Below are positions 1 to 36,736 of a DNA stretch of 36,736 nucleotides, one piece after another. Below the pieces are notes generated by a model, which had not been told where the DNA came from, did not search any database, and saw only the letters and a list, made by a program, of their open reading frames with translations. The stretch spans positions 1 through 36,736 of the forward strand of contig CAIVVS010000279.1 of assembly GCA_903909415.1 (NCBI GenBank), in the 5' to 3' direction. Source of the DNA: an uncultured Pseudomonadota bacterium (GTDB taxonomy: Bacteria > Pseudomonadota > Gammaproteobacteria > Burkholderiales > SG8-39). The first letter of the stretch is position 1; the number at the start of each line of letters is the position of its first letter. A program made the position numbers and the translations under genes.

Positions 1-127
1 GACTGCGAAAGGCCGATATCGCCTCCAGCGACAAGTCGCTCATGCTCGCACCGGAACAGAACTCCGCAGAGAAATCCGGCCCCGTCTCGGAGAACATGGC
101 CCGCAACTCCGCGCCGCTCAGCGCGGT
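1..127 (-). pseudogene. Fragment resembling an AlbA_2-type ATP-binding regulator, cut by window edge
   Basis: An open frame runs leftward out of the window and reads through residues such as ELRAMFSETGPDF, then GASMSDLSLEAISAFR. This pattern (a G-A-S/T-x-x-D-L-x-x-E-A-I-x-x-F-R segment) resembles the part just after the AlbA_2 (Schlafen-like) domain in ATP-binding proteins often encoded beside type I restriction genes. No normal start codon precedes it near the hsdM stop, and the family's N-terminal AlbA_2 domain is absent. It therefore looks like the middle of a gene joined to the hsdM 3' end by a deletion. The first in-frame ATG lies near 98. The family assignment comes from a short motif only and is tentative. 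Confidence 0.35.
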
Positions 128-131
128 CAGT

Positions 132-1550
132 TCATCCCCTGAGCGAGAGGTCGTAGCCCTGCGTGGCGATGTCGTTCTTGGGTACGCAGAAGCTCTGCGC
201 GGTGCGCGGGCGCTCCCTCTCGGAACCGTTGCGCATTAGCCAGCGCGTCAGCACATCCGGCAAGTTGTTCTTTGCGTGCTCGTCCGAGCCAAGCTCGGTG
301 CGCGGCATTGCGCCGAGCCTGTCGTCTGGCAGCAGTGGCGTGCGCTTGTCATCCAGGCTCCAGCCGTCGGCCTGCACGTCGTAGAACCAGACACGGTCGG
401 TACCACCGGAGTTGGTCTTGGTGAACAGCAGGATGGCGGTCGACACGCCAGCGTAGGGCCGGAACACGCCACCGGGCAGCTTGACCACGGCATCGAGCTT
501 CTGGTCTTCGACCAGCATACGGCGCAGCTCCTTGTGCGCTGTGCTGGAGCCGAACAGCACGCCGTCAGGCACGATCACCGCAGCACGACCGCCGGGCTTC
601 AGCAGTCGGAGGAATAGCGCAAGGAACAGCAGCTCGGTCTTCCTAGTCTTGACGATCTGAAGCAGGTCCTTGGCGGTGTTCTCATAGTCCAGGCTGCCAG
701 CGAAGGGTGGATTCGCTAGCACTAAGGTGTATTTCTCCTCCTCGCCGACGTGGTCCTGCGCCAGCGAATCGCGGTAGCGGATGTCGGGGTTCTCCACACC
801 GTGCAGGAGCATGTTCATGCTGCCGATCCGCAGCATGGTGTTGTCGAAGTCGAAGCCGTGGAACATGTGTTGATGAAAGTGCTCACGCAGCTTGGCGTCG
901 TGCAGGATGTTCGGGTGACGCTCGCGCAGGACCTCCCCGGCCGTGACCAGGAAGCCAGCTGTGCCACTGGCCGGATCGCAGATGACGTCGGTGGGTTGTG
1001 GCGCGGTCAGCTCCACCATCAACCGGATGATGTGGCGCGGAGTGCGGAACTGGCCGTTCTGTCCGGCGCTGGCGATCTTGCCGAGCATGTACTCGTAGAC
1101 ATCGCCCTTGGTGTCGCGGTCCTCCATCGGCACCGCATCGAGCAGGTCCACTACTTTCGCAAGGAGCGCAGGCGTCGGGATGGTGAAGCGCGCGTCCTTC
1201 ATGTGGTTGGCGTACGTGGAGTTATCTCCACCCAGTGTCCGCAGGAACGGGAAAACGTGTTCGCCGAGCACGGTGTACATCTCGCCCGGGGCAAAGTGCT
1301 TGAAATGCGACCAGCGCAGATCCTCGTAAGGGCGCCCTTTGGAATCGCGTCCCTCTGGAAAGATTCGACGCGTCATTGGCGTCTTAAGGCGGGCGGATTT
1401 GTTCTCTTCCAGCGTGTGCAGATCGTCAAGGCGACGCAGGAAGAGCAGGTATGTGATCTGCTCGATCACCTCCAGTGGATTAGAGATGCCGCCGGACCAG
1501 AATGCATTCCATATCTGGTCGATTTGGCTCTTGATGTTGCCGGTGATCAT
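132..1550 (-). CDS. hsdM: Type I restriction-modification DNA methyltransferase subunit (HsdM), C-terminus truncated
   Basis: HsdM is the N6-adenine methyltransferase subunit of type I restriction-modification enzymes and works with HsdS, which sets target specificity. The protein has 472 residues. The N-terminal helical HsdM_N region (about 1-140) carries the IWNAFWSGGISNP and EQITYLLFLRRLDD motifs. The SAM-binding motif DPASGTAGF is at about 192-200 and the catalytic motif NPPF at about 280-283. I chose the ATG at 1550, before MITGNIKSQI, because family homology begins there; a GGGAG lies about nine bases upstream. The protein ends GYDLSLRG, exactly where HsdM proteins normally continue with a further 30 to 40 residues, so the 3' end looks truncated. 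No hsdS or hsdR is visible; they could lie beyond the left edge or be lost. Activity is uncertain. Confidence 0.9.
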   Translation of the reverse strand: MITGNIKSQIDQIWNAFWSGGISNPLEVIEQITYLLFLRRLDDLHTLEENKSARLKTPMTRRIFPEGRDSKGRPYEDLRWSHFKHFAPGEMYTVLGEHVFPFLRTLGGDNSTYANHMKDARFTIPTPALLAKVVDLLDAVPMEDRDTKGDVYEYMLGKIASAGQNGQFRTPRHIIRLMVELTAPQPTDVICDPASGTAGFLVTAGEVLRERHPNILHDAKLREHFHQHMFHGFDFDNTMLRIGSMNMLLHGVENPDIRYRDSLAQDHVGEEEKYTLVLANPPFAGSLDYENTAKDLLQIVKTRKTELLFLALFLRLLKPGGRAAVIVPDGVLFGSSTAHKELRRMLVEDQKLDAVVKLPGGVFRPYAGVSTAILLFTKTNSGGTDRVWFYDVQADGWSLDDKRTPLLPDDRLGAMPRTELGSDEHAKNNLPDVLTRWLMRNGSERERPRTAQSFCVPKNDIATQGYDLSLRG

Positions 1551-1708
1551 TAGGTGAAGCTCCCATCTGTTGTCTTGTGATGCATTCCGCTGCACGCCAG
1601 GTGAAGGACGCCCTGATGGGGTTTGTGCTCTGAGGCGTATCCGCCCCATCCAAAGAGGTAAAAGGGCGGGTTGGTCGGGACAAGCGTGACGACTTTCGGA
1701 GGACGCAT
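1550..1708 (-). CDS. Possible 52-residue protein between higA and hsdM
   Basis: A 52-codon frame begins with ATG directly after the TGA of higA (TGAATG) and ends with a TAA sharing one base with the hsdM ATG (TAATG). It therefore fills the gap between the two genes exactly, with coupling-type junctions on both sides. The product starts MRPPKVVTLVPTNPPFYLFG and has no signal peptide, membrane segment or recognised motif. I know of no family for it. The arrangement favours a real gene; the short length and ordinary codon use do not exclude chance. Confidence 0.3.
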   Translation of the reverse strand: MRPPKVVTLVPTNPPFYLFGWGGYASEHKPHQGVLHLACSGMHHKTTDGSFT

Positions 1709-2035
1709 TCAGGACATCCCGGCCTGGTTTCTGCGCTCGTCAGCTTGCCCGCTCTGGCGAAGGCGCGGTAGACGGCGAATTGCCGCGCCCGCTTTCGCTT
1801 CTGCCAACCGCAACTCATAAAGCTTCTGCAGGTTCAGCCAGAACTCGGGGGTGGTGCCGAAGAAATGCGCCAGGCGCAACGCACTGTCACCGGTCACCGC
1901 CCGCTGGCCGTTCAAAATGCCGGTGATGCGATTGGTGGGTACCTTGAGCTTCCGCCCGAGTTCGGCCGCGCTCATGCCCAGTTCCTGCAACTGCTCGGCC
2001 AGTTGCTCGCCGGGATGGATGGGGATGCGTGCCAT
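1709..2035 (-). CDS. higA: HigA-family antitoxin, XRE-type DNA-binding protein
   Basis: HigA antitoxins bind and neutralise a RelE-like mRNA endonuclease (HigB) and repress their own operon through a helix-turn-helix domain. The 108-residue product begins with the family's typical RIPIHPGEQLAEQL segment. The HTH follows at about 20-60 (MSAAELGRKLKVPTNRITGI, then LNGQRAVTGDSALRL), and then the conserved FFGTTPEFWLNLQKLYELRLAE. The C-terminal 20 residues are basic and longer than usual. The ATG at 2035 has a GAGGAG ribosome site. HigB normally lies just upstream, but no RelE-like frame is visible in the 350 bases there, so this appears to be an orphan antitoxin. It may regulate the downstream small frame and hsdM. 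Confidence 0.85.
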   Translation of the reverse strand: MARIPIHPGEQLAEQLQELGMSAAELGRKLKVPTNRITGILNGQRAVTGDSALRLAHFFGTTPEFWLNLQKLYELRLAEAKAGAAIRRLPRLRQSGQADERRNQAGMS

Positions 2036-2082
2036 CGTCGTTCTCCTCAGTCCTTGGATGGTCGGGGTGCTTGGCCTTTACG

Positions 2083-2238
2083 TCAAGCGTAACGGTGAAG
2101 AAGCGCGATCGCGTCGGCGTGAATAGCGCGATCCATCATTGTCCGATGCGGCCACGCCTTGCGGAGCTGGGGCGCATGCGATAGCCACGCTTGAACATGG
2201 CGCACGCTCATCCGCTTGCGATAGGCAGGCTTATTCAT
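2083..2238 (-). CDS. Doubtful 51-residue open frame upstream of higA
   Basis: The frame starts at an ATG without a convincing ribosome site and encodes a basic, histidine-rich peptide beginning MNKPAYRKRMSVRHVQAWL and ending LLHRYA. It occupies the place where a higB toxin would be expected, yet it shows no RelE-like motif. It could be a remnant or a chance frame. I do not recognise it. Confidence 0.15.
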   Translation of the reverse strand: MNKPAYRKRMSVRHVQAWLSHAPQLRKAWPHRTMMDRAIHADAIALLHRYA

Positions 2239-2301
2239 GGGCCGCGTGTGGAATGCGGCAGGAGCGGATGTGTATGTTCTAAGGGAGCCTAAAAAATAGA
2301 T

Positions 2302-2330
2302 AAAACAGCCACATATGCTGTTCTCCCCGG
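2302..2330 (+). repeat. AT-rich direct repeat, copy A
   Basis: The core reads AAAACAGCCACATATGC, followed by a T-rich stretch and CCGG, and is preceded by an A-rich tract. Sixteen of the first 17 bases match copy B at 4120. The core is also an imperfect inverted repeat (AACAG, nine bases, CTGTT). It lies about 65 bases beyond the hipA stop. Confidence 0.45.
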
Positions 2331-2392
2331 ATTTCCACTCCTCCGGCGCCCGGCAGGTTTCGCTGCCTTCACTCCAGCGCTAACCCGCGGAC

Positions 2393-3748
2393 TCAACCAA
2401 CCGCCATCGCCCCCAACCGCGCCGCCGACCTCTCCAACCCCTGCAACACGGCATCCAGCACCTGCTGCGGAAACCCTCGCGGCGCATCCCGCTGCACCGC
2501 CGCGATGACCCCGGGCGTCGCGGCCAGCACCTCGCCCACCAGCGCCTCGCCCCCGCCCCCCAGGCCGCAGCGCGCGGCGGTGGCGGTGAAGTGCCTGCGC
2601 TGCACTTCGTCCAGCAGGTAATGCTTATTGCGGCCGCGCACGGCCATGGCCAGCCTTGCGTTCTGTCGCGGGATGTTGCCGGCGCCCGCGCCGATGATGG
2701 GCCAGAACGAGAGCACGTCGTACAGCGGCGTCAGCTGGTAGCGCCCCTGCTCCAGGATGCGGATGCTGAAGTTCTTGGCATGCCCGTCGCATGCGGCCAG
2801 CAGCCAGAAGATGAGCTGCGCCTTGAACACGCAGGCCAGGTCCCGGTCGCGCTGCACGGAGCCGCGCAGCACCTGCGCGATGTCCTCCAGCCCCGGACCG
2901 CCGTCGGCCTCGTACTTCTGCGACGCGGGCCTGCCGGTGGCCTGGCAGAAGTCCTCCTGCACCAGGCGCAGCCAGTGCGTGCCGCTGGAATGCAGCTGGC
3001 GGTCGAAGCGCTCCACTACCAGCACTTTCTGCGCGCCGAACCGGGTGCCGAACTGTGCGATCTCGCTGCGCGCCACCGGCAGGCCGTAGGCGGCGAGGAT
3101 CTTCCCGCACAGCCATTCGTTCTCGACCGAGGCGGTCATGTCGATGCGCGCCCCGCCGATCAGCCCCATGGGCAGCTTGAAGATGTGGGTACTGGGTGTG
3201 GAGCCAAGCGGCCGGCACCAGCGGCCCTGGTGGCGCAGGAAGGCGGTTTTCTCCTGCGCCCCGGCAATCGAAATGCGGAAGTGGTCATCAGCCTGCCGGG
3301 TGGCGGCGGTCGACGGCGAAACGGCCTCGACCAGGTCGCGCTCGATGTCCTCATCCGTCAGCGGCGTGGCGGCGATGGTGTGGATGTCAGCCGGCGCCTC
3401 GCCCTCGGGCAGCAGTTGCACCGCGCCCACGCAATCACGCCCGACCTGCGCGAGCAGGTCGAACGGGCCGCGCGAGGCGGCGTGGAACCTCTCCTGCATG
3501 CGCCGGCGGATGGCGTCGGCATCCGGCAGCAGGTTGTCGAAGTAGTTCCCGACTTCCGGGCCCTTGACGGGCGCGTGGTCCAGGGTGAAGGGCAGCGACA
3601 GCGACAGGGGACGCCCGGTGTCGGATGCGACCCAGTCGGGGTGGTACTGGAATTCCATGTCGCCACGCGCCGGCATGCGCCACTCGCCGGCGAGTGCGCC
3701 GTTCACCCAGACCGACAGCGCGCGCTGGCGCGACTTGCGGCCCGCCAC
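2393..3748 (-). CDS. hipA: HipA-family serine/threonine kinase toxin
   Basis: HipA kinases phosphorylate a translation component (GltX in E. coli), causing growth arrest and antibiotic tolerance; HipB neutralises them. The product has 451 residues. An N-terminal HipA_N region covers about 10-115, including NYFDNLLPD. The conserved SIAGAQEKTAF loop is at about 160-170, VERFDR at 245-250, and the catalytic core DGHAKNFS at about 321-328. The presumed catalytic Asp is D321, with metal ligands N326 and D343 in YDVLS, by analogy with E. coli D309, N314 and D332. The GTG start at 3748 directly abuts the hipB TAA, so the pair is one transcript. All core residues seem present, so an active kinase is likely. 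The natural target is unknown. Confidence 0.92.
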   Translation of the reverse strand: MAGRKSRQRALSVWVNGALAGEWRMPARGDMEFQYHPDWVASDTGRPLSLSLPFTLDHAPVKGPEVGNYFDNLLPDADAIRRRMQERFHAASRGPFDLLAQVGRDCVGAVQLLPEGEAPADIHTIAATPLTDEDIERDLVEAVSPSTAATRQADDHFRISIAGAQEKTAFLRHQGRWCRPLGSTPSTHIFKLPMGLIGGARIDMTASVENEWLCGKILAAYGLPVARSEIAQFGTRFGAQKVLVVERFDRQLHSSGTHWLRLVQEDFCQATGRPASQKYEADGGPGLEDIAQVLRGSVQRDRDLACVFKAQLIFWLLAACDGHAKNFSIRILEQGRYQLTPLYDVLSFWPIIGAGAGNIPRQNARLAMAVRGRNKHYLLDEVQRRHFTATAARCGLGGGGEALVGEVLAATPGVIAAVQRDAPRGFPQQVLDAVLQGLERSAARLGAMAVG

Positions 3749-3997
3749 TTACCACTCCGCCTTCGCATCAACCGGCTCGATGGGCCGGTCCTGGATGATG
3801 AGTTCCAGGCCGAGCAGGTTGGCCAGCTCCAGCAGCCGGTCCACGGTGAGGGCGCCGGGATTGGCTTCGAGTTCCGACAGGCGGTTCTGGCTGAACGCCA
3901 GCTTGGCGGCCAGTGCCCGCTGCGACAGCTTGGACGCGCGCCGGCGCGCGGCGAGGATCTGGCCGAGTTGGGCGCTGTGGGTCAGGACCTGTTTCAT
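3749..3997 (-). CDS. hipB: HipB-like antitoxin, XRE-family transcriptional repressor
   Basis: The 82-residue protein has a helix-turn-helix domain at about 20-60 (LSQRALAAKLAFSQNRLSEL) and a C-terminal segment, LLGLELIIQDR, typical of HipB-like antitoxins that dimerise through a small beta element. HipB binds HipA and represses the hipBA promoter. It is the first gene of the operon, and the next base after its stop begins hipA. Two inverted repeats overlap its promoter (4019-4065), the expected layout for autorepression. Confidence 0.88.
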   Translation of the reverse strand: MKQVLTHSAQLGQILAARRRASKLSQRALAAKLAFSQNRLSELEANPGALTVDRLLELANLLGLELIIQDRPIEPVDAKAEW

Positions 3998-4018
3998 GGC
4001 TGGGTATCATCGGCTATA

Positions 4019-4065
4019 GCGATAAATTCAATATATCGTCTTTGGCGATTATTCGCAAATATCGC
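4019..4065 (-). promoter_or_regulatory. hipBA promoter overlapped by two inverted-repeat operators
   Basis: On the minus strand TTGCGA (4058-4053), a 17-base spacer and TATATT (4035-4030) form a good sigma70 promoter for hipB. Two inverted repeats of the form GCGAT(A/T)-N9-TATCG(T/C) lie at 4019-4039 and 4045-4065, exactly 26 bases apart. One covers the -10 box and the other the -35 box. The pattern is analogous to the E. coli HipB sites (TATCC-N8-GGATA) but has a different half-site sequence. Binding by this HipB is inferred. Confidence 0.65.
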
Positions 4066-4111
4066 TTTGGACGCTGGAATCCCGTACGCTCTCGGGACAA
4101 TCTGAATATTT

Positions 4112-4145
4112 ATATATTAAAAACAGCCACTTATGCATTTTCCGG
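4112..4145 (+). repeat. AT-rich direct repeat, copy B
   Basis: A TATATATT tract is followed by AAAACAGCCACTTATGC and then ATTTTCCGG. The copy matches A (2302) and C (9754) in the same orientation. It lies between the hipBA promoter and the subtilase gene. The 125 bases between this repeat and the subtilase start hold nothing else I can support. Confidence 0.5.
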
Positions 4146-4270
4146 CCATGTTTGGCGGGGCACGGCCGCGGCGCGCCGGTGTACAGCTCACTCGGACAAG
4201 GCGGACCCGCCCGCAAGCCGAGGACGCCAGTCCGCCCCTGAGCCGATAGGACCAGACGCCGCCGGTCGGC

Positions 4271-6130
4271 ATGCAATGTCGGCGGTGTGAAATGGCAGCC
4301 ATCGTTCCATCCTTCCGGCGACCCGACTTGCGCCGTACGCCGCCCCGACTCCTGCACGCCTGCAAGCCGCGCGCCCTGGCCGCGGCGCTGGCGATGCTGA
4401 GCGCGCTCTGGCATGGCGACGCCGGCGGCCGCGCGGTGAACCTGATCGTGGAGTTCGAGGCTGACGCGGTGGACGCCACGGCCAACGCGGCGCGCGCGCA
4501 GCGGCGCCTGGTCCGCGATGACGCCCCGCTGCGCGAGCAGCGCGCCAGCGGCTATGCGGGCATCAAGGCGCAGGTCAGGGCGGTGGCGGCCGGCGGCGAT
4601 GGCGCGCAGGTGCGCGACTACTCGAACCTGCCGATGGCGGTGTGGCGCGTCAGCTCGCCCGCCGCGCTGAACCGGCTGCTGGCCGACCCGCGCGTGCGCG
4701 CGGTGCACGAGGACGTGATCCTTCGCCCGGTGTCGGTGAGCGACCTCGGCTTCATCAACCAGCCGCAGGCGGTGGCCCAGGGCGCCAGCGGCGCCGGCAC
4801 GGTGATCGCGGTGATCGACGGCGGCCTGGGCAACAACTACCTGTCCTACCCGGACTTCGGCGCCTGCACCGGCGTGAACACGCCGACATCGACCTGCCGG
4901 GTACTGGTGAACCAGGAGTTCTACCCGGGCGCCTCCGCGGTGACCGCCCATGGCACCAACGTGTCGGCCATCGCGCTGGGCGTGGCGCCGGGCGCCAAGC
5001 TGGCGATGTACAACGTGTTCAACGGCAGCGGCGCGTACACCTCGGACATCCTCAGCGCGATGAACAGCATCATCGCCAATGCCAACCCGTCCACCTTCAA
5101 CGTGGTCGCAGTCAACCTCAGCCTGGGCGACAACAGCAGCCACCCGGTCCAGTGCAACAGCACCAACTGGCGCAGCCCCAACTACAGCGCGTTCAACGCG
5201 CCCGTCGCGGGGCTGGCCAACATGGGCATCACCACGGTGGCGGCGGCCGGCAACAGCGGCTCCAAGACCGGCCTGTCGGATCCGGCCTGCGTGCCCGGGG
5301 TGGTGTCGGTCGGCGCGGTGTACGACAACGCCTACGGCCCGGTCACCTGGGGCACGACGCCGAACTGCACCGACAACCCGCTCGCCGACCGCGTGACCTG
5401 CTTTTCCCAAAGCGCGTCCTACCTGTCGCTGCTGGCCCCAGGCAGCTTCGTCAATGCACCGTCCTCCGCGTTCCAGCAGTCCGGCACCTCGCAGGCCGCG
5501 CCGCACGTGTCCGGGGTGATCGCCGCGCTGCGCGCGCGCTACCCTGCGGAGCCGGTATCGCAGGCGCGCAAGCGGCTGGCCGACACCGGTGTGCCCGTGA
5601 CCGACCCGGCCAACGGGCGGGTGACGCCGCGCCTCGACATGCTGGCGGCCTACACCTATTCGACCGCGGTGTCGCTGTCGGGCAGCGGGCCGACCCAGGC
5701 GGTGGCCGGCGCCAGCGGCGCCTACACCCTCACCGCGAGCAATGCCGGGCCGCTGCTCGCGACCAACGTGACCGTGGTGGCGAACCTGCCGGCCGGGGCG
5801 AGCTTCGTCTCGGCCAGCCCCGGCTGCACCGTCGCTGGCGCCACCGTGACCTGCACCGCCGCCAGCCTGGCCGCGGGCGCGAACGCCGCCTTCACGATCA
5901 ACGTGCAGTGGACCAGCACCGGGGCGGCGTACTTCACCGCCGCGCTGTCCATCGACCAGTTCGACAGCGCCCCGCTCGAGGACACCCAGGTCGCGCTGGG
6001 CGGCCAGTCGCAGCCCGGACCGCACCAGGTTCCGCTGCCACCCTGGGCGCTGCTGGCACTGGCCGCGTTGCTGGCCGCCGGGGCGCACCGGCACCGACCG
6101 GCACGCCGTGAGGCCCTCGCCGTTCGCTGA
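4271..6130 (+). CDS. Secreted subtilisin-like serine protease (S8) with DUF11 domain and exosortase sorting tail
   Basis: A 619-residue S8 family protease. A basic segment and a hydrophobic stretch (about 33-47, ALAAALAMLSAL) form the export signal. The prodomain-like region runs to about 150. Catalytic residues are visible: Asp183 (AVIDGG), His227 (AHGTN), oxyanion Asn328 (AAAGNSG) and Ser407 (SGTSQAAPHVSG). A DUF11-type surface repeat follows at about 465-545. The end is tripartite: VPLPPWALL at 587-595, a short hydrophobic helix, and a basic HRHRPARR cluster. This is the layout of IPTL-CTERM-like exosortase substrates, and exosortase H is encoded two genes downstream. The protein is probably cleaved near this motif and transferred to an outer-surface carrier. 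The start could also be the ATG at 4292. No promoter is clear. Confidence 0.88.
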   Translation: MQCRRCEMAAIVPSFRRPDLRRTPPRLLHACKPRALAAALAMLSALWHGDAGGRAVNLIVEFEADAVDATANAARAQRRLVRDDAPLREQRASGYAGIKAQVRAVAAGGDGAQVRDYSNLPMAVWRVSSPAALNRLLADPRVRAVHEDVILRPVSVSDLGFINQPQAVAQGASGAGTVIAVIDGGLGNNYLSYPDFGACTGVNTPTSTCRVLVNQEFYPGASAVTAHGTNVSAIALGVAPGAKLAMYNVFNGSGAYTSDILSAMNSIIANANPSTFNVVAVNLSLGDNSSHPVQCNSTNWRSPNYSAFNAPVAGLANMGITTVAAAGNSGSKTGLSDPACVPGVVSVGAVYDNAYGPVTWGTTPNCTDNPLADRVTCFSQSASYLSLLAPGSFVNAPSSAFQQSGTSQAAPHVSGVIAALRARYPAEPVSQARKRLADTGVPVTDPANGRVTPRLDMLAAYTYSTAVSLSGSGPTQAVAGASGAYTLTASNAGPLLATNVTVVANLPAGASFVSASPGCTVAGATVTCTAASLAAGANAAFTINVQWTSTGAAYFTAALSIDQFDSAPLEDTQVALGGQSQPGPHQVPLPPWALLALAALLAAGAHRHRPARREALAVR

Positions 6131-6166
6131 CACCAGCAGGCAACGGCTGCGCGCTCGCACCGCGCG

Positions 6167-8422
6167 GTGCGCCCGTCCTCTACAATCCGGCCCGAGCCAG
6201 GGTTCCCCCGGGATCCTGGCGCCAGCAACCGCGGGCCCGCCTTGTCCAACGATTCCCAGTTCTCCCGCGACCTGACCAGCGGGATCATCACCTCCTTCAT
6301 TTCGCTGGTCTACAGCCTGAGCTTCGCCGCACTGATCTTCTCCGGCCCGCTGGCCGGCGGCCTGCCGCAGGGCATCAGCGCATTGCTGGTCGGCACCGGC
6401 GTGACCGCGCTCGCCGTGGCGCTGATGAGCGGCTTTCGCTTCGCGGTATCCGGGCCCGACGGCAACGCCTGCGCGGTGATGGCGAGCATGGCCGCGGCCG
6501 TGGCCGGCGGGATGTCCGCGGGCGCGGCACCCGGCGCCGCGGTGAACGACGTGATGTACCTGCTCGCCGTGACCACGCTGGTCACCGGCCTGTTCCTCGC
6601 ACTGCTGGGCACGGCGCGCGCCGGGCGCTGGATCCGCTTCATCCCCTATCCGGTGGTGGGCGGCCTGATCGCGGCGGCGGGCGCACTGACGGTCGCGGGC
6701 GCGCTGCGCGTGGTCACCGGGTTGCCGCCCTCGCACTGGATGCACGGGCTCGCGGCCGATGCCCAGCTGCAGGGCCAGGTGCTGCTGGCCCTCGCCTGGG
6801 CCGGTGCGCTGTGGTGGCTGATGCCCAGGGTGCGGCACCCGCTGGCACTGCCGCTTGCGCTGCTCGCCGGGATGCTGATGTTCCACCTTGCGCTGTCCGG
6901 CAGCGGCCTGGATCCGGCGCAGGCGCGCGAGCAGGGCTGGCTGTTCGCGCGCGCGCCGGACGCGACCATCTGGCATCCGTGGTCGTCGCGGGACCTGCAG
7001 CGTACCGACTGGTGGCTGCTGGCCAACCGCGCCGGCGACATCGCCACGCTGGTGCTGGTGACCACGCTCACGGTGCTCATCAACGCCACCGGGCTGGAAG
7101 TGGAAACCCGGACCGACACCAACCTGGACCGCGAACTCGGGATACAGGGCTTCGCCAACGTCGCCTCGTCGCTGGCCGGCGGGTTCCTCGGATTCCTGTC
7201 GATGAACCGCAGCCTGATCAACTACCGCATGGGGGCCACCACGCGCCGCAGCGGCCTGGTGTTCGCGGTGATGGCCGTGGTGCTCGCCTGGGCGGGCGTG
7301 GGTCTGGTGGGATGGCTGCCGCGCCCGCTGCTCGGCGGCGTGCTGGTGTATTTCGGGCTGCTCATCCTCGACAAGTGGCTGGTGCACACGCGCGGGCAGC
7401 TGCCGCTGCCGGATTACCTCGCGATGCTGCTGATCGCCGGCGTCACCGTCATCGGCGGCTTCGGTTACGGCCTGCTGGTCGGCATCGTCGCGGGCTGCGT
7501 GATGTTCGCGGTGAACTACAGCAAGGTGCAGCTGGTCAAGTTCAGCTTCACCGGCGGCGAATACCGCAGCAGCCATGAGCGCTCCGCCGAGGACCAGGCG
7601 CTGCTCGGCCGCCACGGCGGGGAAATCCGCATCTTCGTGCTGCAGGGTTTCATCTTCTTCGGCATGGCCGACCGCCTGTACCGCTCGGTGCTGGAACTGG
7701 CGCTGCCCGATGCCGGACCGGCGGCGCGCCATGTCGTCCTCGACCTGCGACTGGTGCACGGCATGGATGCCTCGGCGGTGGCGAGCTTCAGGAAGCTCGC
7801 CTACCGTGCCGAGGCCAGCGGCACGCGCATCGTGGTGACCGGCATGGCGGACGACCTGCTGGCCGAGTGGAAGGCGGGCGGCGACGCGGACCTGCTTGCG
7901 ATCGCGCATTTCCGCGACCTCGATGCCGGCATGGAGGATTGCGAGGACGCGGTGATCCTTGCGCACCGGGCGGACGCGCCGCGCGCCGGCGAGGCGATGC
8001 GGGAATGGCTGGCCGCCGAGATGGGCGAGGGCGCGCCGCAGCTGCTCGCGGTGCTGGCGCGACGCGAGCTCGGTCCAGGCGAGACCTTGTGCGGCCAGGA
8101 CGAGCCGGCCGACGCGATGTACTTCATCGAGAGCGGCCGCGTGTCGATCGAGCTGCGCCTGCCCGACGGCAGCCATCGCCGGCTGCGCACCATGGGGCCG
8201 AAGACCGTGCTGGGCGAGATGGGCCTGTACCGCGAGGCCAGGCGCAGCGCGAGCGTGGTGGTGCAGGAGGCCAGCGTGGTCTACGTGCTGGATGCGGTGG
8301 CGATGCAGCGGCTGGAAGCGAATGCGCCCGCGGCCGCCTCGCGCTTCCATGCGATGGTGGTGCGCACCATCGCCGACCGGCTGCAGTATTCCAACGCGCT
8401 GGTCACCGCACTGCAGCGCTGA
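6167..8422 (+). CDS. SulP-family anion transporter with STAS and cyclic-nucleotide-binding domains
   Basis: The 751-residue inner-membrane protein begins with a SulP/SLC26 permease region of about ten membrane segments (about 35-445), including the NATGLEVETRTDTNLDRELG segment typical of the family. A STAS domain (about 480-590) contains VVLDLRLVHGMDASAVASF. A C-terminal cNMP-binding domain (about 620-745) shows FIESGRVSIELRLPDG and GEMGLYREARRSASVV. SulP proteins move sulfate, bicarbonate or dicarboxylates; the substrate here is unknown. The cNMP module suggests gating by a cyclic nucleotide or a related ligand. The GTG at 6167 is the upstream limit, and TTG at 6242 (before SNDSQFSRDLTSG) is a plausible true start. 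It lies between the subtilase and xrtH, all facing right. Confidence 0.88.
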   Translation: MRPSSTIRPEPGFPRDPGASNRGPALSNDSQFSRDLTSGIITSFISLVYSLSFAALIFSGPLAGGLPQGISALLVGTGVTALAVALMSGFRFAVSGPDGNACAVMASMAAAVAGGMSAGAAPGAAVNDVMYLLAVTTLVTGLFLALLGTARAGRWIRFIPYPVVGGLIAAAGALTVAGALRVVTGLPPSHWMHGLAADAQLQGQVLLALAWAGALWWLMPRVRHPLALPLALLAGMLMFHLALSGSGLDPAQAREQGWLFARAPDATIWHPWSSRDLQRTDWWLLANRAGDIATLVLVTTLTVLINATGLEVETRTDTNLDRELGIQGFANVASSLAGGFLGFLSMNRSLINYRMGATTRRSGLVFAVMAVVLAWAGVGLVGWLPRPLLGGVLVYFGLLILDKWLVHTRGQLPLPDYLAMLLIAGVTVIGGFGYGLLVGIVAGCVMFAVNYSKVQLVKFSFTGGEYRSSHERSAEDQALLGRHGGEIRIFVLQGFIFFGMADRLYRSVLELALPDAGPAARHVVLDLRLVHGMDASAVASFRKLAYRAEASGTRIVVTGMADDLLAEWKAGGDADLLAIAHFRDLDAGMEDCEDAVILAHRADAPRAGEAMREWLAAEMGEGAPQLLAVLARRELGPGETLCGQDEPADAMYFIESGRVSIELRLPDGSHRRLRTMGPKTVLGEMGLYREARRSASVVVQEASVVYVLDAVAMQRLEANAPAAASRFHAMVVRTIADRLQYSNALVTALQR

Positions 8423-8523
8423 GGCGCCGGGTCCGAACGGACTACGGAACGCGCCAGCCGGCGCAGTCAACGGTCACATTGCGGGACTACCATCCTGAGT
8501 CCTGCCCCACGTGGGACGCGCTC

Positions 8524-9114
8524 GTGGAATCCGCAAGAACGGGAACCAGCCCGGGCGAACCGGCGCCACCCCTGACCATCGACGCCTGGCTCGCGGGCAC
8601 GTCCGTTCGGCGCGAGCCCGGGCCCTTGCGCTTCCTGCTGCTGTTCGCCTGCGGCTATGCCCTGCTGTACTGGGCCTACTGGCTGGTGCCCGACGCGGTG
8701 CTGCGTGACTCGCTGTATCCGGTCGCCATCCTCCGGCCCTGCGCGGACCTGATCAACCTGGTGTTTCCGGTGGAGGCAGTGGGCGTCACGGCGGGAATGC
8801 TCGTGTCGCCGCAGGCCAGCCTCGAGGTGGTGCGCGGCTGCGACGGTTCGGGGATGCTGTTCCTGATCGTCGCCGCGATCATGGCGTTCCCGTCCGCCTG
8901 GCGCGCGCGCCTGGCCGGCCTGTGCGGCGCGCTGCTGCTGGTCCATGCGCTGAACACCGCGCGCATCGTGCTGCTGTATTTCGCCGCCGCGTACCGCGAA
9001 TCCTGGTTCCTGCCCCTGCACACCTACCTGGTGCCGACCCTGTTCGTGCTCGGGGGCGGACTGTACTTCGCCTGGTGGGCGGCGCGGCAGCATCGTCCGG
9101 CGGCGGGCGCCTGA
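8524..9114 (+). CDS. xrtH: Exosortase H (XrtH), cysteine transpeptidase for C-terminal sorting signals
   Basis: Exosortases are polytopic inner-membrane transpeptidases that cleave proteins at C-terminal PEP-CTERM-like signals; type H recognises IPTLxxWG-like tails. The 196-residue product has about five hydrophobic segments from residue 35 on. The expected catalytic residues are Cys106 (VVRGCDGSG), Arg147 (NTARIVLL) and His166 (LPLHTYLVP). Two starts are possible: GTG at 8524, chosen because the membrane region follows after about 34 residues, and TTG at 8479. Four bases separate it from the next gene, which encodes the XrtH partner. The upstream subtilase carries a fitting sorting tail, so enzyme and substrate appear to be co-encoded. 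Confidence 0.9.
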   Translation: MESARTGTSPGEPAPPLTIDAWLAGTSVRREPGPLRFLLLFACGYALLYWAYWLVPDAVLRDSLYPVAILRPCADLINLVFPVEAVGVTAGMLVSPQASLEVVRGCDGSGMLFLIVAAIMAFPSAWRARLAGLCGALLLVHALNTARIVLLYFAAAYRESWFLPLHTYLVPTLFVLGGGLYFAWWAARQHRPAAGA

Positions 9115-9118
9115 TCGC

Positions 9119-9754
9119 ATGGCGGCGCCCGCCCTCGGGCCGCTCGCGCTGCGCGTCCTCGCCACATGGGTGCTGCTCTCCTGGCTGGGACTGGCCTGCG
9201 CGCCGGAACTGGTCGCGCCGCTGCTTCCCATGTTCTCCGCCGTACTCGACATGCTGCTGCTGGGCCAGTTCATCCCCAGCCTCGACCTTGCCGGCGAGGG
9301 CAACGGGGCGGTGCTCCGCTTGTCCGCGCTCACGATCCGGGCCCTGCCCCTGCCGGACGACATCTACGTTCCCGCCATGGCGCGACTGCCGCACATCACG
9401 ACGCACCTGTCGCATGTACTCGTGCCGGCGATCCTGCTGGCCTGCGCCCTGGTGGCCTGGCCCGCGCGCAACCGCGCCGAGGCCTTGCTGCGCGTTGCCC
9501 TCGGCGTCGTGGCGATGGCACCGGTGATGGCGCTGACCACGCCCGTGACGCTGGCAGGACGGCTCCACATGCTGGTCAGCGAACCAGGCCCGGGCAACCA
9601 CCGTTGGCTGCTGGACTGGGTCTTGTTCGCCGAGGGGGGCGGGCGTTGGCTGGTTCCACTGGTCGCTGCGGCAGCCTGCACGACCCTGGCGCACCGATGT
9701 GTCCGCGAAGGGCGCGGCAGCATCGGTCGAGGCGGAACAGAATTATTTCATTGA
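9119..9754 (+). CDS. Exosortase H-associated membrane protein
   Basis: The 211-residue protein has several hydrophobic segments (about 8-28, 100-118, 125-145 and 178-195) separated by a predicted periplasmic stretch containing FIPSLDL and LPLPDDIYVP. A protein of this kind is the regular neighbour of xrtH, and the ATG lies four bases after the xrtH stop, so the two are co-translated. The molecular role of the family is not established; a structural or substrate-handling partner of the exosortase is an inference. The last codons overlap repeat copy C. Confidence 0.8.
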   Translation: MAAPALGPLALRVLATWVLLSWLGLACAPELVAPLLPMFSAVLDMLLLGQFIPSLDLAGEGNGAVLRLSALTIRALPLPDDIYVPAMARLPHITTHLSHVLVPAILLACALVAWPARNRAEALLRVALGVVAMAPVMALTTPVTLAGRLHMLVSEPGPGNHRWLLDWVLFAEGGGRWLVPLVAAAACTTLAHRCVREGRGSIGRGGTELFH

Positions 9755-9779
9755 AAACAGTCACTTAGCATGTTTTCGG
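9740..9779 (+). repeat. AT-rich direct repeat, copy C
   Basis: The core AAAACAGTCACTTAGCATG follows an AATTATTTCATT tract, in the same orientation as copies A and B. This copy contains a perfect inverted repeat GAAAACA-N11-TGTTTTC (9753-9777). It spans the stop codon of the XrtH-associated gene and lies in the short convergent gap before the FecR-domain gene. It might act as a weak bidirectional hairpin, but its resemblance to A and B argues for a shared origin. Confidence 0.5.
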
Positions 9780-9791
9780 CGCGTTTCGCCC

Positions 9792-10460
9792 TCAGTACTT
9801 ACCCGGGGTATCGCCGAACGGCGGCCTGCGCCCGACCAGCGACTCCAGCAGGGTGAGTTCCGCGTCGGTGTGGTTGATCACCGGGCCCTTCATGATCATC
9901 TGCGGCGCGCCGCGGGCCATGATGTAGCGCGGCTCGTCGTGGTAGCGCGTGGTCACGGTCTCGCGCGAAGCGGGATCGCCGGCGGGCTCCAGGTCCGCCG
10001 TGCCGTAGCAGGTGCAGGCGTAGGTCTTGTCCGGCTCGACCTCCACGTACACCGCCGTGCCGCGTATGCCGATGGTGGCGGTGCTGGAGGTGATGCGCTT
10101 GGCCTCGCCCGGCACGAACACCGACAGCACCTTGCCGGTGAACACGCGCAGGCCGGCGGCGACCAGCGCGCCCGCGTCGCCGAGGAACTCGACGCGCGAA
10201 TCGGCGCGCACCATGAAGGCATCGCGGTTGACCACGAACACGATCTCCGCGCCCGGGCCGGTGGTAACGGTGTCGCCCGCGCGCACGTCCATGCCCTGGC
10301 GCGCCGGCTGGCCGTTGATGCGGGCGTCACCGCGCACGCGGTACACGCCCTTCTCCAGCTGGCCGGCGGCGAGCGCGTTGCGCAGCGCGAGCAGGGGCGG
10401 GGCCGCCACGAGGGCGGTTGCGGCGCGGAGCAGCGAACGCCGATCGCGTGAAACGGTCAT
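9792..10460 (-). CDS. Tat-exported FecR-domain protein
   Basis: The 222-residue protein starts with a twin-arginine signal (SRDRRSLLRAAT, then a hydrophobic stretch to about residue 31). A FecR-type beta domain follows, with GDTVTTGPGAEI and the family hallmark TIGIRGTAVYVE at about 129-140. Two cysteines in a C-x-C-Y-G motif (149-151) follow directly, then a C-terminal region ending PPFGDTPGKY. FecR domains usually sense or bind extracytoplasmic partners. Tat export implies folding, perhaps with a cofactor, before export. The ATG at 10460 has an AGGAG six bases upstream. No sigma factor or receptor gene adjoins it, so it is not a classic Fec regulator. It is convergent with the exosortase cassette; a link is possible but unproven. 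Confidence 0.8.
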   Translation of the reverse strand: MTVSRDRRSLLRAATALVAAPPLLALRNALAAGQLEKGVYRVRGDARINGQPARQGMDVRAGDTVTTGPGAEIVFVVNRDAFMVRADSRVEFLGDAGALVAAGLRVFTGKVLSVFVPGEAKRITSSTATIGIRGTAVYVEVEPDKTYACTCYGTADLEPAGDPASRETVTTRYHDEPRYIMARGAPQMIMKGPVINHTDAELTLLESLVGRRPPFGDTPGKY

Positions 10461-10798
10461 GGTGGCTCCTATATGGGCATGGCTGCCGCTGTTCGGGGAA
10501 TCCGCCCTGCCACTGGCGGACCGCGTTCTGGCCGCAGGCCGCGCGCGGCATGCAGCTGGCGCAGCTTGCCATGCCCGGGGAGTCGCTGCGAATCGGTTGG
10601 CGCCGCCCGCACCGCAAACCCGGGGAATCCGGACGCGGCCATCTCCGGAACTCCTGCAGCTGATACGGGTATCAGGGTCTTGCGGATGTCCAACTTGAAA
10701 CCTTCCATGCCCCCCCCGACCGTGCAGCCGCGCTAGCACGGCTCGCAGCCGTCGATGCCGGTGCCTACGCGCGCAGCCGCAACCACCTGGACGGCGCG
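10461..10798. other. Gap between the FecR-domain gene and the readable first photolyase frame
   Basis: This 338-base stretch probably contains divergent promoters for the FecR-domain gene and the photolyase pair. It also contains the 16-base palindrome at 10660-10675 and the true 5' end of the first photolyase-family gene: conserved-looking coding sequence is readable from about 10718 in the frame of that gene. No other gene is supported on either strand. Confidence 0.5.
10660..10675. promoter_or_regulatory. Perfect palindrome CTGATAC-GG-GTATCAG upstream of the photolyase pair
   Basis: A seven-base inverted repeat with a two-base spacer lies 26 bases before the ATG at 10686 and 47 before that at 10707. 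Size and position fit an operator for a dimeric repressor or activator of the photolyase genes. The regulator is not known. Confidence 0.35.
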
Positions 10799-11800
10799 GT
10801 GACCGGCCTGTCCCCGTATGTGACGCACGGCGTGCTCAGCGTGCCCGAATGCCTCGCCGCCCTCGGCCTGCCGCACCAACACAAGCTGGCCTACGAGTTC
10901 GGCTGGCGCGAGTACTTCCGCCATGTGTGGGACCACCTCGGCGACGGCATCCTCGAAAGCCTGCATCCGGGGCCGCTGCCGGAGGCGGGCTACGCGCGCG
11001 GCCTGCCGGCTGACATCCGGCGCGGCGCCACCGGCGTGCCCGTGGTGGACCAGGCGGTGCGTACGCTGTATGCAAGCGGCACGCTGCACAACCATGCACG
11101 CATGTGGCTGGCGAGCTACGTAGTGCACGGGCGCAAGGTGCACTGGCGCGCCGGCGCCGACTGGCTGTATGCGCACCTGCTGGACGGCGACCTCGCCAGC
11201 AATCACCTGGGCTGGCAGTGGGTGGCCGGCACGGGCAGCCACAAGCCCTACCTGTTCGATGCAGCCAATGTCGCGCGCTTCGCGCCACCGGAGTGGCACA
11301 GCGCGGGCAGCGCGATCGACCTGGACCGCGATGCCTGGGATGCGCTGGCGCGCGAGCCACGCGCGCTGCCTGCCGGGACGGGGGCCGGCGTGGACGAGCC
11401 CGAAACCCTGCACCGTCCACGGACAGGCGTGTCGCCGTCGCCCCTGCAGGGCGCTGACGTCTGGCTGGCGCATCCATGGGCGCTGGGTGATCCGCCGCCT
11501 GGCGCGACCACGGTGGGGGTGGTCATCACCGAAGCGCATGCCGCGCGTCCGTGGAGCGCGCGGCGCTGGGACTGGGTCACCGCTCGCATGGCGCAACTCG
11601 GCGACAGGCTGTGGGTTGGCTCGGCAGCAGAACTGGCAGCGGCCCTGGCGACGGCATCGCGGGTGCGCACCGTCGCGAATCTGCATGTGGGCCGCTGGCT
11701 GCCGTCCTGCGCGCAGGTCCGGCCCGAGCCGCGCCATTTCCCGCCGGTGTCACCCCTGTGCGGTTCCTTCTCGCGCTGGTGGTCCCGCCTCCATGGCTGA
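10799..11800 (+). CDS. Photolyase/cryptochrome FAD-binding-domain protein, 5' end out of frame
   Basis: The readable frame encodes 333 residues beginning inside the conserved segment DGAVTGLSPYVTHG. The FAD-binding helical domain of the photolyase/cryptochrome superfamily runs to about residue 185: YEFGWREYFRHVW, GTLHNHARMWLASY, then LASNHLGWQWVAGTGSHKPY. No N-terminal antenna domain precedes it. The last 110 residues form a different alpha/beta-like region (VGVVITEAHAARPW and onward). Upstream codons in this frame (DRAAALARLAAVDAG, from 10718) look coding but have no start. ATGs at 10686 and 10707 lie in another frame, separated by a run of eight C (10710-10717); nine C would join them. The stop overlaps the next gene by eight bases. 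A light-driven DNA repair or flavin-sensor role is inferred. Confidence 0.8.
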   Translation: MTGLSPYVTHGVLSVPECLAALGLPHQHKLAYEFGWREYFRHVWDHLGDGILESLHPGPLPEAGYARGLPADIRRGATGVPVVDQAVRTLYASGTLHNHARMWLASYVVHGRKVHWRAGADWLYAHLLDGDLASNHLGWQWVAGTGSHKPYLFDAANVARFAPPEWHSAGSAIDLDRDAWDALAREPRALPAGTGAGVDEPETLHRPRTGVSPSPLQGADVWLAHPWALGDPPPGATTVGVVITEAHAARPWSARRWDWVTARMAQLGDRLWVGSAAELAAALATASRVRTVANLHVGRWLPSCAQVRPEPRHFPPVSPLCGSFSRWWSRLHG

Positions 11801-13271
11801 ACCCACCGCGCTGGTCTGGCTCAAGCGCGACCTGCGAGTGCGCGACCACGCGCCGCTCGCGGAGGCGGCGCGCTTCGGCCGCGCGCTGGCGGTCTACCTC
11901 GTCGAACCCGAGTGGCTGGCGTCGCCGGAGTTCCATCCACAGCACTGGCGCTTCGTGCGCTCGGCGCTGCAAGGCTTGCAGGGCGACCTGGCCGCGCGCG
12001 GCCTGCCGTTGCTGGTGGTCCGCGGCGAGGCGGTCACGACGCTGGTGGCCTTGCACAGGAAACATGGCATCACCCACCTGCTCAGCCACGAGGAAACCGG
12101 CCCGGGCTGGACCTACGAGCGCGACAAGGCGGTGGCGCGCTGGTGCCGGGCCAGTGGCGTGCGCTGGATCGAGTTTCCCCAGACCGGCGTGGTGCGGCGG
12201 CTGAAGCACCGCAATGGATGGGCCGCCGCGTGGGAGCGGCGCATGGGCGCAGCCGAAGCGGCGATGCCGGCGGGATGGCGTGGCATCGCGCTCGAGCCCA
12301 AGCCGCTGCCCGCACTGTCCCTGCCGCAACCGTTGCAGCCGGAATGCGGCGCCACCGAAGCGGATGCATGGCGCACGCTGGACGACTTCCTGGGCGGACG
12401 CGGGCGCGGCTACAGCGCCGGCCTGTCCAGTCCGCTGACTGCGGAGGCCTCCTGCAGCCGGCTGAGCGCGCACCTCGCCTACGGCACGATATCGATGCGC
12501 TGCGTGCACCAGGCAACCGGGGCCGCCATCCAGCACAGCGCCGACCGCCGGCTAGCGCGCGACCTTGCGCGCTTCGCGAGCCGGCTGCGCTGGCATTGCC
12601 ACTTCATGCAGAAGCTGGAGGACGAGCCGGACATCGAGTTCCGCAACTTCGCCCGCAGCCATGACGGCCTGCGCCCGGGAGACGGCCGGCCGATGACGCA
12701 ACGGGACCAGGACAGGCTGGAGGCATGGCGCGAGGGCCGCACCGGCTACCCGATGGTGGACGCCTGCATGCGCCAGCTGCGCGCCACCGGCTGGCTGAAC
12801 TTCCGCATGCGCGCGATGCTGGTGAGCTTCGCCTCCTACCACCTGTGGCTGCACTGGCGCGAGACGGGCCTGCACCTGGCGCGGGCCTTCCTCGACTTCG
12901 AGCCCGGCATCCACTGGAGCCAGATGCAGATGCAGTCCGGTACCACCGGCATCAACACGCTGCGCATCTATTCACCGGCGAAACAGGCGCTGGAGCACGA
13001 CCCGGACGGCATCTATCGACGACGCTGGCTGCCCGAGTGGGGCACGTCGGCCTATCCCGATCCCATCGTTGATGACCGCGCGGCGCTGGCCCATGCCAAG
13101 GACACGCTGTACGGACTGCGGCGCGATGCGTCGGCGCATGCCGAAGCGAAGGCGATACAGCAGCGGCATGGGTCGCGCAAGGCCGGCTTGCCGCAGGCCG
13201 GCGCGAAACGCGCTCGCGCACGGCGAGATGCCCAGGGCGGTCTCCAGCAGGACCTGTTCTCCGGCGACTGA
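11793..13271 (+). CDS. Cryptochrome/deoxyribodipyrimidine photolyase family protein
   Basis: The 492-residue flavoprotein starts with the antenna (Rossmann-like) domain, ALVWLKRDLRVRDHAPLAEA, at 5-24. The FAD-binding helical domain (about 210-440) carries SCSRLSAHLAYGTIS, then GYPMVDACMRQLRATGWLNF and HWSQMQMQSGTTGINTLRIY. The C-terminus is basic and ends QQDLFSGD. Photolyases use blue light and reduced FAD to split UV-induced pyrimidine dimers; members with this GIHWSQMQ pattern are often annotated simply as cryptochrome/photolyase. I cannot tell repair enzyme from photoreceptor by eye. The ATG at 11793 lies eight bases inside the preceding photolyase-like gene, so the two are probably co-expressed and may act together. 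Confidence 0.9.
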   Translation: MAEPTALVWLKRDLRVRDHAPLAEAARFGRALAVYLVEPEWLASPEFHPQHWRFVRSALQGLQGDLAARGLPLLVVRGEAVTTLVALHRKHGITHLLSHEETGPGWTYERDKAVARWCRASGVRWIEFPQTGVVRRLKHRNGWAAAWERRMGAAEAAMPAGWRGIALEPKPLPALSLPQPLQPECGATEADAWRTLDDFLGGRGRGYSAGLSSPLTAEASCSRLSAHLAYGTISMRCVHQATGAAIQHSADRRLARDLARFASRLRWHCHFMQKLEDEPDIEFRNFARSHDGLRPGDGRPMTQRDQDRLEAWREGRTGYPMVDACMRQLRATGWLNFRMRAMLVSFASYHLWLHWRETGLHLARAFLDFEPGIHWSQMQMQSGTTGINTLRIYSPAKQALEHDPDGIYRRRWLPEWGTSAYPDPIVDDRAALAHAKDTLYGLRRDASAHAEAKAIQQRHGSRKAGLPQAGAKRARARRDAQGGLQQDLFSGD

Positions 13272-13368
13272 GTGCGGCTACTGAGTCCTGCGGCTCATTT
13301 CCGCGACTGGCTCCCGCGCCCCATCCCCGGCTGCACGGCACAGCATCGGGCCGCGCCGAGCCGTCGCC

Positions 13369-14463
13369 TCAGACGTTGAACCGGAAATGCATGACGTCGC
13401 CGTCCTGCACCACATACTCCTTGCCCTCGACGCGCATCTTGCCGGCTTCCTTGGCGCCGTGCTCGCCCTTGCAGGCGACGAAGTCCTGGTAAGCGATCAC
13501 TTCCGCGCGGATGAAGCCGTGCTCGAAGTCGGTGTGGATCACGCCGGCCGCCTGCGGCGCGGTCGAGCCCTTGGTCACCGTCCAGGCGCGCACTTCCTTC
13601 ACGCCCGCGGTGAAGTAGGTCTGAAGGCCCATCAGCGCATAACCGGCGCGGATCACGCGCGCCAGGCCCGGCTCTTCCATGCCCATGTCCTCCAGGAACA
13701 CGGACTTGTCCTCGTCGCTCATGTCGGCGATCTGCGACTCCATGGCCGCGCAGATGGCGACCACCGGTGCGCCCTCGGCCTTGGCGTGCGCCTCGATGCG
13801 CGCCAGCAGGGCGTTGTCCTTGAAGCCGCCCTCGGCGACGTTGGCCACGTACATGCAGGGTTTCATGGTGAGCAGGAAGTAGGGCTTGATCACCTCCAGC
13901 TCTTCCTTGGCCAGGTCCAGGGTGCGCGCGGGCTTGCCCTGGTCGAGCACGTCCTGCACCTTGGTCAGCACCGCGACCAGGCGCTGGGCTTCCTTGTCGC
14001 CGGCGGTCTTGGCGAGCTTGGTGTACTTCTGGAGCTGCTTTTCCACGGTCTGCAGGTCGGCCAGCGCGAGCTCGGTGTTGATGGTCTCGATGTCGGCGAT
14101 CGGGTCCACCTTGCCGGCGACGTGGATGACGTTCGGGTCGTCGAAGGCGCGCACCACGTGGGCGATGGCATCGGTCTCGCGGATGTTGGCGAGGAACTTG
14201 TTGCCCAGGCCCTCGCCCTTGGAGGCGCCGGCCACCAGGCCGGCGATGTCCACGAACTCCACCACCGCGGGCACGCTGCGCTGCGGGACGACGATGGCCG
14301 AGAGCTTGTCCATGCGCGGGTCCGGCACCTCGACGATGCCGACGTTCGGCTCGATGGTGCAGAAGGGATAGTTCTCCGCCGCGATGCCGGCCTTGGTCAG
14401 CGCGTTGAACAGCGTGGACTTGCCGACGTTGGGCAGGCCGACGATGCCGCATTTGAGGGACAT
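13369..14463 (-). CDS. ychF: Redox-responsive ribosome-associated ATPase YchF/OLA1
   Basis: YchF is a universally conserved Obg-family P-loop ATPase that associates with ribosomes and the proteasome or stress machinery. The 364-residue product shows the P-loop GLPNVGKST (8-16), the G3 motif [16 protein letters not shown], and the NVAE motif in place of NKxD. That substitution explains ATP rather than GTP preference in this family. The C-terminal TGS domain includes [20 protein letters not shown]. Length is normal. The pth gene ends 21 bases before the start, and the pth-ychF pair is a standard arrangement. The 97 bases after its stop show no clear intrinsic terminator. Confidence 0.97.
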
Positions 14464-14484
14464 GGTGTGGGTTCCGTTTCTGTT

Positions 14485-15210
14485 TCAGTCTTGCGGCTTG
14501 CCGGGTTTGGCCGGCGCGGTCGCTGGGTTGGCGGGTGCCGGGTTGGCGGGTGCGGATACGTTCGGGGCGGCCGGCGCGGGCGCGGCGGGGCCCGCGCCCG
14601 GGGGCGTGGCGGGTCCCTTGTTGCGCGGCTTGTCCTTGCTGTGCAGCTTCATCATCGCGGCGGTCATGTCGCCCGCCAGCATCAGCGGCATGCACTCGAC
14701 GACCTTGTCCAGGGTCGCCTCGATGGCGGCGCGGTCGTCCGGCGAGGGTGATCCGAGCACGTAGTCGGCCACCAGGTCGCGGTCGCCCGGATGGCCGATG
14801 CCGACGCGCACCCGCCAGTAGTCCTGCGAGCCGAAGGCGGCCTGGATGTCCTTCAGCCCGTTGTGCCCGCCCGCGCCGCCGCCCTGCTTGAGCTTGGCCG
14901 TGCCGGGGATGAAATCGAGTTCGTCATGCACCACCAGGGTTTCCTCGGGCGCAATCTTGAAAAAGCGCGCCAGCGCGCCGACCGCCTTGCCCGAGAGGTT
15001 CATGTAGGTCTGGGGCGCGAGCAGCCAGACGTCGCCCGCCGGGCCCGCGAACTTCGCGCACAGGGCGTGGTACTTGGCGTCCTTGCGCAACTCGAGCTTC
15101 TCGCGCGAGGCGAGCCGGTCCAGCAGCCAGAAGCCGACGTTGTGCCGGTCGCGCTCATGCTCGCGTCCGGGATTGCCCAGGCCGACGACCAGGCGGATGG
15201 GGGAGCCCAT
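14485..15210 (-). CDS. pth: Peptidyl-tRNA hydrolase with Pro/Ala-rich C-terminal tail
   Basis: Pth releases tRNA from peptidyl-tRNA that drops off the ribosome. The catalytic fold occupies residues 1-190. Expected functional residues are present: Asn13 (GLGNPG), catalytic His23 (RDRHNVGF), Asn71 (TYMNLSGKAVG), Asp96 (VVHDELD) and Asn117 (GGHNGLK). The protein has 241 residues, about 45 more than usual, because of a low-complexity tail of Pro, Ala and Asn after residue 195 (for example PANPAPANPATAPAKPG). The tail is probably disordered. ychF follows after 21 bases. The terminator at 15276-15314 separates pth from rplY upstream, so pth may have its own promoter. Confidence 0.97.
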   Translation of the reverse strand: MGSPIRLVVGLGNPGREHERDRHNVGFWLLDRLASREKLELRKDAKYHALCAKFAGPAGDVWLLAPQTYMNLSGKAVGALARFFKIAPEETLVVHDELDFIPGTAKLKQGGGAGGHNGLKDIQAAFGSQDYWRVRVGIGHPGDRDLVADYVLGSPSPDDRAAIEATLDKVVECMPLMLAGDMTAAMMKLHSKDKPRNKGPATPPGAGPAAPAPAAPNVSAPANPAPANPATAPAKPGKPQD

Positions 15211-15275
15211 GGGGGTGTCTCTGCGTTAGGCGGAATACGCGTGTGGCGAAAGCGGCTGCGGGCCGATGCGCGCCG

Positions 15276-15314
15276 GAAAAAGAAAAGGCGCGGAAGTCGC
15301 GCCGCGCCTTTTCT
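15276..15314 (-). terminator. Intrinsic terminator after rplY
   Basis: A perfect 12-base inverted repeat, AGAAAAGGCGCG (15281-15292) and its complement (15303-15314) with a ten-base loop, is followed on the minus strand by TTTTCTTTTT. It lies 19 bases beyond the rplY stop and upstream of pth. Confidence 0.8.
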
Positions 15315-15332
15315 CCGGGGCGAACTGCCTGC

Positions 15333-16028
15333 TTACTTCTTGCCGCCCTTGTCGTCCTTGCCGGCGGCGGCAGCCGCTGCCGGCTCCTTCTGCTTGGCGG
15401 CCGGCACGTCGGCGGCGGACGGCGCTGCCTCGGCGGCGGCGGCTTCCTCCTCGACTGCGGCGCGCGGCACCTGCGCCACGGCAACGGCCGGGTTCTCGTT
15501 CGGACGCAGCGCCGGCTCGACGCCCGCGGGCATCTTGATGTCGCGAACGTGCATCGAGTGGCCCACCGTCATGCCGGACAGGTCCACCTCGATGAACTCG
15601 GGCAGCGCGGCCGGCAGGCAGCGGATGCTCAGTTCGTTGAAGATGTGGCTGATCATGGCGCTCTGGCTCTTGACGGCCGGGGACACCTCGGCGCCGACGA
15701 AGTGCAGCGGCACCTTCATGTGGATCAGCTGGTCGGCGGCGACGCGCTGGAAGTCGACGTGCTGGATCTGCATCTTCCAGGGGTGCATGTTCACGGCGCG
15801 CAGCAGGACCTGCTCCTTCTTGCCGTCGATGACCAGCGTCAGGATGGAAGCGTGGAACTTCTCCTGCTTGAGCTGGTGGAACAGCGCGTTGTGCTCCAGG
15901 TCGATCGCCTGGGCGTCGCCCTTGCCGCCGTACACGATGCCAGGCACGCGGGCCTGGTTGCGAAGGAGGCGGCTCGCACTCGTTCCTTTCGCCTTGCGCG
16001 ATTGCGCGTTGACTTCATAGATTGCCAT
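15333..16028 (-). CDS. rplY: 50S ribosomal protein L25/general stress protein Ctc
   Basis: L25 binds 5S rRNA in the large ribosomal subunit. The 231-residue product is the long CTC/TL5 form. An N-terminal L25 domain spans about 1-95 (RKAKGTSASRLLRNQARVPG, with VYGG). A C-terminal beta domain (about 96-190) contains EFIEVDLSGMTVGHSMHVRDI. An Ala/Glu/Lys-rich tail of about 35 residues ends the protein. The ATG at 16028 (before AIYEVNAQ) has a GGAG ribosome site. It sits between prs and pth, the standard betaproteobacterial position, and has terminators on both sides, so it probably has its own promoter just upstream. Confidence 0.96.
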   Translation of the reverse strand: MAIYEVNAQSRKAKGTSASRLLRNQARVPGIVYGGKGDAQAIDLEHNALFHQLKQEKFHASILTLVIDGKKEQVLLRAVNMHPWKMQIQHVDFQRVAADQLIHMKVPLHFVGAEVSPAVKSQSAMISHIFNELSIRCLPAALPEFIEVDLSGMTVGHSMHVRDIKMPAGVEPALRPNENPAVAVAQVPRAAVEEEAAAAEAAPSAADVPAAKQKEPAAAAAAGKDDKGGKK

Positions 16029-16072
16029 TTGCTTCTCCGGTTTCGGCAGCCCGCGACCAGGCATGCCGCTTC

Positions 16073-16101
16073 AAAAACCCACTTGGCATTGGCCAAGTGG
16101 G
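16073..16101 (-). terminator. Intrinsic terminator after prs
   Basis: A perfect ten-base stem, CCCACTTGGC (16078-16087) and GCCAAGTGGG (16092-16101) with an ATTG loop, is followed by five T on the minus strand. It lies between prs and rplY, 45 bases before the rplY start, so some read-through or a separate rplY promoter is needed. Confidence 0.88.
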
Positions 16102-16148
16102 GCGTAAAACCATTCCGTCCGGCAAAAAGCCGGGCGGGACGTAAATCC

Positions 16149-17102
16149 CTATTCCATGAACAACGAGGACACCGAGTCCTCGTTGGAAATCCGCAGGATG
16201 GTCTCGGCCAGCAACCCGGCCACCGACAGCACCCTGATCTTCTTGCAGGCCTGCGCTTCCTTGGACAGCGGGATGGTATCGGTCACCACCAGCTCGTCCA
16301 TGGCCGACTCGGCCACCCGCTCGACCGCCTTGCCCGACAGCACCGGGTGGGTGCAGTAGGCCACGACGCTCTTGGCGCCCTGCTCCTTCAGCGCGGCGGC
16401 CGCCTTGGTCAGCGTGCCCGCGGTGTCGACGATGTCGTCCATGATCACGCAGGTACGGCCCTCGACGCTCTCGCCGATGATGTTCATCACTTCCGACACG
16501 TTGGCCCGCGGGCGGCGCTTGTCGATGATCGCGAGGTCCGCGTCCAGCCGCTTGGCCATCGCGCGCGCGCGCACCACCCCGCCCACGTCGGGCGACACGA
16601 CGAGCAGGTCCTCGTAGCCGTGCTTCCACACGTCGCCCAGCAGCACCGGCGTGGAATAGATGTTGTCCACCGGCACGTCGAAGAAGCCCTGGATCTGGTC
16701 CGCATGCAGGTCCATCGTCAGCACGCGGTCGACGCCGACCGCCTGCAGCATGTTCGCGATCACCTTGGCGCTGATCGCCACCCGGGCCGAGCGCGGACGC
16801 CGGTCCTGGCGCGCGTAACCGAAGTACGGGATCGCCGCGGTGATCCTCGCCGCCGAGGCGCGCTTGAGCGCGTCCACCGTCAGCAGCACTTCCATCAGGC
16901 TGTCGTTGGCCGGCGAGCAGGTGGACTGCAGGATGAAGCAGTCCTTGCCGCGCACGTTCTCCAGCAGCTCGACCATGACCTCGCCGTCGGAGAACTTCGA
17001 CACGGTGGCGTGGCCGAGCGGGATGTTCAGGCGACGCACGACCGCGTGCGCCAGCAGCGGGTTGGCGCTGCCCGTGAACACCATCAGGCTTTCGTAGGCC
17101 AT
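16149..17102 (-). CDS. prs: Ribose-phosphate pyrophosphokinase (PRPP synthase)
   Basis: Prs makes phosphoribosyl pyrophosphate from ribose 5-phosphate and ATP, feeding purine, pyrimidine, His, Trp and NAD synthesis. The 317-residue length is typical. Visible motifs are the ATP-binding loop region [19 protein letters not shown], the divalent-metal segment [19 protein letters not shown], and the PRPP-binding loop [13 protein letters not shown]. It is the class I enzyme. It lies just downstream of tRNA-Gln with ispE and lolB before it, as in Burkholderiales. The hairpin at 16073-16101 ends its transcript. Confidence 0.97.
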
Positions 17103-17129
17103 GCCATCCCTTGTCGGCGACCAGATGCT

Positions 17130-17206
17130 TGGCTGGGGAGGAAGGATTCGAACCCTCGTATGCCGGAATCAAAATCCGGTGCCTTAACCACCTTGGCGAC
17201 TCCCCA
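17130..17206 (-). tRNA. tRNA-Gln (anticodon TTG)
   Basis: On the minus strand the gene begins TGGGGAGTCGCCAAG and ends GCCA, so CCA is encoded. The acceptor stem (TGGGGAG with CTCCCCA), anticodon loop TTTTGAT with anticodon TTG, and T-arm GGGTTCGAATCC are all visible. It lies between ispE and prs, four bases from the ispE stop, its usual place in betaproteobacteria. Confidence 0.97.
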
Positions 17207-17210
17207 AGCG

Positions 17211-18175
17211 CTAACCGTTCCCCATCAGTCCCAGCGGATGGCGGTCCAGGCCCTTGGCCACGAAACCGCGCATCCCCCCGGGCATCCGGGATGCCACCGC
17301 GCGCGCCTGGCGCTCGGTGGCGAATTCTGCAAACACACATGCTCCGGACCCGCTCATCCGGACCCTCATCTCCGCGCCGCCTGCCTGGCTTGCGAGCCAG
17401 TCCAGGTGCCGCGCGACTTCGGGGTATTTCCCGCGTACCACCGGTTCCAGGTCGTTGTGGCCGAAAGTGCCGGTCGGACTGGGCAACCAGGCCTTGTCGG
17501 CCCCGACGCCTGTCTCGTTGGCACCCGTGTCCGCCTCTGCGTCCGGGAACGGTTGAAACCTTGCGGAAAAGCTTGATATTTTGGCGCTTTTTGTGTTTCG
17601 TGTCAAACCCTTGTCGCCGAATACGGCAGCCGTCGGCACACCCACCGGCGGCACCAGCACCAGGTACCAGGCAGGCGGCAGGTCCAGGGAGGTCAACTGC
17701 TCGCCGACGCCTTCGGCCCAGGCACTGCCGCCGAACAGGAAAAACGGCACATCCGCCCCGATTCCGAGCCCGATCCCGGCCAATTCGGTCGAATTCAGCC
17801 CCAGGTTCCACATCCGGTTCAGCACCGCGAGCGTGGTGGCGGCATCCGAACTGCCCCCCCCAGTCCACCGCCGACCGGGATGCGCTTGTCCAGCCAGATG
17901 TCGGCGCCCAGTGCACGGCCGGCCGCCTGGCGCAGCGCCATGGCGGCGCGGACCACGAGGTCCTTCTCAGGCGGCACGCCGGAATGCGGGGTGTGCAGGA
18001 CCACCTGGCCGTCGGAGCGCGGGGCAAGCGACACGGAATCGGCGATGTCGATCAGGCGGAAGGCGGATTGCAGCAGGTGGTAGCCGTCATCGCGCCGCCC
18101 GGTGACATGCAGGAACAGGTTGATCTTGGCCGGCGCAGGGTACGCCGCGATGCCGGCCGGGGGCGTGGCATTCAC
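17211..18175 (-). CDS. ispE: 4-diphosphocytidyl-2-C-methyl-D-erythritol kinase, frameshifted in this sequence
   Basis: IspE phosphorylates CDP-methylerythritol in the MEP isoprenoid pathway and is normally essential. The N-terminal part (GTG 18175 to about 17855) shows [20 protein letters not shown] and VGGGLGG. The C-terminal part (to 17211) shows the ATP loop continuation, [20 protein letters not shown], and [12 protein letters not shown]. The two halves are in different frames. The break falls in the GHMP-kinase ATP loop [12 protein letters not shown], at a run of eight G on the coding strand (17854-17861); nine G restores an uninterrupted 321-residue product. A sequencing error is more likely than a true mutation. 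An extra 25 to 30 residues (about 17440-17540) lie before GHNDLEPVV. The GTG overlaps the lolB TGA (GTGA), so the genes are coupled. Confidence 0.9.
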
Positions 18176-18768
18176 CTGCCTGCCTCCGGGGCATCTGCCC
18201 AGTTCTCCACCAGCAGGCGGATGCGCAGGTCGCCCCGCTCCATGACGAGCCGGCTGGGCAGCCCGCCCTCCCAGGCCTCGTAGTCGATGCGCCATTCGTC
18301 CTGGCGCAGGCTGCTCGGGCGGCCCTGGGCATCACGCTCGACCTGCGCCGGCGATCCGGGCGCCGCCCGCCCCCGCACCCAGTCGGGCAGGCCGGACAGC
18401 GGCAGCCGCCAGCCCAGCGCCTGTTCGGTGAGGGTCTCGGCATCCGACGCGGTGAACTCGCGCTCGTCGGCCGTGGTGAGCCGGTAGGGAGCCCCGGCCG
18501 AGCGCGTGATGCGCGCGATGCCCTGCCCGATGGGCGAGGTGACCAGCAGTTCGTCGTGGGCGTCGCCGTGGCGCCATTGGATGCGGCCCGAGCCGCCTTC
18601 CTTGCCCTGGCGCACGGAAAACCGGCCGTTCAGCGTGAAGCCGTCGACGCCGTCGCCACCGCGCGTGTCCGGGAGTGCGGCGCAGGCGGCCAGCAGCGCG
18701 ATCGCCACCAGGCTGCACACGGTCCGCGCGGCGCGGCGCGCACGGCCGTCGATCGGATGGGAAAGCAT
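18172..18768 (-). CDS. lolB: Outer-membrane lipoprotein localisation factor LolB
   Basis: LolB receives lipoproteins from periplasmic LolA and inserts them into the outer membrane. The 198-residue product starts with a basic region, a hydrophobic stretch and a lipobox LLAAC at about residues 25-29, so it is itself a lipoprotein. The mature part shows the family pattern: [22 protein letters not shown], split here as FTLNGRFSV and GRIQWRHG, then [21 protein letters not shown]. It follows the TPR gene by 24 bases and overlaps ispE by four (GTGA), the standard betaproteobacterial operon. Confidence 0.93.
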
Positions 18769-18792
18769 GGAACCGGCGCGGACGGGCGCCGC

Positions 18793-20631
18793 TCAGCGCT
18801 TCAGGCGCTTGACCGTGCTGTTGAGCACATCATGCTCGGGGTATTTCTTGAGCGCCTCGCCCCAGACGCGTTCGGCTTCCTCGCGCTGCCCGTCGACCCA
18901 CAGCACTTCGCCCAGGTGCGCGGCGATCTCGGCGTCGGGACGTCCGGCGTAGGCGCGGCGAAGGTGCACCAGCGCCTCGCGGTTGAGGCCGAGCCGGTAC
19001 AGCACCCAGCCCATGCTGTCGACGATGAAGTAGTCGTCGGGCGCGAGCTTGAGCGCGCGCTCGATCAGCTCGCGCGCCTCGGGCAGGCGCTGGTTGCGGT
19101 CGGCCAGCGAGTAGCCGAGCGCGTTGTAGGCATGCGCATGCTCGGGCCGCAGCTCGATCACCTTGCGCAGGCTGGACTCGAGCAGGTCCATGCGGTCGAT
19201 CCTCTCGGCCAGCATGGCGTAATCGTAGAGCAGGTCGGGATTGTTCGGCAGGCGATCCAGGCCGCGCTCGAGCACGTCGAAGGCCACCTTCTCCTGCTTG
19301 GCCTCGCGCAGCATCTGCGCCTCGGCGAGGATCAGCTGGACGCGCTGCTGGGTGCTGCTGGCCTCGAGCTTCTGGATGTGGTCACGCGCGACGGACAGGT
19401 TGCCCTGGCGTGCATAGACCTGGGCGATCCGGATCTGCGCGGACAGGGCCTGCTCCCCCTGGGTCACCTGGCGGTACTGCGAAAGCGCGGCCTCCCAGTC
19501 CTTGCGGTCCTCGGCGATCTGCCCGAGGTACAGGCGCACCGTGCCCTCGTCCGCGTAGCCCAGGTCCAGCAGGCGCTTGAAGCTGCCTTCGGCCAGGGCG
19601 AAATCATTCAACTGCATCGAGAGCAGCGCGACGGCGAACACCACCTCGGTGTTCTTCGGGAAGATCTCCAGCAGGCGCTGGAACTCCACGCGCGCCTCGG
19701 CGTAGCGCTTCTCGGCAACCAGCGTGCGCGCGAGGTTCAGCCTCACCTCGCGGGCGTTGGGGTACTGGCTCAGGAAACCGGACAGCAGGCCCAGCGCGTC
19801 GGCATTCGACTTGCGCTGCAGCAGCTGGGCTTCCAGCAGCACCGCCGCCTCCCAGTCGGGCTGCAGCGTCCGGGCCCGGCGCACGGCCGCCAGGGCCTGG
19901 TCGATCTGGTCGGCGGCAGCAGCGGTCTGGGAGACTGCGTACTGCGCCTGCGCGAGCGACGGGTGCTTTTCCGCGAGGCGCAGCATGAAGCGCAGCGCCG
20001 CCGCCTTGTCGCGCGCGCCGGCCAGCGAGCGCTGCAGCAGCAGGAAGGCCTCGCCCGGCCCCTGCGGGGACTCGGCGATCAGCTTTTCGACATAGGGAAA
20101 GGCTTCGTCGAGCCGTCCGGTGGAAAGCAGCATGCTCGCGAGCGTCTGCAACGCGCGCGTCGCGCCGGGCTCGACCTCGTACCAGACGCGGGCGGACTCG
20201 ATGGCCGCCTCGGGCATGCGGGCGAACAGGGAGATCTCCGTGGCGCGGCGGGCGATGCGCGGATCGCGCGTGCGCTTGGCGAGGTCGGCGTAGGCCTGGG
20301 CCGCGAGGCCGACGTTGCCGCGCTGTCCCGCGATCTCCGCGATCAGGAACTCATACAGGATCTGCTCGGTGAGTTCCTGCGCCGGCATGGCCGTACCCGG
20401 CGTGACAGGCTGCTGCACGGCGCGCGGCGGGCGGGCGGGCGGCTTCGTGGCCTGCGCGACCTGGCCGGGCAAGACAAGGGTGCCCGCATCCAACGGCTGG
20501 CGGTCCGCGGCATGGGCGCCCTGGCCGGCCAAGGCCACCAGGACCGCGACGGCGACCGGGCGAAGAACTGGAACGCGGGTGCTTTTCACGCTGGTGTCCG
20601 ATGCCGGCAGGGGAACGAACCAAGGAAACAT
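18793..20631 (-). CDS. Periplasmic tetratricopeptide-repeat protein upstream of lolB
   Basis: The product is up to 612 residues with a signal peptide (hydrophobic PVAVAVLVALAGQGAHA). It consists of about a dozen TPR-like helix pairs, for example AQAYADLAKRTRDPRIARRA, AEKRYAEARVEFQRLLEIFP and LNREALVHLRRAYAGRPDAE. TPR proteins scaffold protein complexes; members at this locus are conserved in betaproteobacteria without an agreed function. Linkage to lolB suggests an envelope role. The ATG at 20631 lies only about a dozen bases after a good -10 box (TATACT, minus strand, 20648-20643), which would leave almost no leader. The GTG at 20589 gives a more typical signal peptide (MKSTRVPVLRP) and may be the true start. 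Confidence 0.85.
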   Translation of the reverse strand: MFPWFVPLPASDTSVKSTRVPVLRPVAVAVLVALAGQGAHAADRQPLDAGTLVLPGQVAQATKPPARPPRAVQQPVTPGTAMPAQELTEQILYEFLIAEIAGQRGNVGLAAQAYADLAKRTRDPRIARRATEISLFARMPEAAIESARVWYEVEPGATRALQTLASMLLSTGRLDEAFPYVEKLIAESPQGPGEAFLLLQRSLAGARDKAAALRFMLRLAEKHPSLAQAQYAVSQTAAAADQIDQALAAVRRARTLQPDWEAAVLLEAQLLQRKSNADALGLLSGFLSQYPNAREVRLNLARTLVAEKRYAEARVEFQRLLEIFPKNTEVVFAVALLSMQLNDFALAEGSFKRLLDLGYADEGTVRLYLGQIAEDRKDWEAALSQYRQVTQGEQALSAQIRIAQVYARQGNLSVARDHIQKLEASSTQQRVQLILAEAQMLREAKQEKVAFDVLERGLDRLPNNPDLLYDYAMLAERIDRMDLLESSLRKVIELRPEHAHAYNALGYSLADRNQRLPEARELIERALKLAPDDYFIVDSMGWVLYRLGLNREALVHLRRAYAGRPDAEIAAHLGEVLWVDGQREEAERVWGEALKKYPEHDVLNSTVKRLKR

Positions 20632-20642
20632 CAGGCCAGTTT

Positions 20643-20685
20643 AGTATATTCCGCTGCCGCAAGAAGCTTGGATTGCGGCAGCGGA
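20643..20685 (-). promoter_or_regulatory. Probable promoter of the TPR-lolB-ispE operon with a perfect 13-base inverted repeat
   Basis: TCCGCTGCCGCAA (20650-20662) and its exact complement (20673-20685) flank a ten-base spacer. The repeat directly abuts a TATACT -10 box for leftward transcription at 20648-20643, so it covers the -35 region. There is no T-run in either direction that would make it a terminator. An operator for a dimeric regulator is the likeliest reading. It sits in the divergent gap with mutM. Confidence 0.5.
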
Positions 20686-20787
20686 TTGCGGGTTGCGGAC
20701 CCCGGGTTTGGCGCGGGCGCGGCGCAGGTTCGATACCGTGTCGCGGGCGTGCCGCGACCGGAATGTGCGATTGACCACGGATGACGG

Positions 20788-21606
20788 ATGCCCGAACTAC
20801 CGGAAGTGGAGATCACCCGCCGCGGCATAGAGCCGCACGTGTCCGGCAATGTTGTCACCGGGCTGACGGTGCGCAACCCGAACCTGCGCTGGCGGGTGCC
20901 GCGCGACCTCGCCGCGCAGCTGGTGGGCCGCCGCATCGGACGCGTGATGCGTCGCGCGAAGTACCTGCTCCTCGAAGCGGGCGACGGCTGGCTGATCGTG
21001 CACCTGGGCATGTCGGGCAGCCTGCGGGTGCTGCCCGCGGGCACGCCCTTCGGCGTGCATGACCACGTGGACCTGGAGTTCGGCGCGCAGCTGCTGCGCC
21101 TGCGCGATCCGCGGCGCTTCGGCGCGGTGCTTTGGCAGAAGGGCGACGCGGGCGCGCACAAGCTGCTGGCCTCGCTGGGCGTGGAGCCGCTGTCCGGCGA
21201 CTTCGACGGCGACACGCTGTACCGGGCCTCGCGCGGCCGGCGCGTGGCGATCAAGCAGTTGCTGATGAACGCGGCCATCGTGGTCGGCGTGGGCAACATC
21301 TACGCCAACGAAGCGCTGTTCCGTGCCGGCATCCATCCGCTGACGCAATCGCGCAGGCTCACGCGGGAACGCTGCGCGCGCCTCGCCAAGGCGATACGGG
21401 ACACGCTGGCGGCGGCGCTCGAGGCCGGCGGCTCGACCCTGCGCGATTTCGCCCATGCCGACGGCGAGCCGGGCTACTTCCAGCAGCAGTACAAGGTGTA
21501 CGACCGGACCGGCGAGAAATGCCGCGCATGCGGCACGCCGGTGCGCAGCGTGCGCCAGGGACAACGCTCGACCTTCTTCTGCCCTGCCTGCCAGACCCGC
21601 GCCTGA
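20788..21606 (+). CDS. mutM: Bifunctional DNA-formamidopyrimidine glycosylase/AP lyase (Fpg)
   Basis: MutM removes 8-oxoguanine and formamidopyrimidines from DNA and cuts the abasic strand. The 272-residue product begins MPELPEVE, so the catalytic Pro2 and Glu3 are in place. Later motifs are [10 protein letters not shown], the H2TH-helix segment [15 protein letters not shown], and a C-terminal four-cysteine zinc finger (CRAC to CPAC) with the lesion-binding QQYKVYDR. It is divergent from the TPR-lolB operon, as usual in Burkholderiales, and convergent with the ferredoxin gene. Confidence 0.97.
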
Positions 21607-21652
21607 ACCCGGGGGACCGGGCCGGACGGCAACCTGAGCCCGGGCCGCAGAC

Positions 21653-21946
<294 letters not shown>

Positions 21947-22441
21947 TCAGCCACCCAGCGCCTTGACCTTGGCCACCAGCCGCGACTCGACCAGGGGATG
22001 CACGAACTTGCCGGTGTCCCCGCCCAGCACGGCGATCTCGCGCACGATGGTCGCGGAAATGAACATGTACTGCTCGCCCGGCGTCAGGAACACGGTTTCC
22101 ACGTCGGGTATCAGCACCCGGTTCATGCCCGCCATCTGGAACTCGTACTCGAAGTCCGACACCGCGCGCAGCCCGCGCAGGATGACCTTGGCATTCTGCG
22201 CGATGACAAAATCGCGCAGCAGGCCGCCGAAACCCTGCACGCTGACGTTCTCGTAGGGCGAAAGCACCTCGCGCGCCATCTCGATGCGCTCGGCCAGCGT
22301 GAAGAACGGGCGTTTGCCGCGGCTGTCGGCCACGCCCACGACGACGCGCTCGAACAGCTTTCCCGCGCGGCGCACGAGATCCTCATGCCCGCGTGTCATC
22401 GGGTCGAACGTGCCTGGGTAGACGGCAGTGACCTTGATCAT
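21947..22441 (-). CDS. coaD: Phosphopantetheine adenylyltransferase
   Basis: CoaD transfers AMP to 4'-phosphopantetheine in the penultimate step of coenzyme A synthesis. The 164-residue protein shows the nucleotidyltransferase signature [13 protein letters not shown] (10-22), in which the usual THGH becomes [24 protein letters not shown] at about 89-108, and the ISAT-V-R motif near 129-134 ([11 protein letters not shown]). Length is normal. Its ATG overlaps the rsmD stop (ATGA), a pairing found in many proteobacteria. Confidence 0.97.
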
Positions 22442-22995
22442 TCGTGCTCCAGCAGGTGGTAGTGGACCTGCCCCGCGCGGCCCGCGCGATGCACGCGCCA
22501 GCCGCCTCCAGGCAGGTATTCGCTGCCGGACTCGAGGTAGACCCGGCCGCCGGGCGCAAGCCACGGCGCAAGCAGCGCCAGCGCCGCCGCGTCCAGCCCG
22601 CTCCCGAAAGGGGGGTCGAGGAACACCACATCGTAGGGCGACGGCGCCTGACGCAGGAATTCTAGCGCATCGCCCCTGCTTGCACGGACGGCGGTTGCGC
22701 CCAGCAATTCCGCCGTGTCGCGCAGGGACTTCACGACCTGGGCATGCGCATCCAGCATGGCGACGTCGCGGGCGCCCCGCGATGCCGCCTCGAATCCCAG
22801 CGCGCCCGAGCCCGCGAACAGGTCCAGGCAGCGCCGGCCCGACAGGTCCTGCCCCAGCCAGTTGAACAGCGTCTCGCGCACCCGGTCGGGCGTGGGGCGC
22901 AGGCCGGGGACGTCGGGAAAGCGGATCCGGCGGCCGCGCCAGGCGCCGCCGATGATGCGCAGGACCTGCGCGCCTCCCCCGCGCACCGCCCTCAC
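22438..22995 (-). CDS. rsmD: 16S rRNA (guanine(966)-N2)-methyltransferase
   Basis: RsmD methylates G966 of 16S rRNA during 30S assembly. The 185-residue product has the N-terminal [12 protein letters not shown], then [15 protein letters not shown], the SAM-binding motif [19 protein letters not shown] at about 57-75, and the catalytic DPPF in [11 protein letters not shown] at about 123-133. The start is a GTG that overlaps the stop of the preceding M16 gene (GTGA), and its own stop overlaps coaD. Translational coupling runs through all three genes. Confidence 0.95.
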
Positions 22996-24350
22996 TTCGT
23001 CGCGTCGCCGGCGACGACGACCGTGGCCATGCGCTGCGGGTCGACCCGGCGCGAGTAGGCGTCGCGGACCTCGGACAGCGTGACCTTTGCGATGCGCGCG
23101 GGCAGCTGGTCCAGCCAGTCGGCGGGGAGGCGGTAAAAGCCGATGACCGCGGCCTGGTCGAGCATCTTGCGGTTGGAGTCGATGCGCAGCGGAAAGCCCG
23201 CGACCAGGCTGCGCTTGGCGGCCTGCAGCTCCCTGGCATCCGGACCGCGCTCGACGAACGCGGAGAGCTGCGAGCGCAATTCGGCCAGCGCCGCCTCGGA
23301 CTGGTCGCGCCGGGTCTGCAGGCCCAGCAGGTAGGGCCCTTCGACGGCCAGAGGCAGGAAGTAGCTGTAGACGCTGTACGCAAAGCCGCGCTTGTCACGG
23401 ATCTCGCGGAACAGGCGCGAGGTGAATCCCCCGCCACCGAGCACATGGTTGCCCACCAGCAGCGCGACGTAGTCGGGGTCGTCGCGCGCCGCCACCGGCA
23501 TGCCCATCACCACATGGCTCTGCTCGGCCGGATGCGCCACCCGCAAGGTCCCGGCCGGCGCGGAGGGCGGCCGGAACGATGGCGCGCGAGCGGGCGGGGC
23601 GTCCGCGGCAGCCGCGCGCGGGAGGCGCGCGGTGAGGTCCTGCGCGATGCGCTCGGCCTCGGCGCGCGACACGTCGCCGACGATGGTGACCACCGAGCGC
23701 GATGCCGAACGGTGTCGCGCATGGAAAGCGCGCACGTCGGCCTCGGCCAGCCCGGCCACCGAATCGATGCTGGTGCTCACGCCATAGGGATGGCCCGGGT
23801 ACATGCGCTCGTAGAGCCGGCGTTCGGCGATCGCTTCAGGGCGCGTCTCGGCCTCGCGCACCTGGGCCTGCAGCCTCGCCTTCTCGCGCGCAACCGTGTC
23901 CGGCGCGAAGGACGGCTCAGCAAGCAGCGTGGCCAGCACGGCGAGTGCCGGGTCACGGTCCCGCGCACCGGACAGCACGCGCAGGTTGTAGCCGGCGCGG
24001 TCGCGATCGAACGTGGTCCCCAGTTGCGCACCGGCATCGGCCAGGCGCTCGCCTATCGCGCGCTCGGTCTGCGACTCGCCCCCAGCGCGCAGCAGCGCAT
24101 GCGTGAGGCGCGCCAGGCCGGCCTTGCCGGCAGGATCGAAGGAGCTGCCCGCGGCCGTTTCCACCGCGACGTCCAGCACGGCGATGGCGCGCGACTCGAT
24201 GAAGGTCACGCGCGCCCCGCTGGGCGCGGTCCACTGCTGCAGCTGCGGGCCGGCGTGCACCATCGGCGCCAGCAGGCAGGCGGCGAGTACGGCAACCGGG
24301 CGCAGCATGCGCGCGGCGCGCGGCATGCGAACGGACTGGAAGCTAGCCAT
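22992..24350 (-). CDS. M16 family peptidase-like protein, zinc motif lost (non-catalytic partner)
   Basis: The 452-residue secreted or periplasmic protein has an N-terminal signal sequence ending near MVHA. It has the two-domain M16 fold, with an inhibitor-like N-terminal half and a substrate-binding C-terminal half that retains [22 protein letters not shown]. Where active members carry HxxEH, this one reads [13 protein letters not shown], so zinc cannot be bound normally. Paired M16 genes of one active and one inactive subunit form heterodimers (as in mitochondrial processing peptidase), and the adjacent gene carries the intact site. The pair begins five bases apart. It probably degrades peptides in the periplasm. 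Confidence 0.9.
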
Positions 24351-24355
24351 GGCGG

Positions 24356-25780
24356 TCAGTGCCTCATCGCGCCACTGGCCGGGCGCCTCGGGGCAGCCGC
24401 ATCCATGGGCAGCGCTTCCAGCACGCCGACCGTGAGCTGGTCATCCACCAGCAACCTGGCCGCGGCCCGCACCTGCTCCGCGTCCACGGAGCGGATGCGT
24501 TCGAGGATGCGGTCCGCGTCGCGCCAGGAGAGGCCTGCGTTCTCCAGCCGGCCGATCTCCATGGCCTGCGAGAAAATCGAATCACGGTCGAACACTTCCC
24601 GCGCGACCATCTGCGTCTTGACCCGCTCGAGTTCCGCAGGTGGCACGCCATCGGCAGCCACCCGCGCCACCTCGGCGCGTATCGCCGCCTCGAGCTGCCC
24701 TCCGCCCACGCCCTGCGCCGCAGTGGCGCCCAGCATCAGCATGGCCGGGCCGCGCGGATAGGGGTCGTAGGACGCGAAGGTGTTCACAGCGAGCCTGCGC
24801 TCCCGCACCAGCGTCTGGCGCAGGCGCGCGCCGTCGTACCCGTCCAGCAGCGATGCCAGCACCGCCAGGGCATACGGCGAGGCCTGGGCTGCCGGCTCCT
24901 CCATGCGCCGCAGCGCGGGCACCTTCCAGCCCAGCAACACGCCATGCGCTTCCGCCGGGGCGCGCACCTCGGTGCGGCGCAGCCCGCGTTGCGGCGCCTC
25001 GTCATTGGCACGCACTGCCGGAAGCGGCCGGGGCTTGAGCCTGCCGTAATGCCGCTCTGCAAGCCGGAACACGCGCGCCGCGTCGACGTCTCCGACGATC
25101 ACCACCGTCGCGTTGTTCGGCGCATACCAGCGCTGGTACCAGGCCAGCGCGTCCCGGTGCGTCATGGCCTGGAGGTCCGCCATCCAGCCGATCACCGGCC
25201 AGCGGTAGGGATGCGACGACCAGGCAGACGCCATTAGCGCCTCGTAGAGCAGGCCCCGTGGGCGATCCTCGGTGCGCAGCCTGCGCTCCTCCATCACGAC
25301 CTGGATCTCGCGCGCGAACTCGTCCCCGCGCACCACGAGGTTGGACATGCGCTCGGCTTCCAGCGACATCACCAGTTCCAGGTGGTCCTTGTGGACCTGC
25401 TGGTGGTACACGGTGCTGTCGCGGTTGGTGAACGCGTTGTCGCGCCCTCCGGCCTCGGAAACCTGGCGCGAGAAATCCCCCGACTTCAGCTTGCGCGTGC
25501 CCTTGAACATCAGGTGCTCGAGCACATGCGCCACGCCGCTGGCGCCGACCGGCTCGTCCATGCTGCCGGCGCGGTACCAGACCTGGTGCACCAGGGTCGG
25601 CGCCCGGCGGTCCTCGCGCACGATCACGCGAAGGCCGTTGGCGAGGCGCACCTCCCGTGTCGCGTCGGGTCCAGCCGCGCGTGCCGGCACCCAACCGCCG
25701 GCGGCGACCACCAACATCGCGGCGGCGATCAACGCGAGCGGCGTCAGCCGGGTGGTCGGGGCGAGGCGCATCGGGCTCAT
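24356..25780 (-). CDS. M16 family zinc metallopeptidase (catalytic subunit)
   Basis: From the ATG at 25780 the product has 474 residues, with a signal peptide (hydrophobic LALIAAAMLVVAAGGWVPARA). The zinc motif HVLEH is at about 85-89 in GVAHVLEHLMFKGT, and the distal Glu ligand in EIQVVMEERR is at about 159-167. The C-terminal half has DGYDGARLRQTLVRERRLAV. It is an insulinase/pitrilysin-type (M16B) peptidase that probably works with the inactive neighbour. The frame extends upstream to 25894, but that part is not signal-like, so I place the start at MSPMRLAP; an ATG at 25771 is an alternative. It is divergent from ftsY. Confidence 0.92.
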   Translation of the reverse strand: MSPMRLAPTTRLTPLALIAAAMLVVAAGGWVPARAAGPDATREVRLANGLRVIVREDRRAPTLVHQVWYRAGSMDEPVGASGVAHVLEHLMFKGTRKLKSGDFSRQVSEAGGRDNAFTNRDSTVYHQQVHKDHLELVMSLEAERMSNLVVRGDEFAREIQVVMEERRLRTEDRPRGLLYEALMASAWSSHPYRWPVIGWMADLQAMTHRDALAWYQRWYAPNNATVVIVGDVDAARVFRLAERHYGRLKPRPLPAVRANDEAPQRGLRRTEVRAPAEAHGVLLGWKVPALRRMEEPAAQASPYALAVLASLLDGYDGARLRQTLVRERRLAVNTFASYDPYPRGPAMLMLGATAAQGVGGGQLEAAIRAEVARVAADGVPPAELERVKTQMVAREVFDRDSIFSQAMEIGRLENAGLSWRDADRILERIRSVDAEQVRAAARLLVDDQLTVGVLEALPMDAAAPRRPASGAMRH

Positions 25781-25919
25781 CTCAGGGCAGGGCGCCAGCG
25801 TCGCCGGCAGGGATCGTGGATCGATGCTGATACAATCGGGATGTTGCACCAAGCATATTAGCAGCAGCCCCAGCGCGATCCCTCGCGCCTCCAATGCCCC
25901 TCCTCACCGCTCCGGACCC

Positions 25920-26900
25920 ATGCTAGGCCTGTTCAGGAAAAGCGCGGATGCCGCCAAGGGCAGTGCCTCCACCGACGCCGGAAAGGCATCCGATGGCGGG
26001 GGCTGGTTCGGCCGCCTCAAGTCGGGCCTCGCGCGAACGCGCGGCACGCTGGGCGCCCTGTTCGGCGCGACGCGCGTCGATGAGGCCCTGTTCGAGGAGC
26101 TGGAAGCCGCCCTGCTCACCGCCGACGCGGGCGTCGACGCCACGACCCACCTGATCACGTGCCTGCGCGAACGCGCGCGCCGCGAGCGCATCGAGACCGG
26201 CGAGGCGCTGCGCGAGGCGCTCGCGGACCTGCTGATGGAACTGCTGGCACCGCTCGAGGTGAACCCGGACATGAAGCGCGCCAAGCCGTTGGTGCTGATG
26301 GTGGCCGGCGTGAACGGCGCGGGCAAGACTACCTCCATCGGCAAGTTCGCCAAGCAGTTCCAGGCCAACGGCCAGTCGGTGCTGCTTGCGGCCGGCGACA
26401 CCTTCCGCGCCGCGGCCCGGGAACAGCTCGTCGAGTGGGGCGACCGCAACGGCGTCACGGTGATTTCCCAGGCCGGGGGCGACCCGGCGGCCGTCGTGTT
26501 CGACGCGGTGCAGGCGGCGCGCGCTCGCGGCATCGACATCGTGATAGCCGACACCGCGGGCCGGCTGCCGACCCAGCTGCACCTGATGGAGGAAGTGAAG
26601 AAGATCAAGCGCGTGATCGCCAAGGCGGACGCGGGCGCTCCCCATGAGGTCTGGCTGGTGCTCGATGCCAACACGGGCCAGAACGCGCTCGCGCAGGTGA
26701 AGGCCTTCGACGACGCACTCGGACTGACCGGCCTGGTGCTGACCAAGCTGGACGGCACGGCGCGCGGCGGCGTGGTCGCGGCCATCGCGCGCCAGCGCCC
26801 GGTGCCGCTGGTGTACATCGGCGTGGGTGAAGGCATAGACGACCTGCGGCCGTTCCGCGCGCGCGAGTTCATCGCAGCGCTGCTGGACCTGCGCGACTGA
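25920..26900 (+). CDS. ftsY: Signal recognition particle receptor FtsY
   Basis: FtsY is the SRP receptor GTPase that docks ribosome-nascent-chain complexes at the inner membrane. The 326-residue protein has a short, partly charged N-terminal A domain (1-30), an N domain (about 30-120), and the G domain with P-loop GVNGAGKTT (130-138), DTFRAAAREQL (160-170), DTAGR (211-215) and TKLDG (275-279). I chose the ATG at 25920; the open frame continues upstream without family similarity. ftsE follows after 12 bases, forming the classic ftsYEX operon, divergent from the M16 genes. Confidence 0.96.
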   Translation: MLGLFRKSADAAKGSASTDAGKASDGGGWFGRLKSGLARTRGTLGALFGATRVDEALFEELEAALLTADAGVDATTHLITCLRERARRERIETGEALREALADLLMELLAPLEVNPDMKRAKPLVLMVAGVNGAGKTTSIGKFAKQFQANGQSVLLAAGDTFRAAAREQLVEWGDRNGVTVISQAGGDPAAVVFDAVQAARARGIDIVIADTAGRLPTQLHLMEEVKKIKRVIAKADAGAPHEVWLVLDANTGQNALAQVKAFDDALGLTGLVLTKLDGTARGGVVAAIARQRPVPLVYIGVGEGIDDLRPFRAREFIAALLDLRD

Positions 26901-26912
26901 GCAGGCCGGGGA

Positions 26913-27608
26913 ATGTCCGATCCGGTGATCAGCTTCAGCCAGGTGGCCATGCGCTACCCGGGCGGGCATGAAGCCCTCTCCCACCTGAGCTTCGCCATCG
27001 AGCCCGGCGAGATGGTCTTCCTGACCGGGCATTCCGGCGCGGGCAAGTCCACGCTGCTGAAGCTGATCGCGGCCATCGAGCGCGCCACCGAAGGCACGGT
27101 GCTGGTGGCGGGCCAGAACATCACCCGGCTGAAGCCCGCCGCCGTCCCCTTCCTGAGGCGCAAACTCGGCATCGTGTTCCAGGACCAGAAACTGCTGCAC
27201 GACCGGAGCGTGTTCGAGAACGTGATGCTGCCGCTGCAGGTCACCGGCCACCCGCACCGGGAAGCATCGCGCCGCGCGCGCGCCGCGCTGGACAAGGTGG
27301 GGCTGCTGGACCGGGAGCGTGCACGGCCCATCACCCTGTCCGGCGGCGAGCAGCAGCGCCTGTGTATCGCGCGGGCGGTGGTGAACCGGCCGAGCGTATT
27401 GCTCGCGGATGAACCCACTGCCAGCCTTGATGCGGACTACGCGCGGACCATCATGGACATGTTCCGCGACTTCAACCAGGTCGGCGTGACGGTGCTGATC
27501 GCCACGCACGACCAGTCCCTGATCGAACGGCTGAAGCCGCGCGTGCTGCACCTGTCGCGCGGCCGGCTGGCGGACGGGCCACCCACGGATGACGGGGGCG
27601 GGGCATGA
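26913..27608 (+). CDS. ftsE: Cell-division ATP-binding protein FtsE
   Basis: FtsE is the ATPase of the FtsEX complex, which activates peptidoglycan hydrolases at the division septum. The 231-residue protein shows Walker A GHSGAGKST (39-47), the Q-loop FQDQKLL, the ABC signature LSGGEQQR, Walker B VLLADEPT and the H-loop ATHD. Its TGA overlaps the ftsX ATG by four bases (ATGA). The last dozen residues are Gly/Asp-rich and not conserved. Confidence 0.96.
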   Translation: MSDPVISFSQVAMRYPGGHEALSHLSFAIEPGEMVFLTGHSGAGKSTLLKLIAAIERATEGTVLVAGQNITRLKPAAVPFLRRKLGIVFQDQKLLHDRSVFENVMLPLQVTGHPHREASRRARAALDKVGLLDRERARPITLSGGEQQRLCIARAVVNRPSVLLADEPTASLDADYARTIMDMFRDFNQVGVTVLIATHDQSLIERLKPRVLHLSRGRLADGPPTDDGGGA

Positions 27609-28513
27609 AGGCCTGGCTGAGGCACCATGCGCAGAGCCTGGCGGCGACGCTCTCGCGCCTGGCGCAGGCACCGCTGGCAAGCACCTTGAACGCGCTGGTG
27701 ATCGGCATCGCGCTCGCGCTGCCGCTGGGCGGCTACGCGCTGCTGGCGAGCCTCAAGGCCCTGTCCGGGGGACTGGCGACGGAGCCCCAGGTCAGCGTGT
27801 TCCTCGCGCCGGAGGCGGGGCGCGGCGACGTCGCGGAACTGGACAAGCGCCTGCGTGCGATGGAGGGCGTGGCGTCGGTGCGATTCGTGCCCCGGGATGC
27901 CGCATTGACCAGCCTGAAGGCGGCCCCGGGCATGGCCGACGTGATCGGATCGCTGCGCGACAACCCCCTGCCGGATGCCTTCGTCGTGACCCTGCGTGAC
28001 CGCGACCCCGCCCTCTCCGGCAGGACCGAGGCCCAGGCCCGCGCCCTGCCCAAGGTGGCCCATGTGCAGGTCGACGCAGCCTGGATCCAGCGGCTGGACG
28101 CGCTCATCCGGATCGGCCGGGTAGCGGTGGCCCTGCTGGGCACCTTGCTTGCGATTGCCCTGGTTGCGGTGACATTCAACACCATCCGCCTCCAGATCCT
28201 GACGCAGCGCGACGAAATCGAAGTATCCAAGCTGGTCGGCGCCACGGACAGCACGGTCCGCAGGCCCTTCTTTTACCTCGGCGGCGTACTTGGCCTGGCA
28301 GGTGGTGCCATCGGGATGGGCATCGTGTTCGGTGCCCTGTACCTGCTCAACCGCGAGGTCGGCCGGCTGGCGGTGCAATACGGGTCGGACTTCAGCCTGA
28401 CCTATCTGGGCTGGGTCGATGTCCTCTCCGTGCTGGCCTTTGCCACCCTCTTGGGATGGTTTGGTGCATTCATGTCTGTGAGCAAGCACTTATGGCAGAT
28501 TCAGCCTAAATAG
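27605..28513 (+). CDS. ftsX: Cell-division transport-like membrane protein FtsX
   Basis: FtsX is the membrane partner of FtsE and transmits ATP hydrolysis to periplasmic amidase activators. The 302-residue protein has a first membrane helix at about 28-50, a periplasmic loop of about 120 residues, and three C-terminal membrane helices (about 170-195, 225-250 and 272-292). The conserved QRDEIEVSKLVGATD segment follows the second helix. It overlaps ftsE by four bases. rpoH lies 225 bases downstream behind its own regulatory region. Confidence 0.95.
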   Translation: MKAWLRHHAQSLAATLSRLAQAPLASTLNALVIGIALALPLGGYALLASLKALSGGLATEPQVSVFLAPEAGRGDVAELDKRLRAMEGVASVRFVPRDAALTSLKAAPGMADVIGSLRDNPLPDAFVVTLRDRDPALSGRTEAQARALPKVAHVQVDAAWIQRLDALIRIGRVAVALLGTLLAIALVAVTFNTIRLQILTQRDEIEVSKLVGATDSTVRRPFFYLGGVLGLAGGAIGMGIVFGALYLLNREVGRLAVQYGSDFSLTYLGWVDVLSVLAFATLLGWFGAFMSVSKHLWQIQPK

Positions 28514-28520
28514 TGCGTCT

Positions 28521-28543
28521 CAGGTGTTTCCAGATCAGGAACA
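28521..28543 (+). terminator. Possible weak hairpin terminator after ftsX
   Basis: CAGGTGTTTCC and GGAACACTG form an imperfect stem around AGATCA, seven bases after the ftsX stop. No T-run follows, so termination would be weak or factor-dependent. Confidence 0.25.
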
Positions 28544-28583
28544 CTGTATTTCCCACGAAAACGCTCGGAAACTTATTCGGGCC

Positions 28584-28613
28584 TTAGCACTCCAACCCGC
28601 AGAGTGCTAAACT
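28584..28613 (+). promoter_or_regulatory. Perfect CIRCE element (HrcA operator) over a probable rpoH promoter
   Basis: TTAGCACTC (28584-28592), nine bases, and GAGTGCTAA (28602-28610) match the CIRCE consensus exactly. A possible promoter lies within it: -35 TTAGCA (28584-28589), an 18-base spacer and -10 TAAACT (28608-28613). HrcA bound here would block rpoH transcription until heat or misfolded protein titrates GroEL. The element lies about 130 bases before the rpoH start. Confidence 0.9.
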
Positions 28614-28738
28614 GATTTCGTAGCCAATGCCGCAAAGCAACAACCTGCAGGTGTCCAACCAGCAGGCGTGTCACAAGCACTCGCGGCATACGGGCAAATC
28701 GGGGGGCCAAAAGCACCCCGGCTTACGGAGGAAACGAA

Positions 28739-29599
28739 ATGAGCCAATTGACGATGATGGCGCTGCCGGTACCGTCCGCCCTCGGCAGCATCGAGAGCTA
28801 CGTGCAGGCGGTGAACCGTTTCCCGGTGCTGAGCGCCGAGGAAGAGGTCGCCCTGGCGCGCCGGTTCCGCGACGAAGGGGACATTGATTCCGCCAGCCGC
28901 CTGGTGCTGTCGCACCTTCGCGTCGTGGTCGCGATCGCCCGCGGCTACATGGGCTACGGCCTGCCGCACGCCGACCTGGTGCAGGAAGGCAACATCGGCC
29001 TCATGAAGGCGGTGAAGCGCTACGACCCCGAGCGCGGCGTGCGCCTGGTGTCCTTCGCCGTGCACTGGATCAAGGCCGAGATCCACGAGTTCGTGCTGCG
29101 CAACTGGCGCACCGTGAAGATCGCCACGACCAAGGCCCAGCGCAAGCTGTTCTTCAACCTGCGCTCGATGAAGCCCGGCCTGGCGCCGCTGACGCTGGCC
29201 GAGGTCAGCAACGTGGCCAAGGTGCTGGGCGTCAAACCAGAAGAAGTGCGGGAGATGGAAACCCGCCTTGCCGGTGGTGACGTCGCGCTTGAACCCCAGG
29301 GGGATGACGAAGACGAAAAGTTCTCGCCCATTTCCTACCTTGTCGATCCGGCCGCCGAGCCCTCGCAGGTCCTCGAGACCAACGAGGGCGCACGCCTGCA
29401 GGCAGAAGGCCTGGAGCAGGCGCTGGCCAGCCTGGATCCGCGCAGCCGGCGCATCATCGAAGCGCGCTGGTTGCGCGAAGACAAGGAGCAGTTGACGCTG
29501 CATGACCTGGCTGCAGAGTTCGGCGTGTCCGCCGAGCGCATACGCCAGGTGGAAGTCAAGGCGCTGCAGAAGATGCGGGGCTACCTCCGCGCGTCCTGA
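28739..29599 (+). CDS. rpoH: RNA polymerase heat-shock sigma factor RpoH (sigma32)
   Basis: Sigma32 directs RNA polymerase to chaperone and protease genes. The 286-residue protein has region 1.2/2.1 (SIESYVQAVNRFPVLSAEEE), region 2.2-2.4 (DLVQEGNIGLMKAVKRYDPE, then FAVHWIKAEIHEFVLRNW), the RpoH box QRKLFFNLR (134-142) which marks the heat-shock type, and region 4 (AAEFGVSAERIRQVEVKALQ). The ATG has a strong GGAGG site. A GC-rich hairpin (28700-28720) lies just before that site and could influence translation. A CIRCE element controls the promoter, and an intrinsic terminator follows at 29622. It lies downstream of ftsYEX as in many proteobacteria. Confidence 0.97.
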   Translation: MSQLTMMALPVPSALGSIESYVQAVNRFPVLSAEEEVALARRFRDEGDIDSASRLVLSHLRVVVAIARGYMGYGLPHADLVQEGNIGLMKAVKRYDPERGVRLVSFAVHWIKAEIHEFVLRNWRTVKIATTKAQRKLFFNLRSMKPGLAPLTLAEVSNVAKVLGVKPEEVREMETRLAGGDVALEPQGDDEDEKFSPISYLVDPAAEPSQVLETNEGARLQAEGLEQALASLDPRSRRIIEARWLREDKEQLTLHDLAAEFGVSAERIRQVEVKALQKMRGYLRAS

Positions 29600-29621
29600 A
29601 GCAGGCCGCGCCATGGCGATG

Positions 29622-29648
29622 CGGCCGCGCCCCTGGCGCGGCCGTTTT
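29622..29648 (+). terminator. Intrinsic terminator after rpoH
   Basis: A perfect ten-base stem, CGGCCGCGCC and GGCGCGGCCG with a CCT loop, is followed by TTTT. It lies 23 bases beyond the rpoH stop in the convergent gap with the SCO gene. Confidence 0.85.
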
Positions 29649-29670
29649 CAATTGCGCCGGGCGCGCGACG

Positions 29671-30294
29671 CTAACCCGCGGTCCTGAGCAGTGTGCGGAT
29701 GTCCTCGACCAGGGACGCCGCCTGGCCGTGGCGCACGAACAGCCGCAACCGCCCCTGCGGATCGTAGACATAGCTTCCGGCGGTATGGTCCACCGTGTAG
29801 GTGCCCGCAGCCGAGCCCGGCACCTTCTGGAAGAACACCTTGAACTGCTGGGCGGTGCGGGTCGTCGCGGCCGCGTCCCCGTACAGCCCGATGAAGGACG
29901 GATGGAACGAGGGAACGTACTGGGCCAGCAACGACTGGGTGTCGCGTTCCGGGTCGACCGTGACGAACAGCACCTGCACCCTGGCCCCGTCGGGGCCCAG
30001 CGCGTCGACCACCGCGCGCATCTCCGCCATGGTCGTCGGGCAAACGTCGGGGCACTGGGTGAAGCCGAAGAACATCACCACGACCTTGCCCCGGAAATCG
30101 GCCAGCGTTCGCGCCTTGCCGGTGTGGTCGGTCAGCGAAAAATCCTTCGCGTAGTCGGCGCCGGTGACGTCGACATTGCGGAACGACAACGCATCGTTGC
30201 CGCATGCGGAAAGCAGCCCCGCGAAGGCCAGCGCACACGCGCCGCGTGCCAGCAGGCCGAGCGCGCTCCGGCGCTCAACGGACGTAGTGGTCAA
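29671..30294 (-). CDS. SCO1/SenC-family copper chaperone for cytochrome c oxidase
   Basis: SCO proteins deliver copper to, or reduce, the CuA site of cytochrome c oxidase subunit II. The product (207 residues from TTG 30294) has a lipoprotein signal with lipobox LLSAC and a thioredoxin-like fold. The copper-binding CPDVC (CxxxC) lies in [13 protein letters not shown], and the distal histidine in the [14 protein letters not shown] segment. No ATG suits the signal peptide; TTG 30294 overlaps the ctaB 3' end by 20 bases and gives the best N-terminus, [13 protein letters not shown]. It is the last gene of the leftward SURF1-(SCO-like)-ctaA-ctaB-sco operon. Confidence 0.9.
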
Positions 30295-31159
30295 CCAGCA
30301 GCGCCGCGAACAGCAGGGCGAGGTAGGTGATGGAAAAGCGGAAGGTGCGCCGCGCGAGCGCGTCGGAATAAGCGACATAGAGGCGCACCGCATAGGCGAT
30401 GAACATGCCGCCCAGCACCACCGCGGATGCCAGGTAGATCCACCCGCTCATGCCCTGCACGAACGGAAGCAGCGAGCATGCGAACAGGATCAGCGTGTAG
30501 AGCAGCACGTGCAGCCGCGTGTAGCGCGAGCCATGGGTCACCGGCAGCATCGGGAGACCTGCCCGCGCGTAGTCCTCGGTCCGGTACAGCGCCAGCGCCC
30601 AGAAATGCGGCGGGGTCCAGGCGAAGATGATCAGCACCAGCAGCAGCGCCTCCGGGGCCACCTCGCCGGTGACCGCGGTCCAGCCGAGCAGCGGCGGCAT
30701 GGCGCCGGACAAGCCGCCGATCACGATGTTCTGCGGGGTCAGGGGCTTGAGTACCACCGTGTAGACGATGGCATACCCGACGAAGGTGCCGAAGGTCAGC
30801 CACATGGTGAGCGGATTCACCAGGTTGTAGAGCGTCCAGAGCCCCGCGCCACCGACCACGCCGGAGAACACCAGGGTCTGCAGGGAGGACAGTTCTCCGC
30901 GGGGGAGGGGACGGCCGCGGGTACGCGCCATCAGCGCGTCCAGCTTCTGCTCGACCAGGCAATTGATGGCGGCGGCGGCCCCGGCCACCAGCCAGATGCC
31001 CACGGTGCCGGCCACCAGCACCTTCATGGGCACCATCCCCGGCGTGGCGAGGAACATGCCGATCACCGCGCAGAAGACGATCAGCGCGACGACACGCGGC
31101 TTGCTCAGCTCATAGAACTGCCTGAGCTTGTGCGCCGACTGGTCCCATACGAGTTGCAT
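30275..31159 (-). CDS. ctaB: Heme O synthase (protoheme IX farnesyltransferase)
   Basis: CtaB (CyoE) attaches a farnesyl chain to heme B, forming heme O, the precursor of heme A. The 294-residue UbiA-family protein has about eight or nine membrane helices. The prenyl-diphosphate motif [21 protein letters not shown] is split as [12 protein letters not shown] followed by RTRGRP at about residues 66-84. The second loop motif is [20 protein letters not shown]. The N-terminus YELSKPRVV is typical. ctaA precedes it by 35 bases; the two enzymes act in sequence. Confidence 0.96.
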
Positions 31160-31194
31160 CAGGGGGGGCTGCGCGGAGGCGATCGCCAGTGACG

Positions 31195-32262
31195 TCAGCG
31201 AACGGAAGTGGTTGAAAACAATCGATAGTTTATCACGACCAGCACTGCCAGCAGCAGCGCCGCACCGGCATTGTGCGCGGCCGCCAGGGACAACGGCAGC
31301 GAAAACACCACGTTGCCGAGCCCGATCGCGAACTGCGCCGTGACGACCGCGTGCAGCGCCAGCCCGAGCCGGCGCATCTCCGGCAGGCGCATCAGGCGGA
31401 CACCCAAGGCGATCATCACCGCGAAGACCAGAATTGCGCCCAAGCGGTGCAGCCAGTGGATTGCCGTCAGCGCCTCATTGGAGAGCAGATCACCGCTGGC
31501 GGTCATGCCCAGTTCGCGTACCACGTGGAACGCGTTGCCGAAATCCATGGGCGGCACCACTTCCCCGCGGCACAGCGGCAGGTCCGGACAGGCCAGCGCG
31601 GCATAGTTGGTGCTGACCCACCCGCCGAGGATGATCTGCAGGCAGCCGACGAGGAGCGCGGCGATGGCGAGCCTGCGGACCCCCGCCGGGGCGGCTACCG
31701 ACAGCGCCGGTTCCTGACGCATGGCCAGCAGCACCAGCAGTGCGAACGTCGCCATCCCCCCCACGAGGTGGCTGGTGACGATCGCCGGCTTGAGCAGCAT
31801 CGTGACCGTCCATGCACCCAGCAGCGCCTGGAATGCAACGACGAAAACCAGCGAAGTCGCCAGCCATGGGGACTGACCCGACAGGGACCGGTTGCGCCAC
31901 GCCAGCAGCGCGATCCCGAGGATGAGGGATCCGACCACGCCGGCGAGGTAGCGATGGACCATTTCCTTCCAGGCCTTGGGCAGGCTGACCGGGCCATGGG
32001 GTTCGTCCGCATGCGCCGCGAGGATCTCTTCGGCCGCGTGGTGGGGCGTGAGTTGGCCGTAGCAGCCGGGCCAGTCCGGGCAGCCGAGGCCGGCATCGGA
32101 CAGCCGCACGTAGGCACCCAGCACCACCAGCAGCAGTGTCAGGGCGGTTGTACTCCATACCAGTCGCCGAAACCGGCCCGGCGAGCGGCCGGTCAGGAAC
32201 CAGACGCAGGCCACGATGGCGAGCGTCAGGCCCAGCAGCAGGATGCGGTGCAGGGGGTCCAT
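31195..32262 (-). CDS. ctaA: Heme A synthase (COX15/CtaA family)
   Basis: CtaA oxidises the C8 methyl of heme O to a formyl group, giving heme A for aa3 oxidases. The 355-residue membrane protein has about eight helices. Characteristic segments are [21 protein letters not shown] near 50-70, [10 protein letters not shown] with the first heme-ligand histidine, [11 protein letters not shown], the second-half [28 protein letters not shown], and [11 protein letters not shown]. Paired cysteines in both extracytoplasmic loops are present. It starts four bases after the SCO-like gene stops and is followed by ctaB. Confidence 0.95.
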
Positions 32263-32266
32263 GCGG

Positions 32267-32905
32267 TCAGCCTATGCGCGACACGCGAAGGAGGCGGGCG
32301 AGATCCTTCTTCATCCTGGAGGGATCCGCCTGCGCCGGCCAGCGAAGCATCAGGTTGCCCAGGGGGTCCACCAGCCAGATCGGCTCCGACACCGTCGCGG
32401 TCGGCGGCGCGCCCGGGGGCCGCGCGGCGAACACCTCCCGCAACATCGCACTGCCCGCTGCGCGCACCAGCACCAGTCCCTCGTGCTCCTGGAGCAACGC
32501 CGCGTCGACGGGCACATCGTCGGTGAGGAGCCAGATGCGCTCGATGCGGTCCATGTCCTTGCCGGTCGTGCGCCGGACCTGGCGCATCTTGTACAGCTTG
32601 TCGCGACATGCGGCCTCGCAAGCCCCCCCGTCGGCCTGCAACATGATCCACTTGCCACGCAATTCCGCCAGGTTGAAGGGCGCGCCGTCGGCCCGGCTCA
32701 TCGGCAAGCCCGGCAAGGGCCGCGGCTCGGTGAGCTCGCCGTAGTTCATGCGCGAGTCCGGCGGGGAAAAGTGATAGAGCGCGAGTGAACCCGCGAACGG
32801 GGCGACGCACACGGCCAGGACCAACCAGAGGGTCCAGCGATTGGTGCGCCTGGCCGTTTCTCGGCCTGCCAAGGCAGCGGGCGCCTGCGGTGACTGCTCG
32901 GTCAT
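32267..32905 (-). CDS. Membrane-anchored SCO-like thioredoxin-fold protein of the oxidase assembly operon
   Basis: The 212-residue protein has a single N-terminal membrane helix (about 24-44, TLWLVLAVCVAPFAGSLALY) and a periplasmic domain resembling SCO/thioredoxin folds. FNLAELRGKWIMLQADGGAC precedes a CEAAC motif (Cys96 and Cys100, CxxxC spacing as in SCO), and there is a late VDPLGNLMLRW strand. The SCO distal histidine is not obvious. It overlaps SURF1 by four bases (ATGA) and ends just before ctaA. Proteins of this type recur at this site in Burkholderiales without a clear assigned role. A disulfide or copper function in oxidase assembly is inferred. Confidence 0.75.
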   Translation of the reverse strand: MTEQSPQAPAALAGRETARRTNRWTLWLVLAVCVAPFAGSLALYHFSPPDSRMNYGELTEPRPLPGLPMSRADGAPFNLAELRGKWIMLQADGGACEAACRDKLYKMRQVRRTTGKDMDRIERIWLLTDDVPVDAALLQEHEGLVLVRAAGSAMLREVFAARPPGAPPTATVSEPIWLVDPLGNLMLRWPAQADPSRMKKDLARLLRVSRIG

Positions 32906-33666
32906 GATTGCCTCTTCAAGTTCATGCCGACCCAGATGGCCAGCGCCATCAGGGCAAGGGCATACCATTGCAACGCGTAAGCCCGGTTCACGTCCACCCG
33001 CGCGTCCGGCCGTGGCCAGTCGCGCGAAAGTCCATCCACAGGTGCCCCCGCGTTGCCGGCTTGCTGCAGCACCACGGGCTGGAGGATGGCGCCCGGAAGC
33101 GCAGACGCCAATTCCGCCTGCGCGCGGTCTATCAGCAGGTTCTGGCGCACGCGTCCGGCCGCTGCGTCCTTCGAGAGCTCGTAGGCGCTCACCCGCGGCT
33201 CGACGCCGATACCCTCGATCTCCAACACACCCTGCGGAAGGTCGACTTCCGGGAGCTGGTCGCGGCGCGGGGGTGCCGCGACCCAGCCTCGGTTCACCAG
33301 CATCACAACCGGAGGGGTGCGCGCATGGCTCCCGCCATCTTCGAGAAGCAGCGGCGTGACGACGTGGTATCCGGGGCGGCCGTTGTGGATCCGGTTGTCG
33401 ATGAGCCACCCCCGCTCGTGCAGCAAACGGCCGCGCGCCACAAGGCGGCGGTTCACCAGTTCGCCCGCAGGGCGGACGGCTGCATCGACCCGCATCGCCG
33501 GACCGGAAGCGAGCGAGTCGATCCTGGCCTGGCGCGCCAGCTTCTCCTCGGCGCGGCCCGTCTGCCAATTGCCGAGCGACACGGCAGTGGCGGCGACGGC
33601 AATGGCGAGCACGCTCGCCCAGGCTGGGGGGGCGAACCGCCATCGTCCTATCCTCACGCCGCGCAT
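32902..33666 (-). CDS. SURF1-family cytochrome c oxidase assembly protein
   Basis: SURF1 (Shy1) proteins help place heme A in oxidase subunit I. The 254-residue product has the typical hairpin layout. An N-terminal membrane helix (about 15-33, ASVLAIAVAATAVSLGNWQ) is followed by a periplasmic domain containing ERGWLIDNRIHNGRPGYHVV and LVNRGWVA, and a C-terminal helix, YALQWYALALMALAIWVGMN, with its conserved YALQW motif. The ATG at 33666 (MRGVRIGRWRF) matches the family start; an ATG at 33690 is possible. It is the first gene of the leftward assembly operon and is divergent from the DUF2909 gene. Confidence 0.93.
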   Translation of the reverse strand: MRGVRIGRWRFAPPAWASVLAIAVAATAVSLGNWQTGRAEEKLARQARIDSLASGPAMRVDAAVRPAGELVNRRLVARGRLLHERGWLIDNRIHNGRPGYHVVTPLLLEDGGSHARTPPVVMLVNRGWVAAPPRRDQLPEVDLPQGVLEIEGIGVEPRVSAYELSKDAAAGRVRQNLLIDRAQAELASALPGAILQPVVLQQAGNAGAPVDGLSRDWPRPDARVDVNRAYALQWYALALMALAIWVGMNLKRQS

Positions 33667-33729
33667 CGGCTGTCCCGATATAGACTGCATTCGTTTCCAA
33701 TCCCGCAACGCCCGACCGGGCTTTAGGCC

Positions 33730-33930
33730 ATGCGAGTCGTCGTAGTACTGTTCCTGGTGGCGATACTCGCCAGCCTCGGTTCCGCCCTTTACTTCATGCT
33801 CGTCCACCGCGGCGACCAGCGGCGGATGGTCCGCGCCCTGGCCATCAGGGTCGGCTTGTCAGTGACGCTGTTCCTGCTGCTCGTCGGCGGTCACTACCTT
33901 GGACTGATTCCAGCCGGTAAGTTGCACTGA
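33730..33930 (+). CDS. DUF2909 twin-transmembrane protein
   Basis: This 66-residue protein is almost only two membrane helices (about 3-23 and 40-60) joined by a short basic loop, HRGDQRRMVRALAIR. Small proteins of this kind lie between coxC and SURF1 in many betaproteobacteria, which suggests a part in cytochrome oxidase assembly or stability; the function is not established. It is the only rightward gene in this cluster and shares a 63-base divergent gap with SURF1. Confidence 0.85.
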   Translation: MRVVVVLFLVAILASLGSALYFMLVHRGDQRRMVRALAIRVGLSVTLFLLLVGGHYLGLIPAGKLH

Positions 33931-33971
33931 CCGGTGAACAAGGGGCATTTCGCCCGCGGTGCTGGACGGGG

Positions 33972-34003
33972 AAAAAAAGGGCGCCGCACTCGCGTGCGGC
34001 GCC
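33972..34003 (-). terminator. Intrinsic terminator after coxC
   Basis: A perfect ten-base stem GGCGCCGCAC / GTGCGGCGCC with a four-base loop is followed on the minus strand by C and seven T. It ends the leftward coxA to coxC transcript in the convergent gap with the DUF2909 gene. Confidence 0.9.
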
Positions 34004-34090
34004 TCTCCCCCACGACCCCGCCCGGCCCTTTGGGCTCTTGGAACGGGGTACCCCTCCTCGAAGTTCGGTTGCGACCGTGCCGGCAGTGAC

Positions 34091-34945
34091 CTACAGCCAG
34101 TAAACCAGCACGAACAGCAGCAGCCACACCACGTCAACGAAGTGCCAGTACCAGGCCACGCCCTCGAAGCCGAAGTGCTGGTCGGGCTTGAAGTGGCCCT
34201 TCAGGCAACGGAACCAGATCACGATCAGCATGATGGTGCCGACGGTCACATGGAACCCGTGGAAGCCGGTCAGCATGTAGAAGGTCGAGCCGTAGATTCC
34301 GCTCGACATCTTCAGGTTCAGCTCCGAATAGGCATGGCCGTACTCGTAGGCCTGGAAGCCGAGGAAGACCACACCCAGGCAGATCGTCAGGAACAGCCAC
34401 AGGTTCAGCTGGCCGCGCTTGTTCGCGATGAGACCGTGGTGGGCGATCGTCAGGGTTACACCCGAGGCCAGCAGCAGCGCGGTGTTCAGCGCGGGAATGC
34501 CCCACGCGCCCATGATGCTGAAGGGATCGCTGCCGTACGGGCCTGCGGTCGGCCAGTTGGGGCTGTAATCAGGCCAAAGCAGCTTGGAGTCGACGCTTCC
34601 GAGGTCGGGCACCGACAGCACGCGCGCGTAGAACAGGGCGCCGAAGAAGGCCGCGAAAAACATGACTTCGGAGAAGATGAACCAGCTCATGGACCAGCGG
34701 AACGACACGTCCACGCGCTTGGTGTAGAGCCCGCCCTCGGATTCGCCGATCACCTTGCCGAACCAGAGCTTCATCATCAGCACCAGGACCGCCAGGCCCG
34801 CCAGGGTCATCCATGGCCCTATCGCACTGTCGTTGAACCACATGGCCGCCCCGCCGCCCATCAGCAGCAACGCCACCGATCCGATCACGGGATAGGGCGC
34901 CGGTTCCGGCAAATAGTAGTTGTGTGTCGGCGTCGCGCTGCTCAT
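34091..34945 (-). CDS. coxC: Cytochrome c oxidase subunit III
   Basis: Subunit III is a structural subunit of aa3-type cytochrome c oxidase that binds lipids and protects the proton-uptake path. The 284-residue protein has seven membrane helices. Family segments include FSEVMFFAAFFGALFYAR, GIPALNTALLLASGVTLTIA, YEYGHAYSELNLKMSSGIYG, and FHGFHVTVGTIMLIVIW; the C-terminus is WHFVDVVWLLLFVLVYWL. It follows the DUF2970 gene by 27 bases and is ended by the terminator at 33972. Confidence 0.97.
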   Translation of the reverse strand: MSSATPTHNYYLPEPAPYPVIGSVALLLMGGGAAMWFNDSAIGPWMTLAGLAVLVLMMKLWFGKVIGESEGGLYTKRVDVSFRWSMSWFIFSEVMFFAAFFGALFYARVLSVPDLGSVDSKLLWPDYSPNWPTAGPYGSDPFSIMGAWGIPALNTALLLASGVTLTIAHHGLIANKRGQLNLWLFLTICLGVVFLGFQAYEYGHAYSELNLKMSSGIYGSTFYMLTGFHGFHVTVGTIMLIVIWFRCLKGHFKPDQHFGFEGVAWYWHFVDVVWLLLFVLVYWL

Positions 34946-34972
34946 GGAACTTCTCCCTTTACCCCGGTACGT

Positions 34973-35209
34973 TCAACCCGCGGCCCTGCTGACGATGAAC
35001 TTCACCAGCATGACCAGACTCAACACGAAGACCGCCGCGCCGGCCACTGCGGTGGCGACCACCGCAACGGGCGAGAGCTTGACGGTTTCCGCCTCGTGCT
35101 CATCCCTGCGCCTCACGCCGAAGAACGCGAAGAACACGGTCCTGACCGTGTGCCACGCCGCGGCGAGCGGCGACTGCTTCCTGCCTTCCGGGAGCCCGTC
35201 CCCGGCCAT
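34973..35209 (-). CDS. DUF2970 small membrane protein
   Basis: The 78-residue protein has a conserved AWHTVRTVFFAFFGVRRRDE segment and one C-terminal membrane helix (about 50-74, AVVATAVAGAAVFVLSLVML). It lies between ctaG and coxC in betaproteobacteria and is therefore thought to serve the oxidase; its function is unknown. Its ATG shares one base with the ctaG stop (TGATG), which couples translation. Confidence 0.88.
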   Translation of the reverse strand: MAGDGLPEGRKQSPLAAAWHTVRTVFFAFFGVRRRDEHEAETVKLSPVAVVATAVAGAAVFVLSLVMLVKFIVSRAAG

Positions 35210-35769
35210 CAACCGGGCTCTTTGCGCGCCCCTGCCACCTCGAAGAAGGTGTACGACAGCGTGATCGTCCCGACTTCCCTGGGAAGGGCGGGATCCACCA
35301 CGAACACCACCGGCATGCGGCGAACTTCGCCGGGTCCCAGCGTCTGCTGCTGGAAACAAAAGCACTCCAGCTTCTTGAAATACTGCGCCGCCGCCGCCGG
35401 CCCATAGCTGGGCACCGCCTGCCCGGTCACCGGGCGGTCAAGCGTATTGCGGATCTCGTAGACAACCTGCGTGACCTCGCCGGGATGCACCTGGACATGG
35501 CCTTCCAGCGGCCGGAAGGTCCAGGCCAGGCGTTGCAGGTTGGCGTCGAACTCGATGCCGACGCTGCGGGTCAGGTCAACCTGCGTATTGACCGGCGCCG
35601 CGTCCGCCTTGAACACGTTGCGCAGGCCGGTGACCTCGCAGATCACCTCGTAGATCGGCACCAGCGCGTAGCCGAAGCCGAACATCGCGACCACCACCAC
35701 CAGCAGCTTGCGCAGCATCTGGCGGTTGGCGACCTCGACTGTGCCGGCGTTGGCGTGTGCTGCGCTCAT
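35209..35769 (-). CDS. ctaG: Cytochrome c oxidase assembly protein CtaG/Cox11
   Basis: Cox11 inserts copper into the CuB centre of oxidase subunit I. The 186-residue protein has one N-terminal membrane helix (about 20-40) and a periplasmic immunoglobulin-like beta domain. The copper ligands are Cys136 and Cys138 in KLECFCFQQQ, with a further conserved Cys44 near the membrane (YEVICEVTGL). The conserved MPVVFVVDP and ITLSYTFFEV strands close the domain. It overlaps the small assembly gene by four bases and the DUF2970 gene by one. Confidence 0.96.
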   Translation of the reverse strand: MSAAHANAGTVEVANRQMLRKLLVVVVAMFGFGYALVPIYEVICEVTGLRNVFKADAAPVNTQVDLTRSVGIEFDANLQRLAWTFRPLEGHVQVHPGEVTQVVYEIRNTLDRPVTGQAVPSYGPAAAAQYFKKLECFCFQQQTLGPGEVRRMPVVFVVDPALPREVGTITLSYTFFEVAGARKEPG

Positions 35770-35912
35770 GTGTTGTTCAGCAACCAGTACTTGAGCATGA
35801 CACCGACGAAAAACGCGACCGCCACGGCAGCAAGCAGGAGGCCCGTGCGGCGATTCGCCGCGCGTTGCTCGTCCGCGGCCATGGAAGGACCGATGTCCGG
35901 CGCCGTGCTCAT
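35766..35912 (-). CDS. Small (48-residue) cytochrome oxidase assembly protein
   Basis: A short protein with a hydrophilic N-terminus and one membrane helix (about 24-44, [20 protein letters not shown]). It overlaps the coxA stop by four bases and the ctaG start by four, so the three are co-translated. Such peptides are regularly found between coxA and ctaG in Burkholderiales and are annotated as cytochrome oxidase small assembly protein. The mechanism is unknown. It is easily missed because of its length. Confidence 0.85.
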
Positions 35913-36736
35913 TTCACGACCGGCGGGTTCTCGAACGTGTGGTACGGGGCGGGCGTGGGCAGGTGCGTCCACTCCAGCGTGTCCGCGCCGTCCCAGGGCA
36001 GCTGCGGGGCAGGTTCCTTGGAGCGGATGCACTTGAGCACCACATACAGGAACAGGAGCTGCGATATCCCGAAACCGAAGGCGCCGATGGAGGAGATCTG
36101 GTTGAACTCCGTGAACTGCATGTTGTAGTCCGGGATGCGCCGCGGCATGCCGGCCAGGCCCAGGAAGTGCTGCACGAAGAAGGTGATGTTGAAGAAGATG
36201 ATGGACAGCCAGAAGTGCCACTTGCCCAGCGTCTCGTCGTACATGTGGCCGGTCCACTTGGGCAGCCAGTAGTACACGCCGGCGAAGGCGGAGAAAAGGG
36301 CGCCGGCCACCATCACGTAGTGGAAGTGCGCGACGACGTAGTAGGTGTCGTGCAGCTGCACGTCCACCGCGGTCATCGACAGCACCAGCCCGGTGAAGCC
36401 GCCCAGCGTGAACAGGAACAGGAAGCCGAGCGCGAACAGCATGGGCGTCTCGAACGTCAGCGCGCCCTTCCACATCGTCGCGACCCAGTTGAACACCTTC
36501 ACGCCGGTGGGCACGGCGATCAGCATGGTCGCGAACATGAAATACAGCTGGCCGGTGACCGGCAGGCCGGCGGTGTACATGTGGTGCGCCCACACGATGA
36601 ACGACAGCACCGCGATGGACGCGGTGGCGTACACCATGGACGCGTAGCCGAACAGCGGCTTGCGCGAGAAGGTGGGGATCACCTGGGACACCACGCCGAA
36701 GGCAGGGATCGCGATGATGTACACCTCGGGGTGGCC
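35909..36736 (-). CDS. coxA: Cytochrome c oxidase subunit I, C-terminal half (cut by window edge)
   Basis: Subunit I contains heme a and the heme a3-CuB oxygen-reducing site. The visible part begins GHPEVY, the active-site motif whose His and Tyr are covalently linked, so the gene runs off the right edge. Further landmarks are [11 protein letters not shown] with the CuB-ligand histidine pair, [30 protein letters not shown] with the heme ligands, and the C-terminal [21 protein letters not shown]. About 275 residues are present of a usual 530. It leads the leftward oxidase operon together with coxC and the assembly genes. Confidence 0.97.

Follow-up and report, generated by a model that had tools for sequence, protein, structure and literature searches.

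A tailed subtilase, an XrtM exosortase and a conserved partner membrane protein as a probable sorting system in an uncultured bacterium

The DNA considered here, called the window throughout, is the whole stretch of 36,736 nucleotides that was analysed, and it carries on its + strand, from 4271 to 9754, a cassette of four genes. The positions of the open reading frames place a subtilase, a SulP transporter, an exosortase and a membrane protein in that order, which confirms all four genes, their order and their strand as they had been given in an earlier, sequence-only reading of this DNA. The cassette and the features that flank it are as follows.

132-1649, - strand: type I restriction methyltransferase-like gene
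1709-2035, - strand: HigA-type antitoxin
2393-3748, - strand: HipA-domain gene
4120..4133, + strand: AT-rich direct repeat AAAACAGnCACTTA, to the left of the cassette (the window has 2 exact copies of it, and 100 shuffles gave none)
4271..6130, + strand: S8 subtilase with a DUF11 domain and a C-terminal sorting-type tail, the presumed XrtM substrate (PF00082, PF01345)
6026..6127, + strand: subtilase tail QVPLPPWALLALAALLAAGAHRHRPARREALAVR, a motif, then a hydrophobic stretch, then a basic end (leave-one-out tail profile)
6242..8422, + strand: SulP-STAS-cNMP transporter, judged a bystander (PF00916, PF01740, PF00027)
8479..9114, + strand: xrtM exosortase, TTG start, 211 aa (TIGR04300)
9119..9754, + strand: XrtM partner membrane protein, 211 aa (partner profile)
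9754..9767, + strand: second exact copy of the repeat AAAACAGnCACTTA, starting on the last base of the partner stop codon
9792-10739, - strand: FecR-like protein, just after the cassette (weak Pfam match, 15.4 bits for a cut-off of 24)

The coordinates of the SulP gene assume a TTG start, as do those of xrtM, for which a shorter start at about 8524 would give a protein of 196 aa. The subtilase has an alternative ATG start 7 codons downstream, which corresponds to the 612-aa form P0027. Four bases separate xrtM from the gene of its partner (xrtM stop at 9114, partner start at 9119).

In an NCBIfam scan, the exosortase passes the cut-off of the XrtM model TIGR04300 (131.5 bits against 125) and that of the exosortase/archaeosortase superfamily TIGR04178 (46.6 bits against 23), and it stays below that of the XrtH model TIGR04177 (46.3 bits against 86). 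The Pfam family Exosortase_EpsH (PF09721) gives 22.4 bits, under its gathering cut-off of 25.7, and a newer version of the same family is listed for the identical protein P0001 in a precomputed table. Since TIGR04300 is over its cut-off and TIGR04177 under, the enzyme is, by its family scores, an XrtM, and the earlier name XrtH is not borne out. Its homologues at E <= 0.001 are 26 proteins, the window protein included, several of which are annotated as XrtM at their source. The enzyme shares with XrtM, besides the family score, the invariant Cys, Arg and His, as C121, R162 and H181 stand in invariant columns of the 26-row alignment; these are the residues previously pointed out as C106, R147 and H166, a numbering that depends on the start, in that case 15 codons downstream of the one of our 211-aa reading. 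The AlphaFold2 structure predicted for this XrtM has a mean pLDDT of 90.2. The enzyme family is already named and the kind of system is already known. The library entry names the enzyme alone: our scans of the libraries, including NCBIfam, turned up neither a signal model nor a family for the partner of XrtM, about which the curators of TIGR04300 may know more, and a literature search found no paper treating XrtM as an exosortase. To our knowledge, exosortases are recognised by sequence, and it is only for a few of them that a substrate, a partner or a product has been demonstrated.

The membrane protein downstream of xrtM had been proposed as the partner of the exosortase, and its conservation upholds this. 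It has no match in Pfam or NCBIfam at E up to 1, and five of its relatives have none in NCBIfam, in searches whose HMMER filters can hide weak matches; a comparison with solved structures gave no strong match or clear relative. It is predicted to fold as helices surrounding a short beta part (AlphaFold2 mean pLDDT 92.4), and H99, P103, E172, G174 and W177 are invariant. With alignment A2 we found 29 XrtM loci, mostly from Methylococcales and other Gammaproteobacteria according to the record titles, and tblastn finds the partner in 28 of them; the locus that lacks it, L006, stops 49 bases past the XrtM match. The partner profile detects it in 48/49 and in 8/9 further XrtM stretches, that is, in 56/58 of a set that counts one place twice (L016 = L132). 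Adjacency to xrtM is not universal: a gene lies between the two in L009, the partner is on the opposite strand in L022 and L023, and in G195 it is on another contig than XrtM. In a family sample of 201 genomes (the family of G007), 24 of which have an XrtM over the cut-off, the partner profile (E 1e-6) matches 24/24 XrtM genomes against 0/177 of the others, and it matches 13/13 XrtM genomes once the 11 genomes that supplied profile rows are removed. XrtM and partner are present in equal copies in G183 (5/5), G213 (4/4) and G013 (2/2). G104 and G172 have one partner match more than XrtM, the gene beside XrtM in G172 being a fragment. We also observe that in G183 and G213 every XrtM copy comes with a partner (L108-L114, L125, L126).

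The first gene of the cassette encodes a subtilase with a PF00082 domain (82.1 bits, gathering cut-off 21.8) and a PF01345 (DUF11) domain (54.5 bits), in which Asp183, His227 and Ser407, which we take to be the catalytic residues, stand in the usual subtilase contexts. It ends in QVPLPPWALL, a helix and a basic end. The earlier view of this tail as a variant of IPTL-CTERM holds to the extent that the model TIGR04174 does match it (residues 589-607), but at 15.3 bits, short of the cut-off of 20.5. The IPTL-CTERM motif is [IV]-P-x-L-x-x-W-G; it aligns with the V-P-A-L-P-T-W-A of XrtM-type tails, which differ by a second proline before W and mostly by A, S or G after it. From tails near the XrtM of several loci we built an alignment, A4, of 11 rows, the window row included. 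A leave-one-out profile made from the ten other tails gives the subtilase as the sole significant window frame (E 1.3e-7, the next being at 0.69; n=522), and the likeness of its tail to the others is thus more than chance. The suggestion that the tail might resemble no sorting signal is answered by these matches to tails from other XrtM genomes: it behaves as a sorting-type signal. It is similar to a signal that is not catalogued, approximately [VI]-P-x(0,1)-[LM]-P-x-W-[ASG], a type fitted by 28/31 hand-picked tails, in which the residue after the W is A in 20 cases, S in 3, G in 3, F in 1 and M in 1. Among the homologues of the subtilase, a P[LVIMF]PxW tail is present in every one of the best 119 of 743 (that of the window excluded), so that this protease family has had it for long; [DN][AGV] precedes the motif in 116 of these 119, and many of them come from Steroidobacteraceae records.

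This type of tail co-occurs with XrtM. The loci come from 28 XrtM genomes, and A4 finds a match (E 0.1) in 23 of these; 10 had given A4 rows, and of the other 18 genomes 13 have a match. Of the 42 A4 places, 30 were fetched, and 28/30 begin at most 42 residues from the protein end. In the family sample, where up to 39 candidates were scored per genome, A4 (E 0.01) matches 16/24 XrtM genomes against 4/177 of the others (p 1.6e-14), and 12/20 against 4/177 once training genomes are removed (p 3.8e-11). An inspection by eye for strict P-x-W tails at the C-terminus gives 11/24 against 0/177 (p 6e-12). Of the four matches without XrtM, that in G036 is a frame of 23 aa, that in G068 a frame lacking this kind of tail, that in G188 is internal and that in G166 is a tail of PEP-like type, and 8/24 XrtM genomes have no A4 match among the up to 39 candidates scored in each. 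Close relatives of the G166 tail account for the A4 matches in G002, G105 and one of those in G171; in all, the matches in G002, G105, G010, G594 and part of G171 are PEP-CTERM-like rather than P-x-W. PEP-type tails are also present in XrtM genomes (e.g. L002, L026), so the two signals coexist.

In a class sample of 369 genomes, XrtM-like enzymes (E 1e-20) are present in 10, of which 3 are over the cut-off, and A4 matches 6/10 of these against 9/359 of the others, with a limited number of candidates scored per genome (up to 21 in this other large search). Among the nine exceptions, G533 carries adjacent genes for an XrtM-like enzyme, a partner and a tailed protein (L124), and G233 has an XrtH. 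In an order sample of 36 genomes, 8 of them with an XrtM-like enzyme (E 1e-15), the match is 8/8 against 2/28, or 5/8 against 2/28 in the strict P-x-W reading. The three samples overlap, G001, G010 and G027 each being in two. The tails are also close to the enzyme genes: in the XrtM genomes of the family sample, 13/23 tail places, two of them PEP-like, are no more than 15 kb away from an xrtM, as are 9/19 without the four training rows, for distances worked by hand and a chance of about 0.7% that a random place falls within 15 kb. At a loose threshold, a tail-bearing frame is present in 24/58 XrtM stretches and absent in 34/58.

We consider it likely that XrtM, its partner and the subtilase tail form one sorting system here, and we hold each chemical step of it with less confidence. 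The mechanism is drawn by analogy with the sorting systems presented in PMC3237569 and PMC11980579. The subtilase would be exported through the inner membrane and then retained by its C-terminal tail, whose basic residues would stay on the cytoplasmic side while its VPLPPW motif reaches the outer one. XrtM would use Cys121, together with Arg162 and His181, to cut at this motif or close to it, and it would pass the new C-terminus to a putative acceptor, or the protein would be released. The partner may be required for the cut or the transfer, perhaps as a scaffold or as a presenter of the acceptor. The window enzyme belongs to the same superfamily (TIGR04178) as those of the EpsH/XrtA PEP-CTERM systems, whose tails have the same tripartite build but a different motif. 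The idea of a dedicated enzyme-substrate pair is plausible, as a dedicated or few-substrate pairing. Weighing against the system as drawn are the 8/24 XrtM genomes and 34/58 stretches that lack a tail match, the matches of PEP-CTERM-like type, the tail-like C-termini of G587 and G584, and two matches that are internal to proteins (L057, L062).

The tail could instead belong to a wider P-x-W class served by another enzyme, or be a plain anchor, in which case the adjacent xrtM would not be its processor. Such a reading, which we find unlikely, would suit the presence of the tail in all of the best 119 of 743 homologues, many of them from Steroidobacteraceae, whose hosts may or may not have XrtM. 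It would also suit G587, an order-mate without XrtM that ends in VPLPTWALW and gave no match in an exosortase-family search at E 1e-5. This genome and G584, another order-mate without XrtM, in which a frame of 95 aa has a tail-like C-terminus and the sole exosortase is of a non-XrtM type, are either real counter-examples or gaps. Against this reading stand the co-occurrence of the tail with XrtM in the three samples, its closeness to xrtM, and the subtilase relatives, which are found beside XrtM in 8/58 stretches. Of the four subtilase matches that score highest in the class sample, three adjoin XrtM, and the fourth (G492), with no XrtM or partner match nearby, lacks the tail as well. It is very improbable that the enzyme is an XrtH acting on an IPTL-CTERM substrate. 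The build of the tail is the same, TIGR04177 and TIGR04174 do match the window proteins, and the W-G of IPTL is present in some XrtM-linked tails, but both XrtH-side models remain under their cut-offs, whereas TIGR04300 is over its own. Moreover, the genome of the single true XrtH that we met (G233, 194.5 bits) carries a W-G tail, and the stretch around this XrtH (L123), a single case, has no match to the partner profile.

The remaining alternative concerns the SulP gene, which would be a functional member, a small-molecule-gated transporter that controls the sorting cassette. The Pfam scan confirms a SulP between subtilase and exosortase with Sulfate_transp (PF00916), STAS (PF01740) and cNMP_binding (PF00027) domains, and its position and shared direction would suit such a role. 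The linkage to xrtM may be kept only in the closest relative, for which the records P0002 and P0148 both give 118,893 bases as the length of the longest contig. Yet SulP is found in 0/29 XrtM loci and in 0/58 XrtM stretches, apart from a 103-residue cNMP-type match in L099; absence from related loci is what the sequence-only reading had itself named as speaking against membership. The architecture is also widespread elsewhere: all three domains are present in 74/78 SulP matches, a proportion favored by the three-domain query, and as far as such matches tell, it is not rare among SulP relatives. SulP is probably a bystander, outside the sorting system, and we regard its membership as very improbable; the control of the protease or the cassette by a small molecule is unsupported.

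Returning to the sorting system made of XrtM, partner and tail, we put forward a broader proposal only tentatively, at somewhat less than even chances. XrtM and its partner would be an obligatory two-protein machine that has a signal to itself, [VI]-P-x(0,1)-[LM]-P-x-W-[ASG], and acts in each genome on very few secreted hydrolases (subtilases, a kumamolisin-like protease, an ExeM-type nuclease, a 5'-nucleotidase), sometimes cutting mid-protein, the partner supplying or selecting the acceptor. Linked to each other, XrtM, the signal and the invariable partner make a compact system of one enzyme, one partner and often one or a few cargoes. Culturable methanotroph carriers (Methylomonas and Methyloglobulus records) would allow a direct test of the cargo chemistry, and the link would also give annotators a name for the partner and for such tails.

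Ten tailed proteins near XrtM comprise two subtilases, one pro-kumamolisin-domain protein, one ExeM/NucH-type nuclease, one 5'-nucleotidase-like protein with CBM96, four cyclase/TED-like proteins with Ig domains and one leucine-rich repeat protein. IPTL-CTERM matches 4/10 of them with scores of 12.4 to 17.6 bits, none of which reaches 20.5. A comparable arrangement is that of rhombosortase and GlyGly-CTERM, presented in PMC3237569 as dedicated systems whose enzyme and single target tend to adjoin and whose cargo includes extracellular nucleases and serine proteases; rhombosortase, a rhomboid serine protease, belongs to an enzyme family unrelated to XrtM. In L057 (G013) and L062 (G213) the motif is internal, 477 and 251 residues from the end, which would suit mid-protein cutting. 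In L007, L011, L012, L014 and L019, giant frames (up to ~2480 aa) precede xrtM and have a tailed or similar protein family next to them, that of L019 being RHS-like by eye.

As for the records themselves, the MAGs of L006 and L022 are titled Bordetella parapertussis and Klebsiella pneumoniae; the gene neighbourhood of L022 is common to L023, a gammaproteobacterial MAG, so these titles may be misnomers. In the window, the region left of the cassette (132-3748) is a defence and toxin-antitoxin-like cluster. The repeat follows the consensus AAAACAGnCAC[AT]TA, with three copies on the + strand only (2302-2315, 4120-4133 and 9754-9767), which bracket the HipA gene and the entire XrtM cassette. Near the two exact copies, the GC content is about 22-29%, against 68.6% for the window, and the repeats are possibly an insertion boundary or an operator.
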